The notes under the pieces: generated by a model
The model's input: only the letters and a program-made list of their open reading frames with translations
Database searches by the model: none
Told to the model about the DNA's origin: nothing
In this document: piece after piece, positions 1-48,757 of the stretch
How the letters are laid out: each line of letters begins with the position of its first letter
How positions within the stretch are numbered: position 1 is the stretch's first letter
Source: Clostridia bacterium
GTDB taxonomy: Bacteria > Bacillota > Clostridia > Christensenellales > Aristaeellaceae
Length of the DNA stretch: 48,757 nucleotides
Direction of reading: 5' to 3'
Assembly: GCA_017448975.1 (NCBI GenBank)
Contig: JAFSKN010000021.1
Span: 1-48,757 of the forward strand
Translations under genes and position numbers: made by a program

Positions 1-3000
1 CTGTTATCGGTGGTCAGGACGGCCACCACTTCACCGTTTCCTTCTCCGTTGTGCGAGGGCAAGCCGGATACGCGGGTGATCGTAAACTCCGCGTCCGGCA
101 GCAGCGTTTTGGTCAGCTCATCTTTCTTCGTAATTTGGATTTTCCCCCGGATGGGCTGGTTGTCCGCGTTCATGCGGGTTGTTACGTCAGAAAACACTTC
201 ACATTCCACACAGTATAGATCGTTGATATAGCCAGTGGGGTTGGCTCGTTCTTTGACCGTGTATTTCCCCTTGGGGATCGGTTCAGACACCGCCACGCCA
301 TCCGCGTCGGTGGTCATGGTGGTGATGATCTTCCCTTCCTGGAGAATATCGAACACAACGCCAGCAATCGGATAGCCGTCCAACCTGTCCGTTTTCACGA
401 GCCGAATCCAGCCCTTGGAGGGTTCGTTTTCACATTCCACCTCATAGGTTTTCTCGTTCTCCGTTCCCGTTACCGTGTAGGTGAAGCCGTTATCCACATA
501 ATGCTCCGGCACCGTGGTTTCCTTCACTTCATACACGCCCCAGGTGAGAAGATCGGAGATTGCTTCGCCGTTGGCATCGGTGGTCAGGGTGGCGACAACC
601 TCTCCATTGCCCGCGCCGTTATGTGAGGGCAAGCCGGTTTTCCGGGCAAACGTAAATACAGCACCCGGCAGCGGTTCACCAGTCAATTCATCCGTTTTGA
701 TGATCTTCACCCTGAATTGGATGGGCATGTTGTCGGCGATCAATTCCGTGGTTTCTTGGGACTTGACCGCACAATCCAGAGAAACCAGCTCGTCTGTATA
801 CCCTTGGGGGTTCTCCCGCTCTTTCACGGTATACTGCCCTTTGAGCAGGGCTTCCGATTTCGCTATGCCATCCGCGCCGGTGGTCATAGAAGAAACAAGG
901 TTCTCTCCCTGGTAAATGTCGAATACGACCCCAGCAATGGGCGTACCGTCCAGCCTATCCGTTTTGGTTAGGCGAATCCAGCCCTTCATGGGTTCGTTTT
1001 CTACGGTCAGGGTGTAGTTTTTTTCGTTTTCCGTGCCGGTGACGGTTTCGGAATAATGGTTGTCAATGAAGTTCACAGGCACCTTCGTTTCCGTCACTTC
1101 ATATTTACCCCATGTGAGCAAGCCGGTGATGGCTTCGCCGTTGGCGTCTGTTACCAGAGTGGCAACAGTTTCACCGTCGCCCGCGCCGCCATGGGAGGGG
1201 AGGCCGGAAATGCGCTTCACGGAAAACTCCGCACCTAACAGCGGTTCATGGGTCAGCGCGTCCGTTTTCAGAATACGGATTCTGAATTGAATGGGCGTGT
1301 TTTTCGCCGTCAATTCGGTCACCTCATCTGATCTTACGATGCAATCCTGGGTGAACATCGTCGCCACATAACCTTCGGGCACATCATGCTCCTTCACGGT
1401 ATACGCGCCTTTGGGCAGGGGATCGGACACGGCTACGCCGTTTTCGCTCGTTTTCATGCTGCCGATCAGCGTTTCGCCCTGATATATGTCAAAAGTCACG
1501 CCGCTGATCGGTGTTCCGTCCAGGGCGTCCGTCTTGGTCAGGCGAATTTGGCCCATGATAGGCGTATTTTCCACCCGGATTTCGTAAACCTTTTCGTTCT
1601 CCGTGCCTTTGACTGTGGTGGAAAAAGCGCTTTCCGTATAGTGCGCGGGCGTTTTCGTTTCGGTAACTGTGTATTCGCCATATCGCAGCAGGCCGCTGAC
1701 AGCCTCGCCCCTGCCATCCGTGGTCAGGGTGGCGACAGACTGGCCTGTGGCTTTGCTGGTGATGGTGAACTCCGCGCCAGCCAGCGGTTCATGGGTCAGG
1801 CCATCGGTTTTGATGATTTTCACCCTGAACTGAATAGGCTGATTCTGCACCTTCAATTCGGTGATTTCGCTGGATTTGACGGTGCAATCCAGAGAGGCAA
1901 GCGCGCCGGTATAACCGGCAGGCAGCGCGTGTTCCTTCACAGTATAATTTCCCTTGGGCAAGTCCCTGGAAACGGCAATGCCCGCTTCATTGGTGGTCAT
2001 GCTGCCGATCAGCGTGTTGCCCTGATAAATGTCAAAGACCACGCCGGAAATGGGGCTGCCGTCCAGCTTGTCCGTTTTTATCACACGGATGCCGCCCGCC
2101 ATGGGCTGATTCTCCGCTTCGATCACATAGGTTTTCCCGTGTTCTGTGCCGTTGATGGTGGCGGTAAAGCTGGAATCCACATAGTTGGCAGGCACTTTGG
2201 TTTCCCTGATCTCATATTCACCATACCGCAGCAGGCCACTGGTGGCTTCGCCTTGGGTATTGGTGGTCAGGGTGGCGGTAACAGCGCCAGTTGCCTTATT
2301 TGTGATGGTGAACTGCGCTCCGGCCAATGGTTCATGGGTCAGGGCATCCGTTTTAATGATCTTCACGGTGAACTGAACCGGCTGATTGTCCGCGTTCAGA
2401 TCGGTTATCTCCCCGGATTTGACTGTACAATCCAGACTGACCAGATTGCCAGTATAGCCGGTAGGCAAGGCCCGTTCTCGCACGATATAACTTCCTTTGG
2501 GCAGATCTACGAATACAGCCACGCCGGATGCGTTGGTGGTCATGGTGCCCACAAGGGTGCTGCCCTGGTAGATGTCGAAAATGACGCCTGCAATGGGGCT
2601 TCCGTCTGCTTTATCCGTTTTGGTGATACGGATGCCGCCCTGCATGGGGCTGTTTTCGGCTTCGATCACATAGGTTTTCCCATGTTCCGTGCCGTTGACT
2701 GTTACAGAAAAACCACTGTCAATATAGCCGCTGGGAACGGTGCTTTCCGTAACGTCATATAAGCCATAGGGCAGTAGTCCGGTGATGGCTTCGCCCTGGG
2801 CATTGGTGGTGAGGGTGGCAACAACTGTGCCGGTTCCCCGCTGCTTCACCGTGAATCCCGCGCCGGAAAGCGGCTGATTCGTCTGCGCGTCCGTTTTAAT
2901 GACTTTGATTCGCACTTGAATCGGGGTGTTTTCGGCAGTCAAGGACGTGATCTGCTCGGCCTTTACCTCACAGGAAAGGGTAACAAGATCAGCCACATAG

Positions 3001-4883
3001 CCCGTGGGTACGCTGCGCTCTTTGACCGTGTAGCTCCCTTTGGTCAGCGCCTCGGAAATGGCGATACCGTTGGCATTGGTGGTCATACTGCTCACCAAGG
3101 TCGTGCCTCGGTAAATATCGAACACGATACCAGCCAAACCCTGGCCCGTCACACTGTCCGTTTTGATGATCCGAATCCAGCCTTGGGTCGGTTCAGGGGT
3201 AGGCGTAGGTGTCACATAGGGAGTAGCCGTGGGCGGCACATATGGTGTAACTGTGGGCGGCACATACGGGGTGGCTGTGGGCGGTACATAGGGCGTAGCC
3301 GTGGGCGGTACATAGGGTGTAGCCGTAGGCGGCACATACGGGGTAGCCGTAGGCGGCACATAGGGTGTAGCTGTAGGCGGCACATAAGGAGTTGCGGTCG
3401 GTGTAGGCGTTGGTGTAGGTGTCGGCACCGGTGTGGGTGTCGCTGTGGGCGTCGGAGCGGAAGTAATGAAAATCATATCCTGGTAGTAGTTGCGATTCTC
3501 CTTGTGATACGCAATCCACAAGTCATAGCCGCTGTCAAAGGAAGCGCTCTTTGCGCTGGCGACGATGCTATCCAGTTCCGCCCGCAATTCGTCGGTGGAC
3601 AGGGTGCATCGGGAACCGGCTTTCAAATCACGGGAGGGGAAGGACTGCCCCAGGTAAATCCAGATGGCCTGTTGCTTGATGGCGTAATCCTGATTACTGG
3701 AATCTGGCACATTGATCATAATCCATTGCAAGCCCGCGTCGGTGCCTGCTTCCAAGTTGCCGTCCCGTCCGCTTGTGGAAGATTTACTGACTTGAATACA
3801 AAACGCGGTATATTCTGTGCCATTGACCGTTACCCAATGCCGGGCAATGGAATTTGATTGACTGCCGTTATTTTGGAGGAGAATGCCATTGATATTGCTG
3901 CTTTCCTTGCCCAGCCGGACATCCTCGTTCCCGGTCAGGTTGGAAGCGGATTTGACAGCGTTCAGGGACGCGCCGCGCACAGACGAACGGAGAACAGGAG
4001 AAATGATTTCCTCCGTGGTTTCGTTCTGTACTTCTTCATCTTCCGTCAGTTCATCGTATTCGTCCGCTGCGCTCTGGTCAGGATCAGAGGCCAAAGCAGC
4101 GTCAGCAAAATCAGATTCATCGTCCGCATTGATTTCAGACCCCCATTCGTTATTCCAGACGTCGTTTTCCGATGTGATTGTGGCGTATCCCGCGACGGCA
4201 AAGGCGTACAGCGTCCCCGCCTCCGTATCCGCCCAATCCCACCAATACATATCGGTATAAGCGTCTACTTCCTCATCGGTCAGCACTTCATCCTTCAAGC
4301 TGTGGAGAGAAACATAACCAGTGAACAGTTCGTCTCCGATAAACCAAACCTCTACACTTTCCGTGCCCTGATCCTGATATTCCGTCGCCAGCAGGATCGC
4401 GTCTTCCTCGGTGAGAAGGAAGAAGGGGTCTTCGGCGCGGTTCGGATGATCGTACACTTTGGTTTCGCCCTTGGTGAGGACGTAAGCGTATCCGTACAGA
4501 TCAATGGTTTCTTTCAGGGTAAGAATGGGAGAATCAAGGGAAGGTTCTTCATTTTCCGGTTCTTCCCAGGTTTCCCATTCATCCGGCTGCTCCTCGTCAA
4601 ACAAGAAGGGATCATCCTCTGTCTCGTCGGATTCTTCGCCGGAGGAATCGGCGTTATTGTCCCATTCCTCCCAAGCGTTTTCATTCTCCGAATCGGAAGC
4701 GTCGTCGCCGCTGAAATCATCCCAATCAGGGATGACAATGGCGTCGGATGCGCTTACGACTGTGCCGGAATAGTCTTCATTGCCGGTTTCTTCATCATAC
4801 CATTCTGCGTATGCGGGAATGGGCAGGGAAGAAAAGAGCATAAGCAGAGTCAGGAGAAGGGAAATGATTTGCTTGTGTTTCAT
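1..4883 (-). CDS. Giant thioester/Cna_B-repeat surface adhesin (5' part; continues past left edge)
   Basis: Partial: at least 1,627 residues with no stop before the window edge. A signal peptide (about residues 1-25, ending near AYA) is followed by an acidic segment and then a putative thioester domain. That domain has Cys362 in AFCIQ and Gln404 in KQQAIW, matching the Cys and Gln motifs of Gram-positive thioester adhesins. A low-complexity linker repeating PTATPYVP lies at about 3190-3440. After it come 11 complete Cna_B-like domains and part of a twelfth. They alternate between a type with KTD..FDIYQG..YTVKE and a type with IKTD..LTHEPLAGA, giving an AB unit of about 540-570 bp. The KTD lysine and the late glutamate fit internal isopeptide bonds. 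The ATG at 4883 is forced by an in-frame TGA just upstream. A cell-wall sorting signal would lie off the window. The sortase gene 34 bp upstream is the likely anchoring enzyme. Confidence 0.9.
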   Translation of the reverse strand, partial: MKHKQIISLLLTLLMLFSSLPIPAYAEWYDEETGNEDYSGTVVSASDAIVIPDWDDFSGDDASDSENENAWEEWDNNADSSGEESDETEDDPFLFDEEQPDEWETWEEPENEEPSLDSPILTLKETIDLYGYAYVLTKGETKVYDHPNRAEDPFFLLTEEDAILLATEYQDQGTESVEVWFIGDELFTGYVSLHSLKDEVLTDEEVDAYTDMYWWDWADTEAGTLYAFAVAGYATITSENDVWNNEWGSEINADDESDFADAALASDPDQSAADEYDELTEDEEVQNETTEEIISPVLRSSVRGASLNAVKSASNLTGNEDVRLGKESSNINGILLQNNGSQSNSIARHWVTVNGTEYTAFCIQVSKSSTSGRDGNLEAGTDAGLQWIMINVPDSSNQDYAIKQQAIWIYLGQSFPSRDLKAGSRCTLSTDELRAELDSIVASAKSASFDSGYDLWIAYHKENRNYYQDMIFITSAPTPTATPTPVPTPTPTPTPTATPYVPPTATPYVPPTATPYVPPTATPYVPPTATPYVPPTATPYVPPTVTPYVPPTATPYVTPTPTPEPTQGWIRIIKTDSVTGQGLAGIVFDIYRGTTLVSSMTTNANGIAISEALTKGSYTVKERSVPTGYVADLVTLSCEVKAEQITSLTAENTPIQVRIKVIKTDAQTNQPLSGAGFTVKQRGTGTVVATLTTNAQGEAITGLLPYGLYDVTESTVPSGYIDSGFSVTVNGTEHGKTYVIEAENSPMQGGIRITKTDKADGSPIAGVIFDIYQGSTLVGTMTTNASGVAVFVDLPKGSYIVRERALPTGYTGNLVSLDCTVKSGEITDLNADNQPVQFTVKIIKTDALTHEPLAGAQFTITNKATGAVTATLTTNTQGEATSGLLRYGEYEIRETKVPANYVDSSFTATINGTEHGKTYVIEAENQPMAGGIRVIKTDKLDGSPISGVVFDIYQGNTLIGSMTTNEAGIAVSRDLPKGNYTVKEHALPAGYTGALASLDCTVKSSEITELKVQNQPIQFRVKIIKTDGLTHEPLAGAEFTITSKATGQSVATLTTDGRGEAVSGLLRYGEYTVTETKTPAHYTESAFSTTVKGTENEKVYEIRVENTPIMGQIRLTKTDALDGTPISGVTFDIYQGETLIGSMKTSENGVAVSDPLPKGAYTVKEHDVPEGYVATMFTQDCIVRSDEVTELTAKNTPIQFRIRILKTDALTHEPLLGAEFSVKRISGLPSHGGAGDGETVATLVTDANGEAITGLLTWGKYEVTETKVPVNFIDNHYSETVTGTENEKNYTLTVENEPMKGWIRLTKTDRLDGTPIAGVVFDIYQGENLVSSMTTGADGIAKSEALLKGQYTVKERENPQGYTDELVSLDCAVKSQETTELIADNMPIQFRVKIIKTDELTGEPLPGAVFTFARKTGLPSHNGAGNGEVVATLTTDANGEAISDLLTWGVYEVKETTVPEHYVDNGFTYTVTGTENEKTYEVECENEPSKGWIRLVKTDRLDGYPIAGVVFDILQEGKIITTMTTDADGVAVSEPIPKGKYTVKERANPTGYINDLYCVECEVFSDVTTRMNADNQPIRGKIQITKKDELTKTLLPDAEFTITRVSGLPSHNGEGNGEVVAVLTTDN

Positions 4884-4917
4884 GTTTTTTCATCTGCTCC
4901 TTTTTGATTTTTATGAT

Positions 4918-6195
4918 TCACTGCTTCACGGCCATCACAATCAGCCGCCCATCTGGATTGTGAAAGTCTCGGTCGCAGGTAATCAGCGTGAGAATATGAT
5001 CTTCCTCGGTTACTTCTACCCCCGTATCAAAAAGGGACGCGGCCTTGGCCCGATTGACAAAGCTCAGAAAACTCTGATCGCTGTCAAAGGATGCCGTGGA
5101 AGCGTCCCAATCTGTGCTTTTTATGTTGATAACGGCGAAGATGGTATACTCGCCCAAATCATAGAGGGTATCGAAGTAAAGCGTTTTGTGAGTTTCGTAG
5201 AAGCTTTTCTTCTTGTACGACATGAGGGGCTGGAACATATTGCCGCCGCTTGTGGTGATGTGATGCCCATACACGGCGATGTTTTTGCCAGGTGTCTTGT
5301 AATCCGTTTTCCCCAGGGAAAAGAGTGTTCCGATCTTGCTCTCTTTCCCGGAAAAAGTATGGGTCAGGTAGTAATCCACACGGTCTGTCCATACCACGGG
5401 ATAGTTGATCTTCGTGCCGGGTATTTTCAGCCACGCCACAAAATCGCCGTTCTGTGCTTTGCAGGCTTCCAGGTCAACCCCCGTTTTCCCGATTCGGGGA
5501 GTAGGCGCGGGAGACGGTGTAGGGGTAGGCGTCGGCGCGGCGGTGACGATCACCGGCGCGGGTGTTTCTGTGGCGGGCGGTTCTGTTGGCGCTTCGGTGG
5601 ATGTCTGTGGCAGACTGGACGGCGCGGGCGAAGCCTGATCCTGTTCCGGTTTCTGGTCTATTCCGGCAGGGACCGGAGGGGAACTGTTGCCTGTGGGTTT
5701 TCCTGTTTCCCTTGCTTTGGGAGGCTTTGTTTCCTGTGGCTCCCTGCCGACAGACTGTGCCGTTGACTTTTCCTTTTGTTCATTGTCCGTCTGTTCCGTG
5801 CCGCTTTCTTCCCCTGGAATCACGATGATGATCGTTCCCTGGGTCGTCTGCTGCTCACCGACAGGTGTTCCACCCGAATCATCATGCGGACCAGCTTCCA
5901 ACCCTTTCTCCATGGTTTCGTTCACTTGGCCAGGTGCAGCCGTTGGCCGTTCCTGGCCGGTTTCCGCCGCCTCGGTGTTTTCATTGCCCGTGTCAGGGAC
6001 GGGAAGCAACTCTTGAACTTCGTATTCATCCCCGGTTTCCGTTTCTTCGGAGACCTGCACCTGTTCAACCAGGACGGCGTATTCCTCCATATCTTGCTGG
6101 ATTTCCTCATCCTGCGCAACAATCGACCAGCTGATCAGCGCTAACCCGGTCATCAGCAGCACAGACAGGAACAGAACATTCAGCTTTCTCCGCAT
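4918..6195 (-). CDS. Class B-type sortase with long low-complexity extension
   Basis: Membrane transpeptidase expected to attach surface proteins to the wall. An N-terminal membrane anchor (VLFLSVLLMTGLALISW) is followed by about 200 acidic, then Pro/Thr/Glu-rich residues. The C-terminal sortase fold carries His311 in YGHHI, Cys407 in TLITC and Arg417 in DGRLIV, the catalytic triad of the family. It is 425 residues long against roughly 220-250 for ordinary SrtB; the excess is the disordered linker. The ATG at 6195 has GAGGG 5 bases upstream. An in-frame GTG at 6222 with GGAGGAGG upstream is an alternative start. Either start overlaps the preceding replication gene by about 90-115 bases, implying translational coupling. 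The next gene is the Cna_B adhesin, so this is probably its dedicated sortase. The substrate is inferred from position only. Confidence 0.88.
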   Translation of the reverse strand: MRRKLNVLFLSVLLMTGLALISWSIVAQDEEIQQDMEEYAVLVEQVQVSEETETGDEYEVQELLPVPDTGNENTEAAETGQERPTAAPGQVNETMEKGLEAGPHDDSGGTPVGEQQTTQGTIIIVIPGEESGTEQTDNEQKEKSTAQSVGREPQETKPPKARETGKPTGNSSPPVPAGIDQKPEQDQASPAPSSLPQTSTEAPTEPPATETPAPVIVTAAPTPTPTPSPAPTPRIGKTGVDLEACKAQNGDFVAWLKIPGTKINYPVVWTDRVDYYLTHTFSGKESKIGTLFSLGKTDYKTPGKNIAVYGHHITTSGGNMFQPLMSYKKKSFYETHKTLYFDTLYDLGEYTIFAVINIKSTDWDASTASFDSDQSFLSFVNRAKAASLFDTGVEVTEEDHILTLITCDRDFHNPDGRLIVMAVKQ

Positions 6196-7291
6196 TGATT
6201 CCCTCGATTCGTTTGATTTCACGTTTAACCTCCTCCCAATATTCAGCGCTTGCCGCCTCCATCTCAAGATCGAGCGACGCCTGCTCCTCCTTCTGCTTGT
6301 CCAACTTCGCGTCAAAGAAAGCGTCATGCCGCACCTTCGCGTCCATGTGATTGCTCATGGTCAGGGTGGCGTTGAAAATGCAGGTCATCAGATAGGCTTT
6401 GGGGTCATGGATGTTGGAGCCGTTGTTTTTCAGGTTGTGGAAAACATACTCGATGTGATGGCTGTTCACATCGAAGAACTGTTTCTTCACAAAGCCTGAC
6501 GGATACAGGTCCCGTCCAAACCGGAAGCACATCCGATGGGAAGCCAATACGCCCACGATGATGCTCACCATTTCGTCCATTTGCTCCCTGCCATATTCCT
6601 CGGCCAATGCCGCATAGCCCACCTTTTTCCGCACGATTTCCAAAAGGTTCTCCGTGGGGTCGGAAGGACGATCCCCGCAGGTTTGCTCACTTCCCAACGG
6701 CCAGGGCCTCACCGGGAAAGGCCGTACATTGCCGGTCATGGGGAAAGTACCTGATTGATCGGATTGATCGGGATAGTGATCGTTATATATTTTTTTATTT
6801 TTTATTTTTGGGGTTACGGGATATGATGGGTTATTTATTGGCGGCGGATTCCCCTGTGTTGGATAAACCAAAGTTGGGTTTTCCCGAACAGGTTTTTCCT
6901 CCGCGGGCTGGGCCTGAACAGGTTCTTCCTGCCGCGAAGCGCGAGGTTCCTGGCCGCATTCCACCGGCTGCGAAGCGTGATCCGCAAGCTGGGGCTGTTC
7001 ATACAGCGCGTACACGGCGCTTTCCAGCCGGCCTTTGGCGTTCCGCACACGGGAACGGATGATGTATCCCAGCGCTTCCAGTTCCTTCACGGCGTCCCGG
7101 ATCGCGTCCATTCCCTCTTTGCAGATGGCCGCCAACCCCGGCAGCGAAAAATCCCAATCATTGGGCAGGGACAGAAGAACAGAAAACAGACCTTTTGCTT
7201 TCAGCGACAAGGCACGATCCTTCAGGTGGTAGTTTGCCATTACGGTGAAGTTGCCGTTTCTCTGGACGCGGTAAATTGTTAAAGCTGCCAT
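6107..7291 (-). CDS. Replication-initiator-like HTH protein with DUF6017-type C-terminal domain
   Basis: A 394-residue protein. The N-terminal ~100 residues look like the winged-helix replication-initiator fold of plasmids and integrative elements (YRVQRNGNFTVMANYHL, then a segment on chromosome-style segregation of short helices). A variable Pro/Gln-rich linker follows. The C-terminal part (VGYAALAEEYGREQMDEMV, then FVKKQFFDVNSHHIEYVF and YLMTCIFNA) has the pattern of DUF6017, found in Firmicutes conjugative elements next to parA/parB. Here it also sits beside parA/parB. It probably acts in replication or maintenance of the excised element. The start has AAGGAATTCTG before ATG. The family assignment is by pattern recognition, not by search. 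Confidence 0.8.
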   Translation of the reverse strand: MAALTIYRVQRNGNFTVMANYHLKDRALSLKAKGLFSVLLSLPNDWDFSLPGLAAICKEGMDAIRDAVKELEALGYIIRSRVRNAKGRLESAVYALYEQPQLADHASQPVECGQEPRASRQEEPVQAQPAEEKPVRENPTLVYPTQGNPPPINNPSYPVTPKIKNKKIYNDHYPDQSDQSGTFPMTGNVRPFPVRPWPLGSEQTCGDRPSDPTENLLEIVRKKVGYAALAEEYGREQMDEMVSIIVGVLASHRMCFRFGRDLYPSGFVKKQFFDVNSHHIEYVFHNLKNNGSNIHDPKAYLMTCIFNATLTMSNHMDAKVRHDAFFDAKLDKQKEEQASLDLEMEAASAEYWEEVKREIKRIEGINAEKAECSVPVCAADDRVSADQLVDCCAG

Positions 7292-7315
7292 CAGAATTCC
7301 TTCTTTCTGTTATTT

Positions 7316-7336
7316 CGGGGCAAAAAAATAGCCCCG
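7316..7336 (-). other. GC-rich hairpin upstream of the replication gene
   Basis: A perfect 6-bp stem (CGGGGC / GCCCCG) with a 9-base A/T loop, 25 bp upstream of the replication-gene ATG. There is no T-run on the minus-strand side, so it is more likely an mRNA leader structure than a terminator. Confidence 0.45.
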
Positions 7337-7412
7337 ACGGGCAATTTGAACATTCTCTTGTTATTTGAATGTCAATGGGCATGATACCGGCTGATTGGAA
7401 AAGGACGATGAG

Positions 7413-7565
7413 CTATCGCTTCTTTTCTTCGTCAGCAAACCGTTGATCCAGTTTTTCAACTGTCCAACTGGGCTTGAAGCTGCCAAGCGGAAGCATGTAT
7501 GTTGAATCCTTGCCGCCGCTGTAAGAGACTGCGCAAAAGTTTTGCGCCATATCATTTTTATCCAA
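7413..7565 (-). CDS. 50-residue SGGKDS-motif peptide
   Basis: A short reading frame starting at TTG (7565) with AGAAGGTG about 6 bases upstream; an internal ATG at 7550 is an alternative. The product contains VSYSGGKDSTYML, which matches the PP-loop of ATP-pyrophosphatases such as PAPS-reductase-like phage and element proteins. It then ends after about 30 more residues (...DEEKKR). It is therefore either a standalone micro-protein or the 5' stump of a PP-loop enzyme. It lies between parB and the replication gene on the same strand, separated by short gaps. The good ribosome site and the recognisable motif are the reasons for calling it. No function is assigned. Confidence 0.5.
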   Translation of the reverse strand: MDKNDMAQNFCAVSYSGGKDSTYMLPLGSFKPSWTVEKLDQRFADEEKKR

Positions 7566-7601
7566 ATAAATCACCTTCTTTCTGTTGCTCGATAACAGGG
7601 T

Positions 7602-8633
7602 TTATCCTCTTTCCTGGGAGTGCTTTTTTTTAAGGTATTTTTTGTACAACTCCGCCATTTTCAAAAACAGCCGCGTCACCTTTTCCTGGTTTTCCGGGGT
7701 TTTTTCCTGAAAAAATGATTTTGGAATGTATTTGAGGAATGGTTCTATGGGGAGCGTAATGACGCCCGTGATTTGCGGGCCTGATCCTCTGTTCTCTGCT
7801 CCAGCTTCCGTAGCTTGAGCAAGCGGCTTTACGATTGGCTTCGGCGGCTTTTTAACCTCGGACAGGATTTCCCGCATATTCTCCCCGGACAAATGCCCTT
7901 CCTGGCTTAATTTCTTTAGGCGCATTGCTTGAGACAAGGATGGGGTAGCCTGCTCCGCGTTCATAGCTTCCAACAGCCCTTCCTGTTCTTCCGGTTTCAG
8001 GTAAGACAGTTCCACAGCGGGCGTAAACGCTATTTTTTCCGAGTCAACCAAATCCAGGATTGGCTTGATTAAACTGTTGAGACGGATATAACGCTGCACC
8101 TGATTCCTGCTTGTTCCGGCGTCTTCGGCTATTGCTTGGTCAGCGCGGAAATTTGTCCCAACTTGGGACGAATTTTCTTTTGAGGGTCTTCCCGCTTTTC
8201 TTTGGAGCGCTTCTTTTTTCATTAGAAACGCAGCCGCCCTTTCACTGTGAAGAATGAACTCCCTTTGTAAATTGCTGTCCACCATGGCAATGGTCGCTTC
8301 ATCGTCGTCCAGGTCGCGGATAATGACCGGCATCGTTTCCCTTCCAGCGATTTCTGACGCCCGTTTGCGGCGGTGTCCCGCAATGATCTCATAGCCGCCC
8401 TCTGGCCGGGGACGGACAAGACCGGGAACAAGCACGCCAAAGTCCCGGATGCTCTCCGCCGTCTTTTGCATGTGGTCATCATCCACTACCCGGAAAGGAT
8501 GATTCTTGAAGGGATGCAGCTGATCCAGGGGGATTTCAACAATCGTTCCAAATGGAAAGGCTATTGGGCTGGCATCCGATGAGAATATCTCATCGTAGGA
8601 GGTCAGACTTATGTTTGTGCCGCTGCTTTTCAT
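7602..8633 (-). CDS. parB: ParB/Noc-family partition protein
   Basis: A 343-residue centromere-binding protein that, with ParA, would partition the excised element. The N-terminal ParB/sulfiredoxin-like domain shows IPLDQLHPFKNHPFRV, then GYEIIAGHRRKRASE (the GxRRxxA nucleotide-binding box) and ATIAMVDSNLQRE. A central HTH region follows (IAEDAGTSRNQVQRYIRLN). The tail is lysine/proline-rich. The start lies inside the 3' end of parA (44-bp overlap), so the two genes are translationally coupled. The N-terminus has the short leader typical of mobile-element ParB proteins. No parS site was recognised in the window. Confidence 0.92.
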   Translation of the reverse strand: MKSSGTNISLTSYDEIFSSDASPIAFPFGTIVEIPLDQLHPFKNHPFRVVDDDHMQKTAESIRDFGVLVPGLVRPRPEGGYEIIAGHRRKRASEIAGRETMPVIIRDLDDDEATIAMVDSNLQREFILHSERAAAFLMKKEALQRKAGRPSKENSSQVGTNFRADQAIAEDAGTSRNQVQRYIRLNSLIKPILDLVDSEKIAFTPAVELSYLKPEEQEGLLEAMNAEQATPSLSQAMRLKKLSQEGHLSGENMREILSEVKKPPKPIVKPLAQATEAGAENRGSGPQITGVITLPIEPFLKYIPKSFFQEKTPENQEKVTRLFLKMAELYKKYLKKKHSQERG

Positions 8634-9411
8634 GGTAGATCACCTCCCGCGTCAGTTCCCGATACGCGGCAGCCACCTTCCCTTTGGGGTCATGGACGAA
8701 AATGCTTTTCCCCGCGGTGCTTATCTCAGCGGCACGGACAGACAAAGGAATATCCGTGGGGAACATGGTCAGCTTTCCGCCATAGGTATCCCGCAGCAGA
8801 TTGGACATTTCTTTCGCGTAATTCGTCCGGCTGTCTACCATGGTCAGCAAAATGCCCTCGATGCTTAATCCTGGATTGATGTTCTTCTGCATCCTGTGGA
8901 CGGTTTTCAAAAGCTGCTCTAACCCCTTGATGGGCAGATATTGGGCCTGAACAGGGATGATCACATTATTCGCCGCCGCCAGCGCGTTCAGCGTCATCAT
9001 CCCCAGGGAGGGCATACAGTCGATCAGGATATAATCGTATGGCTTCCCGATTTCCGTCAGAATCTGCCGTAAGATCGTCTCCCGGCTGATTGCGCTGATC
9101 AGGTTTAATTCGGTGGCAGCCAGATCAATGCTTGCGGGAAGAAGGTCAACTCCTTCCGAATGATGAAGTATCCCTTCTCCTTTTTCCAGCGGTTTGTCGG
9201 TAAGCACTTTTCTGATCAGATCACTGACCGTTACCGCAAGGGTATCAGGGTGAGGATGGCCTAAACAGACGGTCAAACTTGCCTGGGGATCACTGTCAAC
9301 CAAGAGTACCTTTTTCCCCTCCTGTACCAATCCAACGCCTAAATTGAAGCAGGTGGTTGTTTTTCCCACCCCGCCCTTTTGATTGGCCAGGGCGATAATC
9401 GTTTGGTTCAC
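8590..9411 (-). CDS. parA: ParA/Soj-family partition ATPase
   Basis: A 273-residue deviant Walker ATPase. The N-terminal NQKGGVGKTTTCFNL is the KGGxxKT signature, LLVDSDPQASL is the Walker A' segment and YILIDCMPSLGMM is Walker B. The length and domain order are those of plasmid and element ParA without an N-terminal HTH extension. It starts at GTG with AAGGAGG about 6-7 bases upstream. It is preceded by a strong terminator-like hairpin (9436-9476), so it may be transcribed from its own promoter or only by readthrough. It forms a unit with parB. Confidence 0.93.
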   Translation of the reverse strand: MNQTIIALANQKGGVGKTTTCFNLGVGLVQEGKKVLLVDSDPQASLTVCLGHPHPDTLAVTVSDLIRKVLTDKPLEKGEGILHHSEGVDLLPASIDLAATELNLISAISRETILRQILTEIGKPYDYILIDCMPSLGMMTLNALAAANNVIIPVQAQYLPIKGLEQLLKTVHRMQKNINPGLSIEGILLTMVDSRTNYAKEMSNLLRDTYGGKLTMFPTDIPLSVRAAEISTAGKSIFVHDPKGKVAAAYRELTREVIYHEKQRHKHKSDLLR

Positions 9412-9721
9412 GCGGTTTCCTCCTTTTCCGTGAAATGAAAAAGGCGTCCAGAAAGTCGAATAACTGTCTGAACGCCGTACTGATCCGCGATTTCCGCGCG
9501 GCTTTATATGAAGTTGTGTCCGGGCTTTTCAAGATAAAACTTACGTACCGTGTATGTACTGGACAATAGGGCTCAGGCGGTTCCTTCCAGCCTGATTGCC
9601 GCTGATATTGCGCCGTGTTTGCCTGCTCATATGACGTACACCCGTTCATCCGTTCACAGGCAGGGCAGACCAGCCGCCCCTCCGGGACATACGCGCCGCA
9701 GATCACGCAGGTATCGTCCAT
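9296..9721 (-). CDS. Small double-CxxC zinc-ribbon protein
   Basis: The N-terminus reads MDDTCVICGAYVPEGRLVCP, giving two CxxC pairs about 11-12 residues apart, a likely zinc ribbon of a kind common in small proteins of Firmicutes conjugative elements. It starts one base after the antirepressor stop, with AGGAGGAG as ribosome site, so the start is well supported. The frame stays open to 9296 (141 residues), overlapping parA by 116 bases. The part past about residue 85 runs through the terminator hairpin and parA ribosome site, which is odd, and the functional protein may be shorter in related elements. Function unknown. Confidence 0.6.
   Translation of the reverse strand: MDDTCVICGAYVPEGRLVCPACERMNGCTSYEQANTAQYQRQSGWKEPPEPYCPVHTRYVSFILKSPDTTSYKAARKSRISTAFRQLFDFLDAFFISRKRRKPREPNDYRPGQSKGRGGKNNHLLQFRRWIGTGGEKGTLG
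9436..9476 (-). terminator. Intrinsic terminator upstream of parA
   Basis: Read on the minus strand: GGCGTTCAGA, a 14-base loop, TCTGGACGCC, then TTTTTC. The arms are nearly identical to those of the hairpin at 10671-10712, and the loop-proximal CAGA/TCTG is shared with 11159-11187. Confidence 0.7.
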
Positions 9722-9722
9722 T

Positions 9723-10643
9723 TTACTGCTCCTCCTGTTCTTTTTTCTTTTTTCTCCGGCATTGCCGAATCTGCTCCTGGCTTTCCTCCTTCGGTTTCCA
9801 GCCTGCTTCCCGCATTTTCTTGTCAATGAATTGGCGGCCTTTCTGTGTCCATTTCATGACCAAGCGCACCCTTTCAACCCCGTCGCATGTGCGAACATAG
9901 GTAACGGTCTTGGTATAGCCTTTCCCGACATACGGCGAATACAGAACCCAGCATCCGTCGCATTTATACTGGATATGCTTGTCATGCAGGAATTTGTTCA
10001 GCTTGCGCGCCGACCAATCATAAGTCTTGGCAATGGCTGTTGCGCTGAAAACGTCTTCCGAGTTCAGTACGCGGTCACAGTAATCCACCTTGGGCCGCAT
10101 CTGCTTCACGATTTTGCTTTGTTTCTGAATCACGGCGTCCTGGTTTTTCAGCGCCTTCTTCTGCTGCATGATAATGACGGCCTGAACAGCCAATTCCTTT
10201 TGCCGCGCCTCAAGGTTTGCCGACAATTCCAGATTTCTTTCGCTGGATTCCTGCAATCGCTGCCGGTATACGCTGATCTCACGTTCAGTCGCTTCCGCTG
10301 AACGCCGCATTTCCTGCCGCATCCTTTGCTCCGCTTCCACCAGTTGTCTGCGTAGCATCCCGCATACGGGAGATTTTTCAATCAGGCAGATTTCCTTTGC
10401 CACCGTCACCGTGAACAGATGGTCGATCTTCTTTCCCGGCATCAGGACGTTATCTCCACGCCGGACATTTTTGACCAGCGTACTGTAATCACGCCCTTCA
10501 CGCAATTCCAGCTTATCGCATACCCGCCTGAACCAGTGCCGGTATTCCGTCCGAATCCCCAACGCTTTATGAAGCTGGGTGCCAAGAACCCCAGGCATAT
10601 TCTCCGCTTCACAGAAGCAGGGAATATTCACAAGGTCGTTCAT
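9723..10643 (-). CDS. Phage-type antirepressor (AntA/AntB + KilAC)
   Basis: A 306-residue DNA-binding regulator. Residues ~10-100 resemble AntA/AntB antirepressor N-termini (LHKALGIRTEYRHWFRR, then REGRDYSTLVKN). A coiled-coil segment of about 90 residues follows (RQRLQESSERNLELSANLEAR and onward). The C-terminal KilAC domain begins at YCDRVLNSEDVFSATAIAK and contains WSARKLNKFLHDK and YTKTVTYV, ending in a K/Q/E-rich tail. Such proteins counteract phage or element repressors or act as regulators themselves. It starts at ATG with AAAGGAGGAATAGGAA upstream. It is the first gene downstream of the terminator at 10671-10712 and is immediately followed by the zinc-ribbon gene. Confidence 0.85.
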   Translation of the reverse strand: MNDLVNIPCFCEAENMPGVLGTQLHKALGIRTEYRHWFRRVCDKLELREGRDYSTLVKNVRRGDNVLMPGKKIDHLFTVTVAKEICLIEKSPVCGMLRRQLVEAEQRMRQEMRRSAEATEREISVYRQRLQESSERNLELSANLEARQKELAVQAVIIMQQKKALKNQDAVIQKQSKIVKQMRPKVDYCDRVLNSEDVFSATAIAKTYDWSARKLNKFLHDKHIQYKCDGCWVLYSPYVGKGYTKTVTYVRTCDGVERVRLVMKWTQKGRQFIDKKMREAGWKPKEESQEQIRQCRRKKKKEQEEQ

Positions 10644-10670
10644 TTCCTATTCCTCCTTTTTCTGGAAATG

Positions 10671-10712
10671 AAAAAAGGCGTCCAGAGGTTTTTTCTTCTC
10701 TGAACGCCTTTT
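10671..10712 (-). terminator. Terminator between the small basic protein and the antirepressor
   Basis: Perfect or near-perfect arms AAAAGGCGTTCAGAG / CTCTGGACGCCTTTTTT with a 10-base loop; the symmetry and T-runs on both sides would allow bidirectional action. It is a sister of the hairpin at 9436-9476. Confidence 0.75.
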
Positions 10713-10729
10713 ATTGCGGAAGTAATTTG

Positions 10730-11080
10730 CTATTCATTTGTGGCAATCTTGTTCTCATCCGATTCGGCGGACGTGTTTGCTATCTGTCTGGCTTTCATTC
10801 GCCGGTTCCATTTTCTGATCCTGGAGGAAACGACCCGTCCAACTTCGCGGAATGGTATCCAAACGCCTCTGCTTCTGATTTTTTTGAAAACCCTTTGGAG
10901 AAGTGTTCGCTTTTCCTGATTTGTCATTGGCTGGTTCGTTGTCGAAGTGATGCTGTCATACACGAATCTTGCATCAGCCAGAATCCTTCTCTTTTGATTC
11001 GGGCTTAACTCACTCCATTTTTTTCTGACCTGATAGCTTCGTTTTTTCAGATCATTGGTTTTGTTCCTTTCTGCTTCCAT
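10730..11080 (-). CDS. Small basic protein of unknown function
   Basis: A 116-residue protein rich in Lys/Arg, with no recognised domain. Two helical basic stretches (KKRSYQVRKKWSELSPNQKRR and SSRIRKWNRRMKARQ) suggest nucleic-acid contact, but this is inference. The start is well supported by ATAGGAGGT five bases before ATG. It is bracketed by two related terminators (10671-10712 and 11151-11187), so it is probably expressed as a single-gene unit. It is the first intact gene inside the right end of the element. Confidence 0.65.
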   Translation of the reverse strand: MEAERNKTNDLKKRSYQVRKKWSELSPNQKRRILADARFVYDSITSTTNQPMTNQEKRTLLQRVFKKIRSRGVWIPFREVGRVVSSRIRKWNRRMKARQIANTSAESDENKIATNE

Positions 11081-11150
11081 AGATACCTCCTATGTTCAGT
11101 TCATTTTTGGCAGCATCTTCATGACCCCATCGTTTTCTCAATTAGATATA

Positions 11151-11187
11151 CAAAAAAATAGTGTTCAGACACGGAATCTGAACACTA
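11151..11187 (-). terminator. Intrinsic terminator at the right end of the element
   Basis: Minus strand: an 11-bp perfect stem TAGTGTTCAGA / TCTGAACACTA with a 7-base loop, followed by a run of seven T. It would stop transcription entering from the integrase-remnant side. Confidence 0.75.
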
Positions 11188-11371
11188 ATCTTTCTGGATC
11201 TTCAGTTTCAATTTCCAGAAAATGTTTTGTCGCAAATAATACGGCCCTCCTTCCCGCGACGGCGTTTTGCTGCTTTTCAAGGCTGGAAAAGGGATTGAAT
11301 CAGCAGCGACAAACGGATCAAACCCTTGCGGCACAAGGCTTTTCCGTTTTGTCGCAATTATACCATCAGGG
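11188..11371. repeat. Gene-free stretch with repeated TTTTGTCGCAA motifs
   Basis: No coding sequence is supported here. The stretch holds a direct repeat at 11225-11242 and 11347-11364 (TTTTGTCGCAA followed by an A/T-rich TAATAC or TATACC) and one inverted copy of the core (GCGACAAA, 11306-11313). On the minus strand the two direct copies read as TATTAT or TATAAT followed by TTGCGACAAAA, so they may be paired operator/promoter sites or recombinase-binding sites. Function is not known. Confidence 0.4.
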
Positions 11372-11548
11372 CACACCTACGCCGTGGCGTCCATCCGCGC
11401 CGGGGATGATGTAAAAACAATCAGCGCGAACCTGGGCCATGCCACCGTTGCTTTTACCCTTGACAAATATGCCCACTATACGGAAGCCATGCGGCAAGAT
11501 TCAGCAAGCAGGATGGAAGCGTTTATGACAGGGATTGAAAATGTCTAA
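11372..11548 (+). pseudogene. C-terminal remnant of a tyrosine-recombinase integrase
   Basis: The reading frame resembles integrase only from HTYAVASIRAGDDVKT onward, then ISANLGHATVAFTLDKYAHY. This covers the catalytic HTYA region, the LGH histidine and the DKYAHY nucleophile tyrosine. The upstream catalytic arginine region (xxLRH) and everything N-terminal is gone; the preceding bases read as unrelated sequence. About 58 codons survive of the usual 350-400. It therefore cannot catalyse recombination, and the element is probably immobile unless another recombinase lies to the left. Its position, about 200 bp from the 3' end of tRNA-Trp, is where an element's integrase is expected. Confidence 0.8.
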
Positions 11549-11710
11549 TGAATGACAATAAATGCAAAAGGCTTTACACGCTCAAACCCTTGAAAAATAA
11601 GGCTTCGCGGGTATTTTTGCAATAAATGCAATGAGTGTATAAGAGCAACAAAAAATCCCTTAAAAAACCCGTAAAGGGTAAAATAAAGGGTAAATGACTG
11701 TTTTTGAGCA
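11549..11710. other. AT-rich spacer with short direct repeats between integrase remnant and tRNA (att-like)
   Basis: No gene. Two copies of AATAAATGCAA (11567-11577, 11621-11631) and two overlapping-phase copies of AAAGGGTAAA (11673-11682, 11685-11694) lie here. Pairs of short direct repeats next to an integrase are typical arm-type sites of tyrosine-recombinase elements. That reading is inference. Confidence 0.4.
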
Positions 11711-11750
11711 AAGAAAAAGCCCTGAAACGCTTATGTTTCAAGGCTTTTCT
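11711..11750 (-). terminator. Terminator of tRNA-Trp
   Basis: Minus strand: GCCTTGAAAC, loop, GTTTCAGGGC, then TTTTTC, six bases past the tRNA 3' end. Confidence 0.75.
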
Positions 11751-11755
11751 TGAAG

Positions 11756-11826
11756 CAGGGGAAGAAGGATTCGAACCCTCAACAAAGGTTTTGGAGACCC
11801 ACGTGTTACCATTACACCATTCCCCT
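11756..11826 (-). tRNA. tRNA-Trp (anticodon CCA)
   Basis: 71 nt. A perfect 7-bp acceptor stem (AGGGGAA / TTCCCCT) with discriminator G, anticodon loop CTCCAAA (CCA at 34-36) and TTCGAAT T-loop. CCA is not encoded. Its 3' end faces the mobile element, so it is the likely attachment site. Confidence 0.93.
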
Positions 11827-11839
11827 ACGCAACGGGCAT

Positions 11840-11868
11840 ATTATAACGCAAGCGAGGCGCGTTGTCAA
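11840..11868 (-). promoter_or_regulatory. Consensus sigma-A promoter of tRNA-Trp
   Basis: TTGACA, 17 bases, TATAAT on the minus strand, 14 bp upstream of the mature tRNA. Confidence 0.9.
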
Positions 11869-11911
11869 CAGTTTTTTTTGAAGGTGGACAGAACGCAGGA
11901 AACGGAGGCGC

Positions 11912-11940
11912 TTGCCATTTCCCGCGTGTTTTTATATAAT
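11912..11940 (+). promoter_or_regulatory. Promoter of the P-loop kinase gene
   Basis: TTGCCA, 17 bases, TATAAT. Its position excludes the upstream in-frame ATG at 11939 and supports a start at 11978. Confidence 0.8.
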
Positions 11941-11977
11941 GGGGAATGAAAAAAGCGTGAAGAATCGGGGCTTGCGT

Positions 11978-12727
11978 ATGATTGAGCATCATGTGACCAT
12001 GAACGGGATTGACGTGCTGGCGCGGTACAGTCAGCGGGCGGTAAAAGATATTTTTCTGCCGCTGCTGAGAAAACTGGCGGGCTTGCGGCAGGAAAAGGGC
12101 GGCAGGGTGCTGGCGATGCTGGCCGCCCCGCCCGGCGCGGGGAAAAGCACGCTGCTGAGTTTCCTGGAACGGTTGGCGCGGGAGAAGGGGCTTTGCGGCA
12201 TCCAGGCCATCGGCATGGACGGCTTCCACAGGCGGCAGGATGATCTTTTGTCCCACGAGATTGAACGGGACGGGCAGCTGATCCCCATGGTGGCCATCAA
12301 GGGCGCGCCCGTTACTTTTGAATTGGAGCGCCTTACGGAACGGGTGAAAAGGGTGGCGGCGGGGGAGAGATGCGGCTGGCCCGTATACGACAGGCTGCTT
12401 CACAATCCGGTGGAAGACGCCCTGCGGGTGGACGGCGATATCGTGCTGCTGGAGGGCAACTATCTGCTGCTGGACATGGACGGATGGCGCGATTTGAAAA
12501 CCTGTGCGGATTACACCGTTTCCATCCGTGCCGATGAAGGGCTTCTGCGGAATCGCCTGATCGAAAGGCGGATCAAAACAGGCGTGGAAAAAGACGCGGC
12601 CACCCAATTTGTGGATTTCAGCGATATGCCCAACGTGCGCCTCTGCCTGGAAAAAACGATGCCCGCCGATGTGCAGCTGGCCATCGACGGGCTGGGCGAT
12701 TATCACATGATAAACATTACAGGGTGA
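11978..12727 (+). CDS. Nucleoside/nucleotide kinase family protein (uridine-kinase-like P-loop)
   Basis: A 249-residue cytosolic kinase. Walker A is APPGAGKSTLLSFL, GMDGFHRRQDD corresponds to the substrate-binding DxxFHxxxD region of the YggC/pantothenate-kinase-like P-loop family, and VLLEGNYLLLDMDGW is the Walker-B-like EGNY element. The late RLIERRIKTG is lid-like. The family phosphorylates small hydroxylated substrates, often sugars or nucleosides; the substrate cannot be told from sequence. The ATG at 11978 is the first after the promoter and has only a weak GGGG ribosome site. It converges on the Na/Pi gene with an 11-bp overlap of 3' ends. Confidence 0.8.
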   Translation: MIEHHVTMNGIDVLARYSQRAVKDIFLPLLRKLAGLRQEKGGRVLAMLAAPPGAGKSTLLSFLERLAREKGLCGIQAIGMDGFHRRQDDLLSHEIERDGQLIPMVAIKGAPVTFELERLTERVKRVAAGERCGWPVYDRLLHNPVEDALRVDGDIVLLEGNYLLLDMDGWRDLKTCADYTVSIRADEGLLRNRLIERRIKTGVEKDAATQFVDFSDMPNVRLCLEKTMPADVQLAIDGLGDYHMINITG

Positions 12728-14468
12728 ACCGGGCAGCGTAATCCTCGTAAGCGATCTGGAAGGACAGGGACTGGGCTTCCTTGATGCGGCGCAGCCCGGC
12801 GTGGGTATCGAAAGCGTCCTCCTCCAGCTCCAGCATGGCAACAGCGATGTTGGAGCAGTGGTCGCTGACGCGCTCGATGCTGGTGAGCACATCGTTGAAC
12901 ACGAAGCCCTGCCGGATGGTGCAGTTGCCCTGCTGCAGGCGCTCGATGTGGCGGCGCTTGGACTCGTCGCAAAGCTGATCGATCAGTTCCTCCAGAGGTT
13001 CCACCCGGGAAGCGAGGGACAGATCGCTCTTTTCAAAGGCTTCGGTGGTCAGCCGCACGATCTCGCGCACAGCGGCGCTGAGCACGGAAAGCTCACGGGT
13101 GGCCTGATCGGAAAAATCGATTTTCTTTTCGTGGATTTCCTCGGCGCTCTGGGCGATGTTCAGGGCGTGATCCGAAATACGCTCAAAGTCCGTCAGCGTG
13201 TGCAGGTATTTGGAAACGTCCTCGTTCTGGCGGCGGGTAAGCTCCCGGCCCGTCAGCTTCACCAGATAGGAACCCAGCGCGTCCTCGTATTTGTCGCAGT
13301 CGGATTCCATCTTTTCTACTTCGGCGAACCCTTCCTTGGAATAATTGGCCGTCAGCGACAGGGCGGCGGACAGGGCTTCCCTGGCGCGCTCCGCCATATC
13401 CACGATGGTCAGGCGGCTTTGCTCCACGGCCAGGGCCGGGTGGGAAAGAAAGCGTTCCTCCAGCCGCACGGTAAGCTGATCGGCTTCCTGCGGCTTTTCT
13501 TTTACGATCAGGCGCACCAGCTTTTCCAGCGCGTCCGTGAAGGGCAGCAGCAACAGCACCATGGCAAGGCGCAGGACGGTGTTCACAAAGGCCAGGGAGA
13601 AGGGATTCATAATGGTTTTCACGAAGGGGAACTGGATGAATGCTTCCGCCAGATAGAACAGCGCCGCGCAGACGATCACGCTGATCGTGGCGGCCACCAG
13701 GTATACCGCCGCCGTGCGCTTGCCGTCGGCGTTGGCGCCCAGGGCGGAAAGCAGCACGGGAAACGCCGCGCCGATGGCGACGCCCATGAGCAGGGGCAGG
13801 GCGGATTCAAAGGACATGGCCCCGGTGATGGAAAGGGCCTGCACGATACCGACGGCGGCGGAGGCGGACTGGAGAATGCCCGTAAACAGCGTGCCGGCCA
13901 GGATGCCCAGCACGGGGTTGGACAGGGTGGCCAAAGTACCGGTAAACCAGGGCTGTTTGCCCAGATCGGAAACCGCGTTGCTCATGACGCTCATGCCGAA
14001 CATGAGCACCGTGAAGCCCATCAGGATATCGCCCAAATGCTGCTGTTCCTTCTTTTTGGAAAATACCCGCAGGAACACGCCGATCATGGCAACGATGCCG
14101 GTCAGGGTGGCGGTGGAAAGCAGGCTCAGGATGCCGGAGCTGCCCTCAATGTAGCTCAGGCTGATGATCCAGCCGGTGATGGAGGTGCCAAGGATGGCCC
14201 CCAGGATCACCCCGATGGCCTGGCGCAGCTTCATCATGCCCGCGTTGACGAAGCCCACCACCATCACGGACGTGGCGCAGGAGGATTGGATCACCGCCGT
14301 GACGCCCGTGCCCAGAAGCACGCCGCGAAAGGTGGTGCTGGAGAGCCGGTAAAGCACCAGCTCCAGTTGGTTTCCGGCTACGCGCTTGAGCCCGTCGCCC
14401 ATGAGCGTCATGCCGAACAGGAACAGGGCGATACCGCTGCCCAAGGAAATGATCTGAGAAATGTCCAT
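12717..14468 (-). CDS. Na+/phosphate cotransporter family protein with PhoU-like C-terminus
   Basis: A 583-residue membrane protein. It starts MDISQIISLGSGIALFLFGM and contains the paired inverted-repeat QSS signatures of the NptA/PNaS family (VTAVIQSSCATSVMVVGF and LFTGILQSASAAVGIVQAL). About nine hydrophobic helices occupy residues 1-310. The soluble C-terminal ~240 residues are helical and PhoU-like (DFERISDHALNIAQSAEEI and SIERVSDHCSNIAVAMLEL are the two ExxRxxDHxxNIA metal-site motifs). It probably imports phosphate with sodium. It starts at ATG with AGAAGGGAA upstream and lies 82 bp downstream of the GH67 gene on the same strand, without obvious functional linkage. Confidence 0.92.
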   Translation of the reverse strand: MDISQIISLGSGIALFLFGMTLMGDGLKRVAGNQLELVLYRLSSTTFRGVLLGTGVTAVIQSSCATSVMVVGFVNAGMMKLRQAIGVILGAILGTSITGWIISLSYIEGSSGILSLLSTATLTGIVAMIGVFLRVFSKKKEQQHLGDILMGFTVLMFGMSVMSNAVSDLGKQPWFTGTLATLSNPVLGILAGTLFTGILQSASAAVGIVQALSITGAMSFESALPLLMGVAIGAAFPVLLSALGANADGKRTAAVYLVAATISVIVCAALFYLAEAFIQFPFVKTIMNPFSLAFVNTVLRLAMVLLLLPFTDALEKLVRLIVKEKPQEADQLTVRLEERFLSHPALAVEQSRLTIVDMAERAREALSAALSLTANYSKEGFAEVEKMESDCDKYEDALGSYLVKLTGRELTRRQNEDVSKYLHTLTDFERISDHALNIAQSAEEIHEKKIDFSDQATRELSVLSAAVREIVRLTTEAFEKSDLSLASRVEPLEELIDQLCDESKRRHIERLQQGNCTIRQGFVFNDVLTSIERVSDHCSNIAVAMLELEEDAFDTHAGLRRIKEAQSLSFQIAYEDYAARFTL

Positions 14469-14550
14469 AAGCGTTCCCTTCTGTGATCAGCTTACTGTGG
14501 CGCATAAATTCGCCATGCACGATGGAGCATACGGCGGATCGTCGGGTGGA

Positions 14551-16392
14551 TCAATCGTAAATTGTTCTTCCCTTGGCGTCGGGTACGCCGCAGAAACGGT
14601 GGAAGAAGGTGTTCAGGATATCGCACCACTCCCGGGCGTTGCTCACCTGGGCCTCCATACGCTGCCGGGCTTCCTGTCGGTCGGGTTCGGGCAGGGAGAG
14701 CTTTTCCAGTTCCCGCGCCATGGTCTTGACCTGTTCGCAGCCCTCGAAATGATCGTCGTACAGGCGCTGAATCAGGGTGCGGCCGTTCCGCATGATAAAA
14801 TCATAGGGCAGGCGGTGGAAGAACAGCAGCAGATTGTCCGGGCAAGTATCCGGGGAAGCGTACAGGGCTTTCAGGGCCGGGGGATACTGGCTCAAGTAGC
14901 CGGTGCCTTTTTCGCTGCGATCGATGCCAACGGCGTTCCGATCGGCCCGGCTGTAGGTGCCCCACGCCTGGAATTCGTAGCCGTAGGGGTTGGGGCCGTA
15001 GTGGCTGTTGGGGGTGATCATCCAGCACAGGCCCAAATTGGCGGTGTACTTTTCATACACGGAACGGCTGCGAAGCAGCATAGCCGTCAGGATATTGGTT
15101 TGGCTCTCGGGCAGGCCGTAGGTGAGGGCGGCCCACATGCGGATCACCATTTCGGGGTCGCTGTCCGGGTTCCAGGCGAACAGGCCGTAGGCGAACAGGT
15201 TCAGGGCCGCGAAGGGGTGGCCCGTCCAGCAATCGTCCCGGCCCAGGTTGCTCACCGCCGCGATGGCAGACACCCGTTCCTTGCCCATCTGGTCGAAGAC
15301 TTCCCGCCACAGGGGCGGCATGGCGTACAAATCGATCTGCTGGCCGGTGTATTCCTGGGCAAGCTGGTATTCGATGGCTAAGGAAGTGCGTTCCATGCCC
15401 AGCAGCAGGGGCGACAGGGGCTCCCGCACCTGGAAATCGTAGGGGCCGTGCTTCACCTGCAAAATTACGTTTTCGTCAAACGCGCCGTCTAAAGGCGTGT
15501 ACAGGTCGTAGGCGGCCCGGGGACGGTCGGTTTTCGTGTCCCGCCAGTCCTGCATGCAGTTGTACACGAAAGCGCGCCACACCAGCTTCCCGCCGTAGGG
15601 GCGGATGGCCCGGGCCAGCATGTTGGCCCCCTCGGCGTGGGTGCGGCCATAGGTGTTGGGGCCGGGGCGGTGTTCGCTGTCGGCCTTCACCAGGAAGCCC
15701 GCCAAATCGGGCATGGCAGCCCAGACCCGTTTGGACGTTTCCGCCCACCAGCTTTGCACCCGCTCATCCAGGGGATCGGCGGTGCCCACGTCCTTGATGG
15801 GCTGGGAAAAATCGATGGACAGCATCAGCCGCACGCCGAAGGGACGAAGCAGGGCGGCAAAGGCGCTCACTTCCGCAAGGAATCCTTCAATCAGCTGTTG
15901 GGCGGGCTGGTGCACGTTCACGTTGTTCAGGCACAGCACGTTGACGCCCACGCTGCCCAGCATGCGCCCAAGCTGCCGGATGCGGGCGGGGTCGTAGGAG
16001 AATTTCCCGCCCTCGAACCACAGGGAACGGCCCGCGTAGCCCCTCTCGACGTCGCCGCTCATGTTGTCCCAGCAGTTCAGCATGCGCAGGGGGTAATAGG
16101 GCTTCTGAACGCCCTGGGGGAGAGCCGCCCCCGTTTCCAGGGCGAAAATCAGGGCGTACACCCCGTACAGCAGCCCCGTTTCCCCACCCCGGACGGTATA
16201 GCCGGAGGCCTTTTTCATGATTTCATAGGCTTCGCCGAGCGCGTCTTCCTTTTGAAAGGCAACGCTTTCGGATTTGTCGTCAAAATAGGATTTGGCTTCA
16301 ATTTCCGCCACCGCCGAGGGGGTGTTCGCTTCCGCCGGGATGGGCTGAGGCAGCGCCCGCAGCCAGGACAGACGGTCTTTCCAGGAACTCAT
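14551..16392 (-). CDS. aguA: GH67 alpha-glucuronidase
   Basis: A 613-residue intracellular enzyme that removes 4-O-methyl-glucuronic acid from the non-reducing end of aldouronic acids released from xylan. By analogy with the Geobacillus enzyme, the catalytic residues correspond to Glu240 (KADSEHRPGP), Asp319 (KHGPYDFQVREP) and Glu347 (AQEYTGQQ). GYAGRSLWFEGGKFS and WDNMSGDVERGYAG are also typical of GH67. There is no signal peptide, so it acts on imported oligosaccharides. The ATG at 16392 has AAGGAG nine bases upstream; a GTG at 16398 is too close to that site. It follows the GH39 xylosidase in the same direction, separated by a 131-bp gap that carries an imperfect inverted repeat. Confidence 0.95.
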   Translation of the reverse strand: MSSWKDRLSWLRALPQPIPAEANTPSAVAEIEAKSYFDDKSESVAFQKEDALGEAYEIMKKASGYTVRGGETGLLYGVYALIFALETGAALPQGVQKPYYPLRMLNCWDNMSGDVERGYAGRSLWFEGGKFSYDPARIRQLGRMLGSVGVNVLCLNNVNVHQPAQQLIEGFLAEVSAFAALLRPFGVRLMLSIDFSQPIKDVGTADPLDERVQSWWAETSKRVWAAMPDLAGFLVKADSEHRPGPNTYGRTHAEGANMLARAIRPYGGKLVWRAFVYNCMQDWRDTKTDRPRAAYDLYTPLDGAFDENVILQVKHGPYDFQVREPLSPLLLGMERTSLAIEYQLAQEYTGQQIDLYAMPPLWREVFDQMGKERVSAIAAVSNLGRDDCWTGHPFAALNLFAYGLFAWNPDSDPEMVIRMWAALTYGLPESQTNILTAMLLRSRSVYEKYTANLGLCWMITPNSHYGPNPYGYEFQAWGTYSRADRNAVGIDRSEKGTGYLSQYPPALKALYASPDTCPDNLLLFFHRLPYDFIMRNGRTLIQRLYDDHFEGCEQVKTMARELEKLSLPEPDRQEARQRMEAQVSNAREWCDILNTFFHRFCGVPDAKGRTIYD

Positions 16393-16425
16393 ACGCACAA
16401 TCTCCTTACGATACTTTTAAAATCG

Positions 16426-16526
16426 GGAAAAGTGAAAAATGGAAAGTGAAAAGTGGAATTTAATATGGCAACGGACGATAACAAAACGCTGTTAAACAAA
16501 ATTTTCACTTTTCAATTTCCACTTTA
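16426..16526. repeat. Imperfect inverted repeat of GAAAAGTG-like units between GH39 and GH67
   Basis: The left arm (16426-16462) is built of GAAAAGTGAAAAATGG-type units; the right arm (16500-16526) is its rough complement and overlaps the GH39 stop codon. The AT-rich centre has no coding. It can fold into a long hairpin and may act as a processing or partial-termination site inside the operon. It has the same design as the element at 23377-23483. Confidence 0.5.
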
Positions 16527-18023
16527 TTTGCAGTAGTAGGAATAATCATACCCGAAATCGGATTTTTCTTCTTCGACAGGTACGATCCGCAGGTGCACCA
16601 CCGCGTTTTTGGTCAGCGTCAGGGAAAGGCGCTTGCCGTTTTCCGTATCTTCGGGCATCAGCGTTTTCCTGGCGGGCTGGGCCGCGCCGCGCAGGAAAGC
16701 GAGCTGATCTTCGGTCAAATCCGCCGGTTCGCCCATATCGTGCCAGCATTTCAGGGGATTGCAGCAGGCTTCGTCCACCCGTTCCACCATCGCCACGGCA
16801 CGGCCGGAAAGGGGCAAACACAGGTCGAAGCGCTTTTCTTCATTGTCCAGGTTCCACAGCACCGCGTCAAAGCCGCCGTCCTCTGTTTTCAGGATCAGGG
16901 CGGAATCGTCCCGGTAAGCAGCGTCCCCTTTCAGCCCGGCGAAGAACGCGAAGGTCCATAGGGTGGGCTTGGGGATCAGGCCGTTGGCCATCATACCGAA
17001 GCCCCCGTGGAAGGGGCGGGAGGGAATGCCCTGCTCTTCAAATACGTCGCCAAAGGTCCAGTAGCTGTAGCCCGCCGCCACGTCGCCCAGCTGGGCCAGC
17101 AGCCCGGCGCACAGGGCGGCGTTGTAATTGGTATCGTGAATGGGGCAGAAGGGGTTATAGCTGGTGTTGAATTCGGTGATATACATGGGAAGATGCTTGT
17201 ATTCCGGGTAGGAATCGATGATGTTCCGGGATTCCCGCATTTCGGCCACCAAATCCTCCGGTCTGCTCATGGCATGGTACAGGTAGCGGCCCTTCCGCTC
17301 CGGGCTTTGGCCCATGTAGGCGTGGCGGGTGACGAAATCAACGGGCAAATGTTCATCCCGGCAGAAGGTGAGGAAATCGGCGATCCACTGTTGGCTGCCC
17401 GCGCCGCCGCAGATGGCGGGGCCGCCCACCCGCATGCCGGGCAGCGCTTCCTTCACGGCCTTGACCGTGGCTTTGTACAGCTCCAAATACTTGGCCTTGT
17501 CGGCGTTTTCCCAGAAACCCGGCAAATTGGGCTCGTTCCAGATCTCGCAGGGCCAGGTTTCCACCCGTTCCCGGCCGTAACGCTTCGCCAGATGGGAAAG
17601 GGTGGCCTTGACCAGCGCCGTCCATTCGTTCATATCCTTGGGCGGGGTGGTGTGGCCCTTCCAATAGAAAATGGTCTGCTCCCCGGCAGCCAGCTTTTCC
17701 GGCATGAAGCCCAGTTCCAGGAAGGGTTCCAGGCCATTTTCCAAGTATGCGTCCATCACCCGGTCCAGGTAGGTGAAGCAGTATTCCTTATACAGCAGAT
17801 TGCCCTGGTAATCCCGATGCTCCTGATAAATGCCCATCTGATCGCTGAACAGGCCGTGCCCCCGAATGTGGGAAAAATGGCACAGCTTCTGCAGGTTGCG
17901 CAGCTGATCCTGGTATTCCTTCTGCATGGCCAGGTCCAGCCTGCCGGTTCCCACGCAATAGCTGGTCAGGTTATTGAACTGCGCCTTGTCGCCCGTCCGG
18001 ACGGTGATTTGCTTTTCAATCAT
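16524..18023 (-). CDS. xynB: GH39 beta-xylosidase
   Basis: A 499-residue glycosidase that removes xylose from xylo-oligosaccharides. The catalytic (beta/alpha)8 domain has the acid/base Glu164 in EIWNEPNLPGF and the nucleophile Glu284 in YITEFNTSYNP. HIRGHGLFSDQMGIY near residue 55 is another GH39 hallmark. A small beta-sandwich domain makes up the C-terminal ~150 residues. There is no signal peptide. The start codon overlaps the stop of the upstream MBL gene by 8 bases (ATGATTGA), so translation is coupled. With GH67 it forms a cytosolic pathway for glucuronoxylan oligosaccharides. Confidence 0.95.
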   Translation of the reverse strand: MIEKQITVRTGDKAQFNNLTSYCVGTGRLDLAMQKEYQDQLRNLQKLCHFSHIRGHGLFSDQMGIYQEHRDYQGNLLYKEYCFTYLDRVMDAYLENGLEPFLELGFMPEKLAAGEQTIFYWKGHTTPPKDMNEWTALVKATLSHLAKRYGRERVETWPCEIWNEPNLPGFWENADKAKYLELYKATVKAVKEALPGMRVGGPAICGGAGSQQWIADFLTFCRDEHLPVDFVTRHAYMGQSPERKGRYLYHAMSRPEDLVAEMRESRNIIDSYPEYKHLPMYITEFNTSYNPFCPIHDTNYNAALCAGLLAQLGDVAAGYSYWTFGDVFEEQGIPSRPFHGGFGMMANGLIPKPTLWTFAFFAGLKGDAAYRDDSALILKTEDGGFDAVLWNLDNEEKRFDLCLPLSGRAVAMVERVDEACCNPLKCWHDMGEPADLTEDQLAFLRGAAQPARKTLMPEDTENGKRLSLTLTKNAVVHLRIVPVEEEKSDFGYDYSYYCK

Positions 18024-18831
18024 CGTTTTCCGCCTCTTTTCCTAAATGCTGCGCAAACTTGTCCCGGTCAAACACGAAAACCTGATCCATGGGCAGTTGG
18101 GCCATGGATGTTCTGACGCCCACCCTTGCGCCCTCATCCACGGGCCGGGCGGCTTTCAGGCAGTCATCCGTCAGATATTCCATAAACCGATCCAGCTGTA
18201 CCCGGCTGAACAGCTTAAACTGATGGGAGCACAGCACGTGTCCGAAGGGCAGGGCCAGCAATTGCCGCATGTTTTTTCGGTAATCCTGGACGCAGAGCGC
18301 TTCCGGGAAAAACAGCCAGGTGCAGGGGTTCCAGTCGTCGCCCGTGATCAGCAGCTCCCGTTCCGGCACGTACACCACCGCCGACCCCGGCGTGTGCCCC
18401 GGACAAAGGATGATCCGGGCCGTCAGCCCGCCCAAATCGGCTTCCGATTCATCCATCACTTCCGGCGCGGGCATGCTCGCGGAAAGGAAATCCCCTTCGT
18501 CCACGCTGATGCCCTTGTCCCGTGCGCCGTTCAGCACATGCCGCCGCCAATGGCCGTTGGTATAGGTTTCGTATACCGGAAAATCCGCTTTCGCCAAATA
18601 AACCCGGTCAAACCACCGCGCCCCCAAAGCGTGGTCGTGGTGGCCGTGGGTCAGCATGACGGATAAAGGCTTGTCCGTCAGGGTCCGCACATAGGCGGCC
18701 ACGTCCTCTAAGCCGTAGCCGGTATCGATCAGCAGCGCCTGTTCCTCGCCGCACAGCAGCGTCATGCATACGCCCATGGTATCCTGAATCTGCCAGACGC
18801 CCGGCAGAATCCCGATGCTTTGAAACGCCAT
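18016..18831 (-). CDS. MBL-fold metallo-hydrolase in the xylan operon
   Basis: A 271-residue metallo-beta-lactamase-fold protein. The metal-binding THGHHDHALGA is the HxHxDH motif. LIDTGYG precedes it, CPGHTPGSAVVYV supplies the next histidine and TGDDW the bridging aspartate. The family covers hydrolases of many esters and lactones; no substrate is evident, although a lactonase or esterase role on sugar-derived compounds would fit the operon. The start at 18831 has AGGAGG seven bases upstream. It is the first gene of the operon behind the promoter at 18865-18893. Confidence 0.88.
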   Translation of the reverse strand: MAFQSIGILPGVWQIQDTMGVCMTLLCGEEQALLIDTGYGLEDVAAYVRTLTDKPLSVMLTHGHHDHALGARWFDRVYLAKADFPVYETYTNGHWRRHVLNGARDKGISVDEGDFLSASMPAPEVMDESEADLGGLTARIILCPGHTPGSAVVYVPERELLITGDDWNPCTWLFFPEALCVQDYRKNMRQLLALPFGHVLCSHQFKLFSRVQLDRFMEYLTDDCLKAARPVDEGARVGVRTSMAQLPMDQVFVFDRDKFAQHLGKEAENDD

Positions 18832-18864
18832 GCCCTTGCCTCCTGAGCCTGAAAATACAATCAT

Positions 18865-18893
18865 ATTCTACCACATTTATCCCGCGTACGCAA
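18865..18893 (-). promoter_or_regulatory. Promoter of the MBL-GH39-GH67 operon
   Basis: Minus strand TTGCGT, 17 bases, TAGAAT, 34 bp upstream of the MBL start. The divergent promoter at 18941-18969 is 47 bp away. Confidence 0.7.
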
Positions 18894-18940
18894 GAAGTAC
18901 CCTGTGCGCGTTTCTTTGCGAATTGCGTATGAAGTTCCGG

Positions 18941-18969
18941 TGGACATAAAGCAGGTGTTATGCTATAAT
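18941..18969 (+). promoter_or_regulatory. Promoter of the FIST-GGDEF gene
   Basis: TGGACA, 17 bases, TATAAT, about 60 bp upstream of the ATG at 19032. Confidence 0.75.
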
Positions 18970-19031
18970 GTGATTACACCAAACACAGCCTGTTCATACC
19001 AGCGTCGACCTTGAAGGAATGGGGATTCAAA

Positions 19032-20798
19032 ATGAGACAGATCCTGGTGGAAATCAACCGCAATGCTCCGGCTGCCGATCAGCTGGCGGATATTCAGAAA
19101 GCGTATGGCACAGGGAAATATAAGAATATTCTGTTCCACATTTTCAGCGGAATCGCCGATGAGGAATGGCTCGTTCAGCTTGCCCAAACAATCGAACAAT
19201 GCTTCGGAACAAAGCATATCGTGGGCACCATGTCGGCAGGGGAAATCAAGGACGGCATGATGATCGAGCCGGGCGTGCTGGTCAGCGCAATCCTGTTTGA
19301 GCGCTCGGAAATCTCCATCCTGCGCATTGACGGCGTAAAAGGAAGGGAAATCGAAATCGGCAAACAGCTGAAGGAAGCCCTGGACGCCGTGCCCGACCTG
19401 AAAGCCGCCGAATTGCTGTTTCCGGGCACGGAAACGGACACGGAGCATATGTATGCCGAAATCAGCCGCTGCCGGAAAGAAATTGAAATTTTCGGCGGCT
19501 ATCCCGGCGGGCACAAGCTGAATTCCCCCGAGCATTTCATTTTTGACGGCACCGGGGCCATGTATAATACCATGCTGGTGATCACCTACGCCGGGAAGGA
19601 CCTGCACTTCGATATGGACAAGTCCATCGGCTGGATCTCCCTGGGCATGCCCTTCAAGGTGACCAAGGCGGAGGGAAAGCACCTGATCGAGCTGGACGGC
19701 AAGCCCGCCGCCGAGGCGTACGAAAAGTTTTTGCAGATCGACCGGAAAAAGCACAACAACGCCGAGGAAGCTTTCGAGTTTCCCTTGATGGCGGTGCAAA
19801 ACGGGGAAGAGCGGCTCCGCAGCGTGGTTCACATCGAGGAGGACGGCTCCTTCTGGCTGCACGGCTTCGTCAAGGAGGGCATGAACATCTACCTGACCTA
19901 CGGCGACCCCACCAATATTGTGGGGATCGTGAACGAACGCCTGGAAGCCATGCGCAGGTTCAAGCCCCAGGCCATTTTCCTGTATTCCTGCGTGGTGCGG
20001 AAAACCTTCTGGGAGGACTTCGTGGATATGGAAATGAAGCCCTTCGCCAAGCTGTGCAGCACATGCGGCTTCCATACCTGGGGCGAGATCCTGCGCAACA
20101 GCCGCACCGGCGAACTGGACGAAAACAACATCACCATGCTGTCCATCGGCATGCGGGAAGGGGACGCCCCGGCGGAAGAACTGCCGGAGGTCCGGGTGGA
20201 CGACACCGTGCTGCAAGGCCAGGCGTCCGTTTTAAGACGGCTGACCCGGCTGGTTTCTACCACCATGGAGGAGCTGCAAAAAGCGCATAGCCGCCTGACC
20301 TACCTGGCCGAGCACGACGCCCTGACCGGCATCTACAACCGGGGCAAAATGGAGCATCTGATCGAAAATGCATTAAGGAAGGGCGGCACGTCCTCCCTGG
20401 TCATGATCGACCTGGATTTCTTTAAGCACGTCAACGATACCCACGGCCACGACGTGGGCGACAGCGTACTCTGCGAGCTGACCGGCATTTTTCAGAGCGC
20501 CGTTCAGGGCTACACTGGCGCGCAGATCGGCCGCTGGGGCGGCGAGGAATTTTTTATCCTGCTGCCCGAGGTGGACGAACAAAAGGCCGAAGCCTTCGCG
20601 GAAACCCTGCGCCGCACCGTGGACGCGCACGTATTCCCCACCGTGGGACATTTGACCATCAGCCAGGGCGTGATCACCGTCCACAATTATCAGGAACGGA
20701 AGCGCGTTTACATCCAGGTGGACGACGCGCTGTACAAGGCCAAGGAGGCCGGACGCAATCGCGTGGAACAGGCCCCGTCGCTTTTTGAGGGAGAGTAA
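19032..20798 (+). CDS. FIST sensor domain-diguanylate cyclase
   Basis: A 588-residue soluble signalling protein. Residues 1 to ~200 resemble the FIST N domain (KHIVGTMSAGEI) and ~210-385 the FIST C domain (LYSCVVRKTFW). FIST domains are thought to bind small ligands. A short coiled coil (VSTTMEELQKAHSRLTYL) leads into a GGDEF domain starting at EHDALTGIYNRGKME, with VMIDLDFFKHVNDTHGHDVGD and the active-site loop GRWGGEEFF. The I-site RxxD is not obvious. It should make cyclic di-GMP in response to the FIST ligand. There are no membrane segments. I chose the ATG at 19032 (GGGG seven bases before it) over a TTG at 19011. Confidence 0.93.
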   Translation: MRQILVEINRNAPAADQLADIQKAYGTGKYKNILFHIFSGIADEEWLVQLAQTIEQCFGTKHIVGTMSAGEIKDGMMIEPGVLVSAILFERSEISILRIDGVKGREIEIGKQLKEALDAVPDLKAAELLFPGTETDTEHMYAEISRCRKEIEIFGGYPGGHKLNSPEHFIFDGTGAMYNTMLVITYAGKDLHFDMDKSIGWISLGMPFKVTKAEGKHLIELDGKPAAEAYEKFLQIDRKKHNNAEEAFEFPLMAVQNGEERLRSVVHIEEDGSFWLHGFVKEGMNIYLTYGDPTNIVGIVNERLEAMRRFKPQAIFLYSCVVRKTFWEDFVDMEMKPFAKLCSTCGFHTWGEILRNSRTGELDENNITMLSIGMREGDAPAEELPEVRVDDTVLQGQASVLRRLTRLVSTTMEELQKAHSRLTYLAEHDALTGIYNRGKMEHLIENALRKGGTSSLVMIDLDFFKHVNDTHGHDVGDSVLCELTGIFQSAVQGYTGAQIGRWGGEEFFILLPEVDEQKAEAFAETLRRTVDAHVFPTVGHLTISQGVITVHNYQERKRVYIQVDDALYKAKEAGRNRVEQAPSLFEGE

Positions 20799-20813
20799 AG
20801 GAAACGCAGATAC

Positions 20814-20849
20814 AAAAAGCTGCCGCGCAAACGCACGGCAGCATTTTTG
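20814..20849. terminator. Bidirectional terminator between the cyclase gene and rplL
   Basis: GCTGCCGCGC / GCACGGCAGC stem with a 4-base loop, flanked by AAAAA on one side and TTTTT on the other, so it serves both convergent genes. Confidence 0.85.
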
Positions 20850-20862
20850 TCAAGGAAATGAA

Positions 20863-21231
20863 TTACTTCACTTCGACCTTGGCGCCGACTTCGGCGAACT
20901 GAGCCTTCACCTTTTCGGCTTCTTCCTTGGAAACGCCTTCCTTCAGAGCCTTGGGCAGGCTTTCCACGAAATCCTTGGCTTCCTTCAGGCCCAGGCCAGA
21001 AACGACTTCGCGCACAGCCTTGATGACCTTGATCTTTTCGGAGCCGGCATCCACCAGGATGGCGTCGAATTCGGTCTGCTCTTCAGCGGGGGCAGCAGCA
21101 GCAGCGGGAGCACCGCCGGCAACGGCGATAGCGCCGGTCACGCCGAATTTTTCCTTCAGCGCGTCAACCAGTTCGTTGACTTCCATGAGAGACATTTTCT
21201 CAATGGCTTCGATGATTTCGGTAACGGACAT
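20863..21231 (-). CDS. rplL: Ribosomal protein L7/L12
   Basis: A 122-residue stalk protein of the 50S subunit that recruits translation GTPases. It has the N-terminal dimerisation helix ([20 protein letters not shown]), an Ala/Gly/Pro hinge ([14 protein letters not shown]) and the conserved C-terminal domain ([20 protein letters not shown]). The ATG at 21231 has GGAGG eight bases upstream; an in-frame ATG 15 bp further up has none. It follows rplJ by 68 bp, the standard order. Confidence 0.98.
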
Positions 21232-21299
21232 TTTATTTTCCTCCATTTTTATGCGGTCGTTTGAGTGTTTTTTACGCGGCGTTCAGGCCGCATTGCGTT

Positions 21300-21800
21300 T
21301 TAGGCGGCCTGCTTCTTTTCGGCGATTTCGCCCAGAACAGCCACCAAAGAAGACATGGGGCTCATCAGGCAGCCAACCAGGGTCGCCATGAGTTCGTCCT
21401 TGCCGGGCATCTTGGACAGCTTGATCATGGTCTTTTCGTCCGCAGCCTTGTTTTCAAAGATACCGCCGGTGATCTTGAGGGATTCCAGCTTGTTCTTTTC
21501 GATGAACTGGGCCACAGCTTTGGGGCCGGACACAGGATCCTTCTTGCTGAAAACGAACGCGTTGGGGCCGTTCAGCAGATCGTCCATGCCGCTGACGCCA
21601 ACCTGTTCCAGGGCCAGCTTCACCAGCCGGTTCTTGAACACGCAGTAATCCACGTCGCTTTCACGGCACTGGCGGCGCAGGTTGGTGTCCTGTTCCACGG
21701 TGAGGCCGGAGTAGGCAACGATGGTCACGGATTCGGCGTTTTTCAGCTTTTCCACGATCTGGGCTACCTTTTCCACCTTCATGTCGCGATTCTTGCTCAT
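21300..21800 (-). CDS. rplJ: Ribosomal protein L10
   Basis: A 166-residue protein that anchors the L7/L12 stalk to 23S rRNA and, bound to L7/L12, represses its own mRNA. The N-terminus MSKNRDMKVEKVAQIVEKL, SVTIVAYSGLTVEQDTNLR and the later KNRLVKLALEQ match the family. The C-terminal helix binds L12 dimers. The start at 21800 has GAGGAGGTG upstream. The in-frame extension further upstream is the leader RNA, not protein. Confidence 0.98.
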   Translation of the reverse strand: MSKNRDMKVEKVAQIVEKLKNAESVTIVAYSGLTVEQDTNLRRQCRESDVDYCVFKNRLVKLALEQVGVSGMDDLLNGPNAFVFSKKDPVSGPKAVAQFIEKNKLESLKITGGIFENKAADEKTMIKLSKMPGKDELMATLVGCLMSPMSSLVAVLGEIAEKKQAA

Positions 21801-21965
21801 TTTTCTGTTACACCTCCTCAATGGCTCGGAATAAAAGAAAACCCTTGCGCCAACGCAAGGGAGAGCATACAAAATACTTTCCGTTGCGCCTCGGCTGGCG
21901 GGACAAAGTCCTTTTACACGCTTTCGCGCACCGGCTGTCTCTGGCACAGGCTCTTTTAAAGCCAG
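21801..21965 (-). ncRNA. L10 leader (autoregulatory RNA)
   Basis: The 5' untranslated region between the promoter and rplJ. It contains AGAGACAGCCGGTG and, after a variable arm, CCCGCCAGCCGAGGCGCAACGG, which match the conserved blocks of the Firmicutes L10 leader that binds the L10-L12 complex. An intrinsic terminator follows inside the same leader. Confidence 0.75.
21828..21861 (-). terminator. Attenuator between the L10 leader and rplJ
   Basis: Minus strand: CCCTTGCG, 4-base loop, CGCAAGGG, then TTTTCTTTTAT. It lies 28 bp before the rplJ start and would let L10-L12 binding control readthrough. Confidence 0.75.
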
Positions 21966-21970
21966 AAAAT

Positions 21971-21999
21971 ATAATACCACAATCCGCCCTTCCTGTCAA
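21971..21999 (-). promoter_or_regulatory. Promoter of rplJ-rplL
   Basis: Minus strand TTGACA, 17 bases, TATTAT. Confidence 0.85.
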
Positions 22000-22021
22000 C
22001 ACCCGATTTTGAAAAATTTGC

Positions 22022-22050
22022 TTGACTTCCGGCTGAACCGCCGTTATAAT
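22022..22050 (+). promoter_or_regulatory. Promoter of tRNA-Leu(UAA)
   Basis: TTGACT, 17 bases, TATAAT, ten bases before the mature tRNA. Confidence 0.85.
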
Positions 22051-22060
22051 AGGTATCGTC

Positions 22061-22146
22061 GCGAGTGTGTTGGAATAGGCAGACAACCGAGACTTAAAAT
22101 CTTGTGCCCTCTGGGCGTGCGGGTTCGACCCCCGCCACTCGCACCA
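22061..22146 (+). tRNA. tRNA-Leu (anticodon UAA)
   Basis: 86 nt with an encoded CCA end. Acceptor stem GCGAGTG / CACTCGC, anticodon loop CTTAAAA, and the long variable arm (GTGCCCTCTGGGCGT) of class II tRNAs. Confidence 0.96.
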
Positions 22147-22148
22147 CA

Positions 22149-22176
22149 AAAGGCCGCTGAAAGGCGGCTTTTTTGT
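22149..22176 (+). terminator. Terminator after tRNA-Leu(UAA)
   Basis: GCCGC, short loop, GCGGC, followed by TTTTTT. Confidence 0.8.
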
Positions 22177-22187
22177 TGAAAAAATTG

Positions 22188-22216
22188 TTGACATACAAGG
22201 GTTTCTGTGATAAAAT
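22188..22216 (+). promoter_or_regulatory. Promoter of rplU-prp-rpmA
   Basis: TTGACA, 17 bases, TAAAAT. Confidence 0.8.
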
Positions 22217-22222
22217 TCATCG

Positions 22223-22333
22223 GTAAGCCGCTCGGGAGGGGCTATTAAATGCGCTTTAGCGCTGCCCCATGGCGAAAGCGCCACCCTTTCCCTCCGTGGA
22301 AGCCCGGCGAGTAATAAAAGGAGGTGCTGCTGA
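22223..22333 (+). ncRNA. L21 leader-like 5' UTR
   Basis: A GC-rich structured leader before rplU with GCCGCTCGGGAGGGGCT near the 5' end, a GCGCTTTAGCGC hairpin, GGCGAAAGCGCC and a closing GAAGCCCGGCGAG. Its position and general look fit the Firmicutes ribosomal L21 leader. I cannot confirm the consensus by eye. Confidence 0.55.
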
Positions 22334-22639
22334 ATGTACGCGATTATTGCGACTGGCGGCAAACAGTACCGTGTGTCCGAGGGTGACACCATCTACATCG
22401 AAAAGCTCGAAAACGAAGTGGGCGACATCGTTTCCTTCCCCGTCCTGATGCTCTCCGGCGAAACCATCGAAGTGGGTTCTCCCTTCGTCACCGGCGCCAG
22501 CGTCACCGGCAAGATCGTTCGTCACGGCAAGGGCGAAAAGATCAGGATCCTCAAGTACAAGAGCAAGAAGAACTACCGCCGCAAGGCTGGCCACCGTCAG
22601 CCCTTCACCCAGGTGGAAATCACCGGTATCAACGCCTGA
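22334..22639 (+). CDS. rplU: Ribosomal protein L21
   Basis: A 101-residue 50S protein. [19 protein letters not shown] is the family N-terminus, and [19 protein letters not shown]-like sequence near the C-terminus is the rRNA-binding region. AAAGGAGGTG precedes the start. First gene of the conserved rplU-prp-rpmA cluster. Confidence 0.98.
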
Positions 22640-22643
22640 TTTC

Positions 22644-22988
22644 ATGATCCGCGTCACGCTGCATCGCAAAGGCGATCTGATCACGGGGTTTGAGTGCAGG
22701 GGCCACGCAGGGTATGCCGAAGCGGGCAGCGACATCGTGTGCGCCGCCGTTTCCATCCTCACCACCACCTGCGCAAACGCCTTGGAATCCGTGGCGGGGC
22801 TTACGCCGAAGGTGAAAGCGGCCCCCGGAAAAATGATCCTCGCCCTGCCGGAAGGCGGCGGCCACGACGCCCAGGTGATCCTGAAAACCATGCGCCAGGG
22901 TCTTAGCGACCTTCAGGACGCTTATCCTGACTATCTTCTTCTCAAAGAAAACGAAGCATTGGAGGAAACAAATCATGTTGAAGCTTAA
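22644..22988 (+). CDS. prp: Ribosomal-processing cysteine protease Prp
   Basis: A 114-residue protease that removes the N-terminal extension of L27. The catalytic pair is His21 ([11 protein letters not shown]) and Cys33 ([10 protein letters not shown]), at the spacing known for the Staphylococcus enzyme. It lies 4 bp after the rplU stop without its own strong ribosome site, and its 3' end overlaps rpmA by 14 bases, so translation of all three is coupled. Its substrate is encoded immediately downstream and carries the expected cleavage motif. Confidence 0.95.
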
Positions 22989-23274
22989 TCTTCAGCTTTT
23001 CGCCCATAAAAAAGGTATGGGTTCCACCCGGAACGGCCGTGACAGCGAAAGCAAGCGCCTTGGGCCCAAGCGCGCCGACGGTCAGTTCGTACTGGCTGGC
23101 AACATCCTGGTTCGTCAGCGCGGCACCAAGATCCTGCCCGGCCTGAACGTGGGCATCGGCAAGGACGACACCCTGTTCGCCAAGGCGGACGGCGTGATGA
23201 AGTTTGAACGCAAGGGCAAGTTCAAGAAACAGGTCAGCGTTCATCCCGTTGCCGCTGAAACCCCGGTACAGTAA
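22975..23274 (+). CDS. rpmA: Ribosomal protein L27 with cleavable N-terminus
   Basis: A 99-residue 50S protein reaching the peptidyl-transferase centre. The precursor begins [14 protein letters not shown]; Prp is known to cut such sequences after the Phe, exposing AHKKGxGST. The rest ([34 protein letters not shown]) is standard L27. The start lies inside prp. Terminated by the hairpin at 23287-23326. Confidence 0.98.
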
Positions 23275-23286
23275 CAAAGGGTAAGA

Positions 23287-23326
23287 AAAGGGCCGCTTCG
23301 CCGCAAAACGCGAAGGGGCCTTTTTC
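23287..23326 (+). terminator. Terminator of the rplU operon
   Basis: GGCCGCTTCGC, 8-base loop, GCGAAGGGGCC with one mismatch, then TTTTT. Confidence 0.85.
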
Positions 23327-23376
23327 TATACTTTGGATTGTCATTGTTCAATCGAACCAGAAAAAGGGATAAGAAC

Positions 23377-23483
23377 AGAGTTGAGAGCGGAGAGTTGAGA
23401 TTTGGTTTTGTCCAATACATTCATTGGACGGAATATATGAACTTTCTATATCTCAACTCTCAACTCTTCACTCTCCACTCTCT
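23377..23483. repeat. Intergenic inverted repeat built of GAGAGTTGA units
   Basis: The left arm AGAGTTGAGAGCGGAGAG.. (23377-23401) and right arm ATCTCAACTCTCAACTC.. (23450-23483) pair, and the centre carries a second perfect stem (GTCCAAT / ATTGGAC, 6-base loop). It has no coding capacity and lies between the rplU operon terminator and the GNAT gene. Confidence 0.55.
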
Positions 23484-23524
23484 CCGGCACCTTGATTCAA
23501 TCTTTTTTGAAGGGGTAATAACTT

Positions 23525-24583
23525 ATGTCTGAACCCTCTCTGCTTTCCCTGGAAACGGAACGCCTGCGCCTGCGGCCCTTCACGGAAGCGGATCGGCCCC
23601 TGATCCTGCGCATCGCCTCCGACCCGGACACCACCAAATATCTGTTCTTCTGGGGCCGCATCGGGTCCACGCCGGAATCGGACGCCCGGCGCTATTTGGA
23701 ATACGCCCTGGGCAGATGGCGGGAAACGCCCATCCGCGCCTGGGAGTACTGCGTCACCTTGAAGGAAACCGGGGAAGCCATCGGCCAGGGCAGCGTGGAA
23801 TGGTGGCAGGATTTCCCCGGTGCGGCGGAAATCGGCTGGATCCTGCTGCCGGAACACCGGGGGAAAGGGTATGCCACCGAAATGGGCAGGGAGCTGATGC
23901 GCGCGGCCTTTGAGGCGCTGGGCGCGAAAAGTGTCATTTCCCACTGCGACGACCGGAACGCGGCGTCCTATCATGTGATGGAGCGCCTCGGCATGAAACT
24001 GGACGGCGTCGAAAAGGGCGCGCGCCCGGCCAAAAACGTGGGGGAAACCAACGGCGACGAACGCACCTATGCCCTGTCCAGAGAGGAATGGCAGCTGCAA
24101 AAGGCCTGGGCGGAATACCATACCTATGCCTGCCATTTTGAGGATTTCGCCGCCCTGCCGCCCCTGACCGACGGGCGCGTTTCCCTGCGGGTGGAGAAAC
24201 TGTCGCCCGCCGATCCCGTGAAGCGCTACGTGCCTGCTTACCAGTTTCAGATCGTGGTGAACGGCCAGCCCGTGGGCCACGTCAGCCTGCGCATCGGCTA
24301 TCCGGATTCCCTGCTCTACGGCGGCCAAATCGGGTATGGCGTGGACGCGCCTTACCGGAGCCAGGGTTACGCCGGGGCCGCCTGCCGCCTGCTGTTCCCC
24401 GTCATGCGGGCCCACGGCATGCGCACCGCACTCATTACCAACGAAACGGGAAACGCTTCTTCCCGCCGGGTCTGTGAAAAGCTCGGCGCGCGCTTCCTGT
24501 GCCGCATCGACGTGCCCAAGGACAACGAAATGTATTCCAAGGGCTCCCGATGGGTGAACGTTTTCGCACTGGACGCAGATTGA
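23525..24583 (+). CDS. Tandem GNAT N-acetyltransferase
   Basis: A 352-residue protein with two GNAT folds. Domain 1 (about residues 5-180) begins ETERLRLRPFTEADRPLILR and has the acetyl-CoA loop ILLPEHRGKGYATEMGREL and NAASYHVMERLGM, as in RimJ/RimL-type enzymes. Domain 2 (about 215-350) has YGVDAPYRSQGYAGAACRLL and NASSRRVCEKLGARF. Duplicated GNATs modify amino groups on small molecules or protein N-termini; the substrate is unknown. GAAGGGG precedes the ATG. It is flanked by repeat elements on both sides and looks monocistronic. Confidence 0.88.
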   Translation: MSEPSLLSLETERLRLRPFTEADRPLILRIASDPDTTKYLFFWGRIGSTPESDARRYLEYALGRWRETPIRAWEYCVTLKETGEAIGQGSVEWWQDFPGAAEIGWILLPEHRGKGYATEMGRELMRAAFEALGAKSVISHCDDRNAASYHVMERLGMKLDGVEKGARPAKNVGETNGDERTYALSREEWQLQKAWAEYHTYACHFEDFAALPPLTDGRVSLRVEKLSPADPVKRYVPAYQFQIVVNGQPVGHVSLRIGYPDSLLYGGQIGYGVDAPYRSQGYAGAACRLLFPVMRAHGMRTALITNETGNASSRRVCEKLGARFLCRIDVPKDNEMYSKGSRWVNVFALDAD

Positions 24584-24584
24584 C

Positions 24585-24992
24585 GGGGGTATTGGGGGCT
24601 CTCCGCCCCCAAACCCCTGACCAGGGACGTGACGCCCCTGGACCCCACACCTGCGGAATGAGTTTGCTTCGCTAAACAGGCAGTTTCCCGCTGTTGCTTG
24701 GAAGAAGTGGACCAACTTGCCATCTTTATGCTTCTGGCCCGGCGGCTGCAAGCCGCCAGCCCGGATGCTTTGCATCCGGGAAAAGCCGGGGAAAATCCTA
24801 TTGGGGAAAGCTCGCTTTCCCCCAAGGGATTATTCCCCGGCTTTTTGGGCCAGAAGCTATCAAACTTTTGTAAACCCCAACGCGGCAGGCGGAAGTTGTC
24901 TGTTTATTCCATTCAAGTTTTTTCGCCTATTGGTGTCCAGAGGGGGAACCCCTCTGGCGCGGGGTCTGGGGCCGCGGAGGCCCCAGGGCCCC
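24585..24992. repeat. 0.4-kb palindromic intergenic element with cloverleaf core
   Basis: No coding. Each end carries two hairpins arranged as terminal inverted repeats: TTGGGGGC / GCCCCCAA (24592-24612) and CCAGGG / CCCTGG (24621-24641) on the left, CCAGAGGGG / CCCCTCTGG (24937-24957) and CTGGGGCC / GGCCCCAG (24966-24985) on the right. The core is closed by a perfect 11-bp stem GCTTCTGGCCC / GGGCCAGAAGC (24730-24740, 24847-24857). Inside that stem are three arms: GGCGGCT/AGCCGCC (24741-24757), CCCGGATGC/GCATCCGGG (24760-24780) and a long near-perfect arm from AGCCGGGGAA to TTCCCCGGCT (24784-24842). It could be a non-autonomous mobile repeat or a structured RNA. Confidence 0.7.
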
Positions 24993-25003
24993 TATAATTC
25001 GTG

Positions 25004-25019
25004 CGTAAACGCGTTTACG
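25004..25019. promoter_or_regulatory. Perfect 16-bp palindrome upstream of the lacI-family gene
   Basis: CGTAAACGCGTTTACG, 13 bp upstream of the -35 box. The central CG and the shape are those of a LacI/GalR-family operator, but it differs from the TTACTT-N8-AAGTAA motif shared with the GH130 promoter. Confidence 0.55.
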
Positions 25020-25032
25020 GGCGAATATTTTC

Positions 25033-25061
25033 TTGCTAACGGTCGCTTTGTGTGCTATACT
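25033..25061 (+). promoter_or_regulatory. Promoter of the lacI-family gene
   Basis: TTGCTA, 17 bases, TATACT. Confidence 0.7.
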
Positions 25062-25077
25062 TGCGTCGAAAGAAAGA

Positions 25078-25097
25078 TTACTTTAATTGTTAAGTAA
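25078..25097. promoter_or_regulatory. Putative operator TTACTT-N8-AAGTAA (regulator gene leader)
   Basis: A perfect inverted repeat just downstream of the expected start point and 12 bp before the ATG. The same half-sites and spacing recur at 26204-26223 upstream of GH130, which suggests autoregulation. Confidence 0.65.
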
Positions 25098-25109
25098 AAG
25101 AGGGGCAAT

Positions 25110-26144
25110 ATGAAGAAAAACGTAACCATGCGGGACATCGGGGCGGCGCTGGGCGTCAGCACGGTGACGATCTCCAAAGCGCTGGGCGGCAAGGAAGGCG
25201 TCAGCGACGCGGTGCGGGAAAAGATCATCGAGACCGCCCGGAAGATGGGTTATCATTATATCACGCCCCCGGAAAGCGCCAGCGGCGGCGCGCTGATCAG
25301 CATTCTGACGGCGGACCGGTTTTTCGCAGTACCCTCCTTTTATGCCGATATGTATCGGGCCCTGCAGCGGGAACTGAACGAAGCGGGCATGTTAGGGGCC
25401 CTGGAGATCGTTTCGGAGCAGGAGGAGCGGGAACAGACGCTGCCCGCCGCCGCCGCCCTCCGGCGGGCGGACGGCTTCGTGCTGCTGGGGCAGTTTCAAA
25501 TGGATTACGTCACCGCTATTTTGGAAACGGGCTGCCCTGTGGTGCTGCTGGATTTCAGCTTAGACGGCCCTGACGTGGACGCCGTGGTCAGTGACGGCCA
25601 AACCGGCTGCTACCAGCTGACGCGCTATCTGATCGCCCACGGGCACAAGAACATTGGCTTTGTGGGCAACGTGCACCGCACCACCAGCATTATGGACCGG
25701 TACAGCGGATATTTGCGGGCCATGTCCCTGGCCAATCTGCCGGTGCGGGAGCATTGGATCATCCCCGACATGCTGGACAACGTGAATTACCTGGACGATT
25801 TTCCCCTGCCCGAACCCATGCCCACCGCCCTGGTGTGCAACAACGACATGCTGGCCTATCGGATCATTGCGGCGCTGGAAAAGAAGGGCTACCGTGTGCC
25901 GGAGGACGTATCCGTGACCGGGTTCGATAACTGCGCCTACGGCGGCGACGCGCGGCCCATCACCACCTACGCCGTGGATCAGCAGCGCATGGCCCAGGAA
26001 ACGGTGCGGCGGCTGCAAACCCGCATGCGGGAGGGCATGGAAGGCCCTCTGCGCACTTCGGTGGGCGGCTGGCTGGTGGAACGGGATTCTGTGATGGATT
26101 TGAACACGGGCAAACGGTGCGGTGCGCCTGATCCTGAAAAATAA
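25110..26144 (+). CDS. LacI/GalR-family transcriptional regulator
   Basis: A 344-residue repressor. The HTH and hinge (VTMRDIGAALGVSTVTISKALGGKEGVSD) occupy residues 4-60. A periplasmic-binding-protein-like effector domain follows (GFVLLGQ, VVLLDFSLDGPDVDAVVSD, HGHKNIGFVG, ALVCNNDMLAYRII, VSVTGFDNC), ending with the usual dimerisation region. The ligand is probably a mannose-containing sugar, inferred only from the GH130 gene 184 bp downstream, which has the same putative operator. AGAGGGG precedes the ATG. A terminator (26163-26197) separates the two genes, so each has its own promoter. Confidence 0.93.
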   Translation: MKKNVTMRDIGAALGVSTVTISKALGGKEGVSDAVREKIIETARKMGYHYITPPESASGGALISILTADRFFAVPSFYADMYRALQRELNEAGMLGALEIVSEQEEREQTLPAAAALRRADGFVLLGQFQMDYVTAILETGCPVVLLDFSLDGPDVDAVVSDGQTGCYQLTRYLIAHGHKNIGFVGNVHRTTSIMDRYSGYLRAMSLANLPVREHWIIPDMLDNVNYLDDFPLPEPMPTALVCNNDMLAYRIIAALEKKGYRVPEDVSVTGFDNCAYGGDARPITTYAVDQQRMAQETVRRLQTRMREGMEGPLRTSVGGWLVERDSVMDLNTGKRCGAPDPEK

Positions 26145-26162
26145 AAAACGCTTTTCCTTTTG

Positions 26163-26197
26163 CCACCGAAGCGGAATTCCTTCGGTGGTGTTTTTTT
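26163..26197 (+). terminator. Terminator of the lacI-family gene
   Basis: CCACCGAAG, 8-base loop, CTTCGGTGG, then GTGTTTTTTT. Confidence 0.85.
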
Positions 26198-26202
26198 AAA
26201 AA

Positions 26203-26224
26203 TTTACTTAAATTATAAAGTAAA
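26203..26224. promoter_or_regulatory. Putative operator upstream of GH130
   Basis: TTTACTT-N8-AAGTAAA, a 22-bp perfect inverted repeat ending three bases before the -35 box. It carries the same half-sites and spacing as 25078-25097. Confidence 0.7.
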
Positions 26225-26226
26225 TA

Positions 26227-26255
26227 TTGACTTAAATAAAGAATGGGTTTATAAT
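26227..26255 (+). promoter_or_regulatory. Promoter of the GH130 gene
   Basis: TTGACT, 17 bases, TATAAT, with a ~75-base leader. Confidence 0.85.
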
Positions 26256-26328
26256 GCTCCCGACGCGGTGCAAAGAGGCGCTGCGGCCATAAAACACAAG
26301 GATGAAGCACTGAAGGAGGAAACCTCTG

Positions 26329-27357
26329 ATGAGCAAGGTTCAGATTCTTTCCGGCGGCAGCCTGCCCCAGATTCCCTGGCAGGATCGCCCGGCGAATGAC
26401 AGCCATGACGCGCCGGTTTGGCGTTACAGCGAAAACCCCATCATTACCCGCAATCCCGTTCCCGGTGTGGCCCGCGTGTTCAACAGCGCAGTGGCGCCTT
26501 GGAAGGACGGTTTTATCGCCGTGTTTCGGGGGGAGCAGGTGAACGGCATTCCCCACGTGTACCAGGGCACCAGCAAGGACGGCATCCATTGGCAGATCGA
26601 CCCGGAAAAGGTTCCTTTTACCAATGACGCGGGGGAAAGCTTTCTGCCGCCCTATGCCTATGACCCCAGACTGGTCAAGGTGGAGGATACTTATTACGCT
26701 ATTTGGTGCCAGGACTTTTACGGCGCGTCCATCGGCATGGCAAAAACCCGGGATTTCAAAACCTTCACCCGGCTGGAGAACCCCTTTATCCCCTTCAACC
26801 GCAACGCGGTGCTGTTTCCCCGCAGGGTGAACGGCCATTATCTGCTCCTGTCCCGGCCCAGCGACAGCGGCCACACGCCCTTCGGCGATATTTGGCTCAG
26901 CCGCAGCCCGGACATGAAATTCTGGGGCATGCACCGGCATGTGATGAGCGCGGGCTCTTCCTGGTGGGAATCGGTGAAGATCGGCAGCGGCGCCGCGCCC
27001 ATCGAAACCAGCGAAGGATGGCTGCTGTTTTATCACGGCGCGTCCAGCACCTGCAACGGATTTGTTTATTCCTTCGGCGCGGCGATCCTGGACATCGACG
27101 AGCCCAGCATCGTGAAGTACCGGTGCGAAAATTTTCTGCTGACCCCGGAGGAATGCTATGAGGAACGGGGCTTCGTGCCCAACGTGTGCTTTCCCTGCGC
27201 CGCCCTTACGGACGCCGATACGGGCCGCATCGCCATTTATTACGGCGCGGCGGACACTTATCTTGGCCTGGCGTTTACCCGGGTGGACGAGCTGGTGGAC
27301 TATATCAAGGCTCACAGCGTGCTGCGCGCTTCGGATCGGGAATTGGGCATCCTGTAA
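26329..27357 (+). CDS. GH130 beta-mannoside phosphorylase
   Basis: A 342-residue cytosolic phosphorylase of the five-bladed propeller family GH130, which releases mannose-1-phosphate from beta-mannosides. It shows ENPIITRNPVPGVARVFNSA, FRGEQVNGIPHVYQGTSKDG, AYDPRLVKVEDTYYAIW (the aspartate region used as proton donor in the family), GRNAVLFPRR-like FNRNAVLFPRRVNGHY, and GSGAAPIETSEGWLLFYHGA. The size and motifs are closer to the beta-1,4-mannooligosaccharide phosphorylases (GH130_2 type) than to the longer mannosylglucose phosphorylases, but the subfamily is uncertain. GGAGG lies nine bases before the ATG. Control by the upstream LacI-type regulator is likely. Confidence 0.9.
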   Translation: MSKVQILSGGSLPQIPWQDRPANDSHDAPVWRYSENPIITRNPVPGVARVFNSAVAPWKDGFIAVFRGEQVNGIPHVYQGTSKDGIHWQIDPEKVPFTNDAGESFLPPYAYDPRLVKVEDTYYAIWCQDFYGASIGMAKTRDFKTFTRLENPFIPFNRNAVLFPRRVNGHYLLLSRPSDSGHTPFGDIWLSRSPDMKFWGMHRHVMSAGSSWWESVKIGSGAAPIETSEGWLLFYHGASSTCNGFVYSFGAAILDIDEPSIVKYRCENFLLTPEECYEERGFVPNVCFPCAALTDADTGRIAIYYGAADTYLGLAFTRVDELVDYIKAHSVLRASDRELGIL

Positions 27358-27400
27358 AGCGTGGATACGGCGAACGCTGAAACTGACGCGTTCATCATCT

Positions 27401-27436
27401 AAAACGAGAACTCTGTTTTTACAGGGGTCTCGTTTT
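27401..27436. terminator. Terminator after GH130
   Basis: AAAACGAGA / TCTCGTTTT with an inner CTCTG..CAGGG loop stem; usable in both directions. Confidence 0.7.
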
Positions 27437-27469
27437 GATTTCCATCCCGAAGCGGCTGGTTTCCCGAAC

Positions 27470-27502
27470 AAAAATGAAAGAAGCCTTGTTCATCAAGGCT
27501 TC
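27470..27502 (-). terminator. Terminator of tRNA-Leu(GAG)
   Basis: Minus strand GAAGCCTTG, 5-base loop, CAAGGCTTC, then TTTCATTTTTG. Confidence 0.8.
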
Positions 27503-27511
27503 TCTCTGTAG

Positions 27512-27593
27512 TGCGGTCGACGGGACTTGAACCCGTACTCGGTTAAGAACACGCCCCTCAAACGTGCGCGTATGCCAATTCCGCCACGACCGC
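27512..27593 (-). tRNA. tRNA-Leu (anticodon GAG)
   Basis: 82 nt. Acceptor stem GCGGTCG / CGACCGC with discriminator A, anticodon loop TTGAGGG read with a CACGT / GCGTG stem, long variable arm, TTCAAGT T-loop. CCA is not encoded. Confidence 0.93.
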
Positions 27594-27619
27594 ATGGGAT
27601 GCTGCAAACAGCGTCTATT

Positions 27620-27648
27620 ATTATACCCAAACCGGGGAAGATTGTCAA
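27620..27648 (-). promoter_or_regulatory. Promoter of tRNA-Leu(GAG)
   Basis: Minus strand TTGACA, 17 bases, TATAAT. Confidence 0.9.
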
Positions 27649-27783
27649 CCGTTTTTCTGGAAATCGTAAAAAAGTCTCGCCAAACCCGATATATACATCG
27701 CCCGGAGGCTGAGACCGGATCTCAACCTCCGGGTTGTACATTCATCCTGATTCAAAAGGGAAGGGGCGGATGCGGTCTTCGGA

Positions 27784-28857
27784 TTACTGCTCCAGGAATT
27801 CTTTTATGGCGGCGATATTGGCCTCTTTATTCACCAAATGGCCTTTTGTTCCGGCAACAATATCATAAGGCTCTGTCGCTTCCAAGGGAAGAACCATGAA
27901 CTGCAGGGATTCAAAGAGGTCTACGCCCTGACGTGCAGCCTGATAAGCGACCCGCGCCAACGCGATGGAAATGGAATGGATCGAATCCTCCGAAAGATTG
28001 TTGAAGGACTTCTGGAAGATGGGATCCATCTGCTGGCGGATGAATTGATAATCATCCTCCGTCATGTCGTCCAGGTTGATCGCGCGGCCATTGGGTTGTA
28101 CGGGCGTGCCGCTTTCGTTGGTGTAGAATGTCACGTGCTGGCCGATGACCTTGCCAACGCTGTCGAACAGGCTGGCGATGACCTTGGCATCCCGCGTGCA
28201 GCAATTGTACACGGAATCATACTGCAGCCAACCAAAGCCTACTGCCTGCAAACCGTTCAGTTTGGTGTTGGGTCCAAAATCCGTCAAATAATATTCCTCG
28301 GCCAGCATATCCACGAGGGTCTGGCTCAGGAATCCGCTGCCAACCTGCGCCTGCAGGGCAGATTTCTTGGAGGCTACCATACCGTTCAGCGCGTTGCGCT
28401 CCGCACGGGAAATATCCACGTATACGCCGCCGTATTCATCAATCAGACTGGCAAGATTTAAATAGTTCAGCGACATATAATACTCGATATTTGTGCCGAA
28501 ATTCGCGTTGAAGACCTTCACACATTCTTCCGGTCCATTGTTTCGGTACGGCATTTCCAGCTTCTGAGGCACATCATAGCCTTCATAGTCAACGAACGTA
28601 TCCCAGGTAAACATGATCAGGCGGATCTTGCCAATGACAGGATTCATGGCGACGAGCATCAGCGTGTTTCCCACGTTGCCCTTGTTGTTGTTCATGCCCT
28701 CATTGCAGATCAGCAGGAAATTCACCCACTCGCTGTCGTTTCCCGAATCTTCCGCCAGCGCAAATACCGGCAGGAGGCACAGGGCAAGAACAAGCGCTGT
28801 AAACTTGTGGATCAAGGATTTTATCGTATGGGGGAGCCGGTTTATCGTCCTTTTCAT
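27784..28857 (-). CDS. Divergent LytR-CpsA-Psr (LCP) family protein
   Basis: 357 residues, secreted or membrane-anchored (signal segment about 18-36, ALVLALCLLPVFALA). The LCP fold is visible in NTLMLVAMNPVIGKIRLIMF, VFNANFGTNIEYYMSLNYLN and IDEYGGVYVDI. LCP proteins transfer polyprenyl-linked glycopolymers to peptidoglycan. Here the usual PRDT arginine is replaced (FTWDT) and the later RxR region reads GFGWLQYDS, so the phosphate-binding arginines seem to be missing. Catalysis is doubtful; it may bind polymer or act as an accessory to the canonical LCP encoded upstream at 29808-30833. It has its own promoter (28998-29025) and a good AAGGAGG site. Confidence 0.82.
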   Translation of the reverse strand: MKRTINRLPHTIKSLIHKFTALVLALCLLPVFALAEDSGNDSEWVNFLLICNEGMNNNKGNVGNTLMLVAMNPVIGKIRLIMFTWDTFVDYEGYDVPQKLEMPYRNNGPEECVKVFNANFGTNIEYYMSLNYLNLASLIDEYGGVYVDISRAERNALNGMVASKKSALQAQVGSGFLSQTLVDMLAEEYYLTDFGPNTKLNGLQAVGFGWLQYDSVYNCCTRDAKVIASLFDSVGKVIGQHVTFYTNESGTPVQPNGRAINLDDMTEDDYQFIRQQMDPIFQKSFNNLSEDSIHSISIALARVAYQAARQGVDLFESLQFMVLPLEATEPYDIVAGTKGHLVNKEANIAAIKEFLEQ

Positions 28858-28997
28858 GAAGTTGATCCTCCTTAAAAATATAAACGAAAATATCGTGCTG
28901 GCACGTGCGCTGCATGTCCGCGTCCATCAGCGGTATCCGTTTGCCATGATGGCCGCGGTTAAAGGAAGCTGCGTTTTTGCATAACGAACCGCAATTT

Positions 28998-29025
28998 ATT
29001 CTACCACGAAATCCTGAATTGTCAA
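28998..29025 (-). promoter_or_regulatory. Promoter of the divergent LCP gene
   Basis: Minus strand TTGACA, 16 bases, TAGAAT. Confidence 0.65.
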
Positions 29026-29056
29026 TTATTCCAAACCTGTTTGTTTTCCGGGCAAC

Positions 29057-29092
29057 GAAAAAGGCGTGCCGCCAATGAATGAACAGCACGCC
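29057..29092 (-). terminator. Terminator of the secreted-protein gene
   Basis: Minus strand GGCGTGC, 16-base loop, GCACGCC, then TTTTTC. Confidence 0.75.
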
Positions 29093-29136
29093 CTTTGCAA
29101 GGGATTTGTGTTGGTTGATTGACTGTCGTTGCTTTC

Positions 29137-29715
29137 TCAGAGCTTCTGAATGATGGCGTACGGGCCCACAATCGCCAGTGTTACGACAAAGGCGCCGTCA
29201 ACGATTTTGATGGGGATGATGTAGATGTCACCGTTTGTGGGGTCGATTTGCATGACAAAATAATTGGACACAGTATCCTCGGTAACACCAGCCATCGCAT
29301 TAGCGTCCAGCGTTACCTCAACATTCACCTCTTTGCCAGCATACGTCTCTTGGGTACCATTCTGTACTTCGAGAGCGCTGAAGGTGGTGACAAAGGAACA
29401 GCTGGCGAGGCTGCCGGTGTCGAAACCCTCGGGAACTTTCTTGATTGTCAGTCCATTGCTATTCGCGACATCGGCGGGCGTCAGAGATACTTCGCTATCC
29501 GGATTGTTGACAACGGTAACCACATCCGCCACGGCTTTAGTGTAGGTGCTCGGATCGGCTTCTTCAGTAGTCAAGGTCAGGTTCGCTTCCCCGCCAATAG
29601 TCACTACCTCTTCGATCTTCGGCGCATCATTGACGATGCTGGGATTGGCCAGCGCGGGAACCGTGGTGATGGCGATGAGCGCGATCACGCAGAGCATTGC
29701 AAGAGTCTTTTTCAT
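29137..29715 (-). CDS. Secreted protein of unknown function in the polysaccharide cluster
   Basis: 192 residues with a clear signal peptide (MKKTLAMLCVIALIAITTVP, cut near ALA-NP). The mature part is acidic, Thr/Val-rich and predicted to be beta-strand, with no transmembrane segment or sorting signal and no recognised domain. Its end (PIKIVDGAFVVTLAIVGPYA) resembles the strands of small Ig-like extracellular domains. TCAGGAGGAGA precedes the ATG. It sits between two LCP genes, with a terminator after it and a LexA-box-like palindrome in its promoter region. A role as an exported matrix or wall protein is only a guess from context. Confidence 0.7.
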   Translation of the reverse strand: MKKTLAMLCVIALIAITTVPALANPSIVNDAPKIEEVVTIGGEANLTLTTEEADPSTYTKAVADVVTVVNNPDSEVSLTPADVANSNGLTIKKVPEGFDTGSLASCSFVTTFSALEVQNGTQETYAGKEVNVEVTLDANAMAGVTEDTVSNYFVMQIDPTNGDIYIIPIKIVDGAFVVTLAIVGPYAIIQKL

Positions 29716-29760
29716 GATTGTCTCCTCCTGATTGAATAGAATGATTTATTTATCAAAGCA

Positions 29761-29774
29761 CGAACAGCTGTTCA
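29761..29774. promoter_or_regulatory. LexA/SOS-box-like palindrome
   Basis: CGAACAGCTGTTCA, i.e. GAAC-N4-GTTC with one mismatch to the Firmicutes CGAAC-N4-GTTCG box, 46 bp upstream of the secreted-protein ATG and 34 bp after the canonical LCP stop. Confidence 0.4.
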
Positions 29775-29807
29775 TGCAGTGACATCAGTTTACAGGCCGG
29801 GCGGCTG

Positions 29808-30833
29808 TTACTGTTCAATATAGAACAGATCAACCACCAGTTTTTTGACCTGGCTCAAATCCGGGTAAAACTCGTCGTATTTCGGGCCGACTACGTTTTG
29901 CCCTTCCAAGGTGTAGTAATTGCTGTTCCCAAATTGCAGGTTCTTCAATTTCTTTGTCAAATTGAGGTAACTGCTTCTGGTGATGCTCGTGTTGGCGATT
30001 TTTTCCGCCTGCATGATCTTATCCCATGCCTCGGATGAATTTGCGGTCAGATAGTCTGTCAGTTTGCCGGCAACAGCCTCGATATAAGCGCGCTGCCGCT
30101 CCATACGGCCTACGTTGGACAGATCCTTTCCCGTATCTCTTGAGCGAATGAACGTTTCAAGATTCGAGCCGTCAATGACCACTGTCTCACCCTCGACAAA
30201 GCCCTCATCGGCAATGTCGTTGTTGGGGACGGTCACCTCCACCGGGCCGATGATATCGGCAATGACGGGAATGGACGCGCGGCTCGTGACGACATAACTT
30301 CTGACCGGGACATTGCAGAGCAGATCTGAAATGGCTTCGCACAGATTCATCCCGCTCACCCTGCCGCCTTCTCCGTAGGCATAGGCAAAACCCAAATGAT
30401 CCGTAAACACCCCGCGGTCTTTTCCATCCAGCGTGTACTTATGGATGCCCGTCATCGTGTCGCGGCTCAGGGCAATAATGCTCATCCGATGATGGTACTC
30501 GTCCAGCACGATCACGGAGATGCTGTCCGCCAGCGGGGCATTTGCATATTTGCTGGATACCGTCAAACTGCCGTCGGCGTCAACACCGGCATACACGATC
30601 GTTGTAATTCTCTCGTTATAGCGGTACTTTTTGCCCTCGTACACGATCTCTCTGTATCCGAGGCCGACGTCCACCTCATTGCCTACTTCCACGGGCTGGG
30701 CATCCTGGGTCCGAAAGTGCAGATACAGCCCCAGCACCGCGAAAGCGATCACGCATACCGCAATGATCACGAATTTCCATCGTGAACGGCGGGGGAAATG
30801 CCCGCGTTTTCCTTGTCTCTCCTTCGCTGCCAT
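29808..30833 (-). CDS. LytR-CpsA-Psr (LCP) family glycopolymer transferase
   Basis: 341 residues. A basic cytoplasmic N-terminus and one membrane helix (WKFVIIAVCVIAFAVLGLYL) are followed by an extracellular LCP domain. Conserved pieces are ITTIVYAGVDADGSL, ADSISVIVLDEYHHRMSIIAL, SRDTMTG with the key Arg, PVEVTVPNNDI and the second arginine cluster FIRSRDTGKDLSNVGRMERQ. It should attach capsule or other anionic polymers to the wall. It follows cpsD by 58 bp, the usual order in capsule operons. This is the canonical copy; compare the degenerate copy at 27784-28857. Confidence 0.92.
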   Translation of the reverse strand: MAAKERQGKRGHFPRRSRWKFVIIAVCVIAFAVLGLYLHFRTQDAQPVEVGNEVDVGLGYREIVYEGKKYRYNERITTIVYAGVDADGSLTVSSKYANAPLADSISVIVLDEYHHRMSIIALSRDTMTGIHKYTLDGKDRGVFTDHLGFAYAYGEGGRVSGMNLCEAISDLLCNVPVRSYVVTSRASIPVIADIIGPVEVTVPNNDIADEGFVEGETVVIDGSNLETFIRSRDTGKDLSNVGRMERQRAYIEAVAGKLTDYLTANSSEAWDKIMQAEKIANTSITRSSYLNLTKKLKNLQFGNSNYYTLEGQNVVGPKYDEFYPDLSQVKKLVVDLFYIEQ

Positions 30834-30891
30834 AATCGACTCCCTTCATGGGGGATCAAACGATCAAACATCATGGGTTGAGCGGCTGTTA

Positions 30892-31743
30892 TTACGATTT
30901 ATTGTTCTTTTTGCCGCCCCTTCTGCCGTTTGCTTTTTTTTCTTTCTCCTCCTTTACTTCGCCGTAGCCATAGCCGTATTTTTGGCCGTAGCCGTAACCG
31001 TATTTACTGCCATAACCGTACCCGTATCTATGGCCATAGCCATAACCGTAGCCATACCCGTAAACGCCTTTATGGTGCCCCGCCTTGTTGAGCACGACCC
31101 CCAGCGTCTTTACATTGGCATAGTTCAACTGCTGTACGGCGTGCATGGACTGACGGCGGTCGGAAACGCCGCTTTCCACAACCAGAACCGTGCCGTCGCA
31201 CTCCTTGGCGATCAGCAAGCCGTCAATAACGGCGTTCACAGGCGGCGTATCAACGATAATGTAATCATACTGGCCGCGAAGCCACCGAAGCAGAGAACGA
31301 AACAGTTCCCCGGAAAACAGCTCGCTGGGATTCGGCGCGATGGAACCGGAAAACAGAATATCGAGAAACGGATCCTGCGTGCCCCAGATGGCGTCCTGAA
31401 TCCCGATCTCTCCGCACAGATATTCCGTGAGCCCGTAGATATAGCCATTTTGCTTTACCTGATAGCGGCTCAAAATGGCGCTGTTGCGAATATCACAGTC
31501 CAGGAAGAGGGTGCGCTTGCCCAGCGCCGCGTAGCTCTTGGCCAGACGGAAAGACACGGACGATTTCCCTTCATGGATCAGCGCGCTGGTGATGCAGATC
31601 GTTTTCATATCGTAGCCGCTGAGCTGGATATTGCCTCGCAGGGTATTGATGGCCTCATTTACCAGGAAAGGAACATCGGGAATCGTCAATTCTACCGTCC
31701 GGCGCTCCGAGGCATTCGTATCATTATAATACTGATTATCCAC
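30892..31743 (-). CDS. cpsD: CpsD/CapB-type bacterial tyrosine kinase with YG-repeat tail
   Basis: A 283-residue cytosolic BY-kinase controlling polysaccharide polymerisation with CpsC. Walker A is TSALIHEGKSSVS, Walker A' is LFLDCDIRN and Walker B is YDYIIVDTPP. The C-terminal autophosphorylation cluster is extreme: from about residue 227 a run of YG dipeptides interrupted by HR, SK and QK holds about 17 tyrosines in 35 residues, followed by a Lys/Gly tail. The usual cluster has 4-6 Tyr. It lies 20 bp downstream of cpsC, which provides the activating membrane domain. Confidence 0.93.
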   Translation of the reverse strand: MDNQYYNDTNASERRTVELTIPDVPFLVNEAINTLRGNIQLSGYDMKTICITSALIHEGKSSVSFRLAKSYAALGKRTLFLDCDIRNSAILSRYQVKQNGYIYGLTEYLCGEIGIQDAIWGTQDPFLDILFSGSIAPNPSELFSGELFRSLLRWLRGQYDYIIVDTPPVNAVIDGLLIAKECDGTVLVVESGVSDRRQSMHAVQQLNYANVKTLGVVLNKAGHHKGVYGYGYGYGYGHRYGYGYGSKYGYGYGQKYGYGYGEVKEEKEKKANGRRGGKKNNKS

Positions 31744-31763
31744 GAAAACTAATCCCCTTCACC

Positions 31764-32519
31764 TTATTTGTCATGTTCCGCAGCATCCGAGAAATAGGGC
31801 ACCGCGGTAAGCAGCGGCAGCTTCAGATATTTCTTGACGTCTTCCTCGGTTTTTATGGTGGTATCCATCAGACCTGATATCGTGATGATGGCTGACACCA
31901 GCACGACCCCCAACACAGCGCCGACCGCGATATACATTTTCTTGCTTGGCGTGATGTCTTCCACAGCCTCTGCCTCGGAGTAATCAATGATGGTGGGTTC
32001 GCTGGTGCCGACGACCTGGAAGATGCGTTCAATACTCACGTTCAGCAGCTCGTTGGCGATGATCCGGCAGCTGTCTTCATTGCCCGCGGTCACAGACGTA
32101 TGGATGATGTGCGTCCCTGAAGGATTGCTGACAGTGATCATGTTCCCAAGCTGTTTGTAATTAATGTCCAGCTTCAGTTCGCTGATCACCTTGTTCAGAA
32201 CAGCGCGGCTGGTAACGATGGCTTTGTAGTCTTCGGTCAAAGCCGAGCCCAGCTGCAAATCCGAAAGGGAAATCACCGAGTCGGTGTTGGTGATGTACAT
32301 TTCCGTCGAAGCCCTGTATTTCGGATGGATCCAAAGGGTGTAAAACGTCATCGCGATGATGACGCCCAGCACCGCGCCCACCGCCAGCAGCTTCCAGTTC
32401 CGTAAAAGGGTAAAAAACAGCTCGACTAAGTCGATCTCCACCGCGTCTGAAGGCTGCGTGTTCAGGCTGTTTGTTACCGCGTTCCGCTCGGCCGGAGTCA
32501 GTTGTTTACTCTGTTCCAT
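31764..32519 (-). CDS. cpsC: CpsC/Wzz-type polysaccharide chain-length protein
   Basis: A 251-residue membrane protein. A cytosolic N-terminus (VEIDLVELFFTLLRNWK) is followed by TM1 (LLAVGAVLGVIIAMTFYTLW), an extracellular helical domain, and TM2 (MYIAVGAVLGVVLVSAIITI) with a cytosolic tail (KTEEDVKKYLKLPLLTAVPY), the region that activates the BY-kinase. It sets chain length and export in Wzy-type capsule or EPS systems. It lies between cpsB and cpsD. The cluster lacks glycosyltransferases in this window. Confidence 0.93.
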   Translation of the reverse strand: MEQSKQLTPAERNAVTNSLNTQPSDAVEIDLVELFFTLLRNWKLLAVGAVLGVIIAMTFYTLWIHPKYRASTEMYITNTDSVISLSDLQLGSALTEDYKAIVTSRAVLNKVISELKLDINYKQLGNMITVSNPSGTHIIHTSVTAGNEDSCRIIANELLNVSIERIFQVVGTSEPTIIDYSEAEAVEDITPSKKMYIAVGAVLGVVLVSAIITISGLMDTTIKTEEDVKKYLKLPLLTAVPYFSDAAEHDK

Positions 32520-32579
32520 ATGTGCGTCTATCCCCTCCGCGCGTTGCTTCCGCGCTTTCCTTTGCGTTTTTTGGGAATC

Positions 32580-33302
32580 TCATCGATCTCGAAGTCTCAG
32601 CATGTTTACATTGCGAATCAGGATGGCGTCGCTCGTTTCCTTCGGGATGTTTTTCAGCATCCATTCCACCGCCTGGCCGGCGTGGAGCGGCCTGAAATCC
32701 ATCCCGTGGGTATCGCTTCCCAAGAAATCAACGAACCCATCCCTGAGCTGCTTCCGCCATGGATTGGGATGAAACAGGATGCCCCTGTCCAGCAGCCGGT
32801 CAAAGTTCATTTGGAAGAACGCGCCGTTTGTTCTCAATTCCTTCAGGCGATCCGGGTGCTGATGAAGGCATTGATAGCGTTCGTAATGGGCCAGGATGGG
32901 CCTGAATCCGCCGCCTCGCATCTTCCGTACGGCACCCACAATGGAAGAATACAGCGTATCCGGCTCAAACTCGATCAGCACAAAGTCCGTTCCGGCCATG
33001 GTCAGCACATTTCCGGCTTCGATTTGCTCCAGCAGGCCGCTGTAGTAATAACATTCGTGGCCGGGATCGAGCTGAATGTCAATTCCTTCCTGAACGGCGC
33101 ACTGCCTTACTTCCTGCAAAACATACAACACCTGTTCGGCGGGAACGACATAACGACCGGGATGAAAGTGGGGCGTGACGATCATTCGGCCGATGCCCTG
33201 GCGCTGCGCTTCCCTCAGCACGGCCATCGTATCTTCCATGGTCTCCGGGCCGTCGTCAACGCCCGGCAGCACATGGCAGTGGATGTCCACGATGTTCATC
33301 AT
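32580..33302 (-). CDS. cpsB: CpsB/CapC-type PHP-domain tyrosine phosphatase
   Basis: A 240-residue manganese-dependent phosphatase that dephosphorylates the CpsD tyrosine cluster. The PHP motifs are DIHCHVLPGVDDGPET, MIVTPHFHPGRY, GHECYYYSGLL, HYERYQCL and FLGSDTHGMDFRP. Two consecutive ATGs (33302, 33299) are possible starts and neither has a clear ribosome site; a short frame ending at 33309 could couple translation. First recognisable gene of the polysaccharide-control cluster. Confidence 0.93.
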   Translation of the reverse strand: MMNIVDIHCHVLPGVDDGPETMEDTMAVLREAQRQGIGRMIVTPHFHPGRYVVPAEQVLYVLQEVRQCAVQEGIDIQLDPGHECYYYSGLLEQIEAGNVLTMAGTDFVLIEFEPDTLYSSIVGAVRKMRGGGFRPILAHYERYQCLHQHPDRLKELRTNGAFFQMNFDRLLDRGILFHPNPWRKQLRDGFVDFLGSDTHGMDFRPLHAGQAVEWMLKNIPKETSDAILIRNVNMLRLRDR

Positions 33303-33308
33303 ATCAGT

Positions 33309-33434
33309 TTACCGTCCGTTTGCCGCGATCCGATTTACCTGCCGGTACACGGGCTTTGCCATTCGCCGAGGAAGCGCGTGCTCCGTAATAAAATACCCGG
33401 CCGCGCGTCCCGCGGTCTTAACGCCGGATAACAC
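33309..33434 (-). CDS. Possible 41-residue leader ORF or gene remnant upstream of cpsB
   Basis: A GTG-initiated frame whose product ends GYFITEHALPRRMAKPVYRQ then VNRIAANGR, stopping 7 bp before the cpsB start. Its codon use looks like the neighbouring genes, but there is no convincing ribosome site and an in-frame stop precedes it. It may be a coupled leader peptide or the last codons of a lost gene. I do not recognise the family. Confidence 0.3.
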   Translation of the reverse strand: MLSGVKTAGRAAGYFITEHALPRRMAKPVYRQVNRIAANGR

Positions 33435-33627
33435 CCGGATATCTTACCGGATAATAATAGCACATTGTCAAAAAAAATGCAATTATAAAATTTGCGTTAA
33501 AAATTGAGAAAAAGTATACAAAATTAACAATTGCAAAATAAATTGACAAAACATCCAAATAGATTGAAAGAATAAATTATTAAGAAATTATTACAAAATT
33601 TAAATAATTTTGAAGCGTGTTCAGGAT
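33435..33627. other. Very AT-rich intergenic region between cpsB and yebC
   Basis: Roughly 80% A+T, in contrast to the 55-60% GC flanks. It holds many A/T tracts and several poor -10-like hexamers on the minus strand, but no convincing paired promoter for the cps genes. No coding is supported. Confidence 0.5.
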
Positions 33628-33656
33628 TTGACGGATGGAAAATGTTATGCTATAAT
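33628..33656 (+). promoter_or_regulatory. Promoter of yebC
   Basis: TTGACG, 17 bases, TATAAT. Confidence 0.85.
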
Positions 33657-33698
33657 AAACCGTTAATTCCGATTTAATTCCTATGGGAGGTAATATGT

Positions 33699-34445
33699 AT
33701 GTCCGGACATTCCAAATGGCACAATATTCAGGCGAAAAAGGGAAAGACCGACGCCGCCCGCGGCAAGATTTTCACCAAGATCGGGCGTGAAATCGCCATC
33801 GCCGTGCGCGAAGGCGGGGCCAATCCCGAATCCAACAGCAAACTGAAGGATATCATCGCCAAGGCCAAGGCCAATAATATGCCCAACGACAATATCCAGC
33901 GCAGCATCAAAAAGGCCGCGGGCGAGGGCACGGGCGCGACCTATGAAGAAATCACCTATGAAGGCTACGCGCCGGGCGGCGTGGCGATCATCGCCCAGAT
34001 CGTGACCGATAACCGCAACCGCACCTCCAGCGACGTGCGCCACATTTTTGATAAAAACGGCGGCTCCCTGGGCACGCCTGGCAGCGTGAGCTATATGTTC
34101 GACCATAAGGGCGTGATCGTGATCGAGCGGGAGCCCGGCATGGACGAAGACGAAATGATGATGACCGTGCTGGACGCCGGGGCGGAAGACATGAAGGTGC
34201 TGGACGACGTGTTTGAAATCTACACCGCGCCCAACGATTTCTCCGCCGTTCGTGAAGCGCTTGAAAAAGCGGGCTATGCTTTCATTTCCGCCGATAAGCA
34301 GATGATCCCGCAAAACACCGTGGCCCTGCCCGATGAAGACACGCTGAACAAGGTGCAGAAGCTGCTGGATATGCTGGACGATAACGACGACGTGACCGAA
34401 GTGTACCATAACGCCGAACTGCCCGAGGAAGAGGAAGAAGAATAA
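33699..34445 (+). CDS. yebC: YebC/PmpR-family protein
   Basis: A 248-residue member of the widespread YebC/TACO1 family, linked to relief of ribosome stalling and, in some species, to transcription control. MSGHSKWHNIQAKKGKTDAA is the family N-terminus. KIGREIAIAVREGGANPESN, NMPNDNIQRSIKKAAGEG and YEEITYEGYAPGGVAI are conserved, and the C-terminus ends in an acidic tail. GGGAGG precedes the ATG. It is not in the usual neighbourhood with ruvC in this window. Confidence 0.96.
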   Translation: MSGHSKWHNIQAKKGKTDAARGKIFTKIGREIAIAVREGGANPESNSKLKDIIAKAKANNMPNDNIQRSIKKAAGEGTGATYEEITYEGYAPGGVAIIAQIVTDNRNRTSSDVRHIFDKNGGSLGTPGSVSYMFDHKGVIVIEREPGMDEDEMMMTVLDAGAEDMKVLDDVFEIYTAPNDFSAVREALEKAGYAFISADKQMIPQNTVALPDEDTLNKVQKLLDMLDDNDDVTEVYHNAELPEEEEEE

Positions 34446-34482
34446 TATCCTCTTCCGTCCGCTGGCGCGAAAGGGAAGAAGC

Positions 34483-35337
34483 ATGCGCGTAATTGCTGTC
34501 AGAATGGCGGGAATGCTCCTTTGCATGTGCGCTGTTCTGCTGATCAGCGCGCATGCTTCTTTTGCTGACGACATGACCCTGACCGAAGCCTATTTCACCC
34601 AGCCGGAAACGTATTCCGGCATGGTGGAGGTGCCGGGCAAAGGCATGATGCGCTATTACGCCCAAAACGATCCCCTCTGGGGCGCGCTGACCTACGAGCG
34701 CGCCGAAGGCTCCGCCGCCCGGCCTTTCCGGGACGGGGGCTGCGGTCCCACCGCAGGGGCCATGGCGGTAGCCAATCTGCTGTCGGAGGAGGAATTGCCC
34801 CGCATCGCGGCGGCGGCCAAAAAAGAGTATTCCCTGTGCCCCTGTTCGCTGAATAGGGGCAAGTGCACCCACTATCACGCCCGGTATGTGCTCACGTCCC
34901 AGCGGGATTTCGTCCGCTTCCTGCCCCTGGTTTTCGGGGATTTCGCCACGGGCAACAACACGGCGGGTGTGCACAGCCGGGGAGACGCCAAGGGCACGGG
35001 CACGGGTTTTCTGTATGAAATCGCCAAGGTCTACGGCCTGACGGTCACGGCTACGGCGAACTATGACGAGGCTGTCCGGGCGCTGCAAAGCGGCGATACG
35101 GTGGTGGGCCATGCCTCCAGGGGCGGCGCGCTGACCAATACGGGGCACTACGTGCTCTTGGCCCACATCGACAGGCAGCGGCTGTATATCCTGGATCCCC
35201 TGTGCCGCACCGATTATTCGGATTACGCGGGCGGCAAAAAAATCGAAATCCTCCAGCCCGGCCTGATCGCCCTGGCCCACGAAAACGTGGGAGTGGCCAA
35301 TATCGGGGTGTACATGATCTTTCACCGGGCTCAGTAA
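34483..35337 (+). CDS. Secreted C39-like cysteine peptidase
   Basis: 284 residues with a signal peptide (MLLCMCAVLLISAHASFADD). The papain-like C39 fold shows Cys87 in DGGCGPTAGAMA, His222 in NTGHYVLL and Asp238 in ILDPL. YYAQNDPLWGALTY is typical of C39-like domain N-termini. A four-Cys stretch (CPCSLNRGKC) may form disulphides. It probably cleaves extracellular or wall-associated peptides. It is 37 bp downstream of yebC and could be cotranscribed; it ends at a good terminator. Confidence 0.85.
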   Translation: MRVIAVRMAGMLLCMCAVLLISAHASFADDMTLTEAYFTQPETYSGMVEVPGKGMMRYYAQNDPLWGALTYERAEGSAARPFRDGGCGPTAGAMAVANLLSEEELPRIAAAAKKEYSLCPCSLNRGKCTHYHARYVLTSQRDFVRFLPLVFGDFATGNNTAGVHSRGDAKGTGTGFLYEIAKVYGLTVTATANYDEAVRALQSGDTVVGHASRGGALTNTGHYVLLAHIDRQRLYILDPLCRTDYSDYAGGKKIEILQPGLIALAHENVGVANIGVYMIFHRAQ

Positions 35338-35338
35338 A

Positions 35339-35373
35339 AGAACCTGACTGCCTCGCCAGGTTCTATTTTTTTT
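35339..35373. terminator. Terminator between the C39 gene and spoIVFB
   Basis: AGAACCTG, loop, CAGGTTCT, then ATTTTTTTT; it overlaps the 3' end of spoIVFB. Confidence 0.85.
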
Positions 35374-36235
35374 CGGTTATTTCGCCCAAAAGTATGCCGG
35401 GGCGGGACAGCGCCGCTTCGCACAATGCCTTTTCTTCGATCAAACCCCGCCGGGTCATGCCGTCCGGGGCAAGCACCAGAACGATGTGATACTTGCCGGG
35501 GCTGAGCCTCCGCAGCAGCGTGGCCACGGGCATGTTTTCCCCGGCGGCTATCGCTTCCACCGGCAAGGCGGCGCGGTTCTCTATCTTTTGACGGCGAGCG
35601 ATGAGCGCGGTCACGTACCGGGCTGTACAGCGGCGTCTGTCCGCCATCGACACATAGACCAGATACAGGCCGCAGAAGGCGGGGGAGAGGATCAGCTTTC
35701 CCTGGAAGGCAAAGTACAGGGAAACGGCGCAAAGCAGGATGCCCAAGGCTTCGGCGGCGCAAACCAGCGCCCGTTGGATTGCGCTTTCCGGGAAAAACCT
35801 GCGAAGGACAGCGCTTGCCATATGCCCGCCGTCCAGGGGCAGCACGGGCAGCAGGTTGAACAGCAGCAGCAACAGATTGGCCTTGGCAAAGGACGCGCAA
35901 AAGGAAAAGGACGCCGCGCCGGAAGTAAAAAGCGCCGGAGCCGTCAGGCACCCCATGAGACTGAAAAGCGGCCCGAAACAGGCCAGCAGGAACCGCTTGC
36001 CAACCGTCAGCGCGTCCGGGTTTTCCAGGGCGATGACGCCGCCTAAGGGCGTGATTTCCACATCCGAAACACGCGCGCCGAAGAGCTTCGCCATTGTCAG
36101 GTGCCCGCATTCGTGCAGCAGCAGGGCGCACAGGGCGGAAAGCACGCGGGAAACGCCGCCGATTCCGGCGATCAGCCACAGCAGCGGCAGCAGCGGATGC
36201 AGCCGCAGGCGGGTGTGACCGATACGGAACGTCAC
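35363..36235 (-). CDS. spoIVFB: Site-2 protease SpoIVFB (M50)
   Basis: A 290-residue intramembrane zinc metalloprotease that activates pro-sigma-K in the mother cell during sporulation. The zinc site is His41-Glu42-x-x-His45 (LLHECGHLTMAK) in the second helix and Asp135 (FNLLPVLPLDGGH). About six hydrophobic helices are followed by a soluble CBS-like C-terminal domain (AGENMPVATLLRRLSPG). The ATG overlaps the spoIVFA stop by 4 bases. Confidence 0.92.
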   Translation of the reverse strand: MTFRIGHTRLRLHPLLPLLWLIAGIGGVSRVLSALCALLLHECGHLTMAKLFGARVSDVEITPLGGVIALENPDALTVGKRFLLACFGPLFSLMGCLTAPALFTSGAASFSFCASFAKANLLLLLFNLLPVLPLDGGHMASAVLRRFFPESAIQRALVCAAEALGILLCAVSLYFAFQGKLILSPAFCGLYLVYVSMADRRRCTARYVTALIARRQKIENRAALPVEAIAAGENMPVATLLRRLSPGKYHIVLVLAPDGMTRRGLIEEKALCEAALSRPGILLGEITEKK

Positions 36236-36876
36236 GGCGCGCTCCCAGCCCGGTCAGTGATCAGATCGGTGGGATCAATGGCGCGCCCGGCCCGGCGCAC
36301 CTCAACGATCACGCCATCCGGCAGCGCCTGCCCCAAACATGTGTTGACCGAAACGATATCTCCTTCTGAAACGGCAACGGACGACAGGGCATAATACATG
36401 GTTTCCAGCCCGTCGTCATGGCGCACCCGCAGAATGTATTCTTCGTCTGACCCGTGATACACGCTCATGACCTGCCCCGCCGCCACGGCAAACACCCGTT
36501 TGTCCGTACCTTCATAGCCTAAATAAGGCTCCTCCGCGCTCCAGGCATGGGAAAGGAAACCGAAGCAGGGCGCGGTCAGCTCCGCGTCCGGGGCCGTCTC
36601 AAAGAACACCGCCACGGTTTCCGGCAGGAAGCTGCCCACGAAGCTGATTTTGCCCAAATGATCGTCCCATTCCCCGTCGATCATCTGCCGCACCGCCGTC
36701 AGCACCGTGCCGCCGGAGGGCAGCTCCGCGTTCCGCATAGCCGCCACCGTGATCAACAGCAGCCCGGCCAGGGCTACATTGCGGACCAACCGTTCCCCCC
36801 ATCGGGGCTGATCGGATGGGAAATGGGTGATTTCCGGCTGTTCCTGTGGGATTGCCCCCTCCACACGCTTGATCAT
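36232..36876 (-). CDS. spoIVFA: SpoIVFA-like membrane protein
   Basis: 214 residues: a cytosolic N-terminus, one membrane helix (NVALAGLLLITVAAM) and a forespore-space domain with a degenerate M23/LytM-type fold (GQVMSVYHGSDEEYILRVRH, then ETMYYALSSVAVSEGDIV). It inhibits and stabilises SpoIVFB until signalled. The metal ligands of active M23 enzymes are absent, as in other SpoIVFA proteins. The ATG at 36876 has GGAGG eight bases upstream and is preferred to ATG 36900. Coupled to spoIVFB. Confidence 0.85.
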   Translation of the reverse strand: MIKRVEGAIPQEQPEITHFPSDQPRWGERLVRNVALAGLLLITVAAMRNAELPSGGTVLTAVRQMIDGEWDDHLGKISFVGSFLPETVAVFFETAPDAELTAPCFGFLSHAWSAEEPYLGYEGTDKRVFAVAAGQVMSVYHGSDEEYILRVRHDDGLETMYYALSSVAVSEGDIVSVNTCLGQALPDGVIVEVRRAGRAIDPTDLITDRAGSAP

Positions 36877-36946
36877 GACCGTCGCCTCCTGTCGGTTCAT
36901 CCTATGCGGAGAAATGCGGGAACATGATAAAATCTTGGGGCGGCAA

Positions 36947-36975
36947 TTGCATTTTACCGCAACATATGGTATATT
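36947..36975 (+). promoter_or_regulatory. Putative promoter of rnhA
   Basis: TTGCAT, 17 bases, TATATT, in the divergent gap with spoIVFA. Confidence 0.55.
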
Positions 36976-37012
36976 ATTGCGGTATAAAATGGATTGGAGG
37001 CACAGGACAGGC

Positions 37013-37519
37013 ATGAGCGAAGCGCTGAAACAGGTGGACATTTTCACGGACGGGGCCTGCTCCGGCAATCCGGGTCCCGGCGGCTGGGCGGCGATCCTGC
37101 GGTACGGCCAACACGAAATGGAAATCAGCGGCAGCATGCCCCAGACCACCAACAACCGCATGGAGGTGTTCGCGGTGATCAGCGGCCTGGGCAAGCTGAA
37201 AACCCGATGCCAGGTGAGCGTGTACTCCGATTCTTCCTATTTAATAAACGCTTTCAACGAGCACTGGCTGGACAACTGGCAGCGCCGGGGCTGGAAAACC
37301 GCCGAGGGCAAGCCGGTGGAAAATCAGGATCTGTGGCGGCTGCTGTTGCTGACGATCAGCAAAAAGGGCCATGAAGTCACCTTCCACAAGGTCAAGGGCC
37401 ATTCCGATCACCCGGAAAATAATCGCTGCGACGCCCTGGCCCGGGCGGCCATTCAGCAGTATCTGACCCGCAACCCTGACCTGGGCGACCCGGAAAAGCT
37501 GAATATCCAGCACTCGTAA
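37013..37519 (+). CDS. rnhA: Ribonuclease HI
   Basis: A 168-residue endonuclease that cuts RNA in RNA-DNA hybrids. The four catalytic acids are in VDIFTDGACSGNPGPGG (Asp), NNRMEVFAVISGL (Glu), SVYSDSSYLI (Asp) and NNRCDALARAA (Asp). The basic protrusion is present (WQRRGWKTAEGKPVENQDLW). The start is the ATG at 37013; the GGAGG is 13 bases away, and an in-frame ATG at 36989 is possible but overlaps the likely transcription start. Confidence 0.96.
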   Translation: MSEALKQVDIFTDGACSGNPGPGGWAAILRYGQHEMEISGSMPQTTNNRMEVFAVISGLGKLKTRCQVSVYSDSSYLINAFNEHWLDNWQRRGWKTAEGKPVENQDLWRLLLLTISKKGHEVTFHKVKGHSDHPENNRCDALARAAIQQYLTRNPDLGDPEKLNIQHS

Positions 37520-37524
37520 ACCAT

Positions 37525-37555
37525 AACCGGCGGGAATAAAACCTGCCGGTTTTTA
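37525..37555 (+). terminator. Terminator of rnhA
   Basis: AACCGGC, 13-base loop, GCCGGTT, then TTTAT. Confidence 0.8.
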
Positions 37556-37633
37556 TATAAAAATATCCACGCAGCGTGTGCATGGATTGATAGATAGAAA
37601 GGATAGCCTTTTGCGGTTTTCTCGGAAAGGGGT

Positions 37634-37677
37634 CTGGGGGAAACCGCTCTTGTCCCACAAAGAGCGGTTTCCCCCAG
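37634..37677 (-). terminator. Long perfect hairpin after the flavodiiron gene
   Basis: An 18-bp stem starting CTGGGGGAAACCGCTCT with a short loop, 17 bp past the stop codon on the minus strand. It has no long T-run, so it may act mainly as an mRNA-stabilising end. Confidence 0.65.
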
Positions 37678-37693
37678 AAAATAAGAATTACGT

Positions 37694-38842
37694 TTAGCCC
37701 AACAATTCCTTTACAAGTGCGGCAATCTGCGCCTTGTTTTCTTCTTTCACGGTTGATTTGAGGGTGACGGTGTTTTCGCAGAGGGCGATATCCTTCATCT
37801 GCTCCAGATAGGCTTTCATGCACTTGGCGGCCATGGGGGCCCAGGAGCCGTTTTCGATGAGGGCCACTTTGCGCTTTTGGAAAGCCTTGGCTTTCAGGTG
37901 CAGCAGGAAGTCTTCCATCTTGGGGAAGAAATTGCCGTCGTAGGTGGAGCAGGCCAGCAGCAGCTTGTCGTATTTAAAGGCTTCCGAAAGGGCGAAGGCC
38001 ATATCGTCCCGGGCCAGATCCACCACGGTGACCTTCACGCCCTGTTCCCTGATAAGGTCCGCCGCCAGCTTTGCGGCCTTGGCGGTGTTGCCGTGGAGGG
38101 AACCGAAAGCCACCAGCACGCCCGCTTCCTCGGGGGCGTAGCTGCTCCAGGTCTGATATTTGTTCACATATTCGGACAAATCGCCGGTGAGCACCGGGCC
38201 GTGCAGGGGGCAGATGGCCGCGATGTCGAGAGCCGCCGCTTTTTTCAGCAGCGTGGAAACGGGAGAGCCGTATTTGCCCACGATATTGAAATAATACCGC
38301 CGGGCCTCGGGAAGCCAGGGATCGGTTTTCGGGTTGCCGAAGGTGCCGAAAGCGTCGGCGGAGAACAGCACCTTTTCGCTGCACTCATAGGAAAGCATCA
38401 CTTCGGGCCAGTGCACCATGGGGGCGGTGATGAACTTGAGGGTGTGCGCGCCCAGGGCAAGGGTGTCGTTTTCCTTCACGGCCACGGCGCGGGCAGTCAG
38501 CGCGGCGTCCACGAACTGGGGCAGCATGGAAAGGGCCTTCACGGTCATCACCAGCTTCATGTCAGGATACTTTTCCGCTATGGCCTGGATGCTGCCGCTG
38601 TGGTCGGGCTCTAAGTGGGCGATCACCAGATAATCCGGCGCTTTGCCGTTCAGGGCCGCTTCCACGTTTAAAAGCCATTCCCCGGTCTTCCGCGCGTCCA
38701 CGGAATCCATCACGGCAATCTTTTCATCAAAAATGATATAAGAATTGTAGGATACGCCCGTGGGGACGGCGTACTGTCCCTCAAACAGATCAATATCCCC
38801 ATCGTAAACTCCAACGTATTGTATGCTATCGGTAATCTTCAT
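37694..38842 (-). CDS. fprA: Flavodiiron protein (FprA family, A-type flavoprotein)
   Basis: A 382-residue O2/NO reductase that protects anaerobes. The N-terminal MBL-type diiron domain has HLEPDHSGSIQ (HxExDH), MVHWPEVM, FSADAFGTFG and ICPLHGPVL as metal ligands. The flavodoxin domain starts at VLVAFGSLHGNTAKAAKL (FMN phosphate loop) near residue 248. The ATG at 38842 has AAGGAGG upstream; the frame continues open further upstream but that part is not coding. Electrons would come from rubredoxin, which is not in the window. Confidence 0.96.
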   Translation of the reverse strand: MKITDSIQYVGVYDGDIDLFEGQYAVPTGVSYNSYIIFDEKIAVMDSVDARKTGEWLLNVEAALNGKAPDYLVIAHLEPDHSGSIQAIAEKYPDMKLVMTVKALSMLPQFVDAALTARAVAVKENDTLALGAHTLKFITAPMVHWPEVMLSYECSEKVLFSADAFGTFGNPKTDPWLPEARRYYFNIVGKYGSPVSTLLKKAAALDIAAICPLHGPVLTGDLSEYVNKYQTWSSYAPEEAGVLVAFGSLHGNTAKAAKLAADLIREQGVKVTVVDLARDDMAFALSEAFKYDKLLLACSTYDGNFFPKMEDFLLHLKAKAFQKRKVALIENGSWAPMAAKCMKAYLEQMKDIALCENTVTLKSTVKEENKAQIAALVKELLG

Positions 38843-39013
38843 TGAATTGCCGTCCTCCTTTGTTTTTCCGTGCGGCGATACAGCCGGACAAAAAAAGTAT
38901 ATCACATTTGGGAGAAAAAGAGAAGTATTTTTCAATATACGAATCATATTTTTTGAATCATGAAAAAAGTTCGGGAAAACGGCGAAAAAAACGAGATTGT
39001 GCCGATTTTTTGA

Positions 39014-39042
39014 TTGCGCGGGTGTTTTTTTTATGCGATAAT
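39014..39042 (+). promoter_or_regulatory. Putative promoter of the GMP synthase gene
   Basis: TTGCGC, 17 bases, GATAAT, 65 bp upstream of the ATG. Confidence 0.5.
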
Positions 39043-39107
39043 GAAGCCGCTTCAAGGGGAAAAGCCCGCGAAGAACACCGCCGACGCAACCAAAGGAGGA
39101 ATGCGCA

Positions 39108-40088
39108 ATGCAGAACAATGTACGCCCCGAAACCATGGAACGGATCACCACCCCCGCCCTGGCCCAGGCTTTCATTCAGGAACAATTGGCCGCCCTCAAA
39201 GCCCAGGTGGGAAACAAAAAGGTGCTGCTGGCCCTGTCCGGCGGCGTGGATTCCTCCGTTGTGGCCGCGCTGCTCATCAAGGCCATCGGCCAGAACCTGG
39301 TCTGCGTGCACGTGAACCACGGCCTGCTCCGCAAGGGCGAGCCCGAGCAGGTGATCCAGGTGTTCCGCAACGAAATGAACGCCAACCTGATCTATGTGGA
39401 CGCGGTAGACCGGTTCCTGGACAAGCTGGCGGGCGTCAGCGATCCCGAACAGAAGCGCAAGATCATCGGCGCGGAATTTATCCGCGTGTTCGAGGAAGAA
39501 GCCCGCAAGCAGGAGGGCATCGAATTCTTAGCCCAGGGCACCATTTATCCCGACATCCTGGAAAGCGGCCCCGTCAAGGCCCATCATAACGTGGGCGGCC
39601 TGCCCGAAGACCTGAAATTTGAGCTGGTGGAGCCCCTCAAGTTCCTCTTCAAGGATGAAGTGCGCGTGGTGGGCCACGAATTGGGCCTGCCGGACGGCAT
39701 GGTGTACCGTCAGCCCTTCCCCGGCCCGGGCTTAGGCGTGCGCTGTGTGGGCGCCATCACCCGGGACCGCCTGGAGGCCGTCCGCGAAAGCGACGCCATC
39801 CTGCGGGAAGAATTCGCCAAGAACGGCCTGGAGGGCAAGGTGTGGCAGTATTTCACCATCGTGCCCGATTTCAAAACCGTGGGCGTCAAGGACAATAAGC
39901 GCTGCTTTGAGTGGCCCGTGGTGCTCCGCGCCGTCAACACCCGCGACGCCATGACCGCCACCGTGGAGGACGTGCCCTTCGCCCTCCTCCAGCACATCAC
40001 CCAGCGCATCACCGCCGAAGTCCCCGGCGTCAACCGCGTCCTGTTCGATTTGACGCCCAAGCCCACCGGGACCATCGAATGGGAATGA
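39108..40088 (+). CDS. guaA: GMP synthase, ATP-pyrophosphatase subunit (no glutaminase domain)
   Basis: 326 residues corresponding only to the C-terminal two thirds of ordinary GuaA. The PP-loop is VLLALSGGVDSSVVAALL, FLAQGTIYPDILES binds XMP/AMP, YRQPFPGPGLGVRCVG follows, and the dimerisation domain ends with LFDLTPKPTGTIEWE. It aminates XMP to GMP using ammonia. The N-terminal amidotransferase domain (about 190 residues) is absent and the upstream DNA is non-coding, so a separate glutaminase subunit must exist elsewhere or free ammonia is used. AAAGGAGG lies eight bases before the ATG. Confidence 0.94.
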   Translation: MQNNVRPETMERITTPALAQAFIQEQLAALKAQVGNKKVLLALSGGVDSSVVAALLIKAIGQNLVCVHVNHGLLRKGEPEQVIQVFRNEMNANLIYVDAVDRFLDKLAGVSDPEQKRKIIGAEFIRVFEEEARKQEGIEFLAQGTIYPDILESGPVKAHHNVGGLPEDLKFELVEPLKFLFKDEVRVVGHELGLPDGMVYRQPFPGPGLGVRCVGAITRDRLEAVRESDAILREEFAKNGLEGKVWQYFTIVPDFKTVGVKDNKRCFEWPVVLRAVNTRDAMTATVEDVPFALLQHITQRITAEVPGVNRVLFDLTPKPTGTIEWE

Positions 40089-40098
40089 TTTCGGAGGC

Positions 40099-40131
40099 AA
40101 GCGGTGCGGAGAGGGTTTCTTCGCACCGCTT
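40099..40131 (+). terminator. Hairpin after the GMP synthase gene
   Basis: AAGCGGTGCG / CGCACCGCTT with a 13-base loop, 10 bp past the stop. Lacking a T-run it is a weak intrinsic terminator at best. Confidence 0.5.
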
Positions 40132-40195
40132 CATCTCACCGGTATCTCGATAAAGCGGAAGCTTTTGCTGTTACTCGATTCGAAATGCCATGTAT

Positions 40196-40352
40196 CCTAA
40201 AGATGGGAACCCTTAACGTATAATACGAATGAGATACTTTCATTAAGAAGGGTAAGACAAGAAGCAGCATGGGCAGACAACTTTAGGAAAACCGGCGATA
40301 TACGCACCACGCGGTGCATACATTGCCGGTTTTATAAGTCTGCCTGTTTTTT
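40196..40352 (+). ncRNA. Candidate structured small RNA with its own terminator
   Basis: In a 360-bp gene-free gap. CCTAAAG (40196) pairs with CTTTAGG (40281), enclosing ACCCTTAA / TTAAGAAGGGT (40209-40253) and an AATGA / TCATT hairpin. A nested terminator follows: GGCAGAC (40272) with GTCTGCC (40338) outside, AAAACCGGC / GCCGGTTTT inside, and a final TGTTTTTT. A TATAAT at 40219 has no good -35. No match to a known class was recognised. Confidence 0.4.
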
Positions 40353-40450
40353 CCTCTCCGACATATTCTTCGCGATCACGGAGACACCTGTTCCTCATTC
40401 TCGTGGATGGTATTCCGCAACGCTATTTTCGTTGCGATATCCTCTCATTC
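40353..40450. other. Gene-free remainder before the ATPase cluster
   Basis: It contains one hairpin (GCAACG / CGTTGC at about 40420-40435) past the ATPase stop on the minus strand. Nothing else is supported. Confidence 0.3.
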
Positions 40451-41662
40451 TCACAGATCATCCAGTTCGGGCAGTTCCGGAGTATCGTCTTCCTCAAAGG
40501 TTTCTTTTCCCAGCTCGGTGATTTTGGTTTTCCCGGCTTCGCCATACTGATATAACTGATCAAAAAACTCGATAGCGGCGCGGATTTTCGTGCGCAGCAG
40601 ATAACCGCCTGATTCGGTGGCGGCATAGATAGCTTCCGGGGATACGGCGGGATGCCAGTCATAAGCCCGACCGTGGAAATCCTGGATGCTCATGAGCACA
40701 TGCAAAATCTCGTCTTTGGTCAGCGGGACCAGCTCCGGCGCGCCGAGAATGGCGTTCAGGGTGGCGCTGGCGGCTTTCAAGTTGACGGGATCGTCCGCGA
40801 ACACGGAGGAAACATTTTCTGTTTCATGCTTTTTTTCAATCACATCCTCCGTATAGGACGCGCTGAACGCGAAGAGGCTGAACACGTTTTCCATCCGGGG
40901 ATTGGGCTGCAAAAATGCCTGCATTTCCCGATAGCCTTTTGCCCGTGCTTTTTTTCCAAGACGGCCCATGAGCTCCGCTTCATCAAACAGCAGCACCCAG
41001 CCGCCGCAGCCAAGCTGCCGGAACAAATGGCTCATGAAGCAGAAATAGTCCATGGCGTGCTTCGTTTTGCTGAAATTCTGATTGAATTTGGCAGGCGTGC
41101 CGGTGATGCGGCGATAGCTTTTTTTGATCACCGCGCCGGAAACGAAATCCCCCTCCAGGTCGTTCAGGAAAGCGGAACGTTCTTCTTCCTCCTGGGTGCC
41201 CAGCATGGCTTTCAACAGGAAATACAGCTTATCTGTCTCCAATTCCTTGGCAGCGTAGGCCATCAATTCATTGGCCACGCTGCTGCCCTGGGTCATTTCT
41301 TCCAGCTTTGCCCGGAAGCCGGGCTGTTGAGCGCCGGGCAGATAGGTGTTGGCAATCAGCTTCTGGTATAGCAGCCAGGGCTTATCCATGGGTGTTTCTT
41401 TGCCCAGTGATACATAGGACACGGCCATATTTTCAGAGGACGCCATATTAAATACAGTGTTGAGCAAATGGGTTTTCCCTTCGCCGTACCGCCCGGTAAA
41501 GATCATGCCGCTGGAGCAGCCCGTTTCCCGTACATCGTCCAGCCGGGAGCGGATTTTTTTCAGCATGGCAGGTCGGGCTTCGGAAAAGTATTCCCCTACG
41601 GCGCGGGAAGGAACACCCGAACGCAGGGCTTCGATCACATGCCTGGCATTGAAATCAAACAC
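40451..41662 (-). CDS. DUF2791/BrxD-like AAA ATPase (second of pair)
   Basis: A 403-residue P-loop ATPase. It begins FNARHVIEALRSGVPSRAV, the N-terminal signature of the DUF2791 (BREX BrxD-like) family. Walker A is TGRYGEGKTHLL (residues 56-67), and Walker B is GWVLLFDEAELMGRL. A later sensor-like region reads LFAFSASYTEDVI, and the acidic C-terminus ends ETFEEDDTPELPELDDL. It starts at GTG with AAGGAGGGG six bases upstream and overlaps the preceding ATPase gene by 8 bases. It is probably a partner of that ATPase and of the divergent helicase, plausibly sensing or loading DNA in a defence reaction. That role is inferred from family context. Confidence 0.8.
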   Translation of the reverse strand: MFDFNARHVIEALRSGVPSRAVGEYFSEARPAMLKKIRSRLDDVRETGCSSGMIFTGRYGEGKTHLLNTVFNMASSENMAVSYVSLGKETPMDKPWLLYQKLIANTYLPGAQQPGFRAKLEEMTQGSSVANELMAYAAKELETDKLYFLLKAMLGTQEEEERSAFLNDLEGDFVSGAVIKKSYRRITGTPAKFNQNFSKTKHAMDYFCFMSHLFRQLGCGGWVLLFDEAELMGRLGKKARAKGYREMQAFLQPNPRMENVFSLFAFSASYTEDVIEKKHETENVSSVFADDPVNLKAASATLNAILGAPELVPLTKDEILHVLMSIQDFHGRAYDWHPAVSPEAIYAATESGGYLLRTKIRAAIEFFDQLYQYGEAGKTKITELGKETFEEDDTPELPELDDL

Positions 41663-42890
41663 GGGTTTCCCCTCCTTCCACCAAAGCGCGGTTCATGAGA
41701 TACGGAAGCCCCAGTCCGCCAAATTCCGCCCGATCCTTGATCTCTTTTGCCTGTTCCCGGTTCAGAGGCGTCAGTTCCTTTTCCGCGTCCACCAGCGCAA
41801 AAGCAAGTTTTTGTGACATTTCACACAATATATCTTCATTGTACATTTCATCGGCGTAACGATCCAGGTCTATGATGTCCGCGAAGCGGTTGAACCGGGT
41901 GGAAACCACCTCGTTCTGAACGCGCATCCACAGCGCCTGATAGGATTTCATGCCGTAACTGTCGTCGTCCATCAGTTCCCGGCGGAAGCAGAGCAGGAAC
42001 ATCACGTTCCGCATACTGTCGATATCGTCGATCAACTGACGGATGCTTTCGTAGGTATCCTCCCGGCGCAGCTTGGTATAGCGGACGGCGTCGCCGGGCG
42101 CGCGGTTCAGCAGCGTTTCCATATCGTCGATCACAATCATCAGGCTCTTGTAACCTGCCAAACGTACTACTTCGCATAAGGAACGCAGCAGATGCCGGGC
42201 GTTGTATTTGGTGATGCCGGCGGCTGAAAGGCCCAATGCCCGCATCTGGGAAAGCTTTACGGACTTATCGCCATGCAGATAACCCAATATCAGCTCCCGG
42301 TTGGCGTTTTCCAGCAGGGGATGACCCAGCAGGCCGCCCGTCAGTAATTGACAGCAGCCCGCGAACGTGTTATCCAGCCGGGGATTCCTCGAAAAATATC
42401 TCCGCAGAGTGGCGCGGATCTCGCCCTTGGACAGCGGGTCGCCCTCGCCGCGCTCCGCCAGATAGTCCATCAGGCTTTTTCCTGGCACAATGGCGTCGGG
42501 ATCATAGCCCATTTCCCGGATGATTTGATTTGCGCAGCCTGAAAGCACCCGTTCCATATCGCACTGACGGAGGATTTCCAGGTAGATTTCTCGGAAATCG
42601 TGAAGCCAGACATTTTTTGCCGAAAAGGACACGGTCAGAAAGCCCGCCGTCTCCGCCTCTTTCAGCATAACCTGAGCGAAATGGGTTTTTCCGCAGCCCG
42701 GGCGTCCGGTAACGCATTTGATTTTGCTGCCGCCCGCCGGAATATAGGTTTGCAGATATTGTTCGTTCAGAAAACCGGACAAAGAATCCAGGCCCACGGT
42801 GATCTCATCCAGCAGTTCGTTTTGATTCGGGGCTTGGCCTTGCAGCAGGCGCTCGAGTCCCGCCGCCCTGCTTTCGTTCTGTGCTGACAT
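41655..42890 (-). CDS. BrxD-like P-loop ATPase (first of pair)
   Basis: A 411-residue protein related in architecture, but not closely in sequence, to its neighbour. Walker A is TGRPGCGKTHFAQ (about residues 61-73), and Walker B is SLMIVIDDMETLLNR. The middle has YFSRNPRLDNTFAGCCQLL and KYNARHLLRSLCEVVRLAGYK, the latter resembling DUF2791 regions. A conserved-looking arginine segment FLLCFRRELMDDDSYG may be a sensor. AAGGAGG lies eight bases before the ATG. It is 21 bp downstream of the coiled-coil gene and coupled to the second ATPase. Paired ATPases of this type suggest a hetero-oligomer. Confidence 0.75.
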   Translation of the reverse strand: MSAQNESRAAGLERLLQGQAPNQNELLDEITVGLDSLSGFLNEQYLQTYIPAGGSKIKCVTGRPGCGKTHFAQVMLKEAETAGFLTVSFSAKNVWLHDFREIYLEILRQCDMERVLSGCANQIIREMGYDPDAIVPGKSLMDYLAERGEGDPLSKGEIRATLRRYFSRNPRLDNTFAGCCQLLTGGLLGHPLLENANRELILGYLHGDKSVKLSQMRALGLSAAGITKYNARHLLRSLCEVVRLAGYKSLMIVIDDMETLLNRAPGDAVRYTKLRREDTYESIRQLIDDIDSMRNVMFLLCFRRELMDDDSYGMKSYQALWMRVQNEVVSTRFNRFADIIDLDRYADEMYNEDILCEMSQKLAFALVDAEKELTPLNREQAKEIKDRAEFGGLGLPYLMNRALVEGGETRV

Positions 42891-42911
42891 GGAGCCGCCC
42901 TCCTTGAAATG

Positions 42912-43709
42912 TTATTCGTTTCCGCTGTTCAAAGACCGCAAGGTGCTGATAAAGGATTCCACCCCGGCACGGCTCAGCACGCGGATGCCGCTGGCTCCGT
43001 CCCGGCTGGTGCCGAAAGCGTACTGCGCGCCGTTTTTTGTTACCCAGGCGTCGGGGCCTTCCTCATATAGCCGAGCCAGATCAAAAGCGAACGCCTGCAT
43101 ATCGTAATCCTTCCGGGCGCGGGCCATAGGCACCATACTCTTATAAATTTTATTCAGAGCCTGGGTGCTGCCAATACGTGCGCCGGAACGCAGGCAGGTG
43201 ATTTCATAGGCGTCCGAAAGCTCGCTCATAAAGGCTGCTGCCTTGAAAGGCGCGGCGTACAGCTTGGCCTGACCCGCCCGGATCAAATCCGCCACGTAAG
43301 CCGGACGGCAGCTGGGAGCCTTTTTCCGGTCGATATAAACTTCCCCCGCGTGTTCCTCGTCGCTGAGAACACGCACCTTGTAGGGAAACATTTCATACAC
43401 GCCCTTTTCACCTTTCACATCAATGCCCTTGCCCGCGCAGGCATCCAGCAGTTGGCGGGTAAAATCTCCGTCTATAAAATAGGCTTTTGTATCAAAGCCG
43501 TTTACTTCCGCATCCATAACCGCGGCGCGGGCTTTCAATTGTTCCACCGCATCGGCCAAAGCGGAAAGGCCCTTTTTCACTTCATTCAGGTTACCCATTT
43601 CGGTATTCTTTTGAATGGCCTTTTGCAGTTTAGCCACCGTAGCTGCTGATTCCTTTAAGCTTTTATCCATTGCCTGCAATGTATTGAATAGTTCTTCGTA
43701 ATTCTGCAT
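42912..43709 (-). CDS. Coiled-coil protein of unknown function (first gene of ATPase operon)
   Basis: 265 residues with no recognised family. Residues ~1-70 form a heptad-rich coiled coil (LQAMDKSLKESAATVAKLQK, then GLSALADAVEQLKARAAVMD). The rest is an alpha/beta region (TKAYFIDGDFTRQLLDACAG, YKVRVLSDEEHAGEVYIDRK, AYVADLIRAGQAKLYAAPFK) with no metal or nucleotide motif. It lies behind the operon's own consensus promoter and could be the target-recognition or oligomerisation partner for the two ATPases. That is inference from operon structure only. Confidence 0.7.
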   Translation of the reverse strand: MQNYEELFNTLQAMDKSLKESAATVAKLQKAIQKNTEMGNLNEVKKGLSALADAVEQLKARAAVMDAEVNGFDTKAYFIDGDFTRQLLDACAGKGIDVKGEKGVYEMFPYKVRVLSDEEHAGEVYIDRKKAPSCRPAYVADLIRAGQAKLYAAPFKAAAFMSELSDAYEITCLRSGARIGSTQALNKIYKSMVPMARARKDYDMQAFAFDLARLYEEGPDAWVTKNGAQYAFGTSRDGASGIRVLSRAGVESFISTLRSLNSGNE

Positions 43710-43769
43710 TTCTTTCGTTTCCTTTCACATTTGATGATTGCGGTTCGCCTGAACAATGCAAACACGATA

Positions 43770-43798
43770 ATTATAGCCTGTCTTTCCGAAAGTGGCAA
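43770..43798 (-). promoter_or_regulatory. Promoter of the coiled-coil/ATPase operon
   Basis: Minus strand TTGCCA, 17 bases, TATAAT; nine bp from the divergent helicase promoter. Confidence 0.8.
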
Positions 43799-43807
43799 GG
43801 GTTTTGC

Positions 43808-43837
43808 TTGTGGAATTATTGAAAAATATGGTATAAT
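43808..43837 (+). promoter_or_regulatory. Promoter of the helicase gene
   Basis: TTGTGG, 18 bases, TATAAT. The two divergent promoters nearly touch, which would allow joint control. Confidence 0.65.
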
Positions 43838-44031
43838 AACAAGCGAACTGGCCCGCAGGGACAGTTGCGCGTCTCGGCGGGCCCCGTCAGGGCAGCACGC
43901 CGAGCGTTATGGTAAAATGATGAGGAAATTTGCCGAAGGCAAATTAACCGCGTCGGCGGCTCCCGAAGAGAAAGACGCCGACCATCATGGCATATTGTAT
44001 AGGAAAATACGAAAAATCAAGGAGGCTTCCC
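43838..44031 (+). other. Structured leader of the helicase mRNA
   Basis: About 190 bases without a gene. It has GGCCCGC / GCGGGCC, CTCGGCG / CGCCGAG, a perfect AATTTGCC-GAA-GGCAAATT hairpin (around 43928-43947) and GTCGGCG / CGCCGAC. Several stems share bases and so are mutually exclusive, as in a regulatory switch. Confidence 0.45.
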
Positions 44032-45582
44032 GTGCAGCTTTACGATTGGCAGAAAAAATGCCTGCGTGCCTGGGAGAAGAACGACCGCATCGGCATTGCC
44101 AGGGTGGTGACCGGCGCGGGAAAAACGGTATTGGCGCTGGAAGCTGTTCGGCGGATGAGGGAACAATTCCCTGATCTGTCCGTCAAAATCGTGGTCCCCA
44201 CGATTCCGCTTGCCTACCAATGGAAAAGCGCGCTGCTTCAGGATGCCATAACCGGAGATGATCTGCCCGGTTTCTATGGCGGAGGCAAACGGGACGATCC
44301 CGATAATCGGGTCATGATTTATATCGTCAATTCAGCCCGAGATGCATTATCCACACATATTAAAAAGGAATTGGCCCAAAAGCATCATGTGCTGCTGATC
44401 TGTGATGAATGCCATCATTACGCCAGCCCGCAGAACCGCCGTATCTTTGATTTTCTTACACCGGAAATTGCCGCAGGAAGCCTGTATGCATGCATGGGTC
44501 TGTCCGCCACGCCTTTTCAAACGGAAAATGACGCGGCGCTTACCCAGGCGCTGGGCCCTGAAATCTATCATTACAGCTTTGATGAAGCGGTGCGGGAGGA
44601 TATTCTTTCCCCCTTTTCTGTGTGCGAAGTATCCGCTTCCTTTGCACCGGAAGAATTGGCGGAGTACAGCCGATTGAGCGCGGAAATCGGCGTTCTTCTG
44701 GCAAAGCTGTATCAGGAGCATCCCAGCCTGGAAAGGTTAGAAAAGCATAAGTTTTTGCGTACCGTGTCCCATTTGGCCCATGAAGCGGATATGGAGCCGG
44801 AAGACCCGGCCGCCGCTTTCCTGCTGAAAACCTACCAACGGAAGGAAATCAGCGTGCTGGCTTCCTCCCGCGTTCAATGCGGCCTGGCAATCCTGGAAAG
44901 GCTCCGGCCGACGGATCGGATCATTATTTTCTGTGAACGGATCATACAGGCGGAAGAAATGGCAAGGCTCCTGCGCCGCAGTTATGGAAACATCTGTATT
45001 TTGTATCATTCCGGCATGACGAAGGAAGCCAGAGAACGAAACCTGCTTTTATTCCGGGAAAACAGTGCCCGGGTGCTGGTTTCCTGCCGCTGTTTAGACG
45101 AGGGGATCGACGTGCCGGACGCCAACATCGGCATCGTACTCAGCGGCTCCGCCGTAGAAAGGCAGCATATCCAGCGCATGGGACGGCTGATCCGCCGGGC
45201 GGAAGGCAAGGACGCGGCCTGCCTGTATCATATTTCCATCCGGGAAGCCGCCGAGGATTCCGCTTTCTTTCCCGGTTTGAACCAAATGGAAAAGTTTTCC
45301 CTGCGGTACTATCCCGCGGAAAAGGATTTCTCCAATGACCTGTACGAATATATTGCATCCACCCTGCTGAACAGCGCAAAGGCGCATGGACTGACCGGAC
45401 CCGCCTTGTGCGAGTTGCGCGCCTGCCTCATGGAGGGCATGATCCACGCCGATTGCCTGCTGCCGGAAAGCGTAATAGGAAAATGTATTCAAACTGCAAC
45501 GGCCACGCATGAAAAAAATTATTGGCGGTTGATGTTGAAAGTGCATCAGGAATTCTCCAAACAGAATAAAACTTCTTCCTGA
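44032..45582 (+). CDS. SF2 DEAD/DEAH-type helicase
   Basis: A 516-residue helicase that begins near its Q-like motif (QLYDWQKKCLRAW). Motif I is VVTGAGKTVLALEAV (GAGKT at 28-32), motif II ICDECHHYAS (DECH at 125-128), motif III LSATPF, then IIIFCERI, LVSCRCLDEGIDVPDAN and motif VI IQRMGRLIRRAEGK. There is no nuclease or methylase domain. It resembles the compact helicases encoded with BrxD-like ATPases in defence loci. The GTG at 44032 has AAGGAGG six bases upstream and is preferred to an ATG 45 bp earlier, which has none. It is transcribed divergently from the ATPase operon. Confidence 0.88.
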   Translation: MQLYDWQKKCLRAWEKNDRIGIARVVTGAGKTVLALEAVRRMREQFPDLSVKIVVPTIPLAYQWKSALLQDAITGDDLPGFYGGGKRDDPDNRVMIYIVNSARDALSTHIKKELAQKHHVLLICDECHHYASPQNRRIFDFLTPEIAAGSLYACMGLSATPFQTENDAALTQALGPEIYHYSFDEAVREDILSPFSVCEVSASFAPEELAEYSRLSAEIGVLLAKLYQEHPSLERLEKHKFLRTVSHLAHEADMEPEDPAAAFLLKTYQRKEISVLASSRVQCGLAILERLRPTDRIIIFCERIIQAEEMARLLRRSYGNICILYHSGMTKEARERNLLLFRENSARVLVSCRCLDEGIDVPDANIGIVLSGSAVERQHIQRMGRLIRRAEGKDAACLYHISIREAAEDSAFFPGLNQMEKFSLRYYPAEKDFSNDLYEYIASTLLNSAKAHGLTGPALCELRACLMEGMIHADCLLPESVIGKCIQTATATHEKNYWRLMLKVHQEFSKQNKTSS

Positions 45583-45734
45583 TTACAATTATTTTTGATC
45601 TTCATATCCTTGTTCCTTCGCTTTTTTGCCAGCACTCTCTCAATTGCTGCCCTTATTGTATCTTGATCACATTCCAATATCTCTGGACGTATTTTGCCAA
45701 TCGCATCCGAAAACATCCATGTCCCAATATCCAC
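45546..45734 (-). pseudogene. Short frame, possible C-terminal gene remnant
   Basis: 62 codons (MDIGTWMFSDAIGKIRPEIL, then DQDTIRAAIERVLAKKRR) overlapping the helicase 3' end in antiparallel. The upstream frame is blocked by a stop, and a frameshift would join it to a short ATG frame ending ESIF. It is AT-rich relative to the neighbours. Either a small real gene or debris. Confidence 0.3.
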
Positions 45735-45844
45735 CCCATTCTTAGAAAATAGATTCGTCTATGTCTTCCATAACATCTGTACTAAGAGGATCTCCTTCTC
45801 CAGTAATTTAACACTTGGAGTCTTTTTTCTCTCTCTTTAAATCA

Positions 45845-45976
45845 TACCAGAAGGAATACTACGCCGCCCATCCTGACAAGCTGGCAGAGAGACGCGAGAA
45901 AAACAGGATTGCGGAGAAGGCTCGCAGGGAACGGAAGAAGGCCGAGAGGCTGGCGGCACTGGCAACACAGGCATGA
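45845..45976 (+). pseudogene. C-terminal fragment of a small basic element protein
   Basis: The frame reads YQKEYYAAHPDKLAERREKN, RIAEKARRERKKAERLAALA and TQA, then stop. It resembles the ends of small zinc-finger-type proteins of phages and conjugative elements, whose Cys-rich N-termini are missing here. There is no start codon or ribosome site. The surrounding 45583-46140 holds nothing else I can support. Confidence 0.4.
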
Positions 45977-46140
45977 AAACGCAAAATCGGGAGGGGCTGC
46001 GGTGAGCGCGGCCTTTTCTCTTTGCGTGGACTACGATTCTCCTTCAGAGCGAATAGGAAAGCAGGTCGATTGAAGCGATCAAGAAAGCAGGCCGGTAGAA
46101 CCGGTCAACAACAGGCCAATGGCCGGAAACGGAGCGTGTG

Positions 46141-46626
46141 ATGATGAATTTCCCGAACAAAGAAACTGTTGAAAAACTGAGGAGCGCATACCCCGTGGGC
46201 TGCCGCATCGTGCTCGATTCTATGGATGACTCCTTTGTTCACATCCCAGTCGGAACGCAGGCGACCGTAACAGGCGTGGATGACGCCGGGAATGTGATGT
46301 GTGCCTGGGACTGCGGTAGTTCCCTCTCCCTTGCCTACGGCGCTGACCAGGCGCATAAGATCAGCACAGAGGATGAAGCGAAGGAGACCCTGGACTGGTA
46401 CGGAAGGCATCAGCCGGAGGAGAATACTCGCTGTCCACGTTGCGGTGAGATGATGTGGGGACCGAAGGAGCGTCACGCCCTGAGCCGCTATGCCACCATC
46501 ACCGTCTGCGACCGATGCGGAAGCGAGGAGGGGCTGGAATGTGCAGGGATGGTTGAAAAGATGCCGCTGGTGAAGTGGTGCGCGATTGCGCTGCCTTCCG
46601 TCGGCGGCGGAGCGTGGAGGCGATGA
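46141..46626 (+). CDS. DUF4314-domain protein with C-terminal zinc ribbon
   Basis: 161 residues. The N-terminal half (NKETVEKLRSAYPVGCRIVL, VGTQATVTGVDDAGNVMCAW, GSSLSLAYGADQ) matches DUF4314, a small beta-barrel domain frequent in Firmicutes mobile elements. The C-terminal half has RCPRCGEMMWG and VCDRCGSEEG, two CxxC pairs that should bind zinc. GGAG lies six bases before the ATG. It sits in a run of gene debris, so it is probably a cargo survivor of an older element. Function unknown. Confidence 0.75.
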   Translation: MMNFPNKETVEKLRSAYPVGCRIVLDSMDDSFVHIPVGTQATVTGVDDAGNVMCAWDCGSSLSLAYGADQAHKISTEDEAKETLDWYGRHQPEENTRCPRCGEMMWGPKERHALSRYATITVCDRCGSEEGLECAGMVEKMPLVKWCAIALPSVGGGAWRR

Positions 46627-46729
46627 AGCTGTAATGCTTGCCCACTGAGCAGCGATCCGACTGTGTAAGGGACTTACACACACATGGAAACCTGCTCGGT
46701 GGGCTGCTTTAAAACTGGATAGGTTTTTC

Positions 46730-46890
46730 TTGAGTTTCCGCAGAATACAAGACAAGGAACAAAAACGCCAAAGAGAGAAGGACGCGCGGTGGAATGATGC
46801 AATAGCCGAAAAGAAAATCGGTAAAGAAATGGTTCGAGGGGACGACGAACAGACATCCGAAGCAAGGAACGGATGCCTGTTCGGATATCG
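46730..46890 (+). pseudogene. Basic-protein reading frame interrupted by the IS
   Basis: From TTG 46730 the frame encodes FRRIQDKEQKRQREKDARWN, DAIAEKKIGKEMVRGDDEQT and SEQGTDACSDIDTG before entering the IS end. No ribosome site is clear. It reads like a truncated helical protein of the same debris field. The preceding 46627-46729 holds nothing recognisable. Confidence 0.35.
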
Positions 46891-48221
46891 ACACAGGTAA
46901 AATCAGGCTGTCAGGAAAGAGAGCTGTTTGAATTTCTGTCTGATTGGTTTAAACCAACTCTTGCAGCCCTCGTGGGCCGCGTCCAGGATACGCGCGATTC
47001 CTGCGGCAATGCGATAACCGAAGAAGAAAACTTTCATTTTGATAGGATCAGCGGCTTCCCAAATGTTCAGGTAAATTTGAGAGCTGCTCGGCTTCATAGA
47101 GACAAAGGCCAGATATGCCATACAGATAGTGATGTAGAAATTCAGGGCATTGATGGCAGACAGGCTGCGAACCCGGAAGTTTTCAAAATCGAAAACGGTT
47201 TTCTTACATCGGAAGTATTCCTCGATTCTCCATCTGGAGAAGTAGCACTGGGCAATCCTTGTGACGTCATCCTTGGATGCTAAAGAAATATTGGTTGCCA
47301 GCATCATGGGATGCTCTGTAATTCCGTAAACCAATACCAGCCAGACGGGCTTTCTGGAAGCTGTAATCTGAACCTTCACATGGGACAGATATGCCGTGTG
47401 GTCACTGTTGTGGTATCGAAGGTTTATTTTGATTTTACCCTTGCGCCGATCCCGTAGTTCGGTAACAGGCGTCCATTTGCCATGATACAGTACTTTTCGC
47501 TTTGCCGTCAGCCGTATCACATAATCCTGCCGCAGATCATCCATTTTGAGGAACATTTTGTTGTCGTCGTAGCCTCGATCCATGACGAAAGTCGCTTTTC
47601 CCAGGAGTTTCACACTCTGTTCGATGGCCTCAAAAGTCACTGTGTTCGCGGAGATATAGTCCTTTTCCGATGAAGAATGAATCCGTGAAAATATGCTGAC
47701 TGGCTGTTTGCTCCGTGTGATGGCTACGGCTTCCGTCACGTGATAGCCCTTTTTGTAAACGCTTTTCTTGTCCGTACTCTCCGAGCCATCACGGACGATG
47801 CCCAGCGCTTCAAACTTGTATCCTTCCGGTTTGACAACGTCACTGTCGTCAATCAGTACAACCGGCTTTTCTTCCACCCACTCCCGAACCAAACGCCGGT
47901 AACTTTCCTGCGCGATCTAGGGTACACCCTCTTTCAGGTGTCGAGCCAATCGTTCCACCGCGTTCACTTTCTTGGTCTCTTCGTGCAGTTCGTCTACAAT
48001 ACTGGTCAACAGGCAACTCCCCGACGCCAGCATCCCGTATGTCATATCAGCCGCAAATTTTTGTTCAGGCCGTTCCATCTTCCCAAATATTCTTTTCCCA
48101 AATTCTATAATTGACCGTTTCATTGTGTAGGTTTTTGTGGTAGAATGTTTTTTGAGAGGTCTCCTTTCGACTGTTTAGTGAGAATTTTGTTTCGCACCTT
48201 AATTCTACCACTTTTTGTCGA
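46887..48221 (-). mobile_element. IS4-family insertion sequence (approximate ends)
   Basis: About 1.33 kb around one transposase frame. The ends are set by imperfect terminal similarity: TCGACA...GGTAAAATCAGG on the left and, reversed, TCGACA...GGTAGAATTAAGG on the right. I saw no clear target duplication, so the boundaries are provisional. Confidence 0.6.
46903..48123 (-). pseudogene. IS4-family DDE transposase split by an in-frame amber codon
   Basis: One 407-codon frame interrupted only by TAG at 47917-47919. The 5' part (68 residues, MKRSIIEFGKRIFGKMERPE to RHLKEGVP) and the 3' part continue in the same frame (IAQESYRRLVREW..). DDE residues are in VVLIDDSDVVK, FVMDRGYDDNK and YFSRWRIEEYFRCKK, the last fitting the Y-(2)-R-(3)-E-(6)-K signature of IS4. 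The open part can restart at TTG 47892, but that would lack the N-terminal DNA-binding region. It is probably inactive unless the amber codon is read through. Confidence 0.85.
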
Positions 48222-48294
48222 AGGTTTCCTCTCTTTTTTTCTTCTCCGTTCGGCGCCGTTCGGCGCTATACGAAAACTCAAGAGTGTGAAGCCA
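48124..48294. other. IS right end and spacer
   Basis: It contains an inverted repeat GTGGTAGAAT (48137-48146) / ATTCTACCAC (48202-48211) inside the IS end and no gene. Confidence 0.4.
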
Positions 48295-48323
48295 TTGACA
48301 GAATCGCGGATTCGGTATATAAT
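48295..48323 (+). promoter_or_regulatory. Consensus promoter after the IS
   Basis: TTGACA, 17 bases, TATAAT, followed 45 bp later by a short reading frame with a strong ribosome site. Confidence 0.85.
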
Positions 48324-48367
48324 GATCACATCGTTTTGTATGGCAAGTATAGCATAGGAGGCGGGAA

Positions 48368-48463
48368 ATGTTCAAAGGACTGAAGCACATTGTTGTACCC
48401 AGCAAAAACAAGACGTTACAAGTCACACCCCGGCCAGACTTAAGGCATACACAGGGCTCCTGA
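48368..48463 (+). CDS. 31-residue ORF running into the rod-like repeat
   Basis: ATG with AGGAGG about 8 bases upstream and a consensus promoter. The product begins MFKGLKHIVVPSKNKT and then enters the inverted repeat at 48410, ending TPRPDLRHTQGS. Either a short peptide gene or the 5' end of a gene broken by insertion of the repeat. Confidence 0.45.
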   Translation: MFKGLKHIVVPSKNKTLQVTPRPDLRHTQGS

Positions 48464-48545
48464 GCGGAGTACTTTTGGGGGTCGGAGCGAAGGCGTCCTG
48501 TGTATGCCGAGAGGCTGCCCGGGGTGTGATTTGTAACAGGGTCTT
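48410..48545. repeat. 136-bp rod-like inverted repeat
   Basis: Outer stem: AAGAC/GTCTT, GTTACAA/TTGTAAC and TCACACCCCGG/CCGGGGTGTGA (48410-48433 with 48519-48545). After an internal bubble comes GGCATACACAGG/CCTGTGTATGCC (48444-48455, 48497-48508), then an apical GCTCC/GGAGC region. It folds almost entirely on itself. A MITE-like insertion or a structured RNA. Confidence 0.65.
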
Positions 48546-48575
48546 CGATTCCGCCCTATACATCATTATTCGTTC

Positions 48576-48604
48576 TTTACTCAAATTTGTTTATGTGCTA
48601 CAAT
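48576..48604 (+). promoter_or_regulatory. Putative promoter of the terminal secreted-protein gene
   Basis: TTTACT, 17 bases, TACAAT. Confidence 0.5.
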
Positions 48605-48681
48605 GGTTGAGAACGTGTTGGAACAAGCTTTTGCCTGCATGATTGTCAATGTTTTTTGTAATGGTATAGAACAGGAGGAAG

Positions 48682-48757
48682 ATGGTATTGAAGAAGTTTG
48701 TTTTGGGATTATTGTTTGTGCTGTTGTTTTCCTTAACGGCTCATGCTGACGCAGCCA
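48682..48757 (+). CDS. Start of a secreted protein (truncated by window edge)
   Basis: Only 25 codons are visible: MVLKKFVLGLLFVLLFSLTA followed by HADAA, a textbook signal peptide with a likely cleavage after AHA or ADA. AGGAGG lies just upstream. The mature protein is outside the window. Confidence 0.75.
   Translation, partial: MVLKKFVLGLLFVLLFSLTAHADAA

Follow-up and report, generated by a model that had tools for sequence, protein, structure and literature searches.

A conserved trio of a coiled-coil protein and two BrxD-like ATPases with an exchangeable helicase partner: a probable antiviral gene set of a Clostridia-like bacterium

Introduction

What do four adjoining genes of a Clostridia-like bacterium do, and do they form a defence module of a kind already known? 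AAA+ ATPases of the BrxD kind adjoin helicases in several defence systems. The genes considered here encode a coiled-coil protein (CC), two BrxD-like ATPases (ATPA and ATPB) and a helicase, and lie in a stretch of 48,757 nucleotides, referred to hereafter as the window. The original prediction called them a candidate new module and, more specifically, a minimal relative of type 2 BREX or Shango in which the coiled-coil protein replaced the TerB or Pgl parts. The open-access literature that was searched yielded no description of the set, which is apparently undescribed.

Results

Organization of the locus

All four predicted reading frames (40451..45582) were present and intact, and the 21-bp gap between CC and ATPA and the 8-bp overlap of ATPA with ATPB were confirmed. 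The features are listed in Table 1. The region in which the promoter of the trio lies could be aligned in three relatives (L004, L005 and L137), and the terminator region (40228-40333) was 75% alike in the locus of the nearest relative. Divergent consensus promoters 9 bp apart had also been proposed. The minus strand promoter stood, but the promoter scan called none for the helicase on the plus strand, where the candidate -35 box (TTGTGG, 43808-43813) is poor; if this box, found by eye, is accepted, 9 bp separates the two -35 boxes.

Table 1. Features of the four-gene locus, in window coordinates.
Feature	Position	Strand	Basis
Terminator-like stem-loops 3' of ATPB	40293..40326	both	3 found vs 0.4 expected in shuffles
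ATPB, BrxC/BrxD-like AAA+ ATPase, 403 aa	40451..41662	-	PF10923 73.2 bits, E 2.6e-20
ATPA, second BrxC/BrxD-like AAA+ protein, 411 aa	41655..42890	-	PF10923 106.7 bits, E 1.7e-30
CC, first operon gene, 265 aa	42912..43709	-	25-row alignment with invariant columns
Operon promoter-like site, TTGCCA-17-TATAAT	43770..43798	-	11/12 consensus
Candidate extended -10 for helicase, TGgTATAAT	43829..43837	+	by eye
XPB/PbeA-like SF2 helicase, probably 516 aa	44032..45582	+	start set by SD at 44020-44025

The four proteins

Both ATPases matched the Pfam family BrxC_BrxD (PF10923) above its gathering score of 22.2 bits, as had been predicted. The two differ in their motifs. ATPB has a Walker A (GRYGEGKTH) and a Walker B (VLLFDEAEL) motif; these are kept among its relatives, and D227 and E228 are invariant in the 52 of 52 rows with letters at those positions. 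Judged by its motifs, ATPB would be the catalytically complete subunit. ATPA of the window has an intact Walker A motif (GRPGCGKT) and a Walker B motif (MIVIDDME) that lacks the usual glutamate. Across loci this glutamate is mostly absent, and Walker A is lost clade by clade, in the CRISPR clade described below and in one SNF2 clade. Three ATPA arginines are conserved (R323 in 56/56 rows, R232 in 55/55, R284 in 55/56) and are no more than candidates for an arginine finger.

CC had no family above chance in Pfam, NCBIfam or PADLOC (best E 0.024, 0.028 and 0.038, respectively). Its architecture is a helical hairpin at residues 4-71 followed by an alpha/beta C-terminal part (AlphaFold2 model: mean pLDDT 84.0, pTM 0.69).

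The fourth gene, on the opposite strand, encodes an SF2 helicase as proposed (ResIII 2.5e-21, Helicase_C 6.2e-18; motifs GAGKT, DECH, SATP and QRMGRLIR). Its length, given before as 531 aa from a frame open from 43987, was corrected to a probable 516 aa. The most likely start is the GTG at 44032, because AGGAGG precedes it by six bases and the frame of the nearest homologue begins at the same residue. In PADLOC the helicase best matched PbeA (PDLC02707, 3.4e-62), over positions 248-630 of the 672 in that profile; a match to TIGR04095 (7.4e-44) reached 150.5 bits, under the cut-off of 600. The closest solved structures are of archaeal XPB, with phmmer matches to XPBII chains at 8e-31.

The genes recur as a set

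The co-occurrence expected of a module was found in other genomes. All three genes of the trio (CC, ATPA and ATPB) occurred together in 54 of the 57 loci examined, and in every one of 18 window-type loci measured the helicase lay 5' of CC, at a distance of at most 409 bp; helicase and trio were codirectional in 2 of these 18 and otherwise divergent. CC matches were found at 47 places, 45 of them assigned to loci, and ATPA followed immediately 3' of CC in 41 of the 45. The remaining four were a 46-residue match, a fragment, a locus cut by the contig end and one without recognised ATPases. In one sample of 398 genomes of the phylum, 18 had a strong ATPA match (E 1e-18 or better), and CC (E 1e-10 or better) was present in 17 of them. 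Of the 11 genomes whose ATPA match was weaker, none had CC at this level, and a 59-residue CC fragment turned up in one more genome. The four genes of the window are thus a real, conserved set.

The set is also patchy, occurring in 9 of 200 genomes of the family and 2 of 29 of the genus, its own genome counted in, which makes it accessory. Neither CC, ATPA nor ATPB of the window had a match in the phages or viral contigs searched, and the plasmid search with these three proteins gave a single weak partial match, to ATPA.

The partner changes from clade to clade

The trio does not always stand beside an XPB-like SF2 helicase. Depending on the clade, its partner is such a helicase, a Cas3-bearing CRISPR operon, an SNF2 protein, an Upf1-like SF1 helicase or BrxL. 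A tree built from 55 trio rows gave full support to the branch that separates the 18 rows with the SF2 helicase from the rest, and likewise to the one for the 15 SF1 rows. Partner labels changed 6 times on this tree, against a minimum of 5. Shuffled labels averaged 25.2 changes, and none of 200 shuffles gave so few as 6; a 51-row tree likewise gave 6 changes. The BrxL label is represented by two loci and the HTH label by three. The SF1 helicase lay downstream of ATPB in 14 of the 15 rows and upstream of CC in L129. The core is therefore a distinct three-gene trio and the helicase its exchangeable part, which replaces the earlier view of a minimal BREX or Shango relative with a substituted coiled coil.

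Five loci (L054, L055, L057, L058 and L059) had no recognised helicase among those of their neighbours that were scanned. An HTH gene lies upstream in L055, L057 and L058, and Hsp70 and metallo-beta-lactamase genes adjoin the trio in L054 and L059. These five loci, and the constancy of the trio, would fit a trio that is a complete defence system by itself, sensor and effector in one (for example an AAA+ machine that blocks replication or kills the cell), with the helicases as separate neighbours or auxiliaries. We consider this unlikely, given that whole clades keep one kind of helicase or translocase, as do the 15 SF1 rows and the clade of the window, where its side is constant in all 18 loci.

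Sister trios lie inside CRISPR operons

In one group the trio is embedded in type I CRISPR-Cas operons, of type I-A in L050, I-B in L052 and L112, and I-D in L053 and L111; in L051 it adjoins cas6. It is placed between the interference genes and cas1. In the five longer loci a cas1 match was 2, 8, 66, 457 and 1155 bp away from ATPB; in L050 it is no more than a short frame. One trio of the group, L122, adjoins an SNF2 gene instead. The CRISPR group is a single clade and therefore may reflect one recruitment followed by inheritance.

Proximity to cas1 raises a role in adaptation, in which the trio of the CRISPR loci would aid spacer capture with Cas1 and Cas4, and the set of the window would be a related device for DNA capture or processing, not interference. 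ATPB lies 2 bp from cas1 in L111 and 8 bp in L112; in L052 and L053 it is found on the same side of the interference genes as cas1, and a Csa1 gene (L052) or a cas4 gene (L112) follows. Helicase or translocase partners recur, however, in clades without a cas1 profile match in the neighbourhoods examined, and we hold the adaptation role to be quite improbable.

Link to defence

The set is linked to defence because its relatives sit in CRISPR operons and next to BrxL; on these sequence relationships it is probably antiviral, that is, anti-phage. The suggestion that such loci sit in defence islands fared poorly for window-type flanks, where any signal is weak at best. In the flanks of 17 window-type loci, of whose 152 neighbour proteins 140 were scanned (E 1e-20), mad3 was matched in four members, and REase_III, AbiLi, DEDDh, AriA, two PDC-S48 models and PDC-M12A in single members. 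Among 139 proteins on other contigs of 15 window-type genomes, mad3 was matched in three and 15 further models in single members, including RtcR types, BrxHI, SngC, DruE, DrmA, RTasPolA and PDC-S09. The output does not give the identity of each member, and we read these 15 models as hits of a small number of helicases, regulators and polymerases.

A weak island signal would suit a function outside defence, in which an XPB-like helicase and its AAA+ loader would make up a DNA-repair or replication-restart cassette or serve to maintain a mobile element. Two further points agree with this: among solved structures the helicase is nearest to the XPB/RAD25 repair helicases, and no PADLOC system fits the four genes. 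The patchy distribution within genus and family and the sister trios in CRISPR operons and beside BrxL argue against such functions, as do, for the mobile element, the results of the phage, viral-contig and plasmid searches. A non-defence function is accordingly improbable in our estimate.

Comparison with known systems

Profile searches found no PADLOC, NCBIfam or Pfam system that fits all four genes. The prediction of a new module was largely right.

Like the BrxD-BrxHI dyad of type 2 BREX, the set ties an ORC/Cdc6-type PF10923 AAA+ protein to an SF2 helicase. BREX has one BrxD, whereas the set has two diverged ATPases and CC, and its helicase is XPB/PbeA-like. For the single-ATPase dyad, PMC12839542 suggests that BrxD may load or activate BrxHI. 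The NCBIfam model BREX_BrxD (NF033438, cut-off 350) gave 90.4 bits for ATPA and 43.3 for ATPB, neither of which reaches the cut-off, and PglZ (PF08665) had no match in the genome of the window, which is 85% complete. PglX, PglW and BrxC had no PADLOC match for CC, ATPA or ATPB (to E 1), nor were they among the best 25 of 39 families for the helicase. Assignment to BREX was rejected on the missed BrxD cut-off and the absence of a PglZ match in this 85%-complete genome. The same two results make it most improbable that the locus is a decayed type 2 BREX, in which BrxD was duplicated, BrxHI replaced and the Pgl genes lost; both ATPases do match BrxD/PF10923 models, yet a trio so deeply conserved is at odds with a decayed remnant.

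Shango (SngABC) is likewise a short gene set with a BrxD-like ATPase and a DEAD/DEAH helicase, according to PMC10250203. It has a TerB protein where the set has CC, and the set of the window has two ATPases, a helicase nearer to PbeA and a clade-dependent partner. CC did not match TerB/SngA in Pfam, PADLOC or NCBIfam, the SngB model of PADLOC matched both ATPases weakly (1.4e-9 and 4.1e-13) and less well than BrxD, and SngC was not among the best 25 of 39 PADLOC families for the helicase. With no TerB protein among the four genes, Shango was rejected.

PbeABCD, of the CxC ABC-ATPase/DndE systems, resembles the set in its helicase, for which the PbeA core is the best PADLOC match. The set differs in that it has no HKD nuclease, PbeC ABC-ATPase or PbeD/DndE. 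The N-terminal part of the PbeA profile is unmatched by the helicase, the HKD motif HxK(x4)D was found in 0 of 19 helicase rows (two rows were partial), CC, ATPA and ATPB had no PADLOC match to PbeC or PbeD, and DndC was not found in the genome. PbeABCD was rejected on the lack of the motif and of PbeC or PbeD in the set.

Type I CRISPR-Cas systems (I-A, I-B and I-D) share the trio itself, in the five operons named above, but there is no Cas gene among the four genes of the window and its helicase is not Cas3. A last likeness is to BREX BrxB/iSTAND, for which PMC12839542 describes an inactive ORC/Cdc6-like AAA+ protein next to an active one. ATPA of the CRISPR and SNF2 clades would resemble such an inactive partner, the relation of ATPA to BrxB having been compared by family scans only.

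Discussion

We propose, with a probability of roughly one half, that the locus is an accessory and probably anti-phage module of two parts, in which a CC-ATPA-ATPB core, an AAA+ machine of the ORC/BrxD type, grips DNA and recruits or licenses the helicase. We infer complex formation, an action of the ATPases on the helicase, DNA as the trigger and the anti-phage function. ATPB would be the hydrolysing AAA+ subunit. Its partner ATPA would bind ATP, or be inert in some clades, and one of its conserved arginines may complete the site of ATPB. CC would be the scaffold, its coiled coil and globular part linking the ATPases to the partner or to DNA. The trio might assemble into an asymmetric heteromeric ring or filament, like that of ORC/Cdc6 or BrxD, which would recognise or grip incoming DNA and then recruit, load or license a DNA translocase. 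In the window this translocase would be the XPB-like SF2 helicase, which may act on the invading DNA by stripping, remodelling or stalling it, and leave it uncut.

Cutting of DNA is not part of the proposal because the Pfam, PADLOC and NCBIfam scans of the four proteins recognised no nuclease. Action without cleavage would be analogous to that of the Pbe systems, for which virus replication is reported in PMC6459918 to halt with no visible DNA cleavage; PMC10853773 disputes this.

A broader and decidedly tentative idea is that prokaryotic immunity has in the trio a general cassette for licensing helicases, joined in turn to XPB-like, Upf1-like, SNF2, BrxL and Cas3 partners, and that in some lineages CRISPR interference requires an undescribed ORC-like loader. 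A constant ATPase part with an exchanged helicase means that the two roles are separable, which opens the loader idea to direct testing. The type I CRISPR-Cas operons with the trio would hold an unrecognised component if it supports Cas3 there.

The gene set in the window

Inspection of the window sequence confirmed the four gene positions of the original prediction (see table), and also the claimed 21-bp gap between CC, the gene for the coiled-coil protein, and ATPA and the 8-bp overlap between ATPA and ATPB, the genes for the two BrxC/BrxD-like ATPases. A helicase start at 43987 was not upheld, GTG at 44032 being the most likely. Of the divergent promoters that had been proposed, the one for the operon corresponds to a good promoter-like site (11/12), but the promoter on the helicase side (+ strand) is no better than plausible. 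Downstream of ATPB there are terminator-like stems (3 observed versus 0.4 expected). The 3.08-Mb assembly (80 contigs, estimated to be 85% complete) contains the window as contig C40.

Both ATPases are PF10923 (BrxC/BrxD) members and are also matched by the PADLOC BrxD and SngB models, but they score far beneath the NCBIfam BrxD cut-off. Pfam, NCBIfam and PADLOC scans gave no family above chance for CC. The AlphaFold2 model of CC, built from six sequences (mean pLDDT 84.0, pTM 0.69), has a helical hairpin (residues 4-38 and 41-71) and an alpha/beta part; compared with known folds, the hairpin alone was matched and nothing further. The helicase belongs to SF2 and its helicase motifs are intact. 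Its top PADLOC model is PbeA, with the helicase part of the model covered, its top NCBIfam model is TIGR04095, with a score under the cut-off, and its closest solved structures are archaeal XPB proteins.

Coordinates of features in the window and in homologous loci (L handles) of other genomes
Locus	Position	Strand	Feature	Remarks
Window	39108-40088		326-aa ORF	presumably resembles C-terminal part of GMP synthase; end about 360 bp from the set
Window	40451-41662	-	ATPB	
Window	41655-42890	-	ATPA	
Window	42912-43709	-	CC	
Window	44032-45582	+	helicase	most likely GTG start, preceded by AGGAGG
Window	46903-48123	-	ORFs	by appearance a broken transposase gene, as originally noted
Window	40228-40333, 40453-43726, 44014-45554		DNA similar to L142	
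L050	8241-11647		trio	cas6, WYL, cas3, cas8a, cas7, cas5a, DUF4282 gene, CC, ATPA, ATPB, short cas1-like frame
L052	4709-7723		trio	cas6, WYL, cas8b, cas7b, cas5b, cas3, CC, ATPA, ATPB, HEPN gene, another small gene, cas1, Csa1; WYL and cas3 by custom profiles
L053	7811-10906		trio	cas10d, unscanned gene, cas7d, unscanned gene, cas3d, short DUF4282-like frame, CC, ATPA, ATPB, DUF4282-like gene, cas1, repeat array (about 51 units); DUF4282 and cas1 by custom profiles
L053	30-3782		CRISPR array	regularly spaced 20-mer CTTTCAGTCCCCTTGTTATC, 51 copies
L111	7236-10241		trio	WYL, cas3, cas3-HD, cas10d, cas11d, cas7d, cas5d, DUF4282-like gene, CC, ATPA, ATPB, cas1 (2 bp); WYL, DUF4282 and cas1 by custom profiles
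L112	7506-10495		trio	cas8b, cas7b, cas5b, cas3, further genes (two without a match in the PADLOC scan), CC, ATPA, ATPB, cas1 (8 bp), cas4; cas4 by PADLOC, other cas genes by custom profiles
L056	1155-3200		brxL	directly 3' of ATPB
L132	9228-11309		brxL	directly 3' of ATPB
L055	8985-10058		conserved gene	upstream of CC; helix-turn-helix domain
L057	11257-12297		conserved gene	upstream of CC
L058	11460-12716		conserved gene	upstream of CC
L059	624-10509	one strand	gene series	trio, unknown gene, Hsp70-like, unknown gene, metallo-beta-lactamase/beta-CASP

Conservation of the trio

When the window was compared with a 20-kb stretch of the contig carrying L142, the locus of the nearest relative, no similarity at E 1e-5 was found outside the stretches listed in the table. 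The set is thus a unit whose surroundings differ between two members of one genus. As for named relatives, the closest are genome assemblies of Clostridiales or Clostridia, one with roe deer rumen in its title; RUG names denote rumen genomes.

Counting its own genome, CC occurs in 2 of 29 genomes of the genus, 9 of 200 of the family and 18 of 398 of the phylum (one a fragment), and also in 5 of 20 genomes of one family (including a 46-residue match) and in 29 of 113 of one class (some fragments). At 41 of the 45 loci surrounding a CC match, ATPA comes immediately after CC. Within the sample of 398 genomes, a strong ATPA match was accompanied by CC in 17 of 18 genomes and a weaker match in 0 of 11; the weaker matches are taken to be ordinary single BrxD-like ATPases. 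All three trio genes are present in 54 of 57 distinct loci, some cut at contig ends. The exceptions are L061 (no CC), L128 (no ATPases recognised) and L133 (cut before ATPB). This co-occurrence in loci and genomes defines CC and the paired ATPases as one operon family. The module is real and conserved and, as far as could be found, undescribed: neither the trio nor its placement in CRISPR operons is described in the accessible parts of the open-access literature, including PMC6459918, PMC10853773, PMC12839542, PMC7988955, PMC10250203 and PMC12458937.

Exchange of the partner between clades

The gene paired with the trio varies. Across the 57 loci the partner was labelled as a window-type helicase (19), an SF1 helicase (15), CRISPR (6), SNF2 (4), an HTH gene (3) or BrxL (2), with no label assigned in 8. 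The window-type helicase lies on the 5' side of CC, within 409 bp, in all 18 loci measured (16 divergent, 2 codirectional). SF1 partners measure about 860-900 aa; the three members scanned contain AAA_11, AAA_12 and a topoisomerase-type zinc ribbon, and two gave an MkoA-like PADLOC reading. The remainder were assigned through sequence clustering. At most loci of this clade (e.g. L113, L115 and L116) the ATPA start lies three bases beyond the CC stop codon, in the same frame. The SNF2 partners of L062 and L122 matched the ZorD and DpdE models, and the two loci with brxL are distant ones. The scanned neighbours of the trio in L054, L055, L057, L058 and L059 include no recognised helicase.

A tree of 55 trio rows required 6 changes of partner label (minimum 5) versus a shuffled mean of 25.2, and a second tree of 51 rows also required 6, although this clustering is partly due to near-copies and the tool warned of long branches. 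In the 51-row tree the window-type and SF1 groups each fell on one side of a branch in 200 of 200 bootstrap trees.

The trio within type I CRISPR-Cas operons

In I-A, I-B and I-D operons the trio is embedded with interference genes on one side and cas1 on the other (see table). In addition, cas6 adjoins ATPB in L051, and CC of L128 lies within an I-B operon. L122 has an SNF2 gene beside the trio although its trio groups with that of L112. The two I-D loci and two I-B loci were not grouped by subtype in the trio tree, suggesting that interference genes may have been exchanged while the trio was retained.

Asymmetry of the ATPases and a likely role in defence

The ATPB P-loop lysine is present in 54 of 54 rows and the Walker B Asp-Glu in all 52 rows that have letters at that position; the three BrxL-side rows carry alanine in place of the first P-loop glycine. 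Walker A of ATPA is kept in every lettered window-type (18), SF1 (17), HTH-side (6) and BrxL-side (3) row and is absent from the CRISPR clade (0 of 8 rows, counting L122) and SNF2 rows (0 of 3). From printed motifs read by eye, a Walker B aspartate followed by glutamate occurs in 1 of 55 ATPA rows, and the aspartate is glycine in two CRISPR-clade rows. Judged by motifs, the pair resembles a motor subunit and a putative regulatory or inert partner. Arginine 323 of ATPA is invariant (56 of 56 rows); its role as an arginine finger is conjectural.

The closest published idea is that BrxD may be a loader or activator of BrxHI (PMC12839542). PbeABCD was reported to halt the replication of virus DNA with no cleavage visible (PMC6459918), a block that would fit the window set, none of whose proteins was recognised as a nuclease. 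That reading has been disputed by pointing to the HKD nuclease of PbeA (PMC10853773), a domain that the window helicase lacks. As for a defence island, PADLOC matches at E 1e-20 were similar in number for flank proteins of window-type loci and for control proteins from other contigs of such genomes. The list of flank matches was more defence-like (REase_III, AbiLi, AriA), yet the counts are of single members. A role of the module in defence is likely.
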